From contig JAEUWB010000003.1 of assembly GCA_016786595.1 (NCBI GenBank), positions 62,001 through 126,000 on the forward strand: a stretch of 64,000 nucleotides of DNA, written 5' to 3'. Shown piece after piece: positions 1 through 64,000 of the stretch; positions within the stretch are counted from its first letter, which is position 1, and each line of letters starts with the position of its first letter. The DNA comes from a bacterium (lineage in GTDB: Bacteria > Bdellovibrionota_C > UBA2361 > SZUA-149 > JAEUWB01). A program made the translations under genes and the position numbers. The notes under the pieces were generated by a model, which had not been told where the DNA came from, searched no databases, and saw nothing but the letters and a program-made list of their open reading frames with translations.

Positions 1-392
1 TTGCTTTCTAAACCCTTCTGTCTTGAAAAACGGAGGAGTGCTCTCACTCTGGCAAGCAGTTCTGCAACGGAAAATGGCTTGCTCACAAAATCATTAGCTC
101 CGTCATCTAAGGCTTTCACCTTACTTTCCTCATCAGTTCGCGCTGATAAAATAAGTATGGGTAGACTGTCACTCCATCCTCGAATGGAACTAATCACTTC
201 AAAACCTACTTTATTAGGTAGACCTAAGTCCAATATCACCAAATCGGGCTGATGTGACGCGGCAGCTTGTATCCCCTCCTTCCCATCAAATGCACTTATA
301 ATTTGATACTCATCAGCAGAAACAGCGGCTTTAATAAGCTTATGTATCGACTCTTCGTCCTCTACAATAAGAATTTTAATTTTTGGCTGCAT
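1..392 (-). CDS. kdpE: KdpE response regulator (receiver domain, C-terminus outside window)
   Basis: Only the first 130 codons are visible; the gene runs off the left edge. The ATG at 392 begins MQPKIKILIVEDEES, a classical receiver domain: the acidic pair ED near residues 11-12, the phospho-acceptor Asp in LVILDLGLP, Thr/Ser in LILSAR and the conserved Lys in FVSKPF. It overlaps the end of kdpD by 17 bp, the usual kdpDE arrangement, so translation is probably coupled. By family knowledge, KdpE is an OmpR-type regulator that is phosphorylated by KdpD and activates the kdpFABC operon under potassium limitation or osmotic stress. The winged-helix output domain is expected beyond the window and cannot be confirmed. 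Identity rests on the receiver sequence plus operon context. Confidence 0.9.
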   Translation of the reverse strand, partial: MQPKIKILIVEDEESIHKLIKAAVSADEYQIISAFDGKEGIQAAASHQPDLVILDLGLPNKVGFEVISSIRGWSDSLPILILSARTDEESKVKALDDGANDFVSKPFSVAELLARVRALLRFSRQKGLES

Positions 393-2964
393 GAGCAAGA
401 CTCAAGAAAATTTTCGCGGTAGCGCCTCCATAATCATTCGATTCTAGCACGAATTTTCCTCCATGGAGCTTGGCTATCATTTTACATATAGAGACTCCTA
501 GCCCTGCACCTACATTCTTCTCAGTATCTAACCTCACAGAATGCGGAGAAGCTGTGTGCGCAAGGCCGGGACCGTCATCGGCAATATTAATAATAACATT
601 CTGAGCATCAAAGGAAATTGAGATATGTAATAGAGAGGCAAATTTTGCATGAATAATGGAATTTTCAATCACGTTAGAAATCAACTGATCAAGAAGCACT
701 GCATCAACGCGCATAAGCGGGAGATTCTCAGGATACTCTATTCGAATGGTACGTTTCGAAAGTTCATTTCGGTATTTTTCTAGAGCTTGGCCAATGAGTT
801 CCTCCAAAGATTCCCACTCCAAATTTAATTGCGGGGCCCCTTGTTCAAGTTTAGCAAACGATAATGCATTACCAACAAGTTTTGAAAGCCTTTTACTATG
901 ATCCCGAATGAGAGAAGCAAATTCTTGTACCTCTTTGAGATCGGTAGCAATGCCAATTTGCTCAGCGGCAGCCTCAATTACAGTTAATGGAGTTCTAAAA
1001 TCATGAGAAACGGAGCTTAAGACAAGTGTTCGCATTGATGCAGTTTCTATTCTAACTTGAGACTCACGTGCGCTTGCTTCAAGAATTAAACGCTCTAGGC
1101 AAAGCGCTGTTTGTTGCAGAATTAGTTCGATAGTTGGAATGATTTCCGGATCAATATGGTCGGTTTCTGATTGGACAGCACAGACTCCAAATAGCTCTCG
1201 CTCAGTTTGGATGGGTAAATATAATCCTCCGGCACCAGGTAAAATATCAGTCGTAACACCTGCGGCTACTTTTTTGTCCATTACAATTTTTGCAACCGCA
1301 AACTCTTCCGACTCGATCTCAAATAAACTTTTTGACTCTATACCTGTCTTCAGATTTCGGTCTTGAACGATAAGCAATCCGCAATCCAGTTTTCCAAGCT
1401 TTAGTATTGACTGTTGTGCTGCAACTAATATTTCATCTTGTGTCGTTGCTTCGCTCAGCTTTCTTCCGACCTCATACAAAGCAAGGGTTCGTTGTTCTCT
1501 ACTTTCGACGATTTGATTCTGTGATCTAATTCGTGCAACTAAACCACTTAGTGAAAGGCTGACAGAGACCATGGCAAGAAGCGTAATAACATACTCCGGA
1601 TTATGAACAGTGAGAGAATATTTAGGATCAATGAAAAAGAAGTTTAAGCATAAGCTTGAAGCAATAGCAGCTGCAACGGATTCAGTCCGTCCGGATCGTC
1701 TTGCAATCAAAACTGCCCCTAGAATATAGATCATTGAAATAGTGGCGATCTCAACGTAACGCTCAAGCAATGCTCCTAAGAGAGTGCACAGAACAACAAC
1801 TACCAATGCATACAGAGTTGTGAAAATGCGGGGTCTTTTATCTTTTGGGAAAAGCGGTCGTGGAGTGGCATCTTCCTCGTCTCCAGTGACTAAAAGCACA
1901 TCTATGTTGCCGCTTCTTCGCACGAGATCATCGGCAAGAGAATTGAAGAGGATATCTCTTATTCTATTTTTTATAGGCTTCCCAACAACAACCAGTGAAG
2001 CATTCAAAGCGACGGCGACTTTTAAAATTTCCGAGACAATGTCTGTGCCAAATCTCCTTTCAATAAAAAATCCCATTTTCTGAGCAGTAATAAGTGCATC
2101 TTCTATCAATAACTGATCTTGTTCAGACAACTTACCTAAGTGTGGGGTCTGCACATATACGACTGCCACAGAGCTTTTCCTAGCTGCAGCAATACTAGAT
2201 GCTTTTCGAATTAGTCTCTTTGCAAACCGATTAGGGCCAACCGCCAAAACCATCCTGTCGGATGTAGCCCAAGAATCCTTAACTGCGAGGGACTCTCTAA
2301 ACTTAATTACATCTCGATCGATTTTTTCTGCTGCCTTTCTCAGTAAAATCTCTCGAAGTGCTAAAAGACTACCCTCTTTGAAAAAATTTCTTAAAGCTGT
2401 TTCTGCTTTATCACCTTTATAGATTTTTCCTGATTTGAGCCGTTCGATTAATTCTTCGGGAGGTATGTCTACAACTTCAATAGAATCCGCTTCTCGTAGC
2501 ACCGAATCAGGAACGGTTTCATGTACTGTAATTCCTGAAAGAGATGAGACAAGTTCTGAGACACTCTCCAAATGCTGAATATTTAGCGTCGAATAGACAT
2601 TGATTCCTGCATCGAGAAGAGCCTGAATATCTAACCATCTTTTATTATGAAGACACCCTGGAGCATTGCTATGTGCTAACTCATCAACAAGAATCGTATG
2701 AGGATCTCGTTTTAATGCGGCTTCTAGATCAAACTCCCGAAGCGTTATCCCTTCATAGGTAATCTCCTTACTTGGAACTACCTCAAAAGGTTTAATAAGG
2801 CTTTCCGTCTCTTCACGGCCATGCGGCTCAATGTAGCCAGCAACGATATCGACCCTGGATTTTAGATCCTCTTGAGCGTCCTTCAGCATTGCATAAGTCT
2901 TACCAACCCCGGCAGACATTCCGAGGTAAATCTTTAACCTTCCTCGCCTAGAACTTTTCTTCAT
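376..2964 (-). CDS. kdpD: KdpD osmosensitive K+ channel sensor histidine kinase
   Basis: 862 aa from ATG 2964 (a TTG one codon upstream is less likely). Domains in order: N-terminal KdpD domain with Walker A GMSAGVGKT near residues 16-24 and the DELAHSNAPG motif near 95; a universal-stress-protein fold (about 240-365); four closely spaced membrane helices (about 390-500); a GAF-like region; HisKA with the H-box SHDFRTPL, His near residue 653; and HATPase_c with N-box NVIENS, DDGPGL and GAGLGVS. All catalytic motifs are intact. It senses potassium status and phosphorylates KdpE in the inner membrane. Its start overlaps the porin gene stop by 17 bp, so the porin and kdpDE are probably cotranscribed. 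Length is close to E. coli KdpD (894 aa). Confidence 0.97.
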   Translation of the reverse strand: MKKSSRRGRLKIYLGMSAGVGKTYAMLKDAQEDLKSRVDIVAGYIEPHGREETESLIKPFEVVPSKEITYEGITLREFDLEAALKRDPHTILVDELAHSNAPGCLHNKRWLDIQALLDAGINVYSTLNIQHLESVSELVSSLSGITVHETVPDSVLREADSIEVVDIPPEELIERLKSGKIYKGDKAETALRNFFKEGSLLALREILLRKAAEKIDRDVIKFRESLAVKDSWATSDRMVLAVGPNRFAKRLIRKASSIAAARKSSVAVVYVQTPHLGKLSEQDQLLIEDALITAQKMGFFIERRFGTDIVSEILKVAVALNASLVVVGKPIKNRIRDILFNSLADDLVRRSGNIDVLLVTGDEEDATPRPLFPKDKRPRIFTTLYALVVVVLCTLLGALLERYVEIATISMIYILGAVLIARRSGRTESVAAAIASSLCLNFFFIDPKYSLTVHNPEYVITLLAMVSVSLSLSGLVARIRSQNQIVESREQRTLALYEVGRKLSEATTQDEILVAAQQSILKLGKLDCGLLIVQDRNLKTGIESKSLFEIESEEFAVAKIVMDKKVAAGVTTDILPGAGGLYLPIQTERELFGVCAVQSETDHIDPEIIPTIELILQQTALCLERLILEASARESQVRIETASMRTLVLSSVSHDFRTPLTVIEAAAEQIGIATDLKEVQEFASLIRDHSKRLSKLVGNALSFAKLEQGAPQLNLEWESLEELIGQALEKYRNELSKRTIRIEYPENLPLMRVDAVLLDQLISNVIENSIIHAKFASLLHISISFDAQNVIINIADDGPGLAHTASPHSVRLDTEKNVGAGLGVSICKMIAKLHGGKFVLESNDYGGATAKIFLSLAHAAKN

Positions 2965-3985
2965 CAAAGAAACTTAGTGAAATTACAAATATAGTATCAT
3001 TGTTTACCTCATCTTGGTCGTCCAAGAAAATTTTATTTGGAGAAAATAAATGTTTTATTTCGCCGCGTAAAAATAATCCTGATCCTAAGCTGGCATCAAG
3101 CCCAACAGATGCACCATAGGCTTTGAAATCACTATTTGTAATAGAGCTTACAATTACACCATCAGGATCCTGGTAAGACTCAAAACGAGCATTGATGGAG
3201 AATGTATTATCAAGCGCTTGGCGCCCCATTAAAGAATAGCCCCAGAAGGTGCCCGATACGGGACTTGATTTTGATTGATAACCCAGATCTGTAGATCCAA
3301 TTAATGATAAGCCCGAATCGAAGTTTTTGCTGACTATGAGATTATGAAAAAGCCTATTACCATCATTTTCCTCCCCTAAGAATGTATTAGAGGTAATCGT
3401 CAGTCCGTTTTTAGTATACGCAAGTTGTGTTCCCAATGCTAAATGTTTTGCTTCGGTAGTATTTTGCCAACCATTTAAGCCTAGCAATTGACCCGACCAG
3501 TTAGCATCAAATGTGTGAGATAACCTAATTCCAGTTTCGTAGTAGGGAGAAAACTCAGCAATAAAAGATCTCGTATAATTTAGATTATCCTTGCTTAACC
3601 AACTTTCTGCTCCGATATGAGCCAGAAAGGTACCGAGATCTACCGTAGTGCTATCATCTAGATAGGCTCCAAGATAGCTTTCCTGTATGAATTTAAAATC
3701 ATCCTCAGGTTCTGCAATATAATTAATATCGACCGAATCCCCGTATTGGCCGACAAGTTTGCCGCGAATGACTTTATTATCGTACGTTAAACCCGCTGAA
3801 GCCAAATTCAGATGATAATCTTGATCTTGACTCGATTGAGTAAAATACGGCCGCTCCTCGTTTGAGAGGTTATTTTTCGCATACGCTGAATATGTGTCTA
3901 CAAATATTGACAATGTTAAGGAACTATCACAGAACGCTACCTCAGGAATAAATGTTATCAAAGCTGCCAGTAATAAACGTTTCAT
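2948..3985 (-). CDS. Outer-membrane beta-barrel porin inside the kdp operon
   Basis: 345 aa with a clear signal peptide (MKRLLLAALITFIPEVAFC) followed by alternating hydrophobic/polar stretches rich in Tyr, Gly, Asn and Ser and ending in a C-terminal Phe, the typical pattern of an outer-membrane barrel. Phrases such as TFLAHIGAESW, LSHTFDANWSGQLLGLNGW and LGTQLAYTKNG resemble the OmpL/BBP2 beta-barrel porin family; this assignment is from memory and not computed. The ATG at 3985 overlaps the kdpC stop in an ATGA junction, and the 3' end overlaps kdpD, so it is embedded in the operon. A role in moving K+ (or osmolytes) across the outer membrane to KdpFABC is an inference from this position. 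Confidence 0.8.
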   Translation of the reverse strand: MKRLLLAALITFIPEVAFCDSSLTLSIFVDTYSAYAKNNLSNEERPYFTQSSQDQDYHLNLASAGLTYDNKVIRGKLVGQYGDSVDINYIAEPEDDFKFIQESYLGAYLDDSTTVDLGTFLAHIGAESWLSKDNLNYTRSFIAEFSPYYETGIRLSHTFDANWSGQLLGLNGWQNTTEAKHLALGTQLAYTKNGLTITSNTFLGEENDGNRLFHNLIVSKNFDSGLSLIGSTDLGYQSKSSPVSGTFWGYSLMGRQALDNTFSINARFESYQDPDGVIVSSITNSDFKAYGASVGLDASLGSGLFLRGEIKHLFSPNKIFLDDQDEVNNDTIFVISLSFFDEEKF

Positions 3986-4530
3986 AATCTATCCAATTCC
4001 ATATTGAGTAAAAGTACATTGACGCGCGGCTCCCCTAAAAAACCAAGCACTCGATTTTTTGCAAGACTCGTTATGAGCATAAGGATTTTTTCTTCAGAAA
4101 TGCCTCGCTCTGTTGCGATTCTTTTTACCTGATATTTTGCAGCTGCTATGCTTATTTCAGGATCTAATCCGCTTCCTGAAGCAGTAACTAGATCCACTGG
4201 AACTGCTCCATGACTCCAGAGCTGTGCCCTATCTTTTAGCTGCTGTTGAAATGCTGGGTTACTAAGCGCTAAGTTCGAACCACTTGAGCTCTCTGGATTA
4301 TAGGGCCAAGACGAGATAGCGGAGGGTCGAGAGGAGAAATATTTACTTTCTTTAAATTCTTGGCCGATAAACTCTGAGCCAACTAGCTTTGCTCCACTCG
4401 CTATCGGAGATCCAATAGTATTTTCATAGAATAAAAGCTGCCCTATGACTGTCACAATCGCCGGATAAATAGCCCCTAAAAGAACCGTATACGAAAGAAA
4501 CTGAATGATTGATGTTTTTATAGCCTTCAT
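3982..4530 (-). CDS. kdpC: KdpC, potassium-transporting ATPase subunit C
   Basis: 182 aa from ATG 4530. This start is chosen because AGGGA lies six bases upstream; an ATG at 4536 overlaps that ribosome-binding site. One N-terminal membrane helix (FLSYTVLLGAIYPAIVTVIGQ) is followed by the KdpC-specific periplasmic domain: GSELIGQEF-like sequence (GSEFIGQEFKESKYFSSRPS), NLALSNP, VPVDLVTASGSGLDPEIS and the ending RVNVLLLNMELD. KdpC assembles with KdpF, A and B and, from studies of E. coli, is thought to help KdpB with ATP binding or complex stability. It lies 12 bp after kdpB. Confidence 0.97.
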   Translation of the reverse strand: MKAIKTSIIQFLSYTVLLGAIYPAIVTVIGQLLFYENTIGSPIASGAKLVGSEFIGQEFKESKYFSSRPSAISSWPYNPESSSGSNLALSNPAFQQQLKDRAQLWSHGAVPVDLVTASGSGLDPEISIAAAKYQVKRIATERGISEEKILMLITSLAKNRVLGFLGEPRVNVLLLNMELDRL

Positions 4531-4542
4531 ATACATCCCTAT

Positions 4543-6579
4543 TTAAACAAGACCGATTGCCACGATACAAAGATCAACCAGTTTTATTCCTATAAATGGA
4601 ACGATCAATCCCCCTACGCCGTATATTAGAATATGTCGTCGAAGAACTTCTGCAGCTCCTACTGGTCTATACACAACTCCTTTCATCGCAAGAGGAATAA
4701 GGAAAATGATAATAAGCGCATTGAAAATGATTGCTGACAGCGTTGCGCTCTCAGGAGAAGCCAATCCCATGACATTAAGAATTTGAAGCTGAGGATAAAT
4801 CCCCGCAAATGCAGCAGGAATAATGGCAAAATACTTCGCGACATCATTGGAGATACTAAAAGTAGTAAGTGCACCTCTTGTCATAAGGAGTTGCTTACCA
4901 GTTTCGACTACTTCAATAAGTTTTGTCGGATTCGAATCAAGATCAACCATGTTCGCAGCTTCTTTTGCTGCTTGGGTGCCTGAGTTCATCGCCACTGCCA
5001 CATCAGCTTGAGCAAGTGCGGGCGCATCGTTTGTACCGTCTCCTGTCATTGCTACCAAGCGACCGCCATTTTGATATTTTTTTATCAGGTTTAATTTTGC
5101 TTCGGGCGTAGCCTCGGCAAGAAAATCATCTACTCCAGCTTCAGCAGCGATTGAAGCTGCTGTCAGTGGGTTATCCCCAGTGATCATTACAGTTTTTATG
5201 CCCATAGATCTAAGCTCACTAAATCGCGCTTTAATGCCGGGTTTTACGATGTCTTTTAGCTCTATAACTCCAACAACATCTTCATTTAAAGCAACGACAA
5301 GTGGGGTTCCGCCCTTTTTAGCTATTGAATCCACAATCTCTTGAACAGCTGAAGAAATCCCGCCTACTAGGCGCTTAATCGCATCAGCAGCGCCTTTTCT
5401 GTATCGATTTCCCTCCGTATCAAAACCGCTCATCCTTGTTTCAGCAGTAAATGGAATAATAGTCCCAGCTTTGGGATCAATTTTAGTTGCATTTACTGCA
5501 TATGAATCGCTTGCAAGCTTTACAATACTTCTACCTTCAGGAGTTTCGTCTGAAAGCGACGAAGTTAGTGCGGCATGCGCAACTTCCTTCACCATTTTTC
5601 CTTCGGCAGGATAAAATGCGACAGCTTGTCTGTTACCCAAAGTAATAGTTCCTGTTTTATCTAGGAGCAAAACATCGATGTCACCTGCGGCTTCGACCGC
5701 TCTTCCTGAAAGGGCGATAACATTTTTTCTAACAAGTCGTTCCATACCTGCTATTCCGATTGCAGATAATAAACCGCCGATGGTGGTTGGAATAAGACAC
5801 ACTAAAAGAGCAACTAAGATCGTGACTGATACGGGAGAATTATTACCACCTACTTCTATGGCAAAATCAGAAAATCCTTTTAATGTGACGCATACAAACA
5901 AAAATATTATTGTCATCGCGGCGAGCAAAATGCTCAATGCTAGCTCATTAGGAGTTTTTTGACGTTTTGCGCCCTCAACCATCGATATCATCTGATCGAG
6001 AAATGTTTCCCCTGGATTTCTGGTAATCCTAATAATGAGCTTATCCGAAAGAACCACTGTCCCTGCGGTAACAGAGCTTCTATCTCCACCAGCTTCTCTG
6101 ACTACCGGCGCACTCTCTCCTGTAATAGCACTTTCATCCACTGTTGCTGCGCCAAGCACCACCTCACCGTCTCCCGGGATAGTATCGTTTGTCCAAACGA
6201 TAACGAGGTCATCTTTTCTCAAATCTGCTGCTGGAATGATATTAAAACTATCCGAGAATGAGATCGAGTGAATTTTCCTTGCTTCTACATCTTTTCGAGA
6301 CTTTTTAAGAGAATCTGCCTGAGCTTTTCCTCTACCCTCAGCAATGCTTTCTGCGAAATTTGCAAAAAAAACAGTTAGCCATAACCAGCCAGAAATTTGC
6401 ACGTTGAAGGCTCTTGATGAGCTTCCATTGTCACCAAGAATACATGCCAAGGTAGTATACACTGCGCCTATGAGGACACAGAACATAACTGGATTTTTTA
6501 GTTGCACGCGTGGATCTAGTTTTTTAAATGATCCGATTAAGGCGGCAGAGACTATCTTGTTTGACAATAGTGAAGCCAT
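4543..6579 (-). CDS. kdpB: KdpB, P-type ATPase subunit of the Kdp potassium pump
   Basis: 678 aa from ATG 6579. An upstream TTG at 6606 is possible but would overlap kdpA, and the ATG has TGTGAG just upstream. With this start the phosphorylated aspartate of DKTGT is residue 307, as in E. coli KdpB. Also visible are the TGES actuator loop (AITGESAPV), the nucleotide-binding KGA motif (RKGAADAI) and the hinge [12 protein letters not shown]. About seven membrane helices flank the cytoplasmic domains. KdpB hydrolyses ATP to drive K+ through KdpA. It starts 10 bp after the kdpA stop. Confidence 0.98.
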
Positions 6580-6589
6580 AAGTTTTTTC

Positions 6590-8245
6590 TCACAAAAGAT
6601 GTTCAATTACTGGACCCAACACAAGAGCCGGCACAAAGGTGAGCGCTCCAACGATCAAGATCACTCCAAGGAGAAGAAACGAAAAAAGAACTGTGTGTGT
6701 TGGTAGTGTGCCAGCTGATGGCGGGGTGATTTTTTTTGCCCCGATATTTCCCGCAAGAGCAAGGACCGGGACGATGATGAGAAATCGAGAGAGAATCATG
6801 GTGATTGCTCCCCACCATAGATGAAGCGGAAGCCCGGACGAAAAGCCTCCAAACGCGCTTCCATTGTTATTACCCATAGAACTATACGCATAAAGAATTT
6901 GGCTAAAACCGTGTGGTCCAGGATTTGAAACTGAGCTGCTTCCTAACCCACAAAAGATCGTAAGAGCTGTTCCTGCCAGCACTAATATGCACGGGACTAA
7001 AACAATTAGAGAAACCATCTTCATCTCAAAGACCTCAATCTTTTTTCCCAAATATTCGGGAGTTCGCCCCACCATGAGCCCAGCGATAAAGACAGTGACA
7101 AGAACGAATGCAAGCATTCCGTAAAGACCAGAACCCACTCCTCCGAAAATTACTTCCCCCAACTGCATCATAACCATCGGTACCAATCCTCCGAGTGGAG
7201 TAAAGGAGTCATGCATAGCATTAACTGAACCATTTGATGCGGCAGTCGTTGCAACTGCCCAGAGACTTGATGCGGCAATTCCAAATCGAACCTCTTTCCC
7301 CTCCATATTTCCGCCGGCACTTTCGCTGGATGGCTGAATGTTGATACTCGATGGGAAATATTTTGATTGAGGATTTTGCTCAAAATACGCAGTAAATACA
7401 GTTGCAAATATGCTGACAAGGAGCATGACGCCGTAGAGTGCCCAACCCTGTCGTTTATCTTTAATCATTGCTCCAAATGCAAAACAGCACGCTGCAGGAA
7501 TTAAAAGAATTGCTAGCAATTCATAGAGATTTGAAATCGGCGTTGGATTTTCTAGAGGATGTGCAGAGTTAGCATTATAGAATCCTCCTCCATTTGTTCC
7601 TAATTGCTTAATAGCGACTTGAGAAGCCACCAAACCTAACGGAATTTTTGCATCCTTTGCGGACTCATACGTTTGAATATTTAGATACGCAGTAATGGTT
7701 TGAGGAACACCTTGCTGATTTAACAGTAGTGAAAGCACTATTGATAATGGCAACAAGAAGCAGATTATTACTCGGTTAAGATCTCTCCAGAAATTTCCAA
7801 TCATTCCCGATTCATGATTTTTTATTCCTCGAATTAAAGCTGCCATTACACATAAGCCAACGGCTGCGGAGACAAAATTTTGAACAGTAAGTCCAGCAGT
7901 CTGACTAAACAATGAGAGCGAAGATTCTCCACCATATGCCTGCCAATTCGTGTTCGTGACAAAACTTGCAGCTGTATTAAATGCTAACGCCCAGGTCATT
8001 CCATCGAATCCTTGCGGATTGAACGGGAGATAATGTTGATATTTGAGCAAAAGTGTTAGTGCCGTCATGCATACTGAACTAAACGCGATGACGGATATGC
8101 AATAGGACTTCCAATTCATGCTTTCGTTTTGGCATACTGATTTTTGGTTGGTAAAACACCAACAGAGCCAACTCCCTACGGGTACAGCCAACGCTGTTAA
8201 GAGCCCATAAAAGAAAACTATTTGTAGGAGCGTATTTGCTGTCAT
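6590..8245 (-). CDS. kdpA: KdpA, potassium-selective channel-like subunit
   Basis: 551 aa, close to the usual 557. About ten membrane helices. The four pseudo-repeat selectivity loops of the SKT/KdpA superfamily are recognisable: [50 protein letters not shown] and [13 protein letters not shown]. KdpA binds K+ from the periplasm and passes it to KdpB. Its ATG shares one base with the stop of the small kdpF (TAATG), showing translational coupling. No disruption is seen, so the pump should be functional. Confidence 0.98.
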
Positions 8246-8325
8246 TAAAATATCTCCGGTAAAAGAAGCGCTGTGAATAGATAGACAACAAGAGCGATAC
8301 TAAGAATCAATGCAAGTGTTTCCAT
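8245..8325 (-). CDS. kdpF: KdpF small membrane subunit
   Basis: A 26-residue peptide, METLALILSIALVVYLFTAL plus LLPEIF, forming a single membrane helix that ends in the LLxPE(x)F pattern typical of KdpF. Its TAA overlaps the kdpA ATG by one base. KdpF stabilises the KdpABC complex in the inner membrane. Easy to miss because of its size, but position and sequence are diagnostic. It is the first gene of the operon. Confidence 0.93.
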   Translation of the reverse strand: METLALILSIALVVYLFTALLLPEIF

Positions 8326-8767
8326 GCCCGCACAGTAGCAGCGTCAGGCATAAAGAATCCCTAAAGAAGGATGGCCAAAGCATAAAGATTTCGTAAGGAT
8401 TTATTGTGCACGAAAATGCCTAGGTATAAGTTTTCTAAATCTGTAAGACTGAGAATGCTAAGAAGTCGACCTAGGTAGTTAATGACAAATGGCTGGGGCG
8501 ATGCTCGGGGGGTGCCCAACCTGTCTTGTAAAAAGATTAGAGCGTAATAACCATTGTCAATTTCTGCGCATGACAAAATATATTCCATGACAAATTGTAT
8601 ATGTGGAATGTTTTAGCGACACGTCTGAAGCCTTTGCCAGAGAGAAGCAAATTAAAAGATGGATCGATTAAAAAAAAGCATTGATTTGAAGTGGCATGGA
8701 AGCGTTGAAATTTTTAAGTAAGAGAAAGGCTTAGATGACTCGCCACGAGCGAGCGAAGCGAGTCGAG
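8326..8767 (-). promoter_or_regulatory. kdp upstream region with candidate KdpE repeats
   Basis: No credible gene. Upstream of kdpF the sequence TCTTTATGC (minus strand) occurs twice, at 8348-8356 and 8380-8388, 32 bp apart, about three helical turns. It sits in T-rich DNA of the kind KdpE binds in E. coli. These are plausible KdpE operators or part of the promoter; this is inference from spacing and position. Between 8737 and 8764 there is a hairpin (GACTCGC paired with GCGAGTC) just beyond the 3' end of the tmRNA, which could act as its processing or termination signal although no T-run follows. Confidence 0.35.
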
Positions 8768-9125
8768 TGGAGGTGGGGGGAGTCGAACCCCCGTCCGCAA
8801 AGTGAAAAAAGAAGGCATCTACAATGTGTAGCCTGAGAATTGTATTTAATCAGCTGCACTCCCCCAGACAGGAAACAGACTGACGAGCCCGGATGTAGTT
8901 TCGGAACTTAAGCTCAAGACAGACCTAAATTCCTAGCCCACTTGTAATAGCCTTTCTAGGATAATGAGCCCACCCTAGTCAGGCGCATCAGCTTAAGCGG
9001 CTAATGCGATTGTTGCGTAATCGTCTTGGTTTGCGATTACAATTTTGCCGCTTGATAACCCGGCCAACGGCCCCGGGACATGCCACCTTCATCGTCCGCC
9101 AGTGCGTCGAACCCGTTTCACCCCC
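8768..9125 (-). ncRNA. ssrA: tmRNA (one-piece) with proteolysis tag ANQDDYATIALAA
   Basis: The 5' end GGGGGUG (9125 downward) pairs with the 3' acceptor strand CACCUCC (8775-8769), followed by discriminator A; CCA is not encoded. The T-arm GGGGGTTCGACTCCCCC lies near the 3' end. The 5' domain carries the conserved GGGTTCGAC. The tag frame at 8993-9034 reads ANQDDYATIALAA then TAA, matching the bacterial pattern AN..DxYA...ALAA recognised by ClpXP. Between them are several GC-rich blocks expected to form pseudoknots. It rescues stalled ribosomes with SmpB. About 358 nt long, encoded as a single molecule and not permuted. No convincing -35/-10 pair was assigned; TAATCT ends three bases before the 5' end. 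Confidence 0.96.
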
Positions 9126-9494
9126 GTAGATTACTCGTTGCCAAAAGTTTTTTGGTTAACGAAACTTTCGTCAACGGGTAAGTATTTATTTTATCCAGTA
9201 AAATCAGTTGACTGGACGTTTAGACTGATTGCCCAGGCTACAGCTGAAGCAACAGCTATTTGGGCACTCAGTCTAAATGCTATTGTAATCATTAAAAATA
9301 ATAACCGCAACTTTAGGAACAAATGCTCCTGTGCATATTAGAGATACCTACCATTTGCCTAGGCATAAGAGCGCTTTATTTACTAATTGAGAATCTTTCC
9401 CAGAAAGGATAAATACATTGCTGAGTTTAATTGCTGCTAACGCATTGGCAAGTAATATTCTCAATGTCCAAATTTAATAGAAGGATACTTGATT
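9126..9494. promoter_or_regulatory. Divergent intergenic region between tmRNA and the secreted protein gene
   Basis: No supported gene. It must hold the tmRNA promoter (minus) and the promoter of the gene starting at 9495 (plus). A 9-bp inverted repeat, ATTGAGAAT at 9386-9394 and ATTCTCAAT at 9457-9465, flanks the probable promoter of the plus-strand gene and could be an operator. AGAAGGA just upstream of 9495 is a ribosome-binding site. Confidence 0.35.
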
Positions 9495-10727
9495 ATGAAA
9501 AAAATCGGATTAGTTTTTATTCTCTCAATGCTCGGCGCCCAGGCTGCCGTAGCTGCAGACTGCACGATGTGCGCCTTGGGACCTAAGGTGCAGACTGGGA
9601 CACTAGACGGTGCAACTGATAGCCACCAATTCGGACGCATTTTCAGAGATGGCGCTATGTCAGCTTGTGGCGGTGCTAAAGCTTGTCCAGGGGTTAATGC
9701 TGGTAATAGTGGCAGTGATCAAGTTGCAGACGTATACGCTTATACCAATTCAAGTGCATCAAGTCAGTGCATGACTATTCTTTTTGATCCAAATACTGCA
9801 ACAAATGGAGGACCAGTTTGCGGCATAAATGCTCACGCAATCGCATACGCAGGAGTATATGCTCCAGATGCCGTAACAAACCCTGGCACAAATGAAACAA
9901 TTTGCGGTGGTGGTGCGCGTCCATATACATATCTAGGCGATGTTGGAGCTAGCATAACTCAACCTTTTGCAGTCGATGTTCCTGCAGGAGGACAGTTCAG
10001 TATTGTCGTGCATAGTAATACAAGCGTCCCTGTAACTCCGTGTGAATATAAATTCACAATCACATCATGCTCTGGAACACAGTTAGAGCTTAGCTCTGAT
10101 CCAGTTGACATGGGTAGCGTAATTGATGGCGCTGTTGGCACTCTTGATGTTCAAGTTAAATCATGCGGAACTGGTGATTTGAGTTTTACATCTGCTGCTC
10201 TTAGCGGAGTTGATTCATCGCTATTTAGCATTACTGCTGATACTGCTAGTGGGCAAGTAATCACTCCAGGAGATACTCGTTCACTTTCTTTTGCCTATGC
10301 ACCTCCACTAGGCTCAAGCGGATTTAATTTCACATTCCTTGATATCGTTTCAAACGATACAGAGACTGCTAACTACCGCACAGCTGTATTTGGAGAAGTT
10401 GGAGATCGTCCTGACCTGAAGATTTCTGATCTTAAGGCGAGCAAGAGCGGTGGCAAATTAACTTGTAGCTTTAAAGTACAGAACGCTGGACTTGGTAATG
10501 CAGGTGCCTCTACTGTGAAGATCCAATCTTCTAAATCAAATGGCTCAGGCACTAAATTGATGAAAGAATCCGCTGTCGCAGCAATTGCTGCTGGCGCTAA
10601 GTCAGTGAAAATTTCATCTAAAAAGAAAACCAGCCATTCACGCTGTATCGTTACTGCTGATTCTGGCGCTGTAATTGCTGAAGCAAATGAAACTAATAAT
10701 CGCTCGACGAAGAAAGTCGGCCGTTAA
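9495..10727 (+). CDS. Secreted modular protein with Ig-like and CARDB-like domains
   Basis: 410 aa from ATG 9495 (AGAAGGA upstream supports this over a TTG two codons earlier). Signal peptide MKKIGLVFILSMLGAQAAVAA. Residues about 20-190 form a Cys-rich domain I do not recognise, starting DCTMCALGPK. Then a choice-of-anchor-D/HYDIN-like Ig domain (LELSSDPVDMGSVIDG... to NDTETANYRTAVFGEV), and finally a CARDB-like domain (RPDLKISDLKASKSGGKLTCSFKVQNAG..., EANETNN). Such domains usually mediate adhesion or surface interactions. The C-terminus is Lys/Arg-rich (STKKVGR). A strong terminator follows, so it is monocistronic. Specific function unknown. Confidence 0.85.
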   Translation: MKKIGLVFILSMLGAQAAVAADCTMCALGPKVQTGTLDGATDSHQFGRIFRDGAMSACGGAKACPGVNAGNSGSDQVADVYAYTNSSASSQCMTILFDPNTATNGGPVCGINAHAIAYAGVYAPDAVTNPGTNETICGGGARPYTYLGDVGASITQPFAVDVPAGGQFSIVVHSNTSVPVTPCEYKFTITSCSGTQLELSSDPVDMGSVIDGAVGTLDVQVKSCGTGDLSFTSAALSGVDSSLFSITADTASGQVITPGDTRSLSFAYAPPLGSSGFNFTFLDIVSNDTETANYRTAVFGEVGDRPDLKISDLKASKSGGKLTCSFKVQNAGLGNAGASTVKIQSSKSNGSGTKLMKESAVAAIAAGAKSVKISSKKKTSHSRCIVTADSGAVIAEANETNNRSTKKVGR

Positions 10728-10755
10728 TTAAGTTTTCTTTTGAGATTTAAATCGA

Positions 10756-10793
10756 ACGGGGGGAGCTACGAAAGTAGCACCCCCCGTTTTTTT
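10756..10793 (+). terminator. Rho-independent terminator
   Basis: ACGGGGGG..GCTAC stem, GAAA tetraloop, GTAGC..CCCCCCGT, then seven T. The A64/A79-type mismatch between the two stem blocks is the only break. It lies 28 bp after the stop of the secreted protein gene. Confidence 0.95.
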
Positions 10794-10869
10794 ATGTTTA
10801 GAAAAAAGATCTGGTTCTCAAAATAACCGCTTGAACCTTTGGGGTGTCGCCTGATTAGACCTAAACGGC

Positions 10870-11562
10870 CTAGACGACACCCTCAGATTCTTCAGACTCA
10901 TCTGGCTTGCCACGGATGATGTCGAGAGCAGCTTGAAGCTGAGCCTCGCGCTCGCGGAGGTTCCCCAGGATTTCGGGAAAGATTAAAACAGATCCCCCTT
11001 TAAGCTCAGAAAAAACAGAACTCCAGAACATCAGTAATTCAATCGCATGATTACTGCGTTGATTTTCTTTCTCTGTAAGTTCTTGCTTTCCTTGCTGCAT
11101 TTTCTCTAAGAAGTAGATCACAGTATCATCAATGATCGCGAGGTCATTGGCGTACCGTTCTTTGTACTTAGCAAAAACACATGCTACCAATTCGCGTTCG
11201 CGCTCAATTGCTAAATGGAGAATGTCAGCTTTTTTGGCACGCTTAAAGCTAAACTCTGCAAGAAACAGTGTTTTACGCAAGGCCTTCAAGCACGCGTTGC
11301 GCTTTTTACTGAGCGCTGGATTATCCTTGCAAAACGGAATGATGCGAACGATTTGTTCCGCTACTCGCAAGAGCAATACGATCAGAAAGGCAAGTGCAAT
11401 CAATATGCAAATCATTGCAGGATTGCTTTGCGTAGAGACCAGGGCAAATCCAAAGAATACTGCCCAAGTAATGAAGACTGCGCGGTCATATCGAGCGAAT
11501 TCTCGCTCCATACCCCAGCGATGGTGAAGACGTGATCTTATTTCATTTAGGATTTCATCCAT
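10870..11562 (-). CDS. Membrane protein of unknown function with two helices
   Basis: 230 aa. A charged N-terminus (MDEILNEIRSRLHHRWGMEREFARYDR) precedes two close hydrophobic segments (AVFITWAVFFGFALV and AMICILIALAFLIVLLL, about residues 28-66). The rest is a long charged, probably helical cytoplasmic region rich in Lys and Glu. No family recognised. It is a lone gene on the minus strand facing the plus-strand terminator at 10.77 kb. An 11-bp inverted repeat (CTGGTTCTCAA at 10811 and its complement ending at 11672) brackets the gene and its upstream region; its significance is unknown. Confidence 0.7.
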   Translation of the reverse strand: MDEILNEIRSRLHHRWGMEREFARYDRAVFITWAVFFGFALVSTQSNPAMICILIALAFLIVLLLRVAEQIVRIIPFCKDNPALSKKRNACLKALRKTLFLAEFSFKRAKKADILHLAIERERELVACVFAKYKERYANDLAIIDDTVIYFLEKMQQGKQELTEKENQRSNHAIELLMFWSSVFSELKGGSVLIFPEILGNLREREAQLQAALDIIRGKPDESEESEGVV

Positions 11563-11580
11563 GATTTATTTCCCCCTTAA

Positions 11581-11614
11581 AGTGGTCACGTAACTGCTTG
11601 GTCACGTGACCACT
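11581..11614. repeat. 11-bp inverted repeat with nested GTCACGTGAC palindrome
   Basis: AGTGGTCACGT (11581-11591) and ACGTGACCACT (11604-11614) are exact inverted repeats. The right arm contains the perfect palindrome GTCACGTGAC (11601-11610). It is 19 bp upstream of the start of the membrane protein gene (minus strand), an appropriate place for an operator. Confidence 0.6.
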
Positions 11615-11814
11615 CCTGAAATTGGGGCCGTAATGATGGAGAAAGAAAAAAAACCTAAAGCTTGAGAACCAGTTCAGAAAATACGAAAGCGACTAGCCTA
11701 GTATTTTTAGAACTGGCAATGGTAGACAAATACCCGGATTGCTTTGAGAAGCAAGCATACTAACGAATGATCATTGAAAATTCAAGACCTTGGCCAGCAA
11801 GAAAACAAGTAGCT

Positions 11815-12657
11815 TTATTGCGATTGTTTGCGCTGATCGAAATCATTCAGCGCATCTTCTAAGGCTTTCATCAAAGCCTTGTCATCGGGTTCGATAGAGG
11901 CCTCAGGCTTTGATTTATCAGCGGCGCTTGGCTGCCTGGTGCCCTTTTTTGAACTCGCAGGCGTTGCTTTAGCCTTTGTCTTTTGATTGAATATCTTATT
12001 GTTTTTTCCTGCCGTAGCTTGCTTTGCTGGAAATTTAGCCACTGGCTGCTTTGGATTTACTGCACTGGCACTACTTGCTTTGCTGATCAGTTCAGCAATT
12101 GCATCTGCAAATCCAGTTGTCATCAGCAGCGAATTTTTATTCTGGAACGGCACGCTTGCTCTAATTTTAATGAACTGCCCCTTAAAGACGGTAAGGTATA
12201 ATTGCGAGTAAAGTTTTGGGCCACTTTGCTGGGTGATCTGAAACTTAGCGGAACGAGACTCGGGACTTTGCTTGCTTAAGCCGAGCTTGATTATTTCCTT
12301 GCCTGGAATAATTCTTGCGTTTTTCCACTGATTGGAAACATCTTTGATTGCAGTTTTAAAGTGCTTTGCAATTTGTTGGGATCTGGCACCATCTGGAGTC
12401 CCCTGAGGGGCTGGATAAATAAAAACGTCAAACCAAGCATCTTCGAGTTTGTAGGTGAGACCGACGCCAAGCGCTGGATCGGGAAATTCTTTAATTGCAG
12501 TTCTTTTGTAGCCACGTAACTGATCTAAAAACTCCAACTTGGTCGTGTTTTCCAGATAGAGGCCAGTATTTAAAGTGTCGGGACTGGGGCGCTTTGCGCA
12601 GGCAAGCACGAAAGGAATGACAAAGAGCGTTAGGAAAATCAGTTTCTTGTTATTCAT
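11815..12657 (-). CDS. Lipoprotein of unknown function with Lys/Ala/Pro-rich C-terminus
   Basis: 280 aa from ATG 12657 (a TTG directly before it is unlikely). The N-terminus MNNKKLIFLTLFVIPFVLAC ends in a lipobox with the lipidated Cys at residue 20. A compact domain follows (about 30-185: GVGLTYKLEDAWFDVFIYPAP, QLYLTVFKGQFIKIRASVPF) that looks like a small mixed alpha/beta fold. The last 90 residues are a low-complexity stretch rich in Lys, Ala, Ser and Pro, perhaps a flexible or peptidoglycan-spanning tail. Residue after Cys is Ala, so outer-membrane sorting is expected. No family recognised. Confidence 0.75.
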   Translation of the reverse strand: MNNKKLIFLTLFVIPFVLACAKRPSPDTLNTGLYLENTTKLEFLDQLRGYKRTAIKEFPDPALGVGLTYKLEDAWFDVFIYPAPQGTPDGARSQQIAKHFKTAIKDVSNQWKNARIIPGKEIIKLGLSKQSPESRSAKFQITQQSGPKLYSQLYLTVFKGQFIKIRASVPFQNKNSLLMTTGFADAIAELISKASSASAVNPKQPVAKFPAKQATAGKNNKIFNQKTKAKATPASSKKGTRQPSAADKSKPEASIEPDDKALMKALEDALNDFDQRKQSQ

Positions 12658-12776
12658 CAAGAAAATATAAATCGAAAAGCCAGCCCGATCAAAGATTTTT
12701 CAAATACCGTAGCTACCCTAGCAGATTGACATTAGTAAGCTCTAGAGCTAGTTCTCTCTTAACTGAGGTAAAAGAG

Positions 12777-13346
12777 ATGGTAGACAATAAAGTTCAAGCA
12801 TTTATCGAACTAGCGGGCCAAAAGTCAGCAACTAAGTTGCAAACTGGCACTGCCGAACAGAGAAAACTCGGCGCACAACTGCTTTTGTCAGAGGTCCTGG
12901 AGTATATTATCTCAGGTCTAGGGGTGACGCCTGAATTTAACGGCACAAAAATTACCGACGCTAACGCCTTGACTTACTCAGCAACAACTGAGCCTGACCT
13001 GATTGAAATGGTTGATGGCTTAGCCGATACCGCCTACACCATGTACTGGAATTCAGTCACATTTGGTGTTCCACTTGAACAAGCTTACGATATGGTCTGC
13101 GATAATAATCTCGAGAAGTTCGTGTCACTTGATAGCTGGACCAAGGGTGTTGGTGCAGTTGAGCAAGTAGAATGGAATTTTGGCAAAGGTGTTAACTGGC
13201 CAGCCGAAGTTACGACAGTTGAAGTTATCGATTACCAAGGCGCATTCTATGCTGTCGGTAAAGACAAAAACGGCAAGGTTAGAAAACCTTCAAGCTACGC
13301 GCCGCTTAATTTAAGCGCATTTGTCGAGCAAGCAATCGCGAGATAA
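12777..13346 (+). CDS. MazG-like / PRA-PH superfamily nucleotide pyrophosphohydrolase
   Basis: 189 aa from ATG 12777, preceded by GAGG. The core EPDLIEMVDGLADTAYTMYW (about residues 77-96) followed by GVPLEQAYDMVCDNNLEKF resembles the all-alpha MazG/PRA-PH fold with the metal-binding E..D pattern. The late segment KDKNGKVRKPSSYAPLNL matches the G-K-V-x-K-P-x-x-Y-x-P ending common in phage-type family members. The N-terminal third and a stretch at about 115-160 are not recognised. Expected to cleave nucleoside triphosphates to monophosphates and pyrophosphate. It faces an unrelated uup gene on the other strand. Assignment is from motif memory. Confidence 0.6.
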   Translation: MVDNKVQAFIELAGQKSATKLQTGTAEQRKLGAQLLLSEVLEYIISGLGVTPEFNGTKITDANALTYSATTEPDLIEMVDGLADTAYTMYWNSVTFGVPLEQAYDMVCDNNLEKFVSLDSWTKGVGAVEQVEWNFGKGVNWPAEVTTVEVIDYQGAFYAVGKDKNGKVRKPSSYAPLNLSAFVEQAIAR

Positions 13347-13372
13347 ACGAACCTCAGCTAAGTTTTTAGGGC

Positions 13373-15205
13373 TTATTGCTTTTCTGAAAGCTCAAGCCAA
13401 CGTGCCAGCATCTCCTCTAGGGCGGCTGATTGCGTTGTAATTTCAGCTTGAAGTTCCATTAGCTTATTTGCATCCGTTGCAAAATCTGGATGAATTAAAT
13501 TGCTCTTTAATTCATCTTGTCTTTTTGTGGCACTCTCAATTTTACGTTCTAAACTTTGAAACTCCTTACGCTCATGGAAAGTCAGACCTTTAGTTGCCTT
13601 GGGCTTTTCTGGTTGAGTAGGCGCGGCCTTAGTCTTTTTGGGCGTCAGGACTTCATTAGAGGACTTATTCGTCAACTTACTACCACCAACTTCATCCCAG
13701 GCAATTTCAAATTGCATATAGTCTGCGAAACGCAGCACCTGATTATAGCCATTTGGTTGCGGTAAAAATCCCAAAACATCTGTACACACACGCGACATTA
13801 AGTAGCGGTCATGTGAAACAATTAAAATTGCACCCGGATATTCAATAAAACTTTGCTCGAGCACTTCTAAGGTTTGAATATCTAGATCATTGGTAGGTTC
13901 ATCAAAAATTAATAGATCGGACTCAAGCAGCGAGATTTTTGCCAAGAGCAGTCTTGCTTGCTCACCACCAGAGAGGTCTGCGATGCGGCTACCAAGTTGT
14001 TCACTGCGAAAAAGAAAGCGCATGGCCCAGGTAATCACGTGAATTTCTCGATTCTCGACAACAACGAAATCACTTTTGGGGGAGAGAATTTCTTTGACTG
14101 TTTTACTGGGGTCTAAACCCTCACGCATTTGTCCAAAAAAATTTATTTTTAGGTTCTTTGCTGGAATGATTTTACCTTTTAAAACCGGAATCTCACCGAT
14201 CATGGTTTTTAATAAACTTGTCTTGCCCGAGCCGTTAGCGCCGACAATACCTACGCGGGAGCCCGGGTAGATAATTAATGATAGGTCCTGCCATAAAATA
14301 TTTGTGTCATAGCCGCCACTCGTATGTTCGAGTTTAATCAGTTCCTTAGTTTTTCTTCCAGTTGAAGCAAACCCAAGTTCAGCAGCTTTGCTATCGAGCT
14401 GCATTTTATTTAATTCATCAATCAGGCGATGCGCTTCATCGATCCGAGCTTTAGATTTAGTGGTGCGTGCTTTTACTCCAGCTCTGAGCCATTCGACTTC
14501 GCGTCGGACTTTGTTAGAGAGGGAGGATTTTTGTGACCGTAAATTACTTAAAATTTCTTCGCGTTTTTCTACAATCGCACTATAACCACCTGCGGCTGAA
14601 ACAAAGCCGGCGGGGAAGCGCCGATCGATTTCAATGCTCCGCTCAGCAACTCGCTCAATAAAGTAACGGTCGTGGCTGACAAATAATACCGCCCCGGAAA
14701 AATTAATTAAAAGCTCTTCGAGCCAAAGAATCCCCGGTAAGTCGAGATGGTTTGTCGGCTCATCGAGTAAAAGTAAATCTGGAGTTGTACAAGTGCCGGC
14801 AATAATGCTGAGCCGTTTTTTCCAGCCACCAGAAAGCTGAGTTACTGGAATGTTCACATCGGTAAAACCTGCTGTATTTAGGAGTAGCTTGATTTTATAT
14901 TCAGGTAAATGCTGGGCAAGCTGTGCATCCCCTGAAACATCGCTAATCACTGAAAGCGGAGTTGCTTCGGGGGCAAAGCTATCGACTTGCTTAACGTAGG
15001 AGATTTCCAGTCCGCGTTGGCGCACGATCTCACCCGAACTTAAGTCTTCTTTGCCGGAGATAATTTTTAATAGCGTTGATTTGCCACAACCGTTTTGTCC
15101 AATCACGGCCACGCGCTCACGTGCGCTAATTACAAACGACAGATTTTCGAATAAAGGTTTAGTGCCGAAGTCTTTGCCAACTTCGTTTAAACTAATGAGT
15201 GACAT
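13373..15205 (-). CDS. uup: ABC-F ATPase Uup
   Basis: 610 aa with two ABC domains and no membrane segments. Domain 1: Walker A GQNGCGKS at residues 36-43, signature LSGGWKKRL, Walker B LLLLDEPTNHLD. Domain 2: GANGSGKTS, LSGGEQARLL and DLLIFDEPTNDLD. The linker between them is charged and helical (P-site tRNA-interacting arm). The last about 80 residues form a coiled coil (HERKEFQSLERKIESATKRQ...), the hallmark of Uup. ABC-F proteins act on the ribosome; Uup has also been linked to precise transposon excision and DNA binding. A small gene lies 31 bp upstream in the same direction. Confidence 0.9.
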   Translation of the reverse strand: MSLISLNEVGKDFGTKPLFENLSFVISARERVAVIGQNGCGKSTLLKIISGKEDLSSGEIVRQRGLEISYVKQVDSFAPEATPLSVISDVSGDAQLAQHLPEYKIKLLLNTAGFTDVNIPVTQLSGGWKKRLSIIAGTCTTPDLLLLDEPTNHLDLPGILWLEELLINFSGAVLFVSHDRYFIERVAERSIEIDRRFPAGFVSAAGGYSAIVEKREEILSNLRSQKSSLSNKVRREVEWLRAGVKARTTKSKARIDEAHRLIDELNKMQLDSKAAELGFASTGRKTKELIKLEHTSGGYDTNILWQDLSLIIYPGSRVGIVGANGSGKTSLLKTMIGEIPVLKGKIIPAKNLKINFFGQMREGLDPSKTVKEILSPKSDFVVVENREIHVITWAMRFLFRSEQLGSRIADLSGGEQARLLLAKISLLESDLLIFDEPTNDLDIQTLEVLEQSFIEYPGAILIVSHDRYLMSRVCTDVLGFLPQPNGYNQVLRFADYMQFEIAWDEVGGSKLTNKSSNEVLTPKKTKAAPTQPEKPKATKGLTFHERKEFQSLERKIESATKRQDELKSNLIHPDFATDANKLMELQAEITTQSAALEEMLARWLELSEKQ

Positions 15206-15236
15206 TTAGATTTGTTTTTCCTGATCTGATAAAGCT

Positions 15237-15440
15237 CTATTCGCCATTGAATACTTGTGCTTGGCGGAATAAATTAGCGCGCCGTCTAGATTTTGCTAAA
15301 CGCTCAGTTGGAGATAAATTTAATATGGTGTGCAAAATAGTTGAGTAATCAAGTTCTGGACTTTCCCGTAGTATTTCAAGCGCTGCTTTACGAGCTTTCT
15401 CAACTAGTATTAAATAAGAATCGGTTTCAGTTACACTCAT
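15237..15440 (-). CDS. Small protein upstream of uup, function unknown
   Basis: 67 aa, MSVTETDSYLILVEKARKAA..., mostly helical, with a basic C-terminal part (AKSRRRANLFRQAQVF). No family recognised. A well-formed promoter lies so close upstream (see 15453) that the mRNA would start within a few bases of the ATG; no Shine-Dalgarno is seen. It probably forms an operon with uup. Confidence 0.65.
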   Translation of the reverse strand: MSVTETDSYLILVEKARKAALEILRESPELDYSTILHTILNLSPTERLAKSRRRANLFRQAQVFNGE

Positions 15441-15452
15441 AAAGATGAGTGC

Positions 15453-15481
15453 ATTATAACATTAAAGGAACCGCATCTCAA
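15453..15481 (-). promoter_or_regulatory. Sigma-70 type promoter for the small gene-uup operon
   Basis: On the minus strand: -35 TTGAGA (15481-15476), 17-bp spacer, -10 TATAAT (15458-15453) with a TGT extension upstream (TGTTATAAT). The start point would be near 15446, about six bases before the ATG at 15440, giving a nearly leaderless mRNA. Confidence 0.7.
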
Positions 15482-15490
15482 GTTGAGGAA

Positions 15491-15862
15491 ATGCATAACT
15501 GGAAACTAAAAATATTTTATGATGGAGCTTGCCCGCTTTGTTCCAGAGAAATGCGCTTTTTAATGCGAAAGAATACTCGCGGCACACTAGTGTTTGAAGA
15601 CACGACAACGGCAGATTTTGACCCGCAAAAATATGGGATCTCAACGGATGTTAACCGTGTCATTCATGCAGCTTTACCTGATGGTTCAATCGTTACAGGA
15701 GTTGAAGTTTTTCGTCGAGCTTATCGAGAAATTGGCCTCGGTTGGTTACTTGCTCCAACTGGCTGGCCAGGATTAAAATCAATTTTCGATCTATTATATT
15801 TAATTTTTGCCAAGAATCGAAAGCGTATTAGTCGGTTTTTCCCTCGCGCATGTAAGATCTAG
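15491..15862 (+). CDS. DCC family (DUF393) thiol-disulfide oxidoreductase-like protein
   Basis: 123 aa from ATG 15491; a GTG at 15449 would add 14 residues. The motif YDGACPLCSREM (DGxCxxC) near residue 10 is the signature of the DCC/DUF393 family, and the rest follows the family (VFEDTTTADFDPQKYGI..., RVIHAALPDGSIVTGVEVFRRAYREIGLGWLL, WPGLKSIFDLLYLIFAKNRKRISRFF). The CxxC is intact. Proposed to be thioredoxin-fold redox proteins; substrate unknown. It is divergent from the uup operon and shares its promoter region. Confidence 0.88.
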   Translation: MHNWKLKIFYDGACPLCSREMRFLMRKNTRGTLVFEDTTTADFDPQKYGISTDVNRVIHAALPDGSIVTGVEVFRRAYREIGLGWLLAPTGWPGLKSIFDLLYLIFAKNRKRISRFFPRACKI

Positions 15863-15948
15863 CGCGAAAAGTTATTCAGGTGCAGGAATTAATAAACTTG
15901 TTGCCAGCTGCGCAGCAACAGTTGCTTAGGATAGTGCGATCGAGGTCT

Positions 15949-16299
15949 CTACTGCACGACTACAAGCTTGGATTCGACTTCAGTTACGCCATCAGTGTTA
16001 CGGGCAATCGAAAGTGCTTGATCCACTTCGTCCTGCGACATTAACGCTCCACGTAGTGTTATTTTGCCCTTATATGAGTCGACATTAATATCCATGCCAG
16101 GTGTTTTGGAATTTGCTAGGAGTTTTGTTTTGATCGCAGACACTAAGTACTGATCTTTAACTGTCTCTTTGGTGCTGCGGTCATCCTGAGCTAGTATATA
16201 ACCAGCTTCAGCACCTGCGCCTGCAGCCAGTAAACAGCCGCTCATTGAAACAACAAATAAAACTAAAACCAATAAAGAACAAACTTGTAGTTGACGCAT
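15949..16299 (-). CDS. BON-domain lipoprotein
   Basis: 116 aa. Signal peptide with lipobox SMSGC (Cys 22), then an Ala/Gly-rich segment, then one BON domain (about 45-116: KDQYLVSAIKTKLLANSKTPGMDINVDSYKGKITLRGAL... GVTEVESKLVVV). BON domains bind phospholipid or peptidoglycan surfaces and are found in OsmY/DolP-type proteins that maintain the outer membrane. It starts 9 bp after the RND permease stop and probably belongs to that operon. Confidence 0.9.
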   Translation of the reverse strand: MRQLQVCSLLVLVLFVVSMSGCLLAAGAGAEAGYILAQDDRSTKETVKDQYLVSAIKTKLLANSKTPGMDINVDSYKGKITLRGALMSQDEVDQALSIARNTDGVTEVESKLVVVQ

Positions 16300-16308
16300 A
16301 TACTCCTC

Positions 16309-19300
16309 TTAGTGCTGTCGCTTGTGCTCTCCTGATACCAACATGTAAATCGAAGGCACCACGAAAAGTGTAAAAAAAGTTCCAATAATCATGCCCGTTA
16401 CGAGTACGATTCCAATGCTATTACGTGCCCCAGCGCCTGCCCCCGAAGCAAGGATCAGGGGAAAGTGTCCAGCAACTGTAGCAACAGAGGTCATTAATAC
16501 TGGGCGCAGCCTAGTCGAGCAAGCCTGAATAATTGCCTCGAGTTTTGTGACCCCTTGCTCGCGTAAGGTATTGGCAAACTCAACAATTAAAATACCATTT
16601 TTCGCAACAAGCCCAATTAAGGTTACCAAGCCAACTTGTGAATAGATATTTAAAGAAGTAAAGCCAAGAAATACGAAAATTAAAGCACCTGCTAGTGCAA
16701 GTGGCACTGAACCGAGTAAAATAATCAGCGGGTCACGAAAGCTTTCAAATTGAGACGCCAACACGAGAAAGATTAAAATCGCAGCCAGTAAGATCACTGT
16801 TGTTAGTGCATTTTGTTCCTTGCGAAGCTGGCGAGATTCTCCGGCATAGTCAATCGTGTAACCCTCAGGTAAAATTTCTTTAGCCTTCTTTTCGAGCACA
16901 GTTAAAGCCTGATCAATACTGGCATTCGGAGTAAAGGCGCCTTGAATTTTTACAGAGTTAAGCTGCTGGAAGCGATTAAGTGAACGCGGCTCAACGGTAT
17001 TTTTGATCGTAGCAATCGTTCCCAGGGCAATCATTTCACCTTTAGGCCCAGTGATGTAGAGGTTTTTGATTTGCTCAGGAGTTAAGCGAGCAAGGCGCTC
17101 AACTTGAGGAATAACTTTGTAGCTTCTCCCTTGAATTCTAAAGCGATTTGTATAATTTCCTCCAAGTAATACGCCGAGATCTCTTCCTACATCCTGTAAG
17201 CGTAGTCCCATTGCTGCAACTTGGTCATGATTAATTTCGATTGAAGCCTGCGGTAGGTCAAATTTGAGATCAGCATCAGCGAACATAAACATTCCACTTT
17301 TGAAAGCTTCGCCAACCAAAGTATAGGCAATCTCTACAAGCTGGCGCGGTTCAGCTGTAGTTGTGACAACAAACTCGACAGGAAAGTCGCTTCCTCCAGG
17401 TAGTGGAGGCGGGGAAGTCATAATCACGCGCACCCCGGGAATAGTTCCCGCCTTTTGCCAGGCTTCTGGTTCAATTTCTTCAACAGTGCGACTGCGCTCA
17501 CTCCAGGGTTTGAGGAGCATCCCGGAGAAGCCACCTGTTGGCATAGTGAGCTGGAAAGATGTTTGATATTCGGGAAAGCTTGTGAAAACATCTTGAACCT
17601 TGTTGGTATAGAGTAAGGTTTGATCGACCGTTGAATTTGGAGCGGCTTGCACGATCCCGAAAACCACGCCTTGATCTTCACGTGGAGCAAGCTCTTTCAT
17701 CGAAAACATATATAGTGGAAAAATTAAGAGCATCATCAAGATCGCAAAAGTAATCATGCCGGGCCGGAGATTTAGTGATTTAGACAATAGCTTGATATAG
17801 CGCAGACGTAGAGCTTCGAAAGTCGCCTCAATCTTAATTTTGAAGTTAGTTGGTTTTTCACCATGCTTGATCAGCCGAGAAGACATCATTGGTGAAAGTG
17901 TTAGCGCTACGAAACCAGAGACTAGAACCGCACCGGCAAGTGTGAAAGCGAATTCTTTGAATAAGGCTCCAGTCAATCCGCCTTGAATTGCAATTGGAGT
18001 GTAAACCGTTGCTAAGGTAATTGTCATCGCAATGATTGGCCCGGCAAGCTCTCGGGCGGCTTTAATTGCCGCATCCAAGGGCGGCAAACCTTCGGCCACG
18101 TGCCGCTCAATATTTTCGAGCATCACAATCGCATCGTCGACAACAAGTCCAACCGAAAGGACGATGGCAAGAAGCGTAAGTAGATTTACGGAAAATCCAC
18201 TTGCCGCCATGATCATCCCAGCTCCAACTAGCGACAAGGGAATAGCAACAACTGGTACAATTACCGTGCGTAGCGACCCCAGAAAAAGGAAAATTACTAC
18301 AATCACGATTAAGATTGTTTCAGTCAGAGTTTTAATTACTTCTTTTAAGGCATTACGAATATAAGCCGTGGCGTCATATGGAATCCCCACGCTTAGGCCC
18401 TTGGGTGCGTTATTCTGAATTTGGGGTATGACGTCACGCACACGTTTGATTACATCAAGGGAGTTTGCATTAGGTAGCGCCCAGATACCCATGAAAGTTG
18501 CTTTCTTGCCACCAAAGCGCACTTCTTCGTCATAATTTTCCGCGCCAAGAATAACGTCGGCAATATCGCCCAATCTTACCATGCTGCCGGCTTCTTCACG
18601 AATGATCAAACTCTTGAATTGCTCCGGGGTTTGCACATCGGTGTTAGCAGTAAGTGGAACAACAGTCATTGAACCCTTAGTGCTGCCGATTGCCGAGAGA
18701 AAATTATTGGCACGAAGGGCCTGCTCAACTTGCGCAGGAGTTATCTTGAAGGCCTCAAGGCGGTTTGGCTTTAGCCACACGCGCATCGCAAAGGTGCGAC
18801 CTCCCAGAATATCAGCTTTTTGTACTCCGGGGACTGCGGAAAGCTGTGGTTGCACAACGCGTAACAGATAATCTGAAATTTCATTTTGCTCTAAAACATC
18901 CGAAGCGAAACTTAAATACATTGAGGCAAAACGGTTGTCAGCACTCTCAACTGTGATGATCGGGGCTTCTGCTTCAGGCGGCAAATCATTGCGGACTTGT
19001 GCAACTTTAGCTTGAATTTGTGTGAGAGCGTCATTGACATCGTAATTCAGTCTAAGGTGCGCAGTGATTGTGCTTAAGCTTTGTGCACTTGAAGATTCAA
19101 GGTAATCAATGCCATCGGCACTCGCAATTGCGCGCTCTAGTGCTGTGGTCACAAATCCACGTACTAAGTCAGCATTAGCCCCGATATATGCTGTCTTAAC
19201 GGTGACGACAGAGACATCGCTGCGTGGGTACTGCCGCACATTCAGTGTGAATAAGGCATAGATGCCGGCAACCAGAATAATTAGGTTGATGCAAGTTGCT

Positions 19301-19341
19301 AGAACCGGACGACGAATGAAAATATCGGTAAATGATCCCAT
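16309..19341 (-). CDS. RND efflux pump inner-membrane permease (AcrB/MexB-like, HAE1)
   Basis: 1010 aa, the family's usual size. The first helix (FIRRPVLATCINLIILVAGIYA) and the internally duplicated 12-helix architecture are evident. The proton-relay aspartates in TM4, GLVVDDAIVMLENIERH, are residues 402-403, matching AcrB D407/D408. Large periplasmic loops follow helices 1 and 7. It takes up drugs, dyes or lipophilic compounds from periplasm and membrane and exports them using the proton gradient. It is 15 bp after the adaptor gene. No TolC-type outer-membrane channel is present in the window, so that partner must be elsewhere. Substrates cannot be predicted. Confidence 0.95.
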   Translation of the reverse strand: MGSFTDIFIRRPVLATCINLIILVAGIYALFTLNVRQYPRSDVSVVTVKTAYIGANADLVRGFVTTALERAIASADGIDYLESSSAQSLSTITAHLRLNYDVNDALTQIQAKVAQVRNDLPPEAEAPIITVESADNRFASMYLSFASDVLEQNEISDYLLRVVQPQLSAVPGVQKADILGGRTFAMRVWLKPNRLEAFKITPAQVEQALRANNFLSAIGSTKGSMTVVPLTANTDVQTPEQFKSLIIREEAGSMVRLGDIADVILGAENYDEEVRFGGKKATFMGIWALPNANSLDVIKRVRDVIPQIQNNAPKGLSVGIPYDATAYIRNALKEVIKTLTETILIVIVVIFLFLGSLRTVIVPVVAIPLSLVGAGMIMAASGFSVNLLTLLAIVLSVGLVVDDAIVMLENIERHVAEGLPPLDAAIKAARELAGPIIAMTITLATVYTPIAIQGGLTGALFKEFAFTLAGAVLVSGFVALTLSPMMSSRLIKHGEKPTNFKIKIEATFEALRLRYIKLLSKSLNLRPGMITFAILMMLLIFPLYMFSMKELAPREDQGVVFGIVQAAPNSTVDQTLLYTNKVQDVFTSFPEYQTSFQLTMPTGGFSGMLLKPWSERSRTVEEIEPEAWQKAGTIPGVRVIMTSPPPLPGGSDFPVEFVVTTTAEPRQLVEIAYTLVGEAFKSGMFMFADADLKFDLPQASIEINHDQVAAMGLRLQDVGRDLGVLLGGNYTNRFRIQGRSYKVIPQVERLARLTPEQIKNLYITGPKGEMIALGTIATIKNTVEPRSLNRFQQLNSVKIQGAFTPNASIDQALTVLEKKAKEILPEGYTIDYAGESRQLRKEQNALTTVILLAAILIFLVLASQFESFRDPLIILLGSVPLALAGALIFVFLGFTSLNIYSQVGLVTLIGLVAKNGILIVEFANTLREQGVTKLEAIIQACSTRLRPVLMTSVATVAGHFPLILASGAGAGARNSIGIVLVTGMIIGTFFTLFVVPSIYMLVSGEHKRQH

Positions 19342-19356
19342 TTAAATTATTCCGGG

Positions 19357-20484
19357 TTAGCTGTTTGCTGGAGTGGGGGTGAGGCTGTTGGCAGGTGCAA
19401 CTTCGTTATTGATTGTGACTTGGGCTGCTGGTCTAAGCTTAAAGACGCCAGACGTAGCAACTTCATCTCCTGGTTTAAGGCCGGAGAGAATCGCTACTTG
19501 ATCTCCGCGCTGCTTCCCTAAGCGCACGACTTGAGGATTTACACCCGTGTATTCTTCACCTTTTTCATTTTTCATTTTTGAGACGATAAAAACAGTATCA
19601 CCAAAGGGGGCGTAATTGATGCTTGTCACAGGCAGCGGAATGACTTTCGTAACTTGTGGGAGCTTGAGTTCAATGCTGACAAACATCCCGGGGCGAATTA
19701 ATCCTTCTGCGTTATTTAAGAGCGCGCGCACCCCAATATTTCTCGTGTGTTGGTCGACCTGAGGATTGACTGTGGAAACTTGCGCCCTGAAGCTTTGGTT
19801 TTGTAGTGCCTCGGTTGTTACAGTAATTTCTAGACCTGTCGTGAGGATCGAAGAGTAAGCCTGCGGTAAACTGAAGTCGATAAAAACTTGAGAACGGTCA
19901 AATAAGGGCACAACTGCCGTTCCTGCCGTCAGATATTGACCAATTGTGACTTGAATAATCCCAAGTTCTCCACGAAATGGAGCAATAATTCTCTTTCTGG
20001 CAATTCGCGCTGCTAGAGCTTCTTCATTAGCGTTTGCAGATGCCAGTTGCTCTTTGGCGGTTTCGTAATCACTTTCAGAGAATGCTTTGCGATTGAAAAG
20101 CTCCTGTGCTCGCAAAAAATTTCTACGCGCCCAGGTAGATTTAGCCTGCGCTGATTTTAAATCAGCCTCTTCAACTGCAGTATCAAGCTCAGCAATTAAT
20201 GTGCCAGCTTCAACAATTTGACCTGAAGTAATATGCACAGCTTTAACTGTCCCTGCTTCTTCAACACTCAAGAGCGCCCCGCGCAGTGGGCTAACCGATC
20301 CCGAAGCTTGCAAGCTATCATTCCAAACTTCTTCTCTAGCTTTCATCGTAGTGATTGCCTCTGGCGGTGGACCGAATCGCTGAGACATGATCTGCGCAAT
20401 TTGGCAGCCTTTAATTCCAGCCAAACAAAGGAATAAAATCCCGAATGCCGAAACGGCATAAATAATTTGTTTCTTTCTAGTCAT
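19357..20484 (-). CDS. RND efflux periplasmic adaptor (membrane fusion protein)
   Basis: 375 aa from ATG 20484 (a TTG four codons earlier is less likely). N-terminal anchor (IIYAVSAFGILFLCLAGI), barrel-sandwich/lipoyl halves (GSVSPLRGALLSVEEAGTVKAVHITSGQIVEAGTLIAELD and RIIAPFRGELGIIQVTIGQYLTAGTAVVPLFD) separated by a helical hairpin (TAVEEADLKSAQAKSTWARR...), then beta-barrel and membrane-proximal domains. It links the permease to an outer-membrane channel. First gene of the adaptor-permease-BON operon; a divergent gene begins at 20543. Confidence 0.94.
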   Translation of the reverse strand: MTRKKQIIYAVSAFGILFLCLAGIKGCQIAQIMSQRFGPPPEAITTMKAREEVWNDSLQASGSVSPLRGALLSVEEAGTVKAVHITSGQIVEAGTLIAELDTAVEEADLKSAQAKSTWARRNFLRAQELFNRKAFSESDYETAKEQLASANANEEALAARIARKRIIAPFRGELGIIQVTIGQYLTAGTAVVPLFDRSQVFIDFSLPQAYSSILTTGLEITVTTEALQNQSFRAQVSTVNPQVDQHTRNIGVRALLNNAEGLIRPGMFVSIELKLPQVTKVIPLPVTSINYAPFGDTVFIVSKMKNEKGEEYTGVNPQVVRLGKQRGDQVAILSGLKPGDEVATSGVFKLRPAAQVTINNEVAPANSLTPTPANS

Positions 20485-20542
20485 AAGGATAGGCAAGCTA
20501 GCAGAGCTAGAGTTTTTCTGCCAATTTTGTTAGAAATTCTTA

Positions 20543-21919
20543 ATGCATCGAGCATCCGCCCTAGATCAACTTTTCGTAAACTTAGAAACCGTTACCACTC
20601 GCCAAACGATCGCGATCGTTAATTTTCTAACTGAAGCTCCAGACGTTGAGGTATTAAATTACGCCGTTGACGATCTTTTAAAAGTACTGCCCCGACTTGG
20701 GGAGTCCTATCAGGATAAATCTTGGACGGCACAAAGTAGCAACCGAGATTTTTTAGAAATTATCAAATGTCTTCCTGGCGAGACCACAGAGCAGCGTCTG
20801 GAAGAACGCTTCTCTCGGGGGTTAGATGTTCGAGACCAACCCTGGAAAGTAGTGTTAATTCTACCTAGTAAGATTCAGCCCGGCCAGATTCAGCCCAGCC
20901 AGATTCAGCTGGGCCAGATTCTATCCGGCCAAGCTACGACTAATAATCAACCAGTGCTCTTGAACTTATATCACCATGCTTTCGTCGATGGTTTAGGATG
21001 CCGAAAAATTCTTGAAGCTTTATGTAAGCTCACAACTGGGAAAATTGATTCAAAACGAATTCTTTCTGAGCGTAAACTTCAGCCGATAGAACAAGACGGA
21101 AGCCATGAAGCTAAATTGTACAACAAAATCTATAGTCAGAAGCGCAGCGTCCTTAGATGGCTGGCGGAATTATTTAAAGCCCCGGCAACTTCCGTCTTTA
21201 ATGGTCAGAATTCTAATCAACGTAAAGTTATTTTTCGCGATTTTGATTTGCAGCGCTTGCAGCCTTTAAAGAAACACTATGCTTGTTCGATGAATGATTT
21301 GTTAGTTGCCATGCTCGCGCGTGCCTGTGGCCTCTTGCATCAGCAGACTGGAACTAAGTTGCCGGAAATTCGCTTTTTAGTACCTTTTAGTTCGCGTGCA
21401 GCCTCTGAGCAGTATGCTTTGGGAAACCGCCTTTCAGGTGTAGCTGTGCCAATTAAACTCGACACTTTAGAAATCCCAGCATTAATTTCCAAAGTGTCGC
21501 GAGAAATCTCTGATCTAATGCAAAGCGGGGCACAGGGGGCCTATTTTGTTGTTGGCGAAATGGTTTCGAGAATTCCAAGTCTCAGGTTCCAACGTTTTCT
21601 CTGTGAGTTGCAAGCCAGACGCACGCATTTTATTTGTACAAATGTGCCGATTTCGGCGGCAAGCCCGCTTTATTTGGGCAACACCACGGTGAGTGCAACC
21701 TATGGCTTGCCGGCTTTAATGCGCGGACAGGGCATTGCTGTCGGCTTGATCACTTATAACCATAAGCTTGGCCTCTCAATTGTTTATGACCCAGCTATTA
21801 CCTCGCAAGCAGAAACCCTGGCAGAGATTTTCCTGGCTGAACTTGAGAAATTGGCAATTACATTTATCCAGCTCGATTCAGCTGGCATCCAACCTTTGCA
21901 GAGGTTGTCAGCGACTTAA
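20543..21919 (+). CDS. Condensation/WS-DGAT-like acyltransferase
   Basis: 458 aa. The motif HHAFVDG at residues 144-150 is the HHxxxDG active site of the CoA-dependent acyltransferase fold (wax ester synthase/diacylglycerol acyltransferase, condensation domains). Later segments (MNDLLVAMLARACGLLHQQ, RFLVPFSSRAASEQYALGNRLSG, FICTNVPISAASPLYLGNTTVSATYG, LSIVYDPAITS) fit the C-terminal half of WS/DGAT proteins, so transfer of an acyl group to an alcohol or glycerolipid is likely. Just before the active site (about residues 110-129) lies a 15-bp x4 minisatellite encoding a Gln/Ile/Pro-rich loop. A small gene follows after 23 bp (start 21943). Exact substrate unknown. Confidence 0.65.
   Translation: MHRASALDQLFVNLETVTTRQTIAIVNFLTEAPDVEVLNYAVDDLLKVLPRLGESYQDKSWTAQSSNRDFLEIIKCLPGETTEQRLEERFSRGLDVRDQPWKVVLILPSKIQPGQIQPSQIQLGQILSGQATTNNQPVLLNLYHHAFVDGLGCRKILEALCKLTTGKIDSKRILSERKLQPIEQDGSHEAKLYNKIYSQKRSVLRWLAELFKAPATSVFNGQNSNQRKVIFRDFDLQRLQPLKKHYACSMNDLLVAMLARACGLLHQQTGTKLPEIRFLVPFSSRAASEQYALGNRLSGVAVPIKLDTLEIPALISKVSREISDLMQSGAQGAYFVVGEMVSRIPSLRFQRFLCELQARRTHFICTNVPISAASPLYLGNTTVSATYGLPALMRGQGIAVGLITYNHKLGLSIVYDPAITSQAETLAEIFLAELEKLAITFIQLDSAGIQPLQRLSAT
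20871..20930 (+). repeat. 15-bp tandem repeat x4 inside the acyltransferase gene
   Basis: Four in-frame units (20871, 20886, 20901, 20916), each beginning AGATTC with consensus AGATTCAGCCCGGCC, drifting toward the end. They encode QIQPG-type pentapeptides. The frame is kept, so copy-number change would alter loop length without breaking the protein. Confidence 0.9.
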
Positions 21920-21942
21920 AATTCTTGTATGAATCTGGGCAT

Positions 21943-22263
21943 ATGGCAGTGAAGAAACAGAAAGAAGCTGACAAGGAAAAATTAGCTGAGCAGACATTTC
22001 GTGCTCTGACAAAAGTTTTCAAGCATAATGGTATTGCTGTGCGGCGCGAGCAACTTAGCCGCAGCCGTGCTTACCGCGTCAAAAGCGGCTCGTGCTTTCT
22101 TAAGCAAGAGCGCATGCTTTTTGTGGACAATCGACTATCTGCCGTCCAACAGAACTCAATCCTTACAGACTTCTTGTTCGATACGAAACTTGAAGTGACG
22201 ACAGAGTGCCTCGAAGCCCTGAGTCCTGCTTCACGTAAACTTGTCGAAAATCACTTCGCTTAA
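21943..22263 (+). CDS. Small basic protein of unknown function
   Basis: 106 aa from ATG 21943 (a TTG six codons upstream is less likely). Very charged N-terminus (MAVKKQKEADKEKLAEQTFR) and a compact remainder with RVKSGSCFLKQERMLFVDNRLS and KLVENHFA. No family recognised from the sequence. It lies between the acyltransferase and mreB in the same direction, with a 101-bp gap before mreB that contains a hairpin (CCACGC...GCGTGG), so it probably ends the acyltransferase transcript. Confidence 0.65.
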   Translation: MAVKKQKEADKEKLAEQTFRALTKVFKHNGIAVRREQLSRSRAYRVKSGSCFLKQERMLFVDNRLSAVQQNSILTDFLFDTKLEVTTECLEALSPASRKLVENHFA

Positions 22264-22334
22264 CCTATCCAGCCACGCAGATTGCATTTTATTCTCTGGG
22301 CGTGGTATTAAGTCCTACCCGATATCAACCGTAG

Positions 22335-23399
<1,065 letters not shown>

Positions 23400-23571
23400 T
23401 TCTAAAAATAGTTCCGAAGCGGGGAAGTATTTATGTTCAAATACCTCCTTTCTTGAGTGCAATTGCTGTAGCAAACTGCACACCAAAACCAGGCACAATG
23501 ATTGACCGTTGTATCATACCACAGACCTATGGAACTATACGGCTCGTTGTAAAAAATAGCAGTCATAAGTA
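23400..23571 (+). other. mreB-mreC spacer
   Basis: 172 bp without a gene. A hairpin-prone sequence (GTGCAATTGC, TGTA loop, GCAAACTGCAC) is at about 23457-23482. The spacer is unusually long for mreB-mreC and may hold a second promoter or an attenuator; neither can be shown. Confidence 0.3.
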
Positions 23572-24453
23572 ATGGAATTTCTACGCCGCCATAGCTTGAT
23601 CTTAACTTCACTCTTGCTTTTTGTAAGTTCTTTGCAGCTTATGTCGGCTAGCGTGAAAGATCCTGAACTTGCTCGCAGTGGTTCACGCGGCTTGCAGTAT
23701 CTGCTTGCACCAGTGCAAGCGCTACACCACGGCTCGGTATCCTCCTTTAGTTCAATCTGGAACCGCTATATCGACTTGGTTAACGTAGAAGTTGAAAGAA
23801 CGGAGCTGGCCCAGCGCCTGAAAGCTCTTGAAGCAGAGAACTCGAGACTACTTGAGTTTGAAAGCGAAAATAAAAGGCTCCGCGAACTATTAACTTTTTC
23901 CACAGAGACTGGCTTTGAAGGAGCAACTGCCAATGTGATCGGACATGACGCTTTACACCGGGTGAGGTCGATCACCATTGACAAGGGACGCGCCGATGGC
24001 ATTGACGTTGGATTGGCAGTTGTCGATGGGCATGGAATTATTGGCCAGACAATTGTCGCCACCGACCACAGCGCTCGTGTTTTGTTGTTAACAGACAGCA
24101 CCAGTGCAGTTGATGCCATCGTTCAAGGTAGCCGTGCCCCAGGGATCGCTGAAGGCGATGGTCTAGATAAATTACGTTTACGTTATGTACTTAAAGAATA
24201 TCCAATTGCGGTTGGAGACCGCGTTATTGCTTCGGGTTTTGGCGGGATTTTTCCTAAGGGAACCTTACTTGGCGTAGTCTCAAAGGTTGATCCACATGGC
24301 CATGATTTATTTCAAGAAGTTGAATTTACGCCCAGCGTTGATTTGAACCGCTTGGAAACTGTGATGGTGATTTTACCTACACGTCACCCCCAAGCATCTG
24401 TAAATGTAACTCCTAAAAACAACTCTCAGCCAGCGCAAACAAAACCAAATTAA
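23572..24453 (+). CDS. mreC: MreC rod-shape determining protein
   Basis: 293 aa. An N-terminal signal-anchor (HSLILTSLLLFVSSLQLMSAS) is followed by a coiled coil (VEVERTELAQRLKALEAENSRLLEFESENKRLRELL, about 65-105) and the MreC beta-barrel domains (VIGHDALHRVRSITIDKGRADGIDVGLAVVDGHGIIGQ). The C-terminal about 20 residues are Pro/Gln/Asn-rich. It is periplasmic and activates the PBP2-RodA synthase. mreD starts 3 bp downstream. Confidence 0.97.
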   Translation: MEFLRRHSLILTSLLLFVSSLQLMSASVKDPELARSGSRGLQYLLAPVQALHHGSVSSFSSIWNRYIDLVNVEVERTELAQRLKALEAENSRLLEFESENKRLRELLTFSTETGFEGATANVIGHDALHRVRSITIDKGRADGIDVGLAVVDGHGIIGQTIVATDHSARVLLLTDSTSAVDAIVQGSRAPGIAEGDGLDKLRLRYVLKEYPIAVGDRVIASGFGGIFPKGTLLGVVSKVDPHGHDLFQEVEFTPSVDLNRLETVMVILPTRHPQASVNVTPKNNSQPAQTKPN

Positions 24454-24456
24454 CCT

Positions 24457-24987
24457 ATGGGCAAGACGTTTATTAAATTCTTTTTCATTTTCTTATTTGG
24501 TTTAGTTGTGCAGACGATTTTTGCACATACATTTTACCCCGCGCGCATTGCCCCCGATATTATTTTAATTTTAATGGTTTTTGTGGCCGTCGAGCATCAC
24601 TCTCCAGCAGGTGTTGCCGGTGCGTTCTTACTGGGTCTTGCCTCGGACTTTGCCTCGGCCCAATATCTTGGCCCAGATGCTGCCGCTGGAATTATGGTTT
24701 TCCTTTTTATTACGCTTGTTGCGCGCAATGTTTATGCTGAACATGCGCTGACATTTTCTATTCTTGTCGCAGTTGCCTTGCCGCTTAAAAAATTAACGAC
24801 AGCTGGCTTGATCGCATTTTATACGAATCACCCGCTAAATACAGCGCTATTTTTTAGTAAGAATTTCGCCGGAGAACTGCTGCTGACAGTAATTATCGCG
24901 CCACTAGTGATGTTCATGCTTAGTAAGGCGCAGCGAATTCCCAGCCGTGACACGGTGCGTAGGCAAACACTAGAACGCTTCCAATGA
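24457..24987 (+). CDS. mreD: MreD membrane protein
   Basis: 176 aa with about five membrane helices (FIKFFFIFLFGLVVQTIFA, DIILILMVFVAVEH, GVAGAFLLGLASDFASAQYLG, GIMVFLFITLVARNVYAEH, LLLTVIIAPLVMFML). Acts with MreC in the elongasome. Its TGA overlaps the mrdA start (ATGA). Weakly conserved family; identity is supported by topology and position. Confidence 0.93.
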   Translation: MGKTFIKFFFIFLFGLVVQTIFAHTFYPARIAPDIILILMVFVAVEHHSPAGVAGAFLLGLASDFASAQYLGPDAAAGIMVFLFITLVARNVYAEHALTFSILVAVALPLKKLTTAGLIAFYTNHPLNTALFFSKNFAGELLLTVIIAPLVMFMLSKAQRIPSRDTVRRQTLERFQ

Positions 24988-26867
24988 TACTCGAGCACAA
25001 TGTATTTGGAAAACGCTTAGTCCTCAGTGCGGCAGTTGTCAGCCTAGCATTTCTCACAATCATTTTACGCCTCTATTACCTACAGGGAGTTAAGGGCGAG
25101 TATTTCCGCGACTTATCAGAAAATAATAGACGCCGTATGGTCCGCACTAGTGCCCCACGCGGCATAATTTATGATCGCGAAGGCAGGCCGCTTGTAAAAA
25201 ATCGACCAGCTTTTGATGTCGCAGTTATTTTAGAAGACGTGCCTAAACTGGATCTCTTGCTTGAAAAACTCGCAAGTCTGACTGGTCGTAGTGTCGCTTC
25301 GCTACAAGCGCAGTTGAAAAAAGACAGCCGCAAGCACCACCCTTTCGAACCCAAGGTCCTGATCCCCGATATTACGCGGGAAGAATTAGCAATGGTGCGA
25401 GTGCACAGTTATGAACTCCCGGGCGTAATTATTAATGTCACCCCGCAGCGAATTTACCCCTATCAAAATCTCGCGGCTCAGCTTTTTGGATATACTAGGG
25501 AAATTTCAAAAACACAGTTGGAAGATGAAATTTATCGCGGATATCAGGTCGGGGATCTTGTTGGCCAGCAGGGCCTAGAAAAAACGTGGGAAAAAAGCCT
25601 ACGCGGGAAAAGTGGCTTTGTTTATGTTGAGGTTGATGCCCACGGCAATCGGCGTGGCGAACTAGGTGCCGTAGATAATACCCCAGGCGCTGATTTATAT
25701 TTGACGATTGATGCCGATCTACAAATCGCCGCCGAACAAGCTTTAGGCGTCGAGAAAGGTGCTGTCGTAATGCTCGATGTTAACTCTGGCGAAGTTTTAA
25801 CTTTAGCCTCAACGCCAACTTTCGATGCAAATTTATTGTCTGGAAATATTAATCAAGCTGAATGGCGACACGTACAGACCGACAAAGCCAAGCCATTATT
25901 AAACCGCGCCCTACTGGCTTTCCATCCTGGGTCAACTTTTAAACTTTTTACAGGCTTTGCTGGCCTTGCTGAAAAAGTCATTAATAGTTCTCACACGTAC
26001 TACTGTCCCGGATTTTACGCTTTTAAGGGACGGCGCTACCGCTGTCATAAGCATTCTGGCCACGGCAACCCAGATCTAAGAATGGCGATTACGGCCTCCT
26101 GCGATAGCTACTTTTATCAACTCGGTTTAGTCCTCGGAATTGAGCGTATCCATCAATATGCAACGATGTTTGGCATGGGGGCAAAAACTGAAATCGACCT
26201 ACCCGGCGAAAAAGCAGGCATCATTCCCTCGGAATCTTGGAAATTAAAAAACCTCGGCGAACGTTGGTATCAGGGCGAAACCCTCTCTGTTGTAATCGGT
26301 CAAGGTTATGTATCTGCAACTCCACTACAAATGGCTCTGGCAACTGCAACGCTGGCCAATGGCGGCACAGTTTATAAGCCGCACCTCGTTACCAAAGTCA
26401 TTCGACAACAACAAAACTCAATTCCTGAATCTACGCTAAAAGAAGTTCGCCCTGAGGTAATTCGGAAAATTGAAGTTGCTCCGCAAATTTTCGATCAAAT
26501 TAAGTCCTTTGCTGAGTCAGTCGTGATTGACCCCCATGGCACCGGACACAAAGCTCAAATTCAGGGGCTGCGCATTGGTGGTAAGACAGGAACAGCCCAA
26601 GTTGCTTCACTCGGCAAAGAGCATCTCGGTAAAGAATTTCAAGACCATGCCTGGTTTGTGGCATTTGCCCCGGTAGACAACCCACAAGTTGCAATTGCCG
26701 TATTGGTTGAAAACGGAGGACACGGCGGTGCAGCCGCAGCTCCTGTGGCTCAGAAAGTTCTTGAAAAATATTTTGTGAAAAAGGGAATGATCACCACGCC
26801 TACTGCAGGTCCTGATCCCTCACTAGAACAGGCAGCGCCAGTAACTGAGGAGCATCTAAGCGATTAG
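24984..26867 (+). CDS. mrdA: Penicillin-binding protein 2, elongasome transpeptidase
   Basis: 627 aa. One N-terminal membrane anchor, a dimerisation/pedestal domain (RTSAPRGIIYDREGRPLVKNRPAFD), and the transpeptidase domain with SxxK at S317-K320 (HPGSTFKLF), SxN-type motif ITASCDSYFYQLG, and K534-T-G-T (GGKTGTAQVA). All catalytic motifs intact. It cross-links peptidoglycan made by RodA during elongation and is a beta-lactam target. It overlaps mreD by 4 bp and is separated from rodA by 2 bp. Confidence 0.98.
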   Translation: MILEHNVFGKRLVLSAAVVSLAFLTIILRLYYLQGVKGEYFRDLSENNRRRMVRTSAPRGIIYDREGRPLVKNRPAFDVAVILEDVPKLDLLLEKLASLTGRSVASLQAQLKKDSRKHHPFEPKVLIPDITREELAMVRVHSYELPGVIINVTPQRIYPYQNLAAQLFGYTREISKTQLEDEIYRGYQVGDLVGQQGLEKTWEKSLRGKSGFVYVEVDAHGNRRGELGAVDNTPGADLYLTIDADLQIAAEQALGVEKGAVVMLDVNSGEVLTLASTPTFDANLLSGNINQAEWRHVQTDKAKPLLNRALLAFHPGSTFKLFTGFAGLAEKVINSSHTYYCPGFYAFKGRRYRCHKHSGHGNPDLRMAITASCDSYFYQLGLVLGIERIHQYATMFGMGAKTEIDLPGEKAGIIPSESWKLKNLGERWYQGETLSVVIGQGYVSATPLQMALATATLANGGTVYKPHLVTKVIRQQQNSIPESTLKEVRPEVIRKIEVAPQIFDQIKSFAESVVIDPHGTGHKAQIQGLRIGGKTGTAQVASLGKEHLGKEFQDHAWFVAFAPVDNPQVAIAVLVENGGHGGAAAAPVAQKVLEKYFVKKGMITTPTAGPDPSLEQAAPVTEEHLSD

Positions 26868-26869
26868 CC

Positions 26870-27988
26870 ATGACCACAATTGCCCGTAAACAACGCTCTC
26901 TCTTAGCTAATCTAGATTGGACACTCTTTATCTCCATGCTGATGATTTGTTGCTTCGGCCTAAGCGTTTTATATAGCGCCGGATATAACCCCGAAACCGG
27001 TCAAAGCTATCAAATGAAAAAGCAACTCTACGCAATGTGCGTAGGCACAGTTGCGTTTCTGATCGCCATGAGCCTAAACCCGACCTTCTTTAAGCGCTGG
27101 GCCTGGGTCTTCTACGGTTTAGCACTTTTCGCTCTGGCTCTCTTAGATTTCGGCGGAATTACCGTTAAAGGCTCTCGCCGCTGGCTCGATCTCGGAAGCT
27201 TCCGCATGCAACCTTCAGAATTTATGAAGCTCGGCATTATCCTTGCTTTCGCTCGCTACTTTGATGATGATAATTTCCCGCACGAAGGACTAACATTCAA
27301 AACTCTGCTGCTCCCATTAATTATTTTATTCGTCCCAGTCGTGCTAATCCTCGTCCAACCCGACCTCGGCACAGCGCTAGTTAACACCGCAATCGGCGGA
27401 ACAATGCTGCTGCTTGTAGGCATTCGCCCCAAAACCCTGCTAATTCTCATCTTCACTGGGTGCCTGGCACTGATCCCGGCGTGGAGCATGCTTAAAGATT
27501 ATCAACGCGAACGCGTGGTCAATTTTCTCAATCCAGAAAATGATCCACTAGGCACCGGATACCATGCAATTCAATCGAAAATTGCGGTAGGTTCAGGCGG
27601 ACTTACTGGAAAAGGTTTCCTCCAAGGCACACAAACTCAGCTGAGCTTCCTCCCTGAAGAAACTACCGATTTCATCTTCTCAGTGCTTGCCGAAGAACGC
27701 GGCTTTGTCGGCACCGCCCTAGCTTTAATCTTATACGGATTCTTGGTTTTTCACGCCCTCGGCATTGCCGAACGCTCAAGCGACCGCTTCTCCGCCCTTG
27801 TCGTCGTAGGCGTAGCAGCAATGCTCTTTTGGCACGTAGTCATGAATATCGGCATGGTTATCGGCCTGCTTCCAGTTGTCGGCGTAACATTACCACTCTT
27901 AAGCTATGGAGGCTCCTCAGTTGTGACAATTATGTCCGGCTTGGGTTTAGTCGCAGGAATCCGGATGCGCCGCTTTTTATTCTCCTAA
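26870..27988 (+). CDS. rodA: RodA, SEDS-family peptidoglycan glycosyltransferase
   Basis: 372 aa with about ten membrane helices. SEDS signatures: GSRRWLDLGSFRMQPSEFMKLGIILAFARYF, QPDLGTALVNTAIGG, and the C-terminal VVGVTLPLLSYGGSSVVTIMSGLGLV. Also the large periplasmic loop with AVGSGGLTGKGFLQGTQTQLSFLPEETTDFIFSVLAEE. It polymerises lipid II into glycan strands with PBP2. Last gene of the mre cluster; a repeat hairpin begins directly after its stop. Confidence 0.98.
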   Translation: MTTIARKQRSLLANLDWTLFISMLMICCFGLSVLYSAGYNPETGQSYQMKKQLYAMCVGTVAFLIAMSLNPTFFKRWAWVFYGLALFALALLDFGGITVKGSRRWLDLGSFRMQPSEFMKLGIILAFARYFDDDNFPHEGLTFKTLLLPLIILFVPVVLILVQPDLGTALVNTAIGGTMLLLVGIRPKTLLILIFTGCLALIPAWSMLKDYQRERVVNFLNPENDPLGTGYHAIQSKIAVGSGGLTGKGFLQGTQTQLSFLPEETTDFIFSVLAEERGFVGTALALILYGFLVFHALGIAERSSDRFSALVVVGVAAMLFWHVVMNIGMVIGLLPVVGVTLPLLSYGGSSVVTIMSGLGLVAGIRMRRFLFS

Positions 27989-28041
27989 CTTACTTTTTCT
28001 TTCACACCAGCGTGAACGGTGAAAAAGTAAGCAAAAAGAAA
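27989..28041. repeat. Hairpin repeat sharing the TTTCTTTTTGCTTACTTTTT motif
   Basis: CTTACTTTTTC (27989-27999) pairs with GAAAAAGTAAG (28021-28031) directly after the rodA stop. The 20-base motif named in the call is present in reverse orientation at 28022-28041 and again three times in the tandem repeat at 55.7-56.0 kb. It may act as an mRNA 3' stem. The next 220 bp up to the gene ending at 28265 show nothing I recognise. Confidence 0.7.
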
Positions 28042-28264
28042 GCGGCTAAATTTTCTTCGAAAATTTGAAAAAGAAATAGTATAAACCGCATTTCGCTCTT
28101 GCTCTAACCTCGACGCCAACAGTGCGCATAGCTAGGGCGATTTTTTATACAGCCTCAACGTGCAGTCGAAAGATCTCCAAAATACATGGTAGAAATCCAC
28201 TTAACTCTCTGCTCGCTCACTTCGTTTACTCGGAATAAACGCAGGATCGCGGGAAATCCTTAAT

Positions 28265-28867
28265 TTAAAAGCTCGGGGGTTTTTGCCGGTCTTTTTTGGC
28301 ATGCGCCGGTGAGCATTTGCGGTAACCAGAAATGCAGGATTGCAGCATTTGGCTATAGTATTCAAATTGTGGCGTACTAAAGAGTAATAAACTGCCGTAA
28401 AGACTTGCCGCACGTTTATAAAATATGATTGCTTCTTTCGGTCGATCAAGCAGGCGTAGCGTTAGCGCAAGCAACCGCACTGCGCGGGCATATTGATCAA
28501 TCAACGGACGGCTAACATCTGAGTGTATTAAAAGCTCAAAGCGCAAGACCGCTTCACGAAATGCAGCACAGGCAGGCTCAAGTCGCCCGAGAGTTAGCAT
28601 ATTGCGACCATGATTGATCGCCAAGCGCGTGTAATCGTAGGGAGTTATTTTCTTAGTTTGGTTAGAAACCAAATGATCAAGCATGTTGATGGTGTCACGG
28701 TAAACAGAATCTGCGCTGGAGCGGTCGCCAATTTTTTCCAGCTCATAACCGAGCAGAAATAAACTACGCGCGCCGTTTTGGGCACTGATTTGTTCACTCT
28801 CCAATAGTTCTTTTGTGCGAGCGATGTCGTTATAAATTGCTGCGCGAGGTGTGGTCTGCTGCTTCAT
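28265..28867 (-). CDS. TPR-like helical protein, function unknown
   Basis: 200 aa, all-helical by appearance, with repeating A/L/Y patterns resembling tetratricopeptide units (ARSLFLLGYELEKIGDRSSADSVYRDTINML; RNMLTLGRLEPACAAFREAVLRFE; VRLLALTLRLLDRPKEAIIFYKRAASLYG). No signal peptide. The last 20 residues are basic (KCSPAHAKKDRQKPPSF). TPR proteins are scaffolds; partners unknown. It is isolated, facing the rodA hairpin. About 400 bp upstream (28868-29264) have no gene apart from the palindromic element listed separately. Confidence 0.7.
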   Translation of the reverse strand: MKQQTTPRAAIYNDIARTKELLESEQISAQNGARSLFLLGYELEKIGDRSSADSVYRDTINMLDHLVSNQTKKITPYDYTRLAINHGRNMLTLGRLEPACAAFREAVLRFELLIHSDVSRPLIDQYARAVRLLALTLRLLDRPKEAIIFYKRAASLYGSLLLFSTPQFEYYSQMLQSCISGYRKCSPAHAKKDRQKPPSF

Positions 28868-29042
28868 CTTTTAAGTTTCTTCCAACAACTTTGCGCTCTG
28901 ATAGCATTGCTGACTGGAGTAGACAAGTTAATGTTGTGATAAAAGTGCAGTCACTTCGGGATTAATCGTTAGAGTCCTAATTCTACCTTAAATCATTGGA
29001 AAAGAATTCCCGACATGCTATGTCACGAATCATGTATACCCC

Positions 29043-29279
29043 TTCCAATTTGGAATCTTGTAGGAAGCGCAAGGGTAAGTAAGAAGGGGTATGTCCCCTT
29101 AGGGGACGGATGATTTGCTTAAGCAAATCACAGGGGGAAATAAATATACTGCTTCCAACTGTGGGGAATTATTATTTTTTGGAAGAGGTATATTTTTGTT
29201 TTGTTTCGCCTTTCGGCAAAACGGATATACTGCTTGCCAGCACCATCTTTTCGGGAAAACCTTAATGGAAGCAGTATAT
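29043..29279. repeat. Cluster of perfect palindromes in front of maf
   Basis: Contains TTCCAATTTGGAA (29043-29055); AAGGGG/CCCCTT (29084-29100) competing with GTCCCCTTAGGGGAC (29093-29107); the 18-bp palindrome GATTTGCTTAAGCAAATC (29112-29129); and a 14-bp inverted repeat ATATACTGCTTCCA (29144-29157) with its complement at 29266-29279. A third degenerate copy of ATATACTGCTT is at about 29225. The right arm includes the start of maf. The GGGG-TATGT-CCCC hairpin resembles REP or IS200/IS605-type ends, but no transposase is present. Confidence 0.6.
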
Positions 29280-29891
29280 ACATGGGAACATGAGTTAATT
29301 CTAGCTTCGCAATCACCACGGCGTAAGGACTTACTCGAGTCGGCTGGGGTGAAGTTTGCGATTATGCCATCAAGCGCTGATGAGAATTCTAACCCTGCCT
29401 TAAGCCCTCAAGATCAAGCGCTTGAAATTGCAACAAGAAAAGCCAAAGTAATCGCAGAGAGGTTCCCTGGAAGGTTGGTTCTTGGCGCAGATACTATCGT
29501 GGTCCTAAACCAGGCAACCAGACCCCAGATCTTAGGAAAGCCAGCATCGCCGGAAGATGCTACTCGGATGCTACGAATTTTATCAGGCATAACTCACCAG
29601 GTAATTACAGCGTATTGCTTAGTTTGCATCGAGAAAAAACTTTTCATTCAGCGTGCGGTAGTTACAGACGTAACTTTCAAGGTCTTGAGCGATGATGAAA
29701 TCAAAGCTTACGTGGCATCAGCAGAGCCGCTAGATAAAGCTGGAGCATACGCCGCCCAGGGCAAGGGAGCGTTTTTTGTGAAAGCGGTGAAGGGCTCTTA
29801 TACTAATGTAGTTGGCTTGCCATTGGTTGAAGTTTTAGAAGATTTAAAAGCTCTTGGCGCCTGGCAGCCCAGCGATCTTGTCACTCGGTGA
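29265..29891 (+). CDS. maf: Maf family nucleotide pyrophosphatase
   Basis: 208 aa from ATG 29265, so that the typical start ELILASQSPRRKDLLESAGV falls near residue 10. An in-frame upstream extension to 29115 is non-coding palindromic DNA. Other conserved elements: LVLGADTIVVL, LGKPASPEDATRMLRILSG, THQVITAYCLV, YVASAEPLDKAGAYAAQGKG, VKAVKGSYTNVVGLPLVEV. Maf/YhdE/YceF proteins hydrolyse (modified) nucleoside triphosphates and have been tied to septum inhibition. The initiation codon lies in the right arm of a 14-bp inverted repeat. Confidence 0.93.
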   Translation: MEAVYTWEHELILASQSPRRKDLLESAGVKFAIMPSSADENSNPALSPQDQALEIATRKAKVIAERFPGRLVLGADTIVVLNQATRPQILGKPASPEDATRMLRILSGITHQVITAYCLVCIEKKLFIQRAVVTDVTFKVLSDDEIKAYVASAEPLDKAGAYAAQGKGAFFVKAVKGSYTNVVGLPLVEVLEDLKALGAWQPSDLVTR

Positions 29892-30154
29892 ACAGAGTTA
29901 ACTTGTCATTATAGGTGTCTGTGCGAGGTTGAGTTAGCTTGTCATCCTGAGCGATTTTAATGCGAATGATCATGAGTATTAAACGAGTCGAACGGATCTC
30001 CAACCTGCGCAGCAAAAGCCGACTCTACTGACAGTCTCCGTTTTATAAATTATCTGTTACTACGAGCGAAGCGAAGCAATCTGTTCACTATTCAAGGAAA
30101 AGTATAAAAGAAGACTTAGGTTCAAGCCTAAGCTCATACGTGTGAAATTTATCT
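29892..30154. repeat. Intergenic dispersed repeats between maf and yggS
   Basis: 29941-30003 is a copy of a dispersed element starting GTCATCCTGAGCGA and ending ACGGATCTCCAA; a second copy is at 52467-52530. At about 30066-30090 GCGAAGCGAAGCAATCTG belongs to the CAATCTGTT repeat family clustered near 48.1 kb. At about 30111-30134 CTTAGG-TTCAAG-CCTAAG is a hairpin ending in GTTCAAGCCTAAGC, the same terminal motif as the elements at 38.4 and 54.3 kb. Confidence 0.7.
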
Positions 30155-30832
30155 ATGACGATTAAAGCCAATCTAGATCAGGTTCGAAGCCGCATCACTG
30201 CAGCTTCTATTCGTGCTGGTCGCGACCCGAGTTCAGTCAAACTCGTTGCAGTTTCGAAGAAAAAATCTTTAGAATTAATCCAAGAGGCGTTTGCTGCTGG
30301 GCAGAGGATTTTTGGGGAAAATTATGTACAAGAGGCCTTAGAAAAGAAGGTAATAGTCCCTGCAGCTGAGTTTCATTTAATTGGGCCGCTACAATCGAAC
30401 AAAGTTAAAAAAGTCGTTGGCAATTTTTCGCTGATTCACTCTGTGCATAAACTCGATCTTGCTCACGAAATTTCAAAAGCTGCAGCTAGTCGAGGAATAA
30501 CTCAGGCGATTTTGTTACAAGTCAATGTTGCAGGCGACGAGAATAAGTCTGGCTTGGATCAGGCTGAAGTGTTTGCTGTTGTCGAGCAAGTAGTAAAGCT
30601 TAAGAATATTAAGCTCCTGGGCTTAATGACAATTGGGCGTGAGGGAGCCGAGCGCGAGGAGCGTCGGGCCGAATTTCGTCGTTTGCGGGATTTGCGGGTC
30701 GCGATCGAGCAGCAAAACTCTATAACCTTGCCGGAACTTTCGATGGGGATGTCAGATGACTTTGAAATTGCGATTGAGCAAGGCGCTACGATTGTTCGCG
30801 TGGGGTCGCTGATTTTCGGATCGCGCGTTTAG
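30155..30832 (+). CDS. YggS/PLPBP family pyridoxal-phosphate homeostasis protein
   Basis: 225 aa. Typical start IRAGRDPSSVKLVAVSKKKS with the PLP-binding lysine predicted at K35, then FGENYVQEALEKK, FHLIGPLQSNKVKKVVG, LLQVNVAGDENKSGLDQAE, LLGLMTIGR and LPELSMGMSDDFEIAIEQGATIVRVGSLIFG. A fold-type III TIM barrel without the second domain of alanine racemases. It binds and buffers PLP; no catalysis is established. Homologues commonly neighbour proC and yggT, which are 5 kb downstream here, separated by inserted genes. Confidence 0.94.
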   Translation: MTIKANLDQVRSRITAASIRAGRDPSSVKLVAVSKKKSLELIQEAFAAGQRIFGENYVQEALEKKVIVPAAEFHLIGPLQSNKVKKVVGNFSLIHSVHKLDLAHEISKAAASRGITQAILLQVNVAGDENKSGLDQAEVFAVVEQVVKLKNIKLLGLMTIGREGAEREERRAEFRRLRDLRVAIEQQNSITLPELSMGMSDDFEIAIEQGATIVRVGSLIFGSRV

Positions 30833-31365
30833 GACTAAAGAGACAATTTAGTTCTCGACTCTTGATCTGAATGACCGTCCATATACCCGACCGGCGGCAG
30901 GTTGGCTAAATTTTTTGTTCAAGCTGGTATAGGGTTACTCCCCCAAGCAAATCCCCAAGCAAATGTGCAAAATCGCAAACAGCAATAAAACTAAAATATT
31001 TAGGACTACACACAACGAATAGATGAATCTGGACGATAATGTAGTTGGAGGTGTAATTTTAGGTTCTAAAAAGAGCGCTAGAAAGTAACCCCGTACCCAC
31101 GGCCAAAAGGGGCCTACCTTTGCTCTCGATTTCGACAGCCATCGCTTAGCAACAATGCCAACGACTTCAATCTAACTATCAGAATTGATTCAATTAATAA
31201 TTAACAAAATCATAGAAATAAAATTAAGTAATTATGATTAATTTTCTTGAAGGATAATAGTTTGCAACATAGTATTCTGTTTGCGCATCATAATAGTAAT
31301 GTATGAATCTTTAACGTTTCCAATTATGATGAGAGATTTGAGATAGGTCTATTGGATTAAAATTT
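30833..31365. other. AT-rich intergenic region with left direct repeat
   Basis: 533 bp with no gene found. CCCAAGCAAAT occurs twice in tandem near 30945-30965. The left copy of a direct repeat (GAATCTGGACGATAATGTAG and the next four bases) is at 31027-31050. The last about 170 bp are very AT-rich, in contrast to flanking core genes, and probably contain the promoter of the Cys-rich genes. Confidence 0.45.
31027..31050 (+). repeat. Direct repeat, left copy
   Basis: 24 bp starting GAATCTGGACG, identical to 32498-32521; similarity extends with scattered mismatches about 15 bp further upstream. The two copies bracket the Cys-rich gene pair. Confidence 0.8.
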
Positions 31366-31842
31366 ATGTTAAATTTACTTCTAAGATTATCATTATTGAA
31401 CCTATATTTATTTTCTTGTTGGAACGTAGCTCTTTCATTGCCCCAATCTGATGGCAGTAATACTGGAATCAAGAAAAGTCTTAAAATTAAACCCGCGACC
31501 GATGAATGCTCTGGTTCGACTATGTCAATATTATGCACTAAGGAAATTTCTGGCGAATGTAATACAAGTACAACAAATTCTGCCGTATGCGAATGTAGTT
31601 GTGAAATTACTGGGGTTCCTCCAAGCCCTTTGCCAACGTGCCCCAGTATTTGTGCAACAAGCATCACCGGCTGCGGATCTACTGCCTACAGGGTTTCTTA
31701 TAATAAATCTGACTTATCACAAGAATGTTCCGTTGAGATTGGCTGTAATGCTAGCCCCGAACCATCTACGATGATATTTAAATGCTCAAAATTATTTTCT
31801 GCAGGCGCTAGTGCTGGCTCTACTATGCAATCAGAGTATTAA
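31366..31842 (+). CDS. Cysteine-rich secreted protein (first of a pair)
   Basis: 158 aa. Hydrophobic N-terminus (MLNLLLRLSLLNLYLFSCWN) acts as signal peptide or anchor. The mature part holds about a dozen Cys in patterns such as CECSCEIT and CPSICATSITGCGS, suggesting several disulfides and export. Low complexity Ser/Thr/Gly tail (SAGASAGSTMQSEY). No family recognised. The next gene begins 14 bp later, so they are likely cotranscribed. AT-rich codons differ from neighbours, consistent with transfer or relaxed selection. Confidence 0.6.
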   Translation: MLNLLLRLSLLNLYLFSCWNVALSLPQSDGSNTGIKKSLKIKPATDECSGSTMSILCTKEISGECNTSTTNSAVCECSCEITGVPPSPLPTCPSICATSITGCGSTAYRVSYNKSDLSQECSVEIGCNASPEPSTMIFKCSKLFSAGASAGSTMQSEY

Positions 31843-31856
31843 CTAAGGAGTTTTTT

Positions 31857-32369
31857 ATGGTTACTCGAAATAAACTAATCATCGTTATTACAGCGATGTT
31901 ATTCAGTATGGCTTTCGACAAATTTGCCTTGGCTGAAAAATCTCACTGCGATGAACCAACTAGCATGCCAAATTCTATTTGTCAGGATTTGAAAATATCA
32001 AGTACCTCAATTAGTTATACTTTTGCTCTGAATCACGTTGGTGGAAGGGAGGACGTTAAGGGACTTGCAGCTAAACTAAACCGACTTTGTGATGGTCTTT
32101 CTAGAGATCCAAAGTATTCGCAAGATTCTTGTCCTGATACAAACGGCGAATGTACGCTACCTTATGGATGTGCCGATGGAAATTTTCCTGGTGTCTGTTC
32201 ATATGTAAATGAAGATAAATCTTGCATTAAAACAGCGAAAGCCAAGTTGATATCAAAGGTAAAAACAACTTATATCTATGAATTAAGAAACGAAACTACA
32301 TGCCATTATACGTGTACAGAAAAATTGAATTCGTCAATATCTAATACTGATTCTAGTGCTATCTATTAA
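31857..32369 (+). CDS. Cysteine-rich secreted protein (second of a pair)
   Basis: 170 aa with AAGGAG seven bases before the ATG. Signal peptide LIIVITAMLFSMAFDKFALA. The mature part has about ten Cys (SHCDEP, SICQDL, LCDG, SCPDTNGECTLPYGCADG, GVCSY, SCIK, TCHYTC). Both partners end in a Ser-rich tail and have xCxCT-like patterns, so they may be distantly related or interact. Unknown function; a secreted toxin, inhibitor or surface factor are possibilities only. Confidence 0.7.
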   Translation: MVTRNKLIIVITAMLFSMAFDKFALAEKSHCDEPTSMPNSICQDLKISSTSISYTFALNHVGGREDVKGLAAKLNRLCDGLSRDPKYSQDSCPDTNGECTLPYGCADGNFPGVCSYVNEDKSCIKTAKAKLISKVKTTYIYELRNETTCHYTCTEKLNSSISNTDSSAIY

Positions 32370-32497
32370 AAAAACACGAAATAGCTACTACTTAGTTACA
32401 ATTACTAACGTATTTATTTATGGCTATACACAGAATCTCTTAACATGTTTTCCTTCTTAATAACTGAAATATTTTACGCGACACGCTACAAATAGAC

Positions 32498-32521
32498 GAA
32501 TCTGGACGATAATGTAGTTGG
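32498..32521 (+). repeat. Direct repeat, right copy
   Basis: Identical over 24 bp to 31027-31050, placed about 130 bp after the second Cys-rich gene. No target-site-like signature, integrase or transposase is nearby. Confidence 0.8.
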
Positions 32522-32610
32522 GAGTCTCTGCTTGTATTTCCACATGCGTGCTAGTAAATAACCTGCTACAAACGATCAAGTAGATTGTAAATTTATTTTA
32601 AGGAGAGATT

Positions 32611-32712
32611 ATGGCTAAGTCACACAATGCACAGAAAAACGTTAAAAAAGCCCCACAAAAAACTAAAAAAGAAAAGCGCCAAGCTAAGATTGAGAAAAGA
32701 AACAGTAAGTAA
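32611..32712 (+). CDS. Lysine-rich 33-aa microprotein
   Basis: Begins MAKSHNAQKNVKKAPQKTKK and ends EKRNSK; about 40% Lys/Arg. A strong ribosome-binding site AAGGAG lies six bases before the ATG, which argues that it is translated. Similar short MxKSHxxKK-type proteins occur in many proteobacteria as hypotheticals (from memory). A nucleic-acid or ribosome-associated role is plausible from composition only. Confidence 0.6.
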   Translation: MAKSHNAQKNVKKAPQKTKKEKRQAKIEKRNSK

Positions 32713-32798
32713 TTAAATTCGGGAAAAAGCCGAAGTGGAAAGTGTAGCCGGTATCGGCCACTTTCCCAAATAACCGCGCGAAGTAAGCTGCCCCGGTG

Positions 32799-33460
32799 TT
32801 ATTGCGCGGGCAATAAAAATTTCGTCCGGGCATGCTCGCGCGCCAACGCCATAAATTCTGGACCTGCTTGCTCTTCTAAATTTTTATAAATTTATCACGC
32901 GCCGCCCGGATTAGAAAATCCCAGTCCTCGTAGACTGGAAATTTTAAGTCGTAACCTTGAACTTTCTCCCAGAGCGATTTTTTAAAAGCCAGAGAGGTGG
33001 CATAGATATAATTAGTAAAGAGTAATCTCGTAAAATCAAATTCTGAGGAGACGATTTTTTCGTCAATCAATTTGCCATCTTTTGTATAGGTCTGATAGCG
33101 CGTTGAGGTGTAGACCAGATCGGCGTCAGTATTTTTCAGGCCCGCGACTAAATTTTAGGGATGTTCTGGCGCATACAGATTATCATCATCGAGAATTGCA
33201 ATGGCTGTAGCATTGGCATTTTCAATTCCAAGATTAAGCGCAGCGGAGCGCGGTAAAATTTTATTAGTTATAAGTTGCTTTAAGCCTGGAAGTTGTGCTG
33301 CAAATTGAGCAGTCGCAATCGGCTTACCCGCCGGACTCATCTCGAGCAAAACGACTTGGAAATTTTTAAAGGTCTGCTGCGTGAGACTCTTTAGGGCTTC
33401 TACCACTCGTTTTCGCCCTAGCGAGCGGATGATTACAGTGATCGGGTATCGCATGGCCAT
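32799..33460 (-). pseudogene. Decayed family-2 glycosyltransferase
   Basis: Reading from 33460: MAMRYPITVIIRSLGRKRVV..., ALNLGIENANATAIAILDDDN (GT-A fold with DDD metal motif), then an in-frame TAA at 33157-33155 (…YAPEHP stop). The same frame continues NLVAGLKNTDADLVYTSTRY... to YEDWDFLIRAARDKF, then ends at 32876 in an A/T run. Shifting frame there restores LEEQAGPEFMALAREHARTK and a natural stop at 32799. So one nonsense and one frameshift mutation are needed to rebuild a GT2 protein of about 220 aa. It is most likely a pseudogene; sequencing error in one site is possible. Confidence 0.8.
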
Positions 33461-33898
33461 GATTTGTCAATGTCATGCAAGTTGCATATTAATTTGGTTT
33501 TTCCAAGTTACTTCTAGACTCGAAGAAAGCTTAATATATATCTAGCTTATAGTGAAAAAAGTTAAACGTTATAGTGAAGCTCTGAGCTTTTAGTGCGAAG
33601 CAAAACTTCCCAAGATTTGCCACTTTATTAAACTAAAGCAAAAATTTCTAGAGCACTTGCCTTTTAACGTAATTCTGCTATATTCACTCACAAATGCTAA
33701 TAAGTTTTCCTACATTTTCTATCCCGGTTGATGCATTTTTAATGCAGCGACATCACAAACACGGCGCCTAGCGCCGCAATATTTTTAAGCTCTTAAAGCT
33801 ACTCAGTTATCAATACTTTTTATTACTCTAGTTAGAGATTTATATAGTGCTCGCGCACTCTCAGCAGTACCCAGCTTTGGATTTGGGTAGGGGTTAAT
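33461..33898. other. Intergenic region without recognised genes
   Basis: 438 bp. A GC-rich hairpin CGGCGC-CTA-GCGCCG lies at about 33762-33776 followed by an imperfect T-rich stretch, possibly a terminator or REP-like stem. Nothing else identified. Confidence 0.3.
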
Positions 33899-34933
33899 AT
33901 GGAATTAAATGAAATCGTAGATTTGACGTTAAAGTTAATCGCGATTCCTTCAAACACACGCTCCGAGCAGAAAGTTATAGACTTTCTAAGAGATTTTCTT
34001 GGTCAATTTGCAACTGAAATTGAGCTGATTGAGGTTACGTCTGAACGTAAAAATCTTTTTCTGAGTTGGGGTAGACCTAAAATTGTATTTACAACTCACA
34101 TCGATACGGTGCCCGGCTCGACCGCAGCACGAGTCGACGCGGAGAAAATCTACGGACGCGGAGCCTGCGATGCTAAGGGAATTGCGGCAACGATGATCGG
34201 AGTTATTTCACAATTGTTAAAAAGCGGTCAAAGTGATTTTGGCTTATTACTTGTTGTGGGCGAAGAAGAAGATGGAATTGGCGCACTGAGGGCAAGCAGA
34301 TACCTACAAGGTCGTGGCATCGAATATATTATCAACGGAGAGCCCACGGAAAATAAATTAATGCTTGCAACTAAAGGCGGACTGGGAGGGCAAGTTGCGT
34401 TTACGGGAAGAGCTGCTCACAGTGGCTACCCAGAACTTGCCGTCGATGCCAATAATGAAATGTTGAATTTTGCATCAAGTTTAGCTGCTCAAAATTTTGG
34501 CCAAGACAATTTATTAGGACCAGCTACGATCAATTTTGGCTTGATTGCTGCTGATAATCAGCCCAATGTTATTTCTGACTACGCGACCCTGAGTTTTTTA
34601 GTACGCACAGTTAGCTCAAACGCAGATGTCTTAGCAAAAATTCAGACGCTCTGCTTAGATGGCGCTAAACTTTCAATTGATTATAACGTGCCAGCAATTA
34701 AATTAATGACATTGCCTGGATTCGATACAGCGATAGCTGCCTATGCTACCGATATTCCGAATTTTTCAGCACTCGAGGCGCGAGCAATTTTATACGGACC
34801 CGGATCGATTCAACAAGCACACACTGCAAACGAGTGGATTGAGATCGGCAGTATTCAACAAGCAGTCACTGACTATCAACGCATCTTCACGCTGTTAGTA
34901 AAGCAGCATTCTCATACTCTGCATCGACATTAA
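33899..34933 (+). CDS. M20 family metallopeptidase/deacylase (ArgE/DapE-like)
   Basis: 344 aa. The co-catalytic zinc ligands are recognisable: His/Asp in TTHIDTVPG, the bridging Asp in GRGACDAKG, Glu pair in VVGEEEDG and the Glu of INGEPTENK. The dimerisation insert begins KGGLGGQVAFTGRAAHSGYPEL. Likely removes an acyl or amino-acid group from a small substrate (N-acetylornithine, succinyl-diaminopimelate or dipeptide type). The final His motif region is GPGSIQQAHTANEWIEIGSI. It is not in an operon, so substrate is undecided. A short hairpin follows the stop (CATCCTC...GAGGATG). Confidence 0.9.
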   Translation: MELNEIVDLTLKLIAIPSNTRSEQKVIDFLRDFLGQFATEIELIEVTSERKNLFLSWGRPKIVFTTHIDTVPGSTAARVDAEKIYGRGACDAKGIAATMIGVISQLLKSGQSDFGLLLVVGEEEDGIGALRASRYLQGRGIEYIINGEPTENKLMLATKGGLGGQVAFTGRAAHSGYPELAVDANNEMLNFASSLAAQNFGQDNLLGPATINFGLIAADNQPNVISDYATLSFLVRTVSSNADVLAKIQTLCLDGAKLSIDYNVPAIKLMTLPGFDTAIAAYATDIPNFSALEARAILYGPGSIQQAHTANEWIEIGSIQQAVTDYQRIFTLLVKQHSHTLHRH

Positions 34934-35102
34934 AACTCCAGAGCTTCCATACAATTTAATACGGGTAGTAGAAGTTAATCAGGTCATCCTCATTATCATC
35001 AGAGGAGGATGGCTTGAGATTTTAAGGGTTTTATTAATCTGTGTGTTTGTCAATGCATATTGTGCGTGGGTTCGAGTAGTTGCCATCTCACTATTGGAAC
35101 CT

Positions 35103-35756
35103 ATGCATAATGCTTCAAAAGTGAGAACTAATTTCGTCACTGCGGCTCAGTTCCCTGAGCCGCTACTTCCTGAATGCGCTTCAGTCTACATGGCGTGCTT
35201 CAATGGTGAGCCGTGGAATGAAGCGTGGACAATCGCAAGCGCTCTTGAGCGCTTCAGCGAGGCTGAAAAGCAAGGCGCAGATTTTATTTGTGCCTGTGAA
35301 GCTGAAACAGGTAAGGTCATCGGAATTGCGATTGGTGTTCCCAATGGCGCACCTTGTTTCAACGAGGATTCGCGCGCTTTTCTCGAAGAGCGCAACGTTC
35401 CTGCTAATGCTTACTACATCGCCGATGTTGCTGTAGTTCAGAGTGCTCGTGGACAGCACGTAGGACTGGAACTGACAAAATGTCTAGTGAGCTGTGCTTT
35501 TAAGCGTCAGCGAGAAATCGGTCGGCGCGGATACGAGGCGCAAGCGGAAGGCTGCCTCTATGGAGCTCAGCTGCCGCTGCTTCCAAACCTAATCCAAGGC
35601 GATGGAATCATTTCGCGCACACTGCCGACCAACGATGCGATGCTTGCGATCTTTCACAATCTGAAGTTTCGTGACATCGGCGTCAGGCCGGAGGAGACTG
35701 GAGGCAAGGTATCAGACCGCGTCTATCTTCATCATCCGACACTGTTGGACTGGTGA
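35103..35756 (+). CDS. GNAT family N-acetyltransferase
   Basis: 217 aa from ATG 35103; a GTG at 35043 would add 20 residues. Characteristic beta4-alpha3 region AYYIADVAVVQSARGQHVGLELTKCLVSCAF contains the acetyl-CoA-binding Q/R-x-x-G-x-A-like loop (ARGQHVG), followed by the late motif LPTNDAMLAIFHNLKFRDIG. Substrate unknown. It is followed after 6 bp by a perfect 10-bp hairpin. Confidence 0.8.
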   Translation: MHNASKVRTNFVTAAQFPEPLLPECASVYMACFNGEPWNEAWTIASALERFSEAEKQGADFICACEAETGKVIGIAIGVPNGAPCFNEDSRAFLEERNVPANAYYIADVAVVQSARGQHVGLELTKCLVSCAFKRQREIGRRGYEAQAEGCLYGAQLPLLPNLIQGDGIISRTLPTNDAMLAIFHNLKFRDIGVRPEETGGKVSDRVYLHHPTLLDW

Positions 35757-35762
35757 ACTGCA

Positions 35763-35787
35763 TCTGGGGTAGTGACCCTACCCCAGA
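35763..35787 (+). terminator. Hairpin after the GNAT gene
   Basis: TCTGGGGTAG, loop TGACC, CTACCCCAGA: a perfect 10-bp stem right after the stop. No T-run follows, so termination or mRNA 3'-end protection is inferred. Confidence 0.5.
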
Positions 35788-35979
35788 AGAGCATTAGCAA
35801 TCAAAACAGGGTTTTGAGACTTTTAAGGTATTAAAAAATCTCAAGCGCCATCGTCTACTAATCTCCAGAGAATTAAAATCTACTCTAATTCTTAAAGAAC
35901 ATGCCTGCTGTTGGCAAATCTTGCTGCGCTGAGTTATTCACTTTTAGTTGTAAATAAGAAGTAGCTTGGAGTTTTGGGG

Positions 35980-36789
35980 ATGACAAATCAAGTTCAAGGA
36001 ACAGTGGGGATTATCGGTTGCGGGAATTTGGGCCTGGCGATTTTGCGGGGCTTGGTGCTTTCAAAATCGCTTGCACCAGAAAAGTTATTTTTCGTTGACC
36101 ATAACCCGGAGCGATCCAAGAAAGTTGCTGAGCAATTTAAAGTTACTAAGCTTGAGTCAATCAGCGAATTAAGTCGCAAAGTCGAGACAATTATTTGCGC
36201 AGTTAAGCCTAAAGATTTTTTCGCCGCAATCGCCGAAGTTCGTCAAACCCGCGACAATGCAAAACTGATTTCGGTAGCAGCAGGAATAAGAATTGCTGAT
36301 ATCCGTGATACACTTGGCGAGCAAAGCACAGTAGTGCGCGCAATTCCCAATATCCCCTGCCTTGTCGGCGCCGGGATGACTGGACTTTTTGGAACAGACT
36401 TGACCTTACTGGAAACAGCGCGAAGTATTTTTGCGCCAATCAGCGATGTCTATCTCGCTAGCGCAGAAAAAGAAATTGATATCATGACAAGCCTCTCAGC
36501 CGGTGGCCCAGCTTTTCTTGCTTTAGTGGCCGAGGCGCTTGCCGATGGTGGAGTCAAAATGGGACTGCCGCGCGACATCGCTTTGCAGGTTTCTGTGCAA
36601 ACAATGCTTGGCACAGGGGCTTTTCTCAAAGAATCTCGTGAACATCCAGCCCGCTTAAAAGACATGGTCTGCACTCCAAATGGCACAACGATTCAGGGTA
36701 TTCATGCGCTGGAACTTGCTGGAGTGCGTGCCGCCATGATCGATGCTGTGGAAGCTAGCGCGAAAAGAGCAATGGAGGATTTGGGATAA
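35980..36789 (+). CDS. proC: Pyrroline-5-carboxylate reductase
   Basis: 269 aa from ATG 35980 (preceded by TTGGAG; a TTG two codons earlier is possible). Rossmann loop GIIGCGNLGLAIL, then AVKPKDF, SVAAGIRIADIRDTLG, VVRAIPNIPCLVGAGMTGLFG, and the C-terminal ProC signature (PAFLALVAEALADGGVKMGLPRDIALQVSVQTMLGTGAFL...HPARLKDMVCTPNGTTIQGIHALE). Catalyses the last step of proline synthesis with NAD(P)H. One base separates it from yggT, so they are an operon. Confidence 0.97.
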   Translation: MTNQVQGTVGIIGCGNLGLAILRGLVLSKSLAPEKLFFVDHNPERSKKVAEQFKVTKLESISELSRKVETIICAVKPKDFFAAIAEVRQTRDNAKLISVAAGIRIADIRDTLGEQSTVVRAIPNIPCLVGAGMTGLFGTDLTLLETARSIFAPISDVYLASAEKEIDIMTSLSAGGPAFLALVAEALADGGVKMGLPRDIALQVSVQTMLGTGAFLKESREHPARLKDMVCTPNGTTIQGIHALELAGVRAAMIDAVEASAKRAMEDLG

Positions 36790-36790
36790 A

Positions 36791-37090
36791 ATGATACTGC
36801 TTGCTAACTTTTTTATTGCCACAGCCAATTTGCTTGGCGGTCTGATTTCAATCTTTATTTTCTTGTTTATTGCACGGGCGATTTTATCCTGGGTCAATCC
36901 TGACCCGCGTAACCCGATTGTGCAATTTCTGTATGGTTCAACTGAGCCAGTTTTACGCAAAGTTCGCAGCAAAATCCCGCCAATGGGGATGTTTGATATT
37001 TCAATTGTAGTAATTATTCTCGGGCTTTATTTTATTGATCAGTTCTTGGTCGCCTCGCTACGCACTTACGGGCAAATGATGTTGAAGTAA
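36791..37090 (+). CDS. yggT: YggT family membrane protein
   Basis: 99 aa. Two hydrophobic segments (ILLANFFIATANLLGGLISIFIFLFIARAILSWV and FDISIVVIILGLYFIDQFLV) flanking the family motif SWVNPDPRNPIVQFLYGSTEPVLRKVR. Homologues are linked to osmotic/ion homeostasis and to cell division or chloroplast CCB3-type functions; precise role unclear. Downstream of proC as in many genomes. Confidence 0.92.
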   Translation: MILLANFFIATANLLGGLISIFIFLFIARAILSWVNPDPRNPIVQFLYGSTEPVLRKVRSKIPPMGMFDISIVVIILGLYFIDQFLVASLRTYGQMMLK

Positions 37091-37224
37091 GATTTTCTTG
37101 AGCTGACTTAAAATAAGGAGTCAGTAGATCGGGTCTTCCTGTCTTGAAGTATATTCCAAAAAACTCCTTAAAATGGATGCCTCTAGATGAATGGCGGGCG
37201 CTTGGCGGTGACAACTTGGCCTGA

Positions 37225-37584
37225 CTAGCTCAAGGCTTGGACGCTCTGGAAGAATTCACGTAACTCATTAAGGAATTCCTCGAGTTCCTTGTCAGTCATG
37301 CTTGGACTCTCGCCGAGTGTTCTTGCTGCCTTTGTGACATACTTGTCGTTCAATGCGCTTAAGGCACCACGGGCCTGGTCTTTTGCATCACCGACAGTAG
37401 TCTCCGGCTTTGCGCAATCAATCAAGGCATACTCAACGACAGCCTTCGGACCACCTTCGTAGAGGCCATGTTGCTCGGTAGTCATTGTGAGGTTTCTCAA
37501 TTTCTCCCCACCGTGCAGCGCTGCTGCACGGTCGACGATATCTGGATGCAAGTCCAGTTTTGGTTTTTTTCCAAATAATCTCAT
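37225..37584 (-). CDS. Small soluble protein of unknown function
   Basis: 119 aa from ATG 37584, supported by AGGAG at correct spacing. MRLFGKKPKLDLHPDIVDRA... is followed by MTTEQHGLYEGGPKAVVEYALIDCAKPETTVGDAKDQARGAL and an acidic C-terminus (MTDKELEEFLNELREFFQSV). No signal peptide or known domain. It is convergent with yggT. Confidence 0.65.
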   Translation of the reverse strand: MRLFGKKPKLDLHPDIVDRAAALHGGEKLRNLTMTTEQHGLYEGGPKAVVEYALIDCAKPETTVGDAKDQARGALSALNDKYVTKAARTLGESPSMTDKELEEFLNELREFFQSVQALS

Positions 37585-37860
37585 AATCAACTCCTATAAC
37601 AAGTTTGGGCCTAAACATCCGCATTGGCGATTTAAGCCCAAACTCTACTAGGCGCGATCCAAAAAACCTTTTCCGATCTACTGATATTTTAAACTCCAAA
37701 GACTATAAGTCTCGAGCTATAGTCTTTGGAGTAATATCAATTTTACTTCTACAAAATATTAGTTTGATAAAAAAGAACAACGTCTTGGCTTACCAAGCCA
37801 GAACCAAGCCCTTATAACAAAAATCACAGGAAATAGGAATTTTGAGCAAATCCACTTGAC
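37585..37860. other. Intergenic stretch with a perfect 15-bp hairpin
   Basis: ACTCCAAAGACTATA (37693-37707) and TATAGTCTTTGGAGT (37718-37732) form a perfect stem with a 10-nt loop containing CTCGAG. A shorter stem (AGTTTGGGC with GCCCAAACT) is at about 37601-37643, next to the ribosome-binding site of the gene starting at 37584. No genes seen. Confidence 0.75.
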
Positions 37861-37919
37861 GTCACGGGCCATTTTGATAATTGAATAAACGAATTTTTGA
37901 GGTAATGTTTTCAAGCCCC

Positions 37920-38060
37920 AAACCTTGTTTCAGAGCTTAATTTTGAGACAAGGTATAAATATAATTAATTTCGAGAAGCGGACTTTATAATTATAAACGA
38001 GCATCGCAGAAATTAATTATATTTATAGATTGGCCAAAAGTAAGCTCTGAAACGAGGTTT
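37920..38060 (+). promoter_or_regulatory. Large nested inverted repeat covering the fmdB ribosome-binding site
   Basis: Outer arms 37920-37939 and 38041-38060 match at 19 of 20 positions (AAACC..AGCTTA against TAAGCT..GGTTT). Inner arms TATAAATATAATTAATTTC (37954-37972) and its exact complement (38009-38027) are 19 bp. The right outer arm includes GAGG (38053-38056), the fmdB ribosome-binding site, and ends on the base before the ATG. As RNA this would hide the initiation region; as DNA it could form a cruciform. Confidence 0.85.
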
Positions 38061-38399
38061 ATGCCGACTTACGAATACAGATGTGATAAATGCGGAGAAT
38101 TTGAGTTTGTTCAAAAAATCTCCGAAGATGCCCTTAAAACTTGCCCTACTTGTGGCGCCAAAGTAGAGCGCCTCTTAAGTGGCGGAGCATTTCATCTTAA
38201 AGGATCTGGTTGGTATAAAACTGATTACTCGGGTTCCTCATCTTCCGGGTCGACTAAGAAGCCTACAGCAAGTTCTGAAAAATCCGCCGAGACTTCAAGC
38301 ACCGAGACTTCAAGTTCAACCAACACGACTAAAAAAACAGATAGCGGTTCAGGCAGTGGCGGTAGTGGGGGATGTGGTGGAGGCTGTAGCTGTCACTAG
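38061..38399 (+). CDS. FmdB-family zinc-ribbon protein
   Basis: 112 aa. The first 52 residues are the FmdB/CxxC-regulatory zinc ribbon: [17 protein letters not shown]... [30 protein letters not shown], with CxxC at about 8-11 and 33-36. The remainder is a Ser/Thr/Gly/Lys low-complexity tail ending [10 protein letters not shown], itself Cys-rich. Putative regulatory or metal-binding protein. Its translation start is embedded in a long inverted repeat, unusual for a gene of this kind. Confidence 0.9.
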
Positions 38400-38416
38400 A
38401 GTTCCGATCGTGATGA

Positions 38417-38540
38417 CTTAGGCTTGAACTTATACTTTTCCTTTCCCTTTTTAAATTAGGTGTGGACTCTATTCGGGATGGGACAAAATTTAATAAGGGG
38501 AAGGCAAAGTATAAGAGGAAGTATAAGTTCAAGCCTAAGC
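38417..38540. repeat. Palindromic mobile-like element, copy A
   Basis: Outer 21-bp perfect inverted repeat: 38417-38437 (CTTAGGCTTGAAC...) and 38519-38539 (...GTTCAAGCCTAAG). Two 24-bp blocks, 38492-38515 and 38517-38540, are identical to 54327-54350 and 54357-54380. The core 38455-38485 (GTGTGGACTCTATTCGGGAT) occurs at 54292-54322 in the opposite orientation. It lies between convergent fmdB and recO. Confidence 0.85.
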
Positions 38541-38574
38541 TTCGATGGAGCAGGATCACGGGGGGCAAAACCAC

Positions 38575-39231
38575 TTACTCGCTCTGCGATTGCAATAACC
38601 CGCGAGTGCTTTTTAGATTTTTGCCAATGAAGTTTTGCGCGTGATTTACAAGCTCTAAAAATGCTTGCTCGTAGTCGCTTGCCACCAGCGTTAAGTTGCC
38701 CTCTTGCTTGATCACAGCTTCCCATCTTTTGCGCGTTTCTGGTCCAACACCCGCAGCATTAAGTAGTGGATCAACGCCCGTTGTCTGTAAAATGCGATAG
38801 ATAAAAAGTGAGCCTGCTAAAAACAACTCGTTTCGTGATTCTAAGCTATCGAGACAGGCCAAGCAGGCTTGTGTTGGCTCGTAATAACGCGTACTTGCTG
38901 GGTCGCCTTCTTGTGAAATCACCAGCACAAGCTCTAAGCAAATTGCGGCAATATGAAAGCGCTCGTAATTTTTTCTTAATCCAAGATAATTTGTGCGCGA
39001 GCGGATGCCTACAAGACTGGGCATGCCGCCACTACGAAAAGCTTCTTCAAGCTCAAAATCGCCACTGTCGAAAACATCAATTCCGCCCGAAAAACGTTTA
39101 CTGCTTTTACGCACTCCACGGGCGTATGCAGCGAAACGTCCCTGGTTTTTCCCAAGGATTGTTAAAACCGCATCACTTTCTTTATGTGGACTGACGCGCA
39201 AAATTATGCCGGGCTCGACTTGGGACTGCAT
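38575..39231 (-). CDS. recO: RecO DNA repair/recombination mediator
   Basis: 218 aa from ATG 39231; ATG 39252 or TTG 39267 are alternative starts, but the family begins close to GIILRVSPHKESDAV. OB-fold N-terminus (LTILGKNQGRFAAYARGVRKSSKRFSGGIDVFDSGDFE), helical centre with RTNYLGLRKNYERFHIAAICLELV and GSLFIYRILQTTGVDPLLNAAG. RecO with RecR loads RecA onto SSB-coated DNA. The usual four-Cys zinc site in the C-terminal part is not present; only isolated Cys (CLAC) are seen, as in Cys-less RecO variants. Confidence 0.88.
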   Translation of the reverse strand: MQSQVEPGIILRVSPHKESDAVLTILGKNQGRFAAYARGVRKSSKRFSGGIDVFDSGDFELEEAFRSGGMPSLVGIRSRTNYLGLRKNYERFHIAAICLELVLVISQEGDPASTRYYEPTQACLACLDSLESRNELFLAGSLFIYRILQTTGVDPLLNAAGVGPETRKRWEAVIKQEGNLTLVASDYEQAFLELVNHAQNFIGKNLKSTRGLLQSQSE

Positions 39232-39267
39232 AGCACAGTTAGAGCAGATCATGATTAGATCGAGCAA

Positions 39268-39460
39268 ATGATTATCTGCGCTAAGCTGTGTAGGTCAGAG
39301 TCAAAGCTCCACCCTAATATCTAGGAAAGGTGCTCATTACCAGACTACATAATCTATCGAGACAAAACAGTATTTCTTGATTTGTTTGCTTGCCAATGTT
39401 AACCCTCGCAAGCTTATTTGTTAACCCTATACCCCTTATGCAACTTGGAGTTTTTATTCA
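39268..39460 (+). promoter_or_regulatory. grpE upstream region
   Basis: Holds two direct copies of TGTTAACCCT about 26 bp apart and an inverted repeat GCTTGC (39388-39393)/GCAAGC (39408-39413). I see neither a CIRCE element nor a clear sigma-32 promoter. TTGGAG about ten bases before GTG 39461 serves as ribosome-binding site. Confidence 0.35.
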
Positions 39461-40180
39461 GTGAGTCCCGGCAGATTTTCTTTTTTAAAAGGTAAGAAGC
39501 AAGAAGGAGCTGTGAGCGAAGCTCCGGAACAAGGAGAAGCAGTAGCACAAATGGCTAACGATAGTTCACAAATCGAAGAAACTCAAACGACACAAGACGG
39601 CACTATGCTAGAGGACGAGACTGAACTTGATACTGCAGCGCCAGCCGAGGTCTCCGGTGACGAGGGTTTGAACGAAAACCAAACATTGGCAAAACTTCGC
39701 ACCGAAGCTGATGCAAACTATGACAAGTATTTGCGAGCAGTGGCTGAATTAGAAAATTTCAAAAAGCGCGCCCTTAAAGAACGATCTGACTTGCTAAAGT
39801 ATACTGGCGAGAATGTTATTTTTGATCTGCTTGAAGTCGTCGATAACCTCGAGCGCGCCCTCAGTCACAAAGACACAAATTCAGTTGATGAGTTGGTGAA
39901 GGGCATTGAGATGATTCGTAATCAGTTTGTCAGTATTTTGGATAAACATTCAGTGCGGGCAAAGGCTTGTCGAGGGGAGAAATTCGATCCCAACATGCAC
40001 CAGGCAATGGCCTCAGTGCCTTCTGAGGCAGAAGCGCCAGGCACAATCCTCGAGGAATACCGTAAGGCCTATATGTATAAAGATAAGTTAATTCGCCCAG
40101 CTCAAGTTGTAGTTTCAATTGCTAAAGAAAATACAACTAACGCTACGGAAAAAACTGCCGGTGAAAATGGGGGAAAGTAG
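39461..40180 (+). CDS. grpE: GrpE nucleotide exchange factor
   Basis: 239 aa from GTG 39461. An acidic, low-complexity N-terminal 75 residues is followed by the long coiled coil (NENQTLAKLRTEADANYDKYLRAVAELENFKKRALKERSDLLKYTGENVIFDLLEVVDNLERAL) and the C-terminal beta-wing (FDPNMHQAMASVPSEAEAPGTILEEYRKAYMYKDKLIRPAQVVVS). It drives ADP release from DnaK. First gene of grpE-dnaK-dnaJ. Confidence 0.97.
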   Translation: MSPGRFSFLKGKKQEGAVSEAPEQGEAVAQMANDSSQIEETQTTQDGTMLEDETELDTAAPAEVSGDEGLNENQTLAKLRTEADANYDKYLRAVAELENFKKRALKERSDLLKYTGENVIFDLLEVVDNLERALSHKDTNSVDELVKGIEMIRNQFVSILDKHSVRAKACRGEKFDPNMHQAMASVPSEAEAPGTILEEYRKAYMYKDKLIRPAQVVVSIAKENTTNATEKTAGENGGK

Positions 40181-40342
40181 GATAATCTCGGGAAATTCAG
40201 CTGTAAAATATCCCGCGTGAGAATAAGATTAATGATTATAGTCAGTTAGGATTTAAGAATTAATAGCTGCAAACTTGCCTTTTAAAAGATTGATTATTAC
40301 CTAAGAGGCTAAGATTTTAGAGAATTTTGTAAGGAGAGCAAC

Positions 40343-42277
40343 ATGTCTAAAGTGATTGGAATTGACCTGGGAACGACAAACTCTTGCGTTGCCGTCATGG
40401 AAGGAAAAGATGCGGTGGTAATCGCTAACAGTGAAGGCGGACGCACCACTCCATCTGTAGTAGCGGTGAATGAATCTGGCGAAAGACTTGTCGGTCAGAT
40501 TGCTCGTCGTCAGGCTGTGACAAATCCAACCAATACAATTTTCGCCGTTAAGCGTCTGATTGGACGTAAGGGCTCGAGCAAGGAAGTCGAGAAGGCTAAG
40601 GCGGTGTTGCCTTACGAAATTCAAACACTCGACAATGGCGATGCTTGCGTTGTGTTGCGTGGTGAGAAGAAAAGCCCGCAGGAAATTTCTGCTTACATTT
40701 TGCAAAAAATGAAACAAACTGCTGAAGATTACCTCGGCGAGAAGGTAAGCCAAGCTGTGATTACAGTTCCGGCTTATTTTGATGATGCTCAGCGTCAAGC
40801 CACAAAGGATGCCGGCCGTATCGCTGGTCTTGAAGTATTACGTATCATAAACGAACCAACTGCCGCTGCACTTGCTTATGGTGTAGATAAGAAGGGTGAC
40901 AAGCGCATCGCAGTTTTTGACCTTGGTGGTGGAACATTCGATATTTCAATCCTTGAACTTGGGGAAGGCGTATTTGAAGTTAAGTCTACTAACGGTGACA
41001 CTTTCTTAGGCGGTGAAGATTTCGATATTAATATCGTTAATTTTCTTGCTGATGAATTCAAAAAAGACCAAGCGATTGATTTACGTAAAGACACCATGGC
41101 TTTGCAGCGTCTGAAAGAAGCCGCTGAAAAAGCTAAACACGAGCTTTCGACTTCAATGGAAACAGATGTAAATCTCCCATTTATTACTGCCGATGCCTCT
41201 GGTCCAAAGCACTTAAATATTAAGTTAACACGTGCCAAGCTGGAAGCACTTTGCGACGATCTCTTGAGTCGCCTCGATCAGCCTTGCCGCACGGCCTTAA
41301 GTGACGCGGGTTATTCTGCTAAAGACATTGACGATGTGATTCTTGTCGGTGGAATGACGCGCATGCCTGCAGTGCAAGAACGCGTGCAGAAAATTTTTGG
41401 CAAATCGCCAAGTAAGAATATTAACCCGGATGAAGCTGTTGCAATTGGCGCGGCGATTCAAGCTGGCGTGCTTAAGGGCGATGTTAAGGACGTGCTACTA
41501 CTTGACGTGACGCCATTAAGTCTTGGGATTGAAACCCAAGGCGGCATCATGACTAAGTTGATTGATAAGAATACAACTATTCCTACTAAGAAAAGCCAGG
41601 TTTTTTCCACGGCAACTGATAGCCAGCCAGCTGTAAGTATTCACGTGCTACAAGGTGAGCGTGAAATGGCGTCAAATAACAAAACGCTTGGTCGTTTTGA
41701 GCTTGTCGGTATTCCACTTGCACCGCGCGGTGTGCCGCAAATCGAAGTTACCTTTGATATTGACGCAAACGGCATTGTGCATGTTTCGGCTAAAGACCTG
41801 GGCACAGGTAAAGAGCAGTCAATTAAGATCACTGCCAGCTCAGGACTTTCTGAGGAAGAAATCAAAAAGATGGTGCGCGATGCTGAAGAGCATGCAGCTG
41901 AAGACAAGGAGCGCAAGCTGCTTGTTGAAGCGCGTAACCAGCTTGATGGTTTAATTTACTCAACCGAAAAATCCTTGAATGAGCATGGTAGTGCCCTTGA
42001 AGCTGCCGATAAAACTCAATTGGAAACTGCCCTTGAAGATGCAAAACGCACGCTTAAGGATTCGCAGAGTCCAAGTGAAATTCAGTCTGCAACTGAGCGC
42101 TTAACACAAGTTGCCCATAAGCTTGCCGAGCAAATGTATAAAGCTGCAGCTCAAGCCCAAGCCGGACAGGCTGGCGCTACTCAAGACGGAGCAGCAGAAC
42201 AGACCTCAACTTCAAGTTCGTCAACAGGCGCTAGTGGCGACGATGTAGTTGATGCTGATTACGAAGAGGTTAAGTAG
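40343..42277 (+). CDS. dnaK: DnaK (Hsp70) chaperone
   Basis: 644 aa with an excellent ribosome-binding site (AAGGAGAG). ATPase signatures [33 protein letters not shown] and [17 protein letters not shown]; linker [15 protein letters not shown]; substrate-binding domain; Gln/Ala-rich then acidic tail ending in [11 protein letters not shown], the typical co-chaperone-binding EEVK-like end. Present as a single intact copy in the classical gene order. Confidence 0.99.
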
Positions 42278-42400
42278 CAATGCTTTGATTGCAAGCCTCG
42301 TGCTTGTAGAATTTGCGCAGCAATCTAGTTTCCAAGTTAAACGCTTGATTTTTTAGATTGCTGCAGTTGCCTCAGGGGCTGGAATCCTCAAAGATCAAAT

Positions 42401-43516
42401 ATGTCAAAACGTGATTATTATGAAATTTTAGGCGTAGCGCGCAGTGCTTCTGCTGATGAAATTAAGAAAGCCTATCGTCAAGCTGCGTTGAAATTTCATC
42501 CCGACCGTAATCCCGGCAATAAGGAAGCTGAAGCTAAATTTAAAGAGGCATCGGAAGCCTATAGCGTGCTTTCTGATGCGGACAATCGCCGCAAGTATGA
42601 TCAGTTCGGACATGCAGCTTTTGGTAGTGGTGCCGGCGGGGGCTTCCAAGGCGATTTCAGTCATTTTGCCGAAGACATTTTTGGCGATTTATTCGGAGCT
42701 TTTTTTGGAACAAGTGGGGGTTCGCGCACACAGAGTCGAGTGAAGCGCGGTAGGGACTTACAGTTCTCGCTTGAAATCACGCTTGAAGAATCTGCAACTG
42801 GCATAGAAAAACAAATTTCCTATGCACGCCCCGCGCCGTGTGAAACTTGCGAAGGCAGTGGCGCCAAAAAGGGAACAAGCGCAGAGACCTGTAAGCAGTG
42901 CGGTGGCGCAGGCCAAATCCGCATGCAACAAGGATTCTTTGCGATCTCTCGTCCTTGTGCAGTGTGTCGCGGTGAAGGAAAAGTTGTCGCCAATCCCTGC
43001 GCTGACTGTAATGGGGCAGGCCAAAAAACCAAGAAAGTTAAGCTCAACGTCAAAGTCCCAGCAGGGATTGATGATGGTCAGCGTTTAAAACTTCAAGGCG
43101 AAGGTGAAATGCTAGGTAAGGGTGCTGTCAATGGTGACCTTTACGTCGTGGTGCAAATTAAAGACCATAAATTTTTTGAGCGCCGCGAATCAGAAATTTA
43201 TTGTGAAGTTCCAATTAGCTACACTCAGGCTGTTTTAGGTGGTGAGGTTGAAGTTCCGACATTGCATGGTAAGGTGTCGCTGAAAATTCCATCTGGCACT
43301 CAATCCGGAAAAGTATTTAGAATCCGTGGAAAGGGCGTTCCAGATATTCAAAGCGGAAAAGTAGGGGATCAGCATGTTCGGATTTATGTTGCAGTGCCAA
43401 AGTCAGTTGCCGGAGAAGAACGAAAAATTATTGAACAGCTTGCAAAGGTCGAAGGCAAACCTCTGCCGGCCGAGGGGAAGTCGTTTTTCAACAAAGTGCG
43501 CGATCTCTTCGACTAG
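42401..43516 (+). CDS. dnaJ: DnaJ (Hsp40) co-chaperone
   Basis: 371 aa. J domain with HPD at residues 33-35, Gly/Phe region ([30 protein letters not shown]), four CxxCxGxG zinc motifs ([32 protein letters not shown]) and C-terminal substrate-binding domains. Type I DnaJ that stimulates DnaK ATPase. A large inverted repeat begins at its stop codon. Confidence 0.99.
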
Positions 43517-43639
43517 CAGGTCTAATTTTGGGCAAATACTTCGTTGTGAAAAATTTTTTCGGAACCTCGTTTATCGTTACATAAAGTCGGTTCCTAAAAA
43601 ATTTTCACGCCTCGCCTTTGCCTCAAAATTAGACCTGCT
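43515..43639. repeat. Nested inverted repeat after dnaJ
   Basis: Outer arms AGCAGGTCTAATTTTG (43515-43530) and CAAAATTAGACCTGCT (43624-43639) are a perfect 16-bp match; inner arms (43546-43566 and 43589-43608, GTGAAAA...GGAACC) pair with one or two bulges. The whole 125 bp fold into one long hairpin starting inside the dnaJ stop codon. Confidence 0.8.
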
Positions 43640-43661
43640 AAGAGTTAGTAACCTTGAGCCA

Positions 43662-45557
43662 ATGACCCGAGCGATCTCGTTCAGGAAACTGATTACTGTT
43701 GCAATCTTTATCGTCCTATCGGGCTGCTCTTCCAGTGAGATTGCTAATCCATTTTCAGAATCTAATAGCACTACAACTCCAGTCCAGCAGATTGTAGTTA
43801 AAGCACCTTGGGAAGCTGGTGAATTATCAGCTGACGGCAAACGTCTTGCGGAATTACTTAAAACGGGAAATTCGGATGGAGTTTTGAATCTACTTGCTGG
43901 ACTAAGCCAGTCTACTGGGCAAAAGCCCGACATGCTAGCTCCTGAATATGCAATCATGGCCGCGTATGCCTACTTACATAAACGCGATTTTGACCAAAGC
44001 CTTGCCTGGTTTGGCGTAACGCTCCAACAAAAAAGTGAAGGCTGGATCGCCAAGGCTGCTGCTGCTGAAGTTAAGAAAATTCTCCAGGGTTTATATCCAA
44101 CAAATTTTTCTGCTGCCCTGCAACGTTGGAACTCTCACCGCATTATTTCCGGCTTTGTCTTCGATGAGAAAATGCGCCGCGATGCTGGAGGCACTCCTCT
44201 GGTTGCCAATTTTGAAGCTTATTTCCTACCGCAAACTTACGCCGCAAAGTCGCAAGTTGTTGCAGCAGCGGCCTTAAATCTTCAGCAACCGAGCGATGGA
44301 GTAATCCGCATCGGAGTAATCTTACCACTGTCAGGAAAGTATGCCGCACACGGACTCCAGGTCCGTCACGGCATTGAACTTGCATTGCAGGAGGCTACGG
44401 AGCGCGGAGTAAAAGTCGAACCGCTTTTTGTCGATGGTGAGACGACTCCCGAGCAGGCGCGTGCGGAATACTTACGCCTGGTTACTCAAGACAAATGCGC
44501 AGTTGTGCTTGGTCCACTTCAGGCGCGAGCTGCGGAAAGTGTGGCTGAGGCCTCTGTTACGACCGGCATTCCCTTTATTACTTTTACAAAACGCCCTAAC
44601 ATTACCGATCTTTCTCCTGCAGTGTTTCAGCTTGGCGCAACGGCTGAAAACCAGATTTCAGAGTTACTTAACTTTGCTACGCGGCAACTTGGAATGACGC
44701 GTTTTGGTTTAGTTTCGCCGGTAGGGGAAACTCATCAAGAGTTAAAAAATGCGTTTATACAAGGCTTAACTAGTGTCGGCGCTGAGCTTGTTGGTAGTGT
44801 CAGTTATCTTCCTGGCGATGAGAATTCTGTGACCCAAGCTTTAGATGCTTTTCGTGGCTCGGCAGAAATGCGCCCGCCTCAGGCAATTTTTGTGGCAGAC
44901 ACACTGCAAGGCGCGCGAAGTTTTGTTGAACTCTTAAAATCCTCTCAATTACGCGACACGGTTTTACTTGGCTCAGCACTCTGGGACGACGAGAAATCAA
45001 TCCGTGCATTTGGCAAAGCACTGACTGGGGCATATTTTGTTTCAGCATTTTTTACGAAAGGGCAAAATCCCTCAATCCAGGCCTTTAAAGATAAATTCTT
45101 TATGCAGTTTCAAGGCCAGCCTGAGCTACTTGCCGCCCAAGGATATGACGCTACCAGCTTACTTCTGCAGCAAATCAGTGCAAATAATAATTCTCAACAA
45201 ATTGCTGAGGGAATTAAGAAAACCCAAGAATTTATGGGTGTTACTGGAAAGCTCAATGTTGAGCCTACAGGAGAAATAAATCGATCTATGGTGGTTGTGA
45301 GTCTAAATAATGGGGAAGTAAGCGAGGCGACTACAAGTTCGGGCTTACCTCCTGCGCGACGCGTGCTTACGGCCCCAGGCCAGAATGACAATAGTCAAGG
45401 CTATCAGGGTCAGGCACAAGGCGCAGACACGCGACTAGGAGAGAAATCAGGTTTTTATGGCACGCAAGAAAACACGCAACAGTATTCGGCGCAAGCAAAC
45501 GCAGGCAGCCAAACCCCGTACTACCGGGCAACGTCCGACACGGCGCACATCGACTGA
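43662..45557 (+). CDS. LpoA/LppC-like lipoprotein with periplasmic-binding-protein fold
   Basis: 631 aa from ATG 43662. Lipoprotein signal with lipobox VLSGC (Cys 22). Residues about 50-190 form a helical TPR-like region (ADGKRLAELLKTGNSDGVLNLL... AYAYLHKRDFDQSLAWFGVTLQ). From about 210 a type-I periplasmic-binding domain (IRIGVILPLSGKYAAHGLQVRHGIELALQEA... CAVVLGPLQARAAESVAEA... FGLVSPVGETHQEL... AIFVADTLQGARSFVELLK). This combination matches LpoA-type activators of penicillin-binding proteins; a solute-binding role is the alternative. The C-terminal tail is Gln/Gly/Tyr-rich. Its last 101 bp overlap lon in another frame. Confidence 0.8.
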   Translation: MTRAISFRKLITVAIFIVLSGCSSSEIANPFSESNSTTTPVQQIVVKAPWEAGELSADGKRLAELLKTGNSDGVLNLLAGLSQSTGQKPDMLAPEYAIMAAYAYLHKRDFDQSLAWFGVTLQQKSEGWIAKAAAAEVKKILQGLYPTNFSAALQRWNSHRIISGFVFDEKMRRDAGGTPLVANFEAYFLPQTYAAKSQVVAAAALNLQQPSDGVIRIGVILPLSGKYAAHGLQVRHGIELALQEATERGVKVEPLFVDGETTPEQARAEYLRLVTQDKCAVVLGPLQARAAESVAEASVTTGIPFITFTKRPNITDLSPAVFQLGATAENQISELLNFATRQLGMTRFGLVSPVGETHQELKNAFIQGLTSVGAELVGSVSYLPGDENSVTQALDAFRGSAEMRPPQAIFVADTLQGARSFVELLKSSQLRDTVLLGSALWDDEKSIRAFGKALTGAYFVSAFFTKGQNPSIQAFKDKFFMQFQGQPELLAAQGYDATSLLLQQISANNNSQQIAEGIKKTQEFMGVTGKLNVEPTGEINRSMVVVSLNNGEVSEATTSSGLPPARRVLTAPGQNDNSQGYQGQAQGADTRLGEKSGFYGTQENTQQYSAQANAGSQTPYYRATSDTAHID

Positions 45558-47931
45558 AATACTTCCTTATATCCCGGTGCGGGAACTGATCTGCTTCCCG
45601 GGAAGTATGATCCCTGTAACGCTCTTTGATTCTCCACATGTGCGTGGAGTTAATGCCGCGCTGAAAGGTGCAAAAGAAATTATCCTCGTCAATCAAATTG
45701 CTGACGATCATAATGAAGCACTTACGGCCGATCATGTGCTGCCCGTTGCTGTTGTTTGTCGAATCGTCAATAGCATGCACATGCCCAGTTCAGAGTTACG
45801 CATCCGTTTACAAGTGCTTAGCCGCGCCAAGGTGCATAAGGTTACACAAAGTGGCACATATCCACGCGTACAAATTACTCGCTTGGCGAATAACCATCCG
45901 CAGAAACTTAGTCGCGAACAGCAAAAGCTTATTTCGAGCGTGCAAAATAAATTCACGCAATTAAGCCAGATTGATGAAAACGCTTCTGCATACGAATTGA
46001 TGGTGCAAGATACTTATGAACCAGGCGAGCTTGCCGACCTTGTGGCGATGGCACTGCCGCTGGAATACAAAGATGCCGAACCAATTTATCTAGAATGCGA
46101 CGCTTTTAAGCGCCTTGATGCAGTGGCAAAGATCTTAGCTTCACACCTAGATCTAGTTTCTATTCGCGAACGGATTTCTGACCGCGCACGCAAGGAGCTT
46201 ACTAAGAGTGAACACGAGACTTTACTGCGCGAGCAAATTCGTCAGATTCAAGCTGAACTTGGCGAAGAAACTGATGACACTGACGAACTTGAAACACTCG
46301 AGCAGCAGTTGAAAAAAAGTAAAATGCCGCCTGCAGTAAAAACTGAGGCAACCAAGCAATTGCGACGCTTAAAGCAATTACATCCTGACACGAGTGAAGC
46401 TGCGCTGGCGCGCACCTATATTGACTGGATGGTGGATTTACCTTGGGCGACGCGCACAAAAGATAGCCTTGATGTTAAAACTGCTCGTCAGATTCTGGAT
46501 GAGGATCATTATGGCCTGGAAAAAACCAAGGAACGTATTCTTGATTGTCTTGCTGTAGGTAGACTCAAGAAGAACATGCGTGGCCCAATTCTTTTATTTG
46601 TTGGTCCTCCAGGTGTAGGAAAAACTTCTCTCGGTCGCTCGATTGCGCGCGCTTTAGGGCGTAAATTTGTGCGCGCTTCTGTCGGAGGACTACGTGATGA
46701 AGCTGAAATTCGTGGGCATCGCCGCACCTATGTTGGAGCTCTGCCTGGGCGCATTATTCAAGGTTTAAAAACTGCACAAAGTAAGAATCCAGTTTTTATA
46801 CTGGATGAAATTGATAAAATCGGCTCGGATTTTAGAGGCGACCCAGCTTCGGTGTTACTTGAAGTTTTAGATCCTGCGCAAAACGCCAACTTTGAAGACC
46901 ATTACTTAAACGTGCCCTTTGATTTATCCGAAGTGATGTTCATTGCAACTGCAAATGTCACCGATAACATTCCTTCAGCCTTACTTGACCGCATGGAAAT
47001 TATCGAAATCCCCGGTTATACCGCAGAGGAGAAGATCGAAATTGCCAAGCGTTATATTGTCCCCCGCGAACGATCCGAAAATGGGCTTGATAAAATTATC
47101 GACGGTAAGCATGATTTCCAGATTCCGGAAAAATCCATTCAGTTTGTAATTGAAGGCTATACGAGGGAGAGTGGGGTGCGTGAATTGACGCGCACGATTA
47201 GTTCAATTTGCCGCAAAGTTGCGCGCCTCGCAGCTGAGGGTCAAGATTTACCGCGCACAATTACTCCGCAAGTGATCGAGAAATTCCTCGGCCCAGTGAT
47301 GTTTATTGCCGACCGCAAACTCAAAGATCCGCAGGTTGGCGTGGTCACAGGACTTGCTTGGACGCCAGTTGGTGGGGAAATCCTCACAATCGAAGTTTCC
47401 TCAACCCCAGGTAAAGGGCAACTTTCACTTACTGGGCAACTGGGTGAAGTCATGCGTGAGTCTGCGATGGCGGCTTTAACTTACGTGCAAGCTAGTGCAG
47501 AGGAGCTGGGTATTAATCCGGAAATTTTTGAGAAAGTTAATCTGCATGTGCATGTTCCGCACGGCGCAATCCCCAAAGATGGGCCATCTGCGGGGACAGC
47601 AATCGCAACAGCCTTAGTGTCTGTGCTGACTGGAAAACCGATTTCTAACAATATTGCGATGACTGGTGAAGTGACCTTGCGTGGCAATGTGCTTGCAGTT
47701 GGTGGAGTGCGCGAGAAGGCTTTGGCGGCATTACGCGCCGACATTCCGGTTGTGATTATTCCTGAAGATAATAAACGCGAGCTGGTGGAATATCCTGAGT
47801 ATTTAAAGTCTAAGGTGACATTTGTGCCGGTGAAGACTGTAACTGAGGTGATTAAGCTAGCCTTATCAGAACAGGTGCATAATTTGACGGAAACTGTACA
47901 CGTCTCCAAACCCACGATTTTGAAAAAGTAA
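45457..47931 (+). CDS. lon: Lon ATP-dependent protease
   Basis: 824 aa. A basic N-terminal extension of about 35 residues (MARKKTRNSIRRKQTQ...) precedes the LON substrate domain (LPYIPVRELICFPGSMIPVTLF). AAA+ module with Walker A GPPGVGKTS at 383-391 and Walker B VFILDEIDKIG. The serine-lysine dyad is S711 (PKDGPSAGTA) and K754 (GVREKALAAL). Degrades damaged and regulatory proteins, consistent with its place after dnaKJ. Overlap with the lipoprotein gene covers only the basic extension. Confidence 0.98.
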   Translation: MARKKTRNSIRRKQTQAAKPRTTGQRPTRRTSTEILPYIPVRELICFPGSMIPVTLFDSPHVRGVNAALKGAKEIILVNQIADDHNEALTADHVLPVAVVCRIVNSMHMPSSELRIRLQVLSRAKVHKVTQSGTYPRVQITRLANNHPQKLSREQQKLISSVQNKFTQLSQIDENASAYELMVQDTYEPGELADLVAMALPLEYKDAEPIYLECDAFKRLDAVAKILASHLDLVSIRERISDRARKELTKSEHETLLREQIRQIQAELGEETDDTDELETLEQQLKKSKMPPAVKTEATKQLRRLKQLHPDTSEAALARTYIDWMVDLPWATRTKDSLDVKTARQILDEDHYGLEKTKERILDCLAVGRLKKNMRGPILLFVGPPGVGKTSLGRSIARALGRKFVRASVGGLRDEAEIRGHRRTYVGALPGRIIQGLKTAQSKNPVFILDEIDKIGSDFRGDPASVLLEVLDPAQNANFEDHYLNVPFDLSEVMFIATANVTDNIPSALLDRMEIIEIPGYTAEEKIEIAKRYIVPRERSENGLDKIIDGKHDFQIPEKSIQFVIEGYTRESGVRELTRTISSICRKVARLAAEGQDLPRTITPQVIEKFLGPVMFIADRKLKDPQVGVVTGLAWTPVGGEILTIEVSSTPGKGQLSLTGQLGEVMRESAMAALTYVQASAEELGINPEIFEKVNLHVHVPHGAIPKDGPSAGTAIATALVSVLTGKPISNNIAMTGEVTLRGNVLAVGGVREKALAALRADIPVVIIPEDNKRELVEYPEYLKSKVTFVPVKTVTEVIKLALSEQVHNLTETVHVSKPTILKK

Positions 47932-47957
47932 GGCCCTGGTTGATCCTGGTGAGGCGG

Positions 47958-47977
47958 ATTGCCTGCGGCAATTTTTT
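47958..47977 (+). terminator. Probable rho-independent terminator of lon
   Basis: ATTGCC, loop TGC, GGCAAT followed by TTTTTT, 27 bp after the lon stop. Stem is short (6 bp), hence moderate confidence. Confidence 0.6.
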
Positions 47978-47999
47978 GCAAATACTGCTGGGAGGATAG

Positions 48000-48420
48000 C
48001 CTTCACAATCACTCAGGATTTGCTGTTATTGCAACGCTTACGCCGAGGGCTCGGGTCGAAGGCAGGGTAGACCCCGCAATCTGTTAACTTGGTTATTCAT
48101 CGTCATTGCGAGGAACAACGTGACGAAGCAATTTGTTCACTTAGTAATTCATTGGTCATTGCGAACGCAGTGAAGCAATCTGTTCATTTAAAATGATAAA
48201 TATAATTTAGCGGTAAACAGATTGCCGCAGTCGAACAAACAAGTTTGTTCTCCTTCGCAATGACACGAAAAGCAAACAGATTGCCGCGCTTGCTATCGCA
48301 AGCTTGCAATGACCCAAGATGCAAGCAGCTCGCCATGCTTTTGCTGTTTAAATTTGCAACGACACGAAGCGTTAACAGATTGTTGCCCTTCGACTGCACG
48401 TTTGATTACAATAAACTCTG
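48000..48420. repeat. Cluster of CAATCTGTT-type intergenic repeats
   Basis: At least five partial copies in both orientations: GTCATTGCGA...GAAGCAAT.TGTTCA at about 48103 and 48154, inverted copies starting AAACAGATTGCCGC at about 48215 and 48275, and AACAGATTG at about 48373. Further members are at 30066 and 55660. No coding sequence. Such dispersed short repeats resemble REP/RPE-like families. Confidence 0.75.
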
Positions 48421-48590
48421 ATCGCGTAAATCTCCCGTTCTGACTTGTCCGTCATGTCTGCAAGGCCGCGTAGGAGCAGGAACTTGGCCAAGATCGGGGC
48501 TGAATCAGAAATTCCAGAGACCAAAGTCCGCACGATGACAAAATCCTTCATTTCTGTTAAACTAGTCGGATGTCGGCCGGCAGTTATGGC
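48421..48590. other. Intergenic stretch without recognised features
   Basis: Moderately GC-rich DNA between the repeat cluster and the first cassette. GTCGGCCGGCAG near 48572 contains a GGCCGGC-like palindrome. Nothing else identified. Confidence 0.3.
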
Positions 48591-48643
48591 CCGTTCTTTA
48601 CCATATTTCTATCTTGAGTAGTCCCATCAAGGAAATGGCTGCG
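48591..48643 (+). repeat. Cassette 5' box, copy 1
   Basis: CCGTTCTTT..CAT.TTTCT...GAGTAGTCCCATCAAG followed by five bases and GGCTGC. The same box occurs at 49958-50006. Its right half (TCCCATCAAG...GGCTGC) is an inverted copy of the 3' boxes at 49850 and 50500. Confidence 0.8.
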
Positions 48644-48690
48644 GTCATAACCTTATCAGGTTTTATCAAAATACTTGCTTTGATTTTAAA

Positions 48691-48732
48691 TTACGAAGTC
48701 GTCGAGGAGTATTCTTCTCGACGACTTCGTAA
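48691..48732 (+). promoter_or_regulatory. Long hairpin in the leader of the 330-aa cassette gene
   Basis: TTACGAAGTCGTCGAG (48691-48706) and CTCGACGACTTCGTAA (48717-48732) are perfect 16-bp arms; inner bases extend the stem to about 19 bp with a TATT loop. A second stem (CGCTTTC...GAAAGCG) follows before the ribosome-binding site TAGGAG. No T-run directly after, so it is more likely a leader structure than a terminator. Confidence 0.8.
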
Positions 48733-48797
48733 GGAGTCAAAGCACGCTTTCTAAAAGGAGAGGAAACTCTTCGAGGGGGAAAGCGTAGGAGATAATC

Positions 48798-49790
48798 ATG
48801 TCAATCGACCCAACTGGCGCAGTATTGGAGCGCCCTAACAATCAGGAAGTGCCGACGGATTCGGCACAACAACAAGGCAACGGAGGAGAAGTCGCGATGG
48901 AAGGATTCAGCCTCGAGGCGATGCTGGAGCAGCACGGGCATCTTGATGTTGCAAGCCTCGAAAAGGAGGTTGGTGCATTGGAGGAGGACATTCGTCGTGC
49001 CGTTCCTGCGATCACTCAAGAGATGATGAGGCGTCCTGCTGTTGCTGCAAATGTCAAAGGCCTCGAGAAAGCGCTCAAGGCTTACGATCAAGGAGAGCAT
49101 ACTAGGGAGACTCTTCTTAGTCTTCTTGGGCTTGGTAAATGGGCGATCAGAATCACGACCGATCCAAAAGCCGTGACCGAATCATCAGCGAACAGAAAGG
49201 GAAATCCGCGCAAAAGACCCGGGCACGGGAAGCACGGAGATCTTGGGCGAGTGTCAGCTCGGGCCAAAAGCCTTCGACCAGCAGTTGAAAAGCTTCTCAA
49301 AGACGTTCAGCTGAAAGATTCCGATCAAAGCCCGCGTGCACAAAAGATCAGAAAACTCAGAAGTCTTTGGGATTCGGGAAAATCGGGCCAGCACTGTGCC
49401 GAAACTCTCGAACTTGAGCAGTGGATGCTCAAGCACTTGAAGCCACCAAAGGGAGCGAGAGGCGTGCTTCTAAGTAACAAGGCTAAGAAGCCTGGCGGAA
49501 AAGACACGAAGCATCCTGGGCGTGAAGTTGAAGAAGCGCTCACGGGGCAAGACGAAGATGAGCCCTTGGATTTCAATCTCGAGCTGGCTTCCGAAGATCA
49601 GAAAACGGTATACGCCCAGGGCTTAGCCCTCAGAAAGGAAGGCGTGAACTCAGAAGATGCGGTTGCGGGATTTACAGCGGCTCTCACCGTTTGTGCTTCC
49701 GATTGCAACGCGGAGCTGCTGGCGGCATTTCGTGCTGGACTCGAAAAAGCACGACAAGGAGGTGGTTCTGAGCAAACCGTGACTGGTTAA
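48798..49790 (+). CDS. Orphan hydrophilic protein, cassette 1
   Basis: 330 aa with TAGGAG seven bases before ATG. Soluble, highly charged, no signal peptide or membrane segment. The N-terminal 35 residues are Gln/Asn/Gly-rich; then a helical region (LEAMLEQHGHLDVASLEKEVGALEEDIRRAVP...), a basic linker (NRKGNPRKRPGHGKHGDLGRVSARAKS), a second helical region with KIRKLRSLWDSGKSGQHCAETLELEQWML, and a C-terminal helical domain (EDQKTVYAQGLALRKEGVNSEDAVAGFTAAL...). No family recognised. Higher GC than the neighbours. It is bracketed by boxes shared with the next gene. Confidence 0.7.
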   Translation: MSIDPTGAVLERPNNQEVPTDSAQQQGNGGEVAMEGFSLEAMLEQHGHLDVASLEKEVGALEEDIRRAVPAITQEMMRRPAVAANVKGLEKALKAYDQGEHTRETLLSLLGLGKWAIRITTDPKAVTESSANRKGNPRKRPGHGKHGDLGRVSARAKSLRPAVEKLLKDVQLKDSDQSPRAQKIRKLRSLWDSGKSGQHCAETLELEQWMLKHLKPPKGARGVLLSNKAKKPGGKDTKHPGREVEEALTGQDEDEPLDFNLELASEDQKTVYAQGLALRKEGVNSEDAVAGFTAALTVCASDCNAELLAAFRAGLEKARQGGGSEQTVTG

Positions 49791-49827
49791 TCTCCTACTA
49801 CGGGTCTCCTACTCAGGTTCTCATGCG

Positions 49828-49870
49828 AACAGGTTTAGGAGGCCTGTGGCCACTTTCTTGATGGGATGAA
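49828..49870 (+). repeat. Cassette 3' box, copy 1
   Basis: AACAGGTTTAGGAG then a short GC-rich variable part and GCCACTTTCTTGATGGGATG. Same arrangement at 50480-50525. CTTGATGGGA is the inverse of TCCCATCAAG in the 5' boxes. Confidence 0.8.
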
Positions 49871-50140
49871 ATTAAGATAGTTTTCAATGTGTTTATGCAG
49901 TGTGACAATTTTGTTATGTTCTGCTAAAATCTGGCGCTTGTTAAGCGTTAACAAATGCCGTTCTTTGTCATTTCTTTATGAGTAGTCCCATCAAGTGATT
50001 GGCTGCAAGCTAATCCTAAAAAGGTTTTTTATTTCGTTTCTAATTTCCGTGAAGTCGAAAAGAGTTATGTTTCATAACGCACACGGCTCTTTTCGGCTCC
50101 ACTTGGAATCGAAATTAAACTCGGAGAAATCAACTATCAA
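49871..50140 (+). repeat. Inter-cassette region with 5' box copy 2 and leader hairpin
   Basis: Contains the palindrome TTGTTAA-GCG-TTAACAA (about 49939-49955), the second 5' box (49958-50006), and a long imperfect hairpin (CGAAAAGAG at about 50055 with CTCTTTTCG at about 50091, plus GTTATG-TTTC-ATAAC inside it). The leader therefore has the same order as in cassette 1: box, spacer, long hairpin, ATG. CGGAGAA upstream of ATG 50141 is a weak ribosome-binding site. Confidence 0.7.
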
Positions 50141-50431
50141 ATGACTCCACACAGAAGTGATTCGGAACTCGTCGGCGACGTTTATGGCTTTTTTAAGGCA
50201 AAGGGAATGGAAGTGGTGTGCACCGCTGAAGGGGGCAAGGTTTTCGTGAAGCCTAAAGAAGGCTCTCGAACTCACCGCAAAGCAGTTTTCGAAGCCCTGC
50301 GTGACCGATCCTGTTCGCAACATCCCATCTGGCCCGTCAAGGTCGCCAGAGGTGGAGAAAACGGCGTCGAACTTACTCGCAAAGCTAAACAGCAGCGAGC
50401 TGATGTTGATTCACGTACTAGGCGGCGCTGA
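50141..50431 (+). CDS. Orphan small basic protein, cassette 2
   Basis: 96 aa, MTPHRSDSELVGDVYGFFKAK..., ending in a very basic tail (ELTRKAKQQRADVDSRTRRR). No signal peptide. GDVYGFFKAKGMEVVCTAEGGKVFVKPKEGSRTHRKAVFEALRD could be a small alpha/beta domain; a nucleic-acid-binding role is possible from charge only. Unrelated in sequence to the 330-aa protein, yet it has the same flanks. Confidence 0.6.
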   Translation: MTPHRSDSELVGDVYGFFKAKGMEVVCTAEGGKVFVKPKEGSRTHRKAVFEALRDRSCSQHPIWPVKVARGGENGVELTRKAKQQRADVDSRTRRR

Positions 50432-50479
50432 GACCTAATCCCAACAGCTAGTTGCCGAGCTTACTGACAGGTTTATTCA

Positions 50480-50525
50480 AACAGGTTTAGGAGCTCGGCA
50501 GCCACTTTCTTGATGGGATGAAAAA
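50480..50525 (+). repeat. Cassette 3' box, copy 2
   Basis: AACAGGTTTAGGAG, GCTCGGCA, GCCACTTTCTTGATGGGATG, then AAAAA. Preceded by a stem GCCGAGC (about 50453) with GCTCGGC (about 50492), the counterpart of the CTCCT/AGGAG stem before copy 1. Confidence 0.8.
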
Positions 50526-50548
50526 TTGATTTGTTGTTTAAAATCAGG

Positions 50549-50585
50549 GGGAGGTTAAGGGATTGGACCTTAAGAAAAACCTCCC
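50549..50585. other. Hairpin between convergent genes
   Basis: GGGAGG-TTAAGG, loop GATTGGA, CCTTAA, six-base bulge, CCTCCC. Possible weak terminator for the minus-strand gene ending at 50594; no long T-run follows. Confidence 0.45.
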
Positions 50586-50593
50586 GGAGTTGG

Positions 50594-50929
50594 TCATGTC
50601 CAGGCGTTGCTTTCGTCTGGATCTGTTGACGCGACTTTGATCTGTGCCGCCTGGATCTCAAAGTGAGTTCCTGGGCCGTTAATCTCGATACGAATGGTCA
50701 AGCCAGCGCACCAAGGCAACGGGAAGGAAACAGATCGCGGACAGCCGTTGCCGTCACTGAGCGTTTCTTCGAAAGGTTTTACGCTTTCGTTTTGAGCTGC
50801 AAGCGATGTCGGCACTTTGACGATGACCCGATTCCCGTCAACGAAGATCAACGCAACGTGCGAGCCTCCGACGGAAACCAGCGCCGCCTTACCTAGGGCG
50901 ATGCATTGTTGAGGTGTTTGATTTCCCAT
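50594..50929 (-). CDS. Possible small protein, function unknown
   Basis: 111 aa from ATG 50929 (GTG 50968 is an alternative); no clear ribosome-binding site. MGNQTPQQCIALGKAALVSVGGSHVALIFVDGNRVIVKVPTSL... has alternating hydrophobic residues suggesting a beta-rich fold (ALIFVDGNRVIVKVP, LTIRIEINGPGTHFEIQAAQIKVAS). No family recognised. GC-rich codons like the two cassette genes. The opposite strand also has an open frame, so coding is uncertain. Confidence 0.45.
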   Translation of the reverse strand: MGNQTPQQCIALGKAALVSVGGSHVALIFVDGNRVIVKVPTSLAAQNESVKPFEETLSDGNGCPRSVSFPLPWCAGLTIRIEINGPGTHFEIQAAQIKVASTDPDESNAWT

Positions 50930-50968
50930 GGGCGTAAAAACGCGAAAGACTCGCGCTCTTAAGTCCAC

Positions 50969-51144
50969 GGGTTATTAACACAGTAAGAAACCTAATAATT
51001 CCCTTAATCCTCTACCCAATAAAAGGTTATGCTTAAATCTTGGCAATTAGTGATTAATTCAAAATATCCAATGATTTGCTGGAGATAGCATGGAAATTAA
51101 ACCCATTTATTCTTGGAACTCCTGCAAGGACAATCTCGGACATG
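50969..51144. other. Intergenic region with nothing recognised
   Basis: AT-rich DNA between the possible gene ending at 50594 (start near 50929-50968) and the terminator of the FlgM-like gene. No open frame or repeat of note. Confidence 0.3.
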
Positions 51145-51187
51145 AAAAAACTTTGGGTGATTTGATTTTAAATCAAACCACCCAAAG
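51145..51187 (-). terminator. Strong terminator of the FlgM-like gene
   Basis: An 18-bp stem with one mismatch (CTTTGGGTGATTTGATTT, 51151-51168, against AAATCAAACCACCCAAAG), followed on the minus strand by TTTTTT (51150-51145). It is about 90 bp past the stop at 51279. Confidence 0.9.
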
Positions 51188-51278
51188 CGGTGCGTGTGTG
51201 TGAGGTCTAGAGGTCACGTTTTTTCAAACTTGCTCCCGAGACCGGAGGAGGAAAATCTATTAATACTAAATCCTTACT

Positions 51279-51503
51279 TTATTTCTTTAATCCTAACATT
51301 GATCGGGCTACGTCTTCTGAAGATACTGCGTAAGTGCCTTCTGCGAGCTCTTTCTTAATTCTTTCTACTTTACGAATTCTTTCTGCTAACCATTGTAATT
51401 TAAGCAGTGTTGCTTTACGTGGGCGCCTGACTTCAATGCCTTCACTGGAAACTGCATCTTCATTTGAGATTTCTAGTGCAATTTTTTCAACTGTGTTTTC
51501 CAT
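51279..51503 (-). CDS. flgM: FlgM-like anti-sigma factor
   Basis: 74 aa with GAGGG before the ATG. The C-terminal half RIRKVERIKKELAEGTYAVSSEDVARSMLG fits the FlgM sigma-28-binding motif (R-VE-IK--I--G-Y-V----VA--ML). The N-terminal half is acidic and probably disordered, as expected. FlgM holds sigma-28 (FliA) inactive until the flagellar hook is finished. No flagellar gene lies in the window, so it is an orphan here. Alternatively it is an unrelated small regulator. Confidence 0.6.
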   Translation of the reverse strand: MENTVEKIALEISNEDAVSSEGIEVRRPRKATLLKLQWLAERIRKVERIKKELAEGTYAVSSEDVARSMLGLKK

Positions 51504-51864
51504 GTCCGACCCTCTTACTTAAAGTGCTGTGTTTAGTAATGACACCGCCAACTATCCGATTATTTGGATGCCTCGAGTTTCAGGAAGTGTTCAAATTTGT
51601 TCACCCCATTGCCTCTTAAGTAATGTTAACGGCAGGTTTTTCGAAAAACTTTAGAAAAATGTACAGTTAATTGTACATTTTTGTGCAAAAATATTTGTTC
51701 AATAAAATCAAGTGGTTGCGAAGGGGGCTGCCACTGTGGTCGACACTGTGCTCGAGCCATTGTCAACAGTAGTTAGCGACTAGCACCGAGTCTCACGGAT
51801 AATTGATGCTATAGATTGCATAACTATATGCTACATTGCATAATAAATATGTGCATTAGCTATT
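51504..51864. promoter_or_regulatory. Divergent region between the FlgM-like and nucleotidyltransferase genes
   Basis: Perfect inverted repeat AAAAATGTACA (51656-51666)/TGTACATTTTT (51673-51683) with a 6-nt centre. TTGCATA repeats at 51816-51822 and 51836-51842, exactly 20 bp apart, with an inverted TATGC between them. These sit immediately upstream of the HTH-nucleotidyltransferase gene and are candidate autoregulatory operators. Confidence 0.55.
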
Positions 51865-52425
51865 ATGGACCATCAATATTACATCATCGACAGCCAGAAA
51901 TTTAATTCTGCACTTGAACGCGCTGGTTATGATTCTTTGTCGGAGCTAGCTTCAAGGATTGGCGTGCACCGCAACACGCTCCATCACTATCTATCCGGAA
52001 CATCAGTATTTCCTGATTCCTTAAATAAACTCTTTTTTGCCTTGGCAGTCGAACCAGAAGACATTATTGCGAAGCCAAAAAAACAATACACTCTGGAACT
52101 AGTTGTTCCGATCGTTGATGCCATACTAAAAAAATATCCAGAGTGTTGCCTAGTGCTGTTTGGGTCACGCGCACGAGGTGGTGCAAAGCAATTTTCTGAT
52201 TTTGATCTTGGTGTTTACTGTGAAAAAGGTTTGGCGCATGCAGACTATCGATGTTTAGTTGAGATTAAGGAGAAACTGTCTGAGGACCTGCCAATATTTA
52301 TTGATTTGGTGAATTTAAACAAAGCCGACGACAATTTCCTGAAAAGTATTGGGCCGGGCATGAAATTTTTAGGTGGACGTTTAAGTGATTGGTTGAAACT
52401 CCAAAGGAAGTGTCGGAGTAAATAA
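51865..52425 (+). CDS. HTH-fused minimal nucleotidyltransferase (MntA-like antitoxin)
   Basis: 186 aa. Residues about 8-60 are a helix-turn-helix of XRE type (ALERAGYDSLSELASRIGVHRNTLHHYLSG). Residues about 75-170 are a minimal nucleotidyltransferase: LVLFGSRARGGAKQFSDFDLGVY has GSxRxRG and the SDxDL metal-binding aspartates, plus a later Asp in IFIDLVNL. MNT proteins pair with HEPN toxins (MntA-HepT type), adding AMP to the toxin to silence it. A truncated HEPN-like partner follows at 52603, so the module is probably broken. Confidence 0.85.
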   Translation: MDHQYYIIDSQKFNSALERAGYDSLSELASRIGVHRNTLHHYLSGTSVFPDSLNKLFFALAVEPEDIIAKPKKQYTLELVVPIVDAILKKYPECCLVLFGSRARGGAKQFSDFDLGVYCEKGLAHADYRCLVEIKEKLSEDLPIFIDLVNLNKADDNFLKSIGPGMKFLGGRLSDWLKLQRKCRSK

Positions 52426-52466
52426 TTTGGTAATGAATAGATCGTGTAAATTACTCTTTTTTCATT

Positions 52467-52590
52467 GTCATCCTGAGCGAGTTTCAGGCGAATGTTAATG
52501 AGCATGATAACGAGTCGAATGGATCTCCAAAAAGCGTGGCTTTAGAGGTTCTAGTAATTGGAGACCACGCAACTCAGGATGTTCGCTTTT
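52467..52590. repeat. Dispersed GTCATCCTGAGCGA element between nucleotidyltransferase and HEPN remnant
   Basis: 52467-52530 repeats the element at 29941-30003 (same start, ACGAGTCGAA.GGATCTCCAA end). The segment continues through GCGTGG...CCACGC to CTCAGGATG at about 52573, an inverted copy of CATCCTGAG, so the insert looks like a roughly 120-bp palindromic unit. Confidence 0.75.
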
Positions 52591-52602
52591 CTCACGTAAA
52601 AT

Positions 52603-52791
52603 TTGCTCTGGACGACATTCATCAACGATCGCAATCTATCCGTGCACGATTATTTAGGCGTTGAAAATCAAGATTTCCTTGAAACAGTCGAAACTTTTTT
52701 ATCGCGAAGCACTGAAGTTCTTGAAAAAGCTGAGCTAACTTTTTTAGAAATCCCAAGAGATGATTTAAGTTTGGCATTGTGCTATAGGTGA
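52603..52791 (+). pseudogene. Truncated HEPN-like (HI0074/HepT type) partner
   Basis: Only about 62 residues remain: WTTFINDRNLSVHDYLG...FLETVETFLSRSTEVLEKAEL. W--FI-DRNLS-H-Y matches nucleotidyltransferase-substrate-binding HEPN proteins, and RNLSVH is an RX4H motif. The first half of the roughly 130-aa family is missing; the open frame is closed by a stop just before 52603 and then meets the dispersed repeat. No start or ribosome-binding site. Probably a remnant of a MNT-HEPN pair disrupted by the repeat. Confidence 0.65.
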
Positions 52792-52939
52792 CGCCTTGGC
52801 TTTACATAAGCTATTGTTTTCTTCAAATCTTTTTCTCTTCGAGTAGAAGCTCAAAACTATGCCCCGGGAAGTGTGCATGAACTCTCCACTTCCCGGGTGC
52901 ATACCAAATTAAGGTTTTAGCTGCTCGGTTGGAGAGAAA

Positions 52940-54163
52940 ATGAGTTCAGAACAATTGTTAACTTGGCTTCGAGGTCGTCAAGCGCCGATTTTAGAAACGC
53001 TTCGGCAACTCGTAGAACAAAACAGCGGCACCGACAACACAAAAGGTGTAACTGCTGTTCAACGTCTAATCAGTGAATTTTGTGAGACTCTTGGCATGCA
53101 GTCACGCATGGTTCGTTCTCCAACAGGAGCGAATCTGGGCCTGATCATTAGCACGCCGGCAGCAACGCGCGTGATCACTAACGGTGGCAAGGTGCCGTTG
53201 ATTCTGGGACATGCCGACACGGTATATGGACCAGACGATCCGTTCCAATACATGAGAATAGATCCGGACGACTCGGACCGAGTAATCGGTCCCGGTGTTG
53301 CAGACATGAAAGGCGGCATTGTCGCTGCGCTTTATGCGCTTAATGCTTTGCATCAGATGGGTAGGTTAGCGGGCATGCCACTAATCTTTGCAGTGCATTC
53401 AGCTGAAGAAAAGCCGTCTCCCGAATCGGACCAATTCTTTGCAGAACTTGCAAAGCTGTGTGCGTTTGGACTTGTGATCGAGCCTTCGCTTGATGGGCAA
53501 TACCAAATCGTCACGGCACGAAAGGGAATGCTCGTCGGTCGTTGCGTAGTCACTGGAAAGGAAGCTCATGCGGGAAATGACCATGCAAGTGGTGCAAACG
53601 CGATCGCTCAAATGGCGCAAGTTATTCCAGTAATTCATAGCCTAACAAACTATGACTCGGGAATTACTGCCAATGTTGGGCGTGTTAGCGGTGGCACTCA
53701 ACTGAATGTCGTCCCATGCTCTGCCGAATTTCAATTTGAGATTCGCGTTGAGACAGCCGCAGCTTTGGATTCAATTGCCAAACGTATCCGCGCTATGAAC
53801 TGTGCGCCTTCATCCGAATCTTTGCAGGTTGGACTTCCTTATGTGCGAATTCCGGGTTGCGGTGTCACGATTGAAATCACACAGCGGGTTGAGCCGCTGG
53901 AAGAAACAGATCCCTCACATGCACTTGCCAAGCAATATGCTGAAGCAGCTGAGCAGTTTGGGATTTCGCGATCAGTTGTGCCCATGGTTGGCGGCTTAAG
54001 TGACGCGAATCAGCTTGCAAAGTATGGAGTTCCTGCGATTGATCGTCTCGGTCCAATCGGGGGCAAGATGCATGTCTCTAAGGGTGAGTGGTTGGATGTG
54101 ACAACACTTGTTCCAACTGCAGCTAACTTGGCGTGGTTTTTACTCAACATGCAGAGTCACTAG
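52940..54163 (+). CDS. M20 family peptidase (glutamate carboxypeptidase-like)
   Basis: 407 aa with GGAGAG before the ATG. Zinc-site motifs: LGHADTVYGPDDPF, GPGVADMKGGIVAALYALNAL, HSAEEKPSPESDQFF and VIEPSLDGQYQIVTARKG; dimerisation domain with GKEAHAGNDHASGANAI; late GGLSDANQLAKYGVPAIDRLGPIGGKMHVSKGEW. This organisation is that of CPG2/M20A carboxypeptidases that release C-terminal glutamate or related groups. Second M20 protein in the window, not closely similar to the first. Confidence 0.92.
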   Translation: MSSEQLLTWLRGRQAPILETLRQLVEQNSGTDNTKGVTAVQRLISEFCETLGMQSRMVRSPTGANLGLIISTPAATRVITNGGKVPLILGHADTVYGPDDPFQYMRIDPDDSDRVIGPGVADMKGGIVAALYALNALHQMGRLAGMPLIFAVHSAEEKPSPESDQFFAELAKLCAFGLVIEPSLDGQYQIVTARKGMLVGRCVVTGKEAHAGNDHASGANAIAQMAQVIPVIHSLTNYDSGITANVGRVSGGTQLNVVPCSAEFQFEIRVETAAALDSIAKRIRAMNCAPSSESLQVGLPYVRIPGCGVTIEITQRVEPLEETDPSHALAKQYAEAAEQFGISRSVVPMVGGLSDANQLAKYGVPAIDRLGPIGGKMHVSKGEWLDVTTLVPTAANLAWFLLNMQSH

Positions 54164-54259
54164 ACGTAAGAGTCTTAGTTTTTGAGATGAGGGGTGAGCG
54201 TTACTGCTTATTCCTTGTCTCTAAACTTTTTTTATTTTTTGGTATGCACCTGTTGTTTT

Positions 54260-54385
54260 TGATTTAGGCTTGCACTTGAACTGATCCTTAATGTCCCGTC
54301 CTGAGTAGAGTCCACACCCTAATTGAATAAGGGGAAGGCAAAGTATAAGGATAAGGGGAAGTATAAGTTCAAGCCTAAGCCTAAA
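54260..54385. repeat. Palindromic mobile-like element, copy B
   Basis: Carries the same 24-bp blocks as copy A (54327-54350 and 54357-54380) but its core 54292-54322 (TGTCCCGTC..GAGTCCACACCC) is inverted relative to copy A, and its left arm is diverged (TTTAGGCTTGCACTTGAAC). Lies between convergent M20 peptidase and pgk. Confidence 0.8.
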
Positions 54386-54415
54386 GCTCTCGGCTTGACC
54401 TCTACTTTACTCCCA

Positions 54416-55612
54416 CTAGCCCAAGGCTACGATTGCAGGCAGCGGTTCGCCGCCTTCGAGCAATTTTAGAAATGCGCCACCGGCTGTGGAAACATAACTC
54501 ATTTTATCGAAAGTATGTGATTGATGTAGGGCTAAATCCGTATCGCCGCCACCGACAACAGTTAGGGCTTTAAGTGGTGCCATGGTTAGCTCGGCCATAG
54601 TGCGGGCGATCGAGAAAGTTCCTTCTGAAAATTCTGGAATTTCGAATGCGCCCATGGGGCCATTCCAGAGAATAGTTTTTGCGTTACTGAGTTCTTTGGC
54701 GAAAAGTTCGCGACTTTTTGGGCCAATATCAAGAATCATCCAGTCTGGGCTGATTTCATTCAGACCGACGACTTTAGTCTCCGTGCCTGCCGCAAAAGCT
54801 TTGCCGATGATGGCATCGACGGGGAGCACTAATTCACAGCCGTGATTCTTAATTTCTTCGCAGTATTTCTTGACGTTTTCAACTTCTGTTGGCTCGATTA
54901 AGCTTTTGCCGACATTAATGCCTGTTGCTGCAAAAAATGTATTGGCCATGGCCCCGCCGACGATAACTTTTTGTGCGCGTTTTGCGGCGTTACGAATTGC
55001 GGCAATTTTTGTGGAGATTTTTGCGCCGCCAAAGACAGCGACAAATGGTTTTTCCGGATTGTCGAATGCCTTGGAAAAATACTCGAGTTCTTTTTTGAGA
55101 TTTAGTCCTGCAGCTTTTTCTGTAAAAAACTTGGCCATGCCGGCAGTGGAGGCGTGTTTACGGTGTGAGGTTGCAAAGGCGTCGTTAACGTAGACATCAG
55201 CGAGAGCGGCTAGAGCTTTGGCGAATTCTTCATCGTTTTTTTCTTCACCGCTATGGAAGCGGGTATTTTCAAGCATCAGGACTTGTCCGGGTTGGAGTTT
55301 TGCGGCGAGTGTTTGGACTTCGGGGCCGATGCAGTCGGGAGCAAGTGGGACGGGTTGGCCGAGGAGTTCGCCCATGCGTTTAGCGGGGGCGCGTAGGCTA
55401 CAGGATTCGACGCGTTTGCCTTTGGGGCTATCGAGGTGTCCGGCGATGATGACTGCTGCGCCTTTTTCGAGTAGTAATTTTATTGTTGGGACTGCGGCTT
55501 TAAGGCGGGTATCGTCTTCGAGTTCAGTGCCTGCGTCGTTTAGGGGGGTGTCGAGGTCTGAGCGTAGGAAAACTTTTTTGCCTTTTAGATTTAATGTATC
55601 TACGAACTTCAT
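54416..55612 (-). CDS. pgk: Phosphoglycerate kinase with altered substrate-binding motifs
   Basis: 398 aa with AGGAG before the ATG, full family length. Retained: ENTRFHSGEEKND, NDAFATSHRKHAS, FGGAKISTKI, WNGPMGAFE, VVGGGDTDLAL and STAGGAFLKLLEG. Altered: the usual RVDFNVP is RSDLDTP (residues 17-23) and the usual SHLGRPKG is GHLDSPKG (about 58-65), so one Asn and one Arg that contact 3-phosphoglycerate are replaced. Converts 1,3-bisphosphoglycerate and ADP to 3-phosphoglycerate and ATP in glycolysis. Probably still active since ATP and hinge motifs are intact, but kinetics may differ. Confidence 0.93.
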   Translation of the reverse strand: MKFVDTLNLKGKKVFLRSDLDTPLNDAGTELEDDTRLKAAVPTIKLLLEKGAAVIIAGHLDSPKGKRVESCSLRAPAKRMGELLGQPVPLAPDCIGPEVQTLAAKLQPGQVLMLENTRFHSGEEKNDEEFAKALAALADVYVNDAFATSHRKHASTAGMAKFFTEKAAGLNLKKELEYFSKAFDNPEKPFVAVFGGAKISTKIAAIRNAAKRAQKVIVGGAMANTFFAATGINVGKSLIEPTEVENVKKYCEEIKNHGCELVLPVDAIIGKAFAAGTETKVVGLNEISPDWMILDIGPKSRELFAKELSNAKTILWNGPMGAFEIPEFSEGTFSIARTMAELTMAPLKALTVVGGGDTDLALHQSHTFDKMSYVSTAGGAFLKLLEGGEPLPAIVALG

Positions 55613-55743
55613 TTTTAACTCCTAAAAAATGATGAATCTGGTTGACTTATTAGCTGTCGTGCGACAGATTGCCACGTCGCTGCGCTCCTCGCAATGACGG
55701 CTAAAAATGCAAAGTATTTGATTAGAGCGGGATAGCGGGCAAC

Positions 55744-56021
55744 CAACTATTCGTTTTCTTTTTGCTTACTTTTTTAAGTTAAGAGCAAGGGTTATTGCGA
55801 GTGAGGGCCGCCAGATTTACTAATGAAGTTATCAATATAGCAAATGGAGTTGGAATTGAAGGAGAGGCAACTATTCGTTTTCTTTTTGCTTACTTTTTAA
55901 GTTGAGAGCAAGGGTTATTGCGAGTGAGGGTCGCCAGATTTACTAATGAAGTTATCAATATAACAAATGGAGTTGGGATTGAAGAAGAGGCAGCTATTCG
56001 TTTTCTTTTTGCTTACTTTTT
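55744..56021 (+). repeat. Tandem 124/123-bp repeat (about 2.2 copies)
   Basis: Units start at 55744, 55868 and 55991 (partial) with CAACTATTCGTTTTCTTTTT or close variants; units 1 and 2 differ at only a few bases, including GAGGGCCGCC against GAGGGTCGCC. Each contains TTTCTTTTTGCTTACTTTTT (55755, 55879, 56002). No open frame runs through it. The region 55613-55743 before it contains a CAATCTG-type repeat near 55660. Confidence 0.9.
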
Positions 56022-56045
56022 CTTTTCCGCAAAAGAAAAAGTAAG
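56012..56045 (+). promoter_or_regulatory. Perfect 15-bp hairpin ending at the ABC-F start codon
   Basis: CTTACTTTTTCTTTT (56012-56026), loop CCGC, AAAAGAAAAAGTAAG (56031-56045). The last base is the G of the GTG start at 56045; no ordinary ribosome-binding site is visible, so initiation of the next gene may depend on this structure. Confidence 0.8.
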
Positions 56046-57856
56046 TGATACAGATTAATGGATTGACGAAGCGGTATGCGGATCAGTTGTTATTTGACGA
56101 CGCGTCATTTGTGTTGGGAGCGCGGGAGCGGGTGGGGTTGGTTGGGAGGAATGGTTCGGGAAAGTCGACTTTGTTGAAGATGATTTTGGATGAGGAGCAT
56201 GCGGATAGTGGGTCGATTACGTTTCCGCGTGGTTATCGGATTGGGCATTTATCGCAGCATTTAAAGTTTTCGCAGCCGACGATTTTGGAGGAAGCCTGTT
56301 TAGGTTTGCCGAAGGATGAGCGGGACCAGACGTATCGGGGGGAGATTATTTTAAGTGGTCTTGGTTTTTCGCAAGCGGACATGCAGCGAGCGCCGAGTGA
56401 ATTTTCGGGTGGATTTCAGATTCGCATTAACTTAGCTCGGTTATTATTGTCAGAGCCGAATTTATTATTATTAGATGAGCCGACGAACTATTTAGATATT
56501 GTTTCGGCGCGGTGGTTAGAGGAGACGTTGCGGGAGTGGCCGGGTGAGTTGATTGTGATTACGCACGACCGGGCGTTTATGGATGCGGTGACGACGCATA
56601 CGATGTTGATTTATCGGGGGACATTTCGCAAGATTCCGGGCAACACGCAGAAGCTTTACGATGCAATTGCCTTGGACGAGGAAGTTTATGAGAAGACGAG
56701 GCTGAATGAGGACAAGAAGCGCAAGGAGTTGGAGCGCTTTATTGATCGTTTTCGGGCGCAAGCGAGTAAGGCCTCGGTGGTGCAGTCGCGGGTTAAGGCT
56801 TTGGCGCGGATGGAGGTTAAGGAGGAGCTAGTTGAGGAGGACAGCTTAGAGTTTTCTTTTTCATCTAAGCCATTTCATGGCAAGACGGTGATAGAGGTGC
56901 AGGATCTTACTTTTGGTTATCAAGCGGATGTGCCCTTGATTCGCGAGTTAGCTTTTCACGTAGGTAAGAGTGACAGGATTGGGATTATTGGGAAGAATGG
57001 GCGCGGCAAGTCGACGCTTTTAAAGTTATTGGCTCAAGAAATGAAGCCGCAAGTGGGCACAGTTAATACCAGCCCGAGTACGAGTGTTGCGTATTTTGGT
57101 CAGACTAATATTGATCGATTGCACCCGAAGATGACGATTGAGGAAGAGATAACGAGTGCGCATCCTGGTTGGGGGCGCACGCAGATACGTGGCATTTGTG
57201 GGACGATGATGTTTTCTGGAGACATGGCTTTAAAGAAGGTCGAGGTGCTTTCGGGTGGGGAGCGTAGCCGTGTTTTGTTGGGCAAGATTATTGCGACACC
57301 TTCGAATCTTTTGTTGTTGGATGAGCCGACGAACCATTTAGATTTGCAATCGGTTGAAGCGCTGAAGGATGCACTGCATGATTATGCGGGGGCGGTGATT
57401 TTAGTTACGCACAACGAGATGTTGTTACGTGAGCTTTGTACGCGCCTGATTGTTTTTCAGGGGGAGAAGCCGTTTTTGATTGAAGGTGGTTACGACTATT
57501 TTCTTGATAAATATGGCTGGGAGGATGAGGCGCCGTTTCAGGTTCAAAAGCCAAGTGCGATGATTGAGGCAAAAGTTGAGCCTAAGACGCAGGTGGTGCA
57601 GGATCATCAGACTACGCGTGTGAGTAAGAGTGCTGAAGCGAGGCGACGTAAGCTTGAAAAAGAGATTGCGGATGGAGAGGCGGCGATTATTGCTTTAGAA
57701 GGGGAGCAGGTAGCGGTGCAGAAAGAGCTTGAGGCTTTGGCGCTGGAGTCAAGCCCGGCAAGAATTCAGGAATTATCTTTACGTTTGCATGAAATTTCTC
57801 AAGCGATTGAAAAGGCGTTTGAAGATTTGGCGTGGAAGCAGAAAGAGTTGAGCTAA
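56045..57856 (+). CDS. ABC-F family ATPase (YheS/Uup-type)
   Basis: 603 aa from GTG 56045. Two ABC modules: GRNGSGKS at 34-41, FSGGFQIRI, LLLLDEPTNYLD; and GKNGRGKST, LSGGERSRVLL, LLLLDEPTNHLD. A long charged linker (EKTRLNEDKKRKELERFIDRFRAQ...) and a C-terminal coiled coil (ARRRKLEKEIADGEAAIIALEGEQVAVQKELE). Second ABC-F protein in the window; likely ribosome-associated translation factor. Codons are strongly biased to G at third and first positions (for example GGG, GCG), different from uup. Confidence 0.92.
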   Translation: MIQINGLTKRYADQLLFDDASFVLGARERVGLVGRNGSGKSTLLKMILDEEHADSGSITFPRGYRIGHLSQHLKFSQPTILEEACLGLPKDERDQTYRGEIILSGLGFSQADMQRAPSEFSGGFQIRINLARLLLSEPNLLLLDEPTNYLDIVSARWLEETLREWPGELIVITHDRAFMDAVTTHTMLIYRGTFRKIPGNTQKLYDAIALDEEVYEKTRLNEDKKRKELERFIDRFRAQASKASVVQSRVKALARMEVKEELVEEDSLEFSFSSKPFHGKTVIEVQDLTFGYQADVPLIRELAFHVGKSDRIGIIGKNGRGKSTLLKLLAQEMKPQVGTVNTSPSTSVAYFGQTNIDRLHPKMTIEEEITSAHPGWGRTQIRGICGTMMFSGDMALKKVEVLSGGERSRVLLGKIIATPSNLLLLDEPTNHLDLQSVEALKDALHDYAGAVILVTHNEMLLRELCTRLIVFQGEKPFLIEGGYDYFLDKYGWEDEAPFQVQKPSAMIEAKVEPKTQVVQDHQTTRVSKSAEARRRKLEKEIADGEAAIIALEGEQVAVQKELEALALESSPARIQELSLRLHEISQAIEKAFEDLAWKQKELS

Positions 57857-57914
57857 TTAGACAACTCAGGGCATTATTGCTATAAACCGCTAGGTTAATG
57901 CTGGAATAATTTTT

Positions 57915-58775
57915 ATGTGTGCATGGTTTTCACGAATTCGCGCTCCTAAGCCGACGACGACGGAGGAGTCCGATCGTCTACAGGTGCCAACTGGATTATG
58001 GACGAAGTGTAATGGTTGTTCTGAGATTATTTACACACGAGAGATTGAGCGTAATGAGAACGTTTGTCCGAAGTGTGAGCATCATTTTCGTTTAAATACC
58101 GACAGCCGCATTCGACTTTTGCTGGATCGCCAATCTTTTGAAGAGATGGATCAGGATTTAAAATCAGTTGATCCTTTAGCATTTAAAGACACGATTAAGT
58201 ATCGCGACCGGATTCGTCAGAGTGAGAAGAAGACCGGAAAGAATGAGGCGGTGCGCACTGGTTTTGGTCGGGTTAATGGACGACCGATTGGGATTGGGAT
58301 TTTTGAATTTGCCTATATGGGTGGAAGCATGGGGCCGGTTGTGGGCGAGAAGCTTACGCGCATGATTGAGAAGTCGATTGAGCAGTTTCGGCCGGTAGTT
58401 ATACTTTCTTCTTCTGGGGGTGCGCGGATGCAGGAGGGAATTTATTCCTTGATGCAGATGGCGAAAATTTCTGCTGCACTGCATAAACTGGGTGAAAAGG
58501 GTTTGCCTTATATTTCGATCTTAACAGATCCCACGACTGGCGGTGTGGCCGCGTCGTTTGCGATGCAGGGCGATATTATTATTGCAGAACCTGGAGCCTT
58601 GATTGGCTTTGCTGGCCCGCGGGTAATTGAGCAAACAATTAAGCGTAAACTTCCTGAGGGATTTCAACGCTCAGAATTTCTATTAACTCATGGCATGGTT
58701 GACCTGGTTATTCACCGTAAGGACTTGCGTCAGCAGCTAGCAAATCTCTTGGAAATGCTTTGCTGGCAGCACTGA
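57915..58775 (+). CDS. accD: AccD, acetyl-CoA carboxylase carboxyltransferase beta subunit
   Basis: 286 aa. Zinc ribbon C32-x2-C35...C51-x2-C54 (KCNGCSEIIYTREIERNENVCPKCEHHF). Crotonase-like core with MGGSMGPVVGEKLTRMIE, SSSGGARMQEG, TDPTTGGVAASFA, GALIGFAGPRVIEQTIKRKLPEGFQRSEFLLTHGMVD. Transfers carboxyl from carboxybiotin to acetyl-CoA with AccA, starting fatty acid synthesis. Next to lptD, so envelope lipid genes are grouped. Confidence 0.98.
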   Translation: MCAWFSRIRAPKPTTTEESDRLQVPTGLWTKCNGCSEIIYTREIERNENVCPKCEHHFRLNTDSRIRLLLDRQSFEEMDQDLKSVDPLAFKDTIKYRDRIRQSEKKTGKNEAVRTGFGRVNGRPIGIGIFEFAYMGGSMGPVVGEKLTRMIEKSIEQFRPVVILSSSGGARMQEGIYSLMQMAKISAALHKLGEKGLPYISILTDPTTGGVAASFAMQGDIIIAEPGALIGFAGPRVIEQTIKRKLPEGFQRSEFLLTHGMVDLVIHRKDLRQQLANLLEMLCWQH

Positions 58776-58854
58776 TTTTGCCCTTTGCAACTTCATCTAA
58801 ATTTAAATAGTCTCCATTATTATTATTAATCGTCTCAGAATTTGAGGGTCGGGC

Positions 58855-61365
58855 ATGAAGCGTGCGCTCACTGTTTTTGTTTTTTTGATTTTTAGCAGTT
58901 CTCTTGCACATGCACAGGTTGAGCCTCCAGATAAGAAATTCCTTTTCCGCGAGGAACGCTTACGTTCAAAAGTTAGAAAAGCGCGGCAAAAGAAAATTGC
59001 AGACGCACGCAGTGAATTGCAAAAATTTGACCCTGAGCGTGTGAACATTGACCTTGACTCTTCAAAGCTTAAGTTTGATTCAACTAAAAATGTAGTCTCT
59101 ACGGATAAGGGTATTACGGTTGTCAATGGTCCGGCGGTGCTTGAAGCGAAGAAGGCGGAAGTTAATTTAGAGAACTATAATGCGAAGCTAAGTGATGATG
59201 TCTGGCTGAGTGAGCCGGGTGGGGATGTTATTGCTAGCAGTGCTGATTTGAATTTGAAAACTAGGGTGGGGAAACTCTTTGAGCCGGACATGTATTTTGC
59301 TGACGGTGATTATCGCATTCAAGCTAGAGAAATTGAGAAGTATGCAGGCGATGAATTTACTTTTCAAGATGGAGTGCTGACTACTTGCGAGTGTGACGAA
59401 GATTGTTCATTTCCGTGGAGCTTAAAGTCGACCAGTGGTCGTGTGGAGAAGGAAGGTTACGCGCGACTGAAGAATGCGACGCTACGAATTCACGATTATC
59501 CAGTTTTTTACTTACCTTACATGATTTTTCCAGCGAAAACTAAGCGTGCAACAGGCCTTTTGCCGGGTACATATGGCAACAGTAAGCGCCACGGCTTTCA
59601 ACTTAAAGCACCATTTTTCTGGGTTTGGAATGAGACTTCAGATGCTACGATTACGCCATTTGTTGAAACCAATACTCGGGTGGGGAGCGAGCTTGAGGTT
59701 CGCAAGATTTTTTCTCGGCGACATACGCTAATTGCTGGCGGATTATATTCGAATGAAGAGTGGCGTAATGGTGAGGCGCAGGGCACTGAGTTCGATCAAC
59801 TAAACTTAGATGATGAGCATCTTGATGTGCATCGCTTTAGTGGATTTTGGAAACAGACCTGGAGTGGTGATCTGGCGCAGCTTCCAGTGCAAATTTTAAT
59901 TGATGGAAGGCATGCGAGTGATGATTTAATACCGCGCGAACTGGATCAGTCAGAGACTGTACAACGTGTGGCGCGCCGTAATGATCGCTATGTAAACTCT
60001 ACTGCTGTAATGCGCACCTTCCTCTTTGATGCGTATTCAACGGAGCTCTCGAGCGAATATAGTCAAGCCTTAATTACCAATGATGATGTAGTGCTGCAGC
60101 GCTTGCCGGCTTTAGATTTAGTTGGCTATCATCGATTTCGACCCTTTGGTGACAATCCATTCGGGGCGCGTTTAATTTACACCAATGCTCTACAAGCGGT
60201 TGAATTTGCACGTGACCGGGGCTTTGATGGCATGCGTTTAATGGCCAATCAGAAGTTAAAAGTTCCTTTTCATATTGGTAATTTCCTAGAAGGCGACCAA
60301 TCAGCGGGGCTGGTTTTAGCGAGTTATGACTTGGCTGATCGTAATGCGCTCTCGAAGACAAACCCCGAGGCAGAGTTAAAGGATAAAACTGACCGCGTTG
60401 TGCCGCTTTTTGATACGAATCTATCGACCACTGTTGAGCGCGTGTATGAACTTGAACCAGAGAGTTATTTTAAAACTTTATTTGAACTGGGTACTCGGGG
60501 ACGTGCGCAGGAAGTAAAGAAAGTTAAACACACACTTCAGCCAGTGCTGCGTTATCGCTATGTGCCTTTTGTTGATCAGTCAGAGAATCCACGTTTTGAT
60601 TCTGCTGATTTTCTTCCACGTAAAAACCTGATTACCTATGGATTGGTTCAACGACTTTATGGGCGCTATGAAGACCGTGACGAGTATCGTTATGGTGTAG
60701 AGGAAACAACTCCTGAAATTAAAGACTTAACTCCGCTGCGCGATCTCGGTCCGCTTTCTGATCCTTTTGGGCTAGATGCTCCGGTAACGCAGTTGCCGAA
60801 TTCGGGAGTTTTTGGTCGACCACAGGTGCGTGAATTGATGAATTTTGCATTGCTCCAGAGCTACGATCTTGACGAAGCGCAAAATGATCGTCTTGAAAAC
60901 GTAGATGCATTGAGCGATGTGAATGCGACACTTGGCTTTTATCCAAACGAGTACGTGCGTGTTAAGTTAGGGTCGAACTTTGATACAAATCAAAGTAATT
61001 TTAGTTCTTATTTTGCGCAGTGGCAGTTACTTTCTAAGCGTGGAGATGAGTTGCGTAATCGCTTGACGATGGTTGATGGTCAATACCGTCAGCTCGAGTC
61101 AGGTTTGGAACTTGGTGTAACAGATCGCGTGCGGCTTGGATATTATGGCCGCTATGATGATCTACAAAATAAGAGTATTGAAGATAAACTGGGGGTCCGT
61201 TTTTTAAGTTCGTGTGATTGTTGGTTTATCGATGTTGATTTAACGAAGCGTTCAAATCCGGATGAAACGCGCTTTTCGTTGACATTTACTTTAATGGGGA
61301 TTGGAGAGTTTGGTAGTTCCTTCCTTTCTAAAGATGCGTTTGGCCGCAATAACAACAACACATAA
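58855..61365 (+). CDS. lptD: LptD, LPS-assembly outer-membrane protein
   Basis: 836 aa. Signal peptide MKRALTVFVFLIFSSSLAHAQ. N-terminal OstA/LptA-like jellyroll (about 60-200: TDKGITVVNGPAVLEAKKAEVNLENYNAKLSDDVWLSEPGGDVIASSADLNLKT...). Then a long barrel domain with HDYPVFYLPYMIFPAKTKRATGLLPGTYGNSKRHGFQLKAPFFWV, the region most conserved in LptD. Cysteines come in clusters near residues 178-184 (CECDEDC) and 786-790 (SCDCW), positions suited to the interdomain disulfides of LptD. It inserts LPS into the outer leaflet. Confidence 0.94.
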   Translation: MKRALTVFVFLIFSSSLAHAQVEPPDKKFLFREERLRSKVRKARQKKIADARSELQKFDPERVNIDLDSSKLKFDSTKNVVSTDKGITVVNGPAVLEAKKAEVNLENYNAKLSDDVWLSEPGGDVIASSADLNLKTRVGKLFEPDMYFADGDYRIQAREIEKYAGDEFTFQDGVLTTCECDEDCSFPWSLKSTSGRVEKEGYARLKNATLRIHDYPVFYLPYMIFPAKTKRATGLLPGTYGNSKRHGFQLKAPFFWVWNETSDATITPFVETNTRVGSELEVRKIFSRRHTLIAGGLYSNEEWRNGEAQGTEFDQLNLDDEHLDVHRFSGFWKQTWSGDLAQLPVQILIDGRHASDDLIPRELDQSETVQRVARRNDRYVNSTAVMRTFLFDAYSTELSSEYSQALITNDDVVLQRLPALDLVGYHRFRPFGDNPFGARLIYTNALQAVEFARDRGFDGMRLMANQKLKVPFHIGNFLEGDQSAGLVLASYDLADRNALSKTNPEAELKDKTDRVVPLFDTNLSTTVERVYELEPESYFKTLFELGTRGRAQEVKKVKHTLQPVLRYRYVPFVDQSENPRFDSADFLPRKNLITYGLVQRLYGRYEDRDEYRYGVEETTPEIKDLTPLRDLGPLSDPFGLDAPVTQLPNSGVFGRPQVRELMNFALLQSYDLDEAQNDRLENVDALSDVNATLGFYPNEYVRVKLGSNFDTNQSNFSSYFAQWQLLSKRGDELRNRLTMVDGQYRQLESGLELGVTDRVRLGYYGRYDDLQNKSIEDKLGVRFLSSCDCWFIDVDLTKRSNPDETRFSLTFTLMGIGEFGSSFLSKDAFGRNNNNT

Positions 61366-61385
61366 TTTTCAGGAGTTGGACAAAG

Positions 61386-62114
61386 ATGAAAGGTGTTATT
61401 CTAGCTGGTGGTTTAGGAACAAGGCTCAAGCCCTGTACACTTGTTACTAACAAGCACTTGTTGCCTGTTTATGACCGGCCGATGATTTTTTACCCAATTC
61501 AAGCACTGATTAATGCTGGGATTGAGGATATTTTAATTGTAACAGGTGGGCAGTTTGCCGGTGATTTTTTAAAGTTGCTTGGTAACGGTCGTTCTTTTGG
61601 ACTCAAGGGTTTTAATTATACTTATCAGGAGGGTGAAGGCGGCATTGCTGAAGCGCTTTCACTTGCAGAGCATTTTGCGGCCGGCGAGAAGATTTGTGTA
61701 ATTCTCGGTGATAATATTATTGAAAAGAACGTTAAGGCTGCCGCGGATGCTTTCCGTAAGCAAGGTAAGGGCGGAAAAATTTTACTAAAAGAAGTTCCAG
61801 ACCCGGAGCGTTTTGGAGTGGCTGAAGTTGAAAATGGCAAAGTTCTACGAATTATTGAGAAGCCCAAAAATCCTAAGAGTAATTTGGCTGTAACTGGAAT
61901 ATATTTCTACGATGAGAATGTATTTTCCTTAGTTAAGCAATGTAAGCCTTCTGCCCGGGGCGAACTAGAGATTACGGACGTAAACAACATGTATCTCGAG
62001 CAGGGAACTTTAACCTACGATCAATTAGATGGTTGGTGGTCCGATGCTGGGACGTTTGAGTCATTGCTTAGGGCATCTACCTTAGTTTCTCAAAGTGGTG
62101 CAAATCAGATTTAG
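61386..62114 (+). CDS. rmlA: Glucose-1-phosphate thymidylyltransferase (short RmlA-like)
   Basis: 242 aa with AGGAG before the ATG. Nucleotidyltransferase motif KGVILAGGLGTRLKP...TNKHLLPVYDRPMIFYP, GEGGIAEALSLAE, VILGDNI, PERFGVAEVENGKVLRIIEKP, TGIYFYDENVF, RGELEITDVN, GWWSDAGTFESLLRAS. Shorter than standard RmlA (about 290 aa), matching short archaeal/bacterial variants that lack the C-terminal part. With rmlB nearby it starts dTDP-sugar (rhamnose-type) synthesis for LPS or exopolysaccharide. Other nucleotide specificity is possible. Confidence 0.88.
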   Translation: MKGVILAGGLGTRLKPCTLVTNKHLLPVYDRPMIFYPIQALINAGIEDILIVTGGQFAGDFLKLLGNGRSFGLKGFNYTYQEGEGGIAEALSLAEHFAAGEKICVILGDNIIEKNVKAAADAFRKQGKGGKILLKEVPDPERFGVAEVENGKVLRIIEKPKNPKSNLAVTGIYFYDENVFSLVKQCKPSARGELEITDVNNMYLEQGTLTYDQLDGWWSDAGTFESLLRASTLVSQSGANQI

Positions 62115-62137
62115 ACAGTGATTTTCTTTTAGATTTA

Positions 62138-62146
62138 TGCTATAAT
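62138..62146 (+). promoter_or_regulatory. Extended -10 promoter just before the 66-aa gene
   Basis: TGCTATAAT, a perfect extended -10, ends seven bases before ATG 62153. The mRNA would begin at or next to the start codon (leaderless). No good -35 at 17 bp, which an extended -10 does not require. Confidence 0.6.
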
Positions 62147-62152
62147 TTAGGA

Positions 62153-62353
62153 ATGATTGGGCCGAAAATAGCGAAAAAATTTTCTAGTTTTGAACAAGCT
62201 GAAGATGCAGATTATGAGGCGTATCGTAAACTAACGGCAATTGAGCGCTTGCAAATGGCACTCAAGTTATATTGGATGTGGCGTGATGCAAAAGACCCAG
62301 CTTCCCACCGATTGGAAAGAGTTTATCGAGTTACTAAACTCGAACAATGTTGA
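62153..62353 (+). CDS. Small partner protein of a nucleotidyltransferase pair
   Basis: 66 aa, MIGPKIAKKFSSFEQAEDAD... with ERLQMALKLYWMWRDAKDPA, resembling short helical proteins found directly upstream of stand-alone nucleotidyltransferases (from memory). It overlaps the following gene by 68 bp. Role not known; antitoxin- or adaptor-like function is only a hypothesis. Confidence 0.55.
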   Translation: MIGPKIAKKFSSFEQAEDADYEAYRKLTAIERLQMALKLYWMWRDAKDPASHRLERVYRVTKLEQC

Positions 62354-62759
62354 TTATTTAGTAGTTGGTGCGTGGGCACTTGCTGCACATGGCCGACCTC
62401 GATTCAGTGGCGATATCGATTTCTATGTTCGACGTTCTAAGGATAATTCCAAGAAAATTTTAAAGGTCTTGAAAGAATTTGGTTTTGGTTCACTTGATAT
62501 TACCGAAGAGGATTTATGTCGCGCTCATTTTGTGGTTCAGCTAGGTGTTGAGCCATGTCGTATTGATATTATTACAGATATTTCTGGCGTCGAATTTGAT
62601 GAAGCTTGGGCAGAAAAGTTTGCTTCAGAACTGGATGGGTTGAAAGTTAATTTCTTATCTAGCAAACATTTAATGATCAATAAAAGAAGCGCTGGACGTG
62701 AAAAGGATTTAAGAGACGCTGCCGATCTTGAAGCGTTTTTAAAAAAGAGAAAGATCTAA
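62286..62759 (+). CDS. Stand-alone nucleotidyltransferase (AbiEii/DUF6036-like)
   Basis: 157 aa from ATG 62286. VDYLVVGAWALAAHGRPRFSGDIDFYVRRS carries the G-A--A-HG-xR-S-DID pattern of DNA-polymerase-beta-like nucleotidyltransferases in antitoxin or abortive-infection contexts; a third acidic position is in CRIDIITDI. The C-terminal helices (HLMINKRSAGREKDLRDAADLEAFLKKR) are typical. Not RmlA-related despite the location between sugar genes. Possibly a toxin-antitoxin or defence component with the preceding small protein. Confidence 0.8.
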   Translation: MQKTQLPTDWKEFIELLNSNNVDYLVVGAWALAAHGRPRFSGDIDFYVRRSKDNSKKILKVLKEFGFGSLDITEEDLCRAHFVVQLGVEPCRIDIITDISGVEFDEAWAEKFASELDGLKVNFLSSKHLMINKRSAGREKDLRDAADLEAFLKKRKI

Positions 62760-63032
62760 TTAAAATTTTTCCCAAAATTTTCGAATATATGGCAATGATA
62801 AAGTTGAAAGCACAAAACCAGATGTAGGCACGATTGCATTTAAAAACGCCTGACCTACACCTAAGCTTCTTAAAACTAACACCATCACAAAATACGTGAT
62901 CAAAGAAATTGCGGTTAGACGGGTTTTACTTTTTTCCCAAAGCTTATCTTTCTCAACGCGGTCGTTGCGGTTGTTAATTTTATCAACCTGAGTTTCTAAA
63001 TTTGCTACTCTCTCGAGGATATTTTGGTCCAT
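62760..63032 (-). CDS. Small coiled-coil membrane protein
   Basis: 90 aa from ATG 63032 (63086 would add 18 residues). MDQNILERVANLETQVDKIN... is a short coiled coil, followed by two hydrophobic segments (LTAISLITYFVMVLVLRSLGVG and AFLNAIVPTSGFVLSTLSLPYI). No family recognised. Its stop directly abuts that of the nucleotidyltransferase (adjacent convergent stops). Confidence 0.6.
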   Translation of the reverse strand: MDQNILERVANLETQVDKINNRNDRVEKDKLWEKSKTRLTAISLITYFVMVLVLRSLGVGQAFLNAIVPTSGFVLSTLSLPYIRKFWEKF

Positions 63033-63143
63033 AGGTCTGCTTTTGATATCCCAGGAATTATTGGCATACTTCAAAAATTGCTTCAAAGATTGCTTTCTGA
63101 AGCGTCTTTTTCTAGTCTTCGCTCTATTATTGAGGAAAAGACT

Positions 63144-64000
63144 ATGCGGATTTTAGTAACAGGTGGAGCAGGCTTTATCGGCTCAAATTTTGTGCGTTGG
63201 CTCTTTGAGCGCGAGGGTAAAAAGTTTGGTGCACATCGCGTGATCGTGCTTGATAGCCTGACCTATGCTGGCAACTTAGCAAATTTATCTGGTCTCGACG
63301 GTAAATATGATTATCGCTTCGTGAAAGGTGATATTCGCGATAGTGAACTTGTTACTAAGCTTTTAACTGACGAAAAAATTGACTGGGTGCTAAATTTTGC
63401 AGCTGAGTCACATGTTGACCGCTCGATTGTCGATCCTTTATCTTTTGTAAAAACGAATATTGAAGGCACTCAAGTTTTATTAAATGCCTCGCGCGCTTGC
63501 GGCGTAAAGCGCTACTTGCAGGTCTCGACAGATGAGGTTTATGGCTCGCTTGGTCCCACAGGAAGATTCACTGAACAGTCTCCACTACAACCAAGTAGCA
63601 CTTACTCAGCCTCGAAAACAGGCGCAGATTTACTCGTCTTAGCCGCTCACCATACTTATGGCTTTGATACAGTTGTCACGCGTTGCTCAAATAACTACGG
63701 CCCGTATCAATTCCCAGAAAAATTAATCCCGCTTTTTGTAACTAATGCCCTTGCCGACCAGCCCTTGCCGCTTTATGGAGACGGCAAGCAAATTCGCAGT
63801 TGGCTTCACGTTGACGATCACTCACATGCGCTAATGTTAGTTTTACAAAAGGGAAAAGCTGGTGAGGTTTATAATGTGGGCGGTGCTCCGGAAAGTGAGC
63901 GCGAAAACGTCAATGTGACTCAGTTAATTTTGGCACATTTGAAAAAGCCTGCGACTCTAGTTCGCCATGTCGAAGACCGCCTCGGGCACGACCGCCGCTA
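63144..64000 (+). CDS. rmlB: dTDP-glucose 4,6-dehydratase (C-terminus outside window)
   Basis: 285 codons visible; open at the right edge. GAGGAAAAG precedes the ATG at 63144. NAD-binding TGGAGFIGSNFVRWL (G7-G13), LDSLTYAGNLANL, VKGDIRD, NFAAESHVDRSI, QVSTDEVYGSLG with catalytic Thr-Asp-Glu, YSASKTGADLLV (YxxxK), RCSNNYGPYQFPEKLIPLFV, LYGDGKQIRSWLHVDDH. Second step of dTDP-rhamnose synthesis. Partner of the upstream rmlA, separated by the nucleotidyltransferase insert. Confidence 0.97.
   Translation, partial: MRILVTGGAGFIGSNFVRWLFEREGKKFGAHRVIVLDSLTYAGNLANLSGLDGKYDYRFVKGDIRDSELVTKLLTDEKIDWVLNFAAESHVDRSIVDPLSFVKTNIEGTQVLLNASRACGVKRYLQVSTDEVYGSLGPTGRFTEQSPLQPSSTYSASKTGADLLVLAAHHTYGFDTVVTRCSNNYGPYQFPEKLIPLFVTNALADQPLPLYGDGKQIRSWLHVDDHSHALMLVLQKGKAGEVYNVGGAPESERENVNVTQLILAHLKKPATLVRHVEDRLGHDRR

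Follow-up and report, generated by a model that had tools for sequence, protein, structure and literature searches.

Two unrelated genes in a shared frame

In this genome, two neighbouring orphan genes directly after lon are each enclosed by the same pair of short sequence boxes. What would two unrelated genes have in common that calls for such a frame: a means of moving, a set of expression signals, or a structure in their mRNAs? We addressed this within the window (the whole stretch of 64,000 nucleotides that was analysed) and by searches beyond it. The locus comprises two head-to-tail transcription units, 48535-49871 (unit 1) and 49902-50523 (unit 2). Both have a promoter of the sigma70 type together with a 5' and a 3' box, and the ORFs inside them, for proteins of 330 and 96 aa, are unrelated:

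48535..48563, plus strand: unit 1 promoter, ATGACA-17-TAAACT with TG before the -10
48591..48665, plus strand: unit 1 5' box, CCGTTCTTT ... TGAGTAGTCCCATCAAG ... TGGCTGC ... CCTTATCAGGTTTT
48798..49790, plus strand: ORF1, a 330-aa orphan, predicted to be mostly helical
49828..49871, plus strand: unit 1 3' box
49902..49930, plus strand: unit 2 promoter, GTGACA-17-TAAAAT with TG before the -10
49958..50029, plus strand: unit 2 5' box
50141..50431, plus strand: ORF2, a 96-aa orphan, basic (pI 10.2)
50480..50523, plus strand: unit 2 3' box

The initial annotation had described two units with common 5' and 3' boxes and a constant frame around different genes, and both descriptions hold: the ORFs are dissimilar, and the boxes share blocks of identical sequence. 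In a 90-column alignment, the 5' boxes are identical at 17 of 17 positions in TGAGTAGTCCCATCAAG, 9 of 9 in CCGTTCTTT and 7 of 7 in TGGCTGC, and they also share AGGTTTT. The 3' boxes (81 columns) are identical at 14 of 14 positions in AACAGGTTTAGGAG and 23 of 23 in GCCACTTTCTTGATGGGATGAAA. The promoters, one per unit, had not been noted before. Each is of the extended -10 type, and the spacing from promoter to 5' box is nearly equal in the two units (27 bp). Since the promoter scan as a whole performed at chance level, their evidential weight lies in these matching positions. The sequence common to both units extends 5' through the promoter, past the inverted repeats, which are internal and not the outer ends.

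Both ORFs look coding. Their codon-usage scores in frame were +0.115 (ORF1) and +0.08 (ORF2) bits per codon and were negative in all other frames, and the chance of such an open frame is about 2e-7 for ORF1 and 0.005 for ORF2. They had been called unrelated orphans, and we found neither similarity between the two proteins nor relatives of either in Pfam, PHROGs, NCBIfam, PADLOC, PDB sequences, IMG/VR or the 46 genomes of the phylum; ORF1 likewise had none among plasmids and phages, and ORF2 none among GTDB contigs. A few weak ORF2 matches within the phylum (E 0.02-0.09) look like noise. The structure model of ORF1 was of low confidence overall, although residues from about 39 to 121 were predicted with confidence, and a structure search with this low-confidence model returned nothing; ORF2 was not confidently folded. 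Both products are hydrophilic (GRAVY -0.67 for ORF1 and -0.84 for ORF2).

The box cores are complementary across each ORF

The 3' box was said to hold the inverse of the 5' box core, and it does. The inverted repeats around each gene are also present, at a length of 18-21 nt (86-90% complementary), slightly below the 24 bp that had been claimed. In the transcript, these cores would form an end-to-end stem, which we call P1:

48621..48642, plus strand: unit 1 P1 5' arm, GTCCCATCAAGGAAATGGCTGC, pair probability 0.97-1.0
49849-49867, within the unit 1 3' box: 3' arm of P1
49985..50006, plus strand: unit 2 P1 5' arm, GTCCCATCAAGTGATTGGCTGC
50498-50519, within the unit 2 3' box: 3' arm of P1

In unit 1, P1 has a stretch of 14 bp and another of 5-7 bp; in unit 2 the corresponding lengths are 11 and 7 bp. 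The duplexes are worth about -36 and -33 kcal/mol, respectively, and the arms of P1 are exchangeable between the units. In full-length folds its pair probability was 0.97-1.0 for unit 1 and 0.5-0.92 for unit 2. It also formed when the ORFs were codon-shuffled (30 of 30 folds for unit 1 and 25 of 30 for unit 2).

How unusual is this complementarity? For a single unit only moderately so: 4 of 600 unmatched 5'/3' flank pairs (about 0.7%) scored as high, and the whole-duplex energy of the 5' and 3' flanks did not separate the units from other genes. What seems noteworthy is that the segments conserved by both units are exactly the complementary ones. P1 is invariant between the two sequences, and so its sequence is silent for or against pairing.

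Leader and trailer hairpins differ in sequence and are predicted to fold

Besides P1, each unit has a leader hairpin (P3) and a trailer hairpin (P5), which, like P1, lie entirely outside the ORFs:

48676..48744, plus strand: unit 1 leader hairpin P3, -45 kcal/mol
48745..48784, plus strand: unit 1 second leader hairpin P4, counterpart absent from unit 2
49798..49849, plus strand: unit 1 hairpin P5, conserved apical part GUUC...GAACAGGUUUAGGAG
50031..50115, plus strand: unit 2 leader hairpin P3, -32 kcal/mol, sequence differs from unit 1
50451..50502, plus strand: unit 2 hairpin P5, conserved apical part GUUU...AAACAGGUUUAGGAG

The long leader hairpin reported earlier for each unit is real: compared with shuffled sequences, P3 had z scores of -9.2 (unit 1) and -6.1 (unit 2). 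A "short stem" before the 3' box had been reported as well; a stem does exist there, and is in fact an 11-14-bp hairpin, P5, that takes in the first half of the 3' box (z score of -5.8 in both units). In both boxes, most of what is conserved is paired or apical.

The arms of these hairpins fit their own unit. P3 arms paired at -44.5 and -24.0 kcal/mol within units 1 and 2 compared with -17.3 and -15.3 kcal/mol when swapped, and P5 arms at -17.8 and -21.4 compared with -12.1 and -4.8 kcal/mol. Between the P5 hairpins, in what is one comparison of only two sequences, both partners differ in four pairs and one partner in three, and all are still standard pairs. The changes sit beneath the conserved apical part CAGGUUY...RAACAGGUUUAGGAG. 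Because P3 and P5 differ in sequence and yet fold, the shared frame appears to be maintained as RNA (or single-strand) structure. Where P1 and P5 meet, the terminal base pairs of both draw on the same few bases, so one helix may grow there at the expense of the other. A local switch within the 5' region alone found no support, since this region by itself folded no better than shuffles.

Start-site masking is predicted for unit 1

We noticed a further complementarity in unit 1, between the start and the end of its gene:

48785..48803, plus strand: unit 1 Shine-Dalgarno and start region, GTAGGAGATAATCATGTCA, complementary to 49780-49798
49780..49798, plus strand: unit 1 stop/3'UTR segment, TGACTGGTTAATCTCCTAC, with anti-Shine-Dalgarno ATCTCCTAC

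The two segments are 79% complementary over 19 nt that span the Shine-Dalgarno sequence, the start codon and the stop codon. At -23.7 kcal/mol, this pairing was the strongest of the 170 genes tested on the contig; 0.2% of random pairs were as strong, and none of 169 other 3' ends matched the ORF1 start region equally well. The same test gave an ordinary value for unit 2 (-8.8), where the GGAG is instead predicted in a weak local stem with a CTCC just inside ORF2. Hence, the predicted masking of the ribosome-binding site by the 3' end, which we noticed post hoc, belongs to unit 1; being absent from unit 2, it is not part of the shared frame.

A predicted end-to-end clamp and its main rival

How might these elements work together? 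In the reading that we prefer, to which we give about an even chance, the locus arose by duplication of an accessory transcription unit. A conserved long-distance clamp would hold the two ends of its mRNA together, and its coding part would have been replaced or would have diverged beyond recognition. The 5' box core would pair with the 3' box core in the transcript, and P1 would then close a multi-helix domain with P3 and P5, from which the ORF is looped out and left free for translation. Such a clamp could control mRNA life or translation, as in the aapA, hok and icaR mRNAs, and a nuclease or an RNA-binding protein may dock on P3 and P5. The 3' end of unit 1 would additionally cover the Shine-Dalgarno sequence and start codon, keeping the full-length mRNA silent until that end is trimmed or displaced. 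As to its origin, a single duplication of the frame was probably followed by exchange of the ORF, or by divergence that left it unrecognizable, with the RNA frame retained.

Perhaps the frame is just an ordinary expression module that was duplicated once, made up of a promoter plus a leader and a trailer that are both structured, the trailer acting as a processing or termination signal, with no end-to-end mechanism? Such a module would account for there being only two adjacent copies. Leaders and trailers often form stable hairpins; taken by itself, a unit's 5'-3' complementarity is, as noted, only mildly unusual; and further orphan genes follow in the downstream part of the island. However, the complementary segments are the most conserved ones, whereas similarity has dropped to background in leader, ORF and spacer. 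Moreover, neither 3' box is followed by a T-rich tract (a U-tract in the RNA), so the 3' box is not a simple intrinsic terminator. "A promoter/terminator pair duplicated once", which the initial annotation had named as the ordinary alternative, is too weak a description because two hairpins outside the ORF have kept their fold while their sequence changed. We consider a duplicated expression module with incidental structure a serious rival to the clamp, albeit on the unlikely side.

The boxes were found in one genome

Are the boxes part of a wider system? The initial annotation had suggested so, had proposed a genome search, and had named boxes found only here as an outcome that would speak against it. 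Searched against the 2.6-Mb genome, each box model matched exactly its two copies (E of about 1e-20 to 1e-23), with no third significant copy; the boxes were found only here, as two adjacent copies, which argues against a system. Weak model matches in the same genome (contig C6, E 0.07-0.08) fell in the leader of a DUF420-like gene and in coding sequence that lacks a 3' box. Nothing credible turned up in the remaining 45 genomes of the phylum; a weak 3'-box match in one of them (G038) is internal to a sugar-kinase-like gene.

When about 85,000 GTDB species were scanned for the exact patterns, 51 matches came up; most were chance matches or lay in fabI-like coding sequence (GPIKTLAA codons), and an inverse box lay near none of the 51. 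Pattern searches with the 5' box can mislead, since its core, TCCCATCAAG-N4-TGGCTGC, coincides with common fabI-like codons for GPIKTLAA (for example at the GTDB scan loci L028, L029 and L060). In IMG/VR, pattern and BLAST scans returned nothing beyond chance matches, and plasmid and phage records held no boxes. As far as could be searched, the box frame is confined to one genome.

Are the units mobile cassettes?

The units open a lineage-specific stretch at a synteny break. The order dnaJ-lpoA-lon is kept in six relatives (in some together with dnaK), and, within the stretches retrieved from these relatives, no gene from downstream of lon here turned up behind their lon. A cluster of REP-like short repeats (CATTGCGA... 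/ AACAGATTGC) occupies 48070-48400, right after lon, and a comparable cluster occurs at about 4040-4170 of L091. Downstream, a further orphan ORF of 124 aa without a box (50594-50968, minus strand) faces unit 2, and a long hairpin, GGGAGGTT...AACCTCCC, lies between the 3' ends of the two. Beyond these are a 74-aa ORF (51279-51503, minus strand) with a weak match to the FlgM C terminus (E 2.7e-6, below the curated cut-off) and, at 51865-52425, an HTH-nucleotidyltransferase gene; the latter is followed, to 52800, by an apparent broken substrate-binding partner with stop-interrupted frames, the whole resembling a pair of the MNT/HEPN type.

Unrelated orphan genes flanked by inverted repeats, at a synteny break right after lon, could be non-autonomous mobile cassettes moved in trans by an integron, IS/MITE or Y1-type enzyme, and the genome offers candidates for such an enzyme. 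No integrase had been seen in the window, and there is none; an intact integron integrase is, nonetheless, encoded on another contig (C60:89579-90520, 419.5 bits against a cut-off of 265), adjoined by a cassette array. Six Y1-type transposase genes lie elsewhere in the genome. The array itself is large (about 1400-12000 of L196, with the integrase at L195/L196); it has attC-type sites of the form TAACAA...CGTTA and carries methyltransferase-like and many unknown genes, in a phylum that is poorly sampled.

The units themselves did not bear this out. As had been claimed of a classic attC, no attC-like site was found in either unit by a relaxed pattern scan, which recovers clear array sites (2189-2280 and 9259-9351) and misses others; the sole attC candidate in the region, 49949-50067, has 6-12 bridging pairs compared with 28-30 in the clear array sites. 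The attC-type sites of the array are unlike the boxes, and no box occurs in the sampled part of the array. An origin as insertion-sequence ends was rejected as well: target-site duplications at the tested boundaries were 3-4 nt at best, as at 44-89% of random boundaries. Y1-type genes are present, but the boxes are not shared with them, which led us to reject a Y1/RAYT origin. Transposons and MITEs exist in multiple copies; here there are two adjacent copies only, with no third in the same genome, in other genomes or in the mobile-element collections searched, and the shared sequence passes the inverted repeats through the promoter. Because there is no target-site duplication and no attC-like site, because the inverted repeats are internal, and because the array and the Y1 genes lack boxes, we do not file the units as integron cassettes or transposons. 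With two box copies only, the cassette or regulon reading of the initial annotation is left unsupported, and we consider mobile cassettes improbable.

A long shot is that the frame is an exchangeable one, a 5'/3' scaffold that combines promoter, clamp and a pair of covarying hairpins and in which unrelated genes replace one another, so that the frame and not the protein is inherited. Least probable of all is a structured functional RNA that hosts an ORF for a protein partner, in the manner of group I/II introns or HEARO/omega RNAs: the closing stem, multiple hairpins, looped-out ORF and strongly basic ORF2 would fit, but neither ORF has a nuclease or reverse transcriptase domain, there are no copies in other genomes, unlike what is expected of mobile RNAs, and Rfam covariance models run against the region at E up to 1 gave one meaningless microRNA match and none to introns, HEARO or riboswitches. 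A tRNA- or tmRNA-like origin was also considered, and none was found.

Comparison with mRNAs whose ends pair

We return to the clamp. Complementary 5' and 3' UTR segments that are predicted to pair in the full-length RNA, as found here, are the mark of an mRNA with a 5'-3' long-distance interaction. In the aapA and hok mRNAs, such an interaction, with an anti-Shine-Dalgarno sequence, acts on translation and decay (PMC6733600). Both units resemble aapA/IsoA and hok in that the mRNA ends are predicted to pair across the ORF, and unit 1 does so further in that a 3' anti-Shine-Dalgarno would cover the start site; unit 2 has no 3' anti-Shine-Dalgarno. Type I toxins are short hydrophobic peptides with an antisense RNA. 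The ORFs here, at 330 and 96 aa, are hydrophilic, and no antisense promoter is matched in both units, one chance-level minus-strand promoter being present in unit 1 only.

The icaR mRNA of Staphylococcus aureus pairs its 5'-UTR with its 3'-UTR through an anti-Shine-Dalgarno in the 3'UTR and is a target of RNase III (PMC3868564). Here too, UTR pairing would surround normal-sized protein genes, and the long duplexes could attract RNase III. Whereas icaR is a single gene with its anti-Shine-Dalgarno in the 3'UTR, the frame here is common to two unrelated genes and, unlike the icaR element, sits upstream of the ribosome-binding site.

Two other systems share single traits. The leader-trailer stems of pre-rRNA, known as RNase III stalks, pair over more than 1 kb; the likeness lies in leader-trailer pairing, but the looped-out part here is a protein-coding ORF. 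Integron cassettes likewise place orphan genes in a constant frame, and an integron with an intact intI is in the genome; the units, however, lack attC, have their own promoters, lie on another contig and do not share boxes with the sampled array.

The units would work like a long-distance-paired mRNA, a predicted function that establishes no membership in a named family. They are real, look selected and are unusual in having one RNA frame around two unrelated genes, but they amount to two copies in one genome. Whether they are paralogous accessory transcription units that share this frame, and not a gene, seems to us evenly poised. If the clamp is real, two genes without protein similarity keep a common mRNA structure at both ends, and 5'-3' mRNA pairing would be a transferable regulatory frame and not the property of one gene. 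Inverted repeats that flank orphan genes can, as a warning, be RNA signals and not the ends of mobile elements. The boxes would then provide a sequence handle for further cases in under-sampled phyla.
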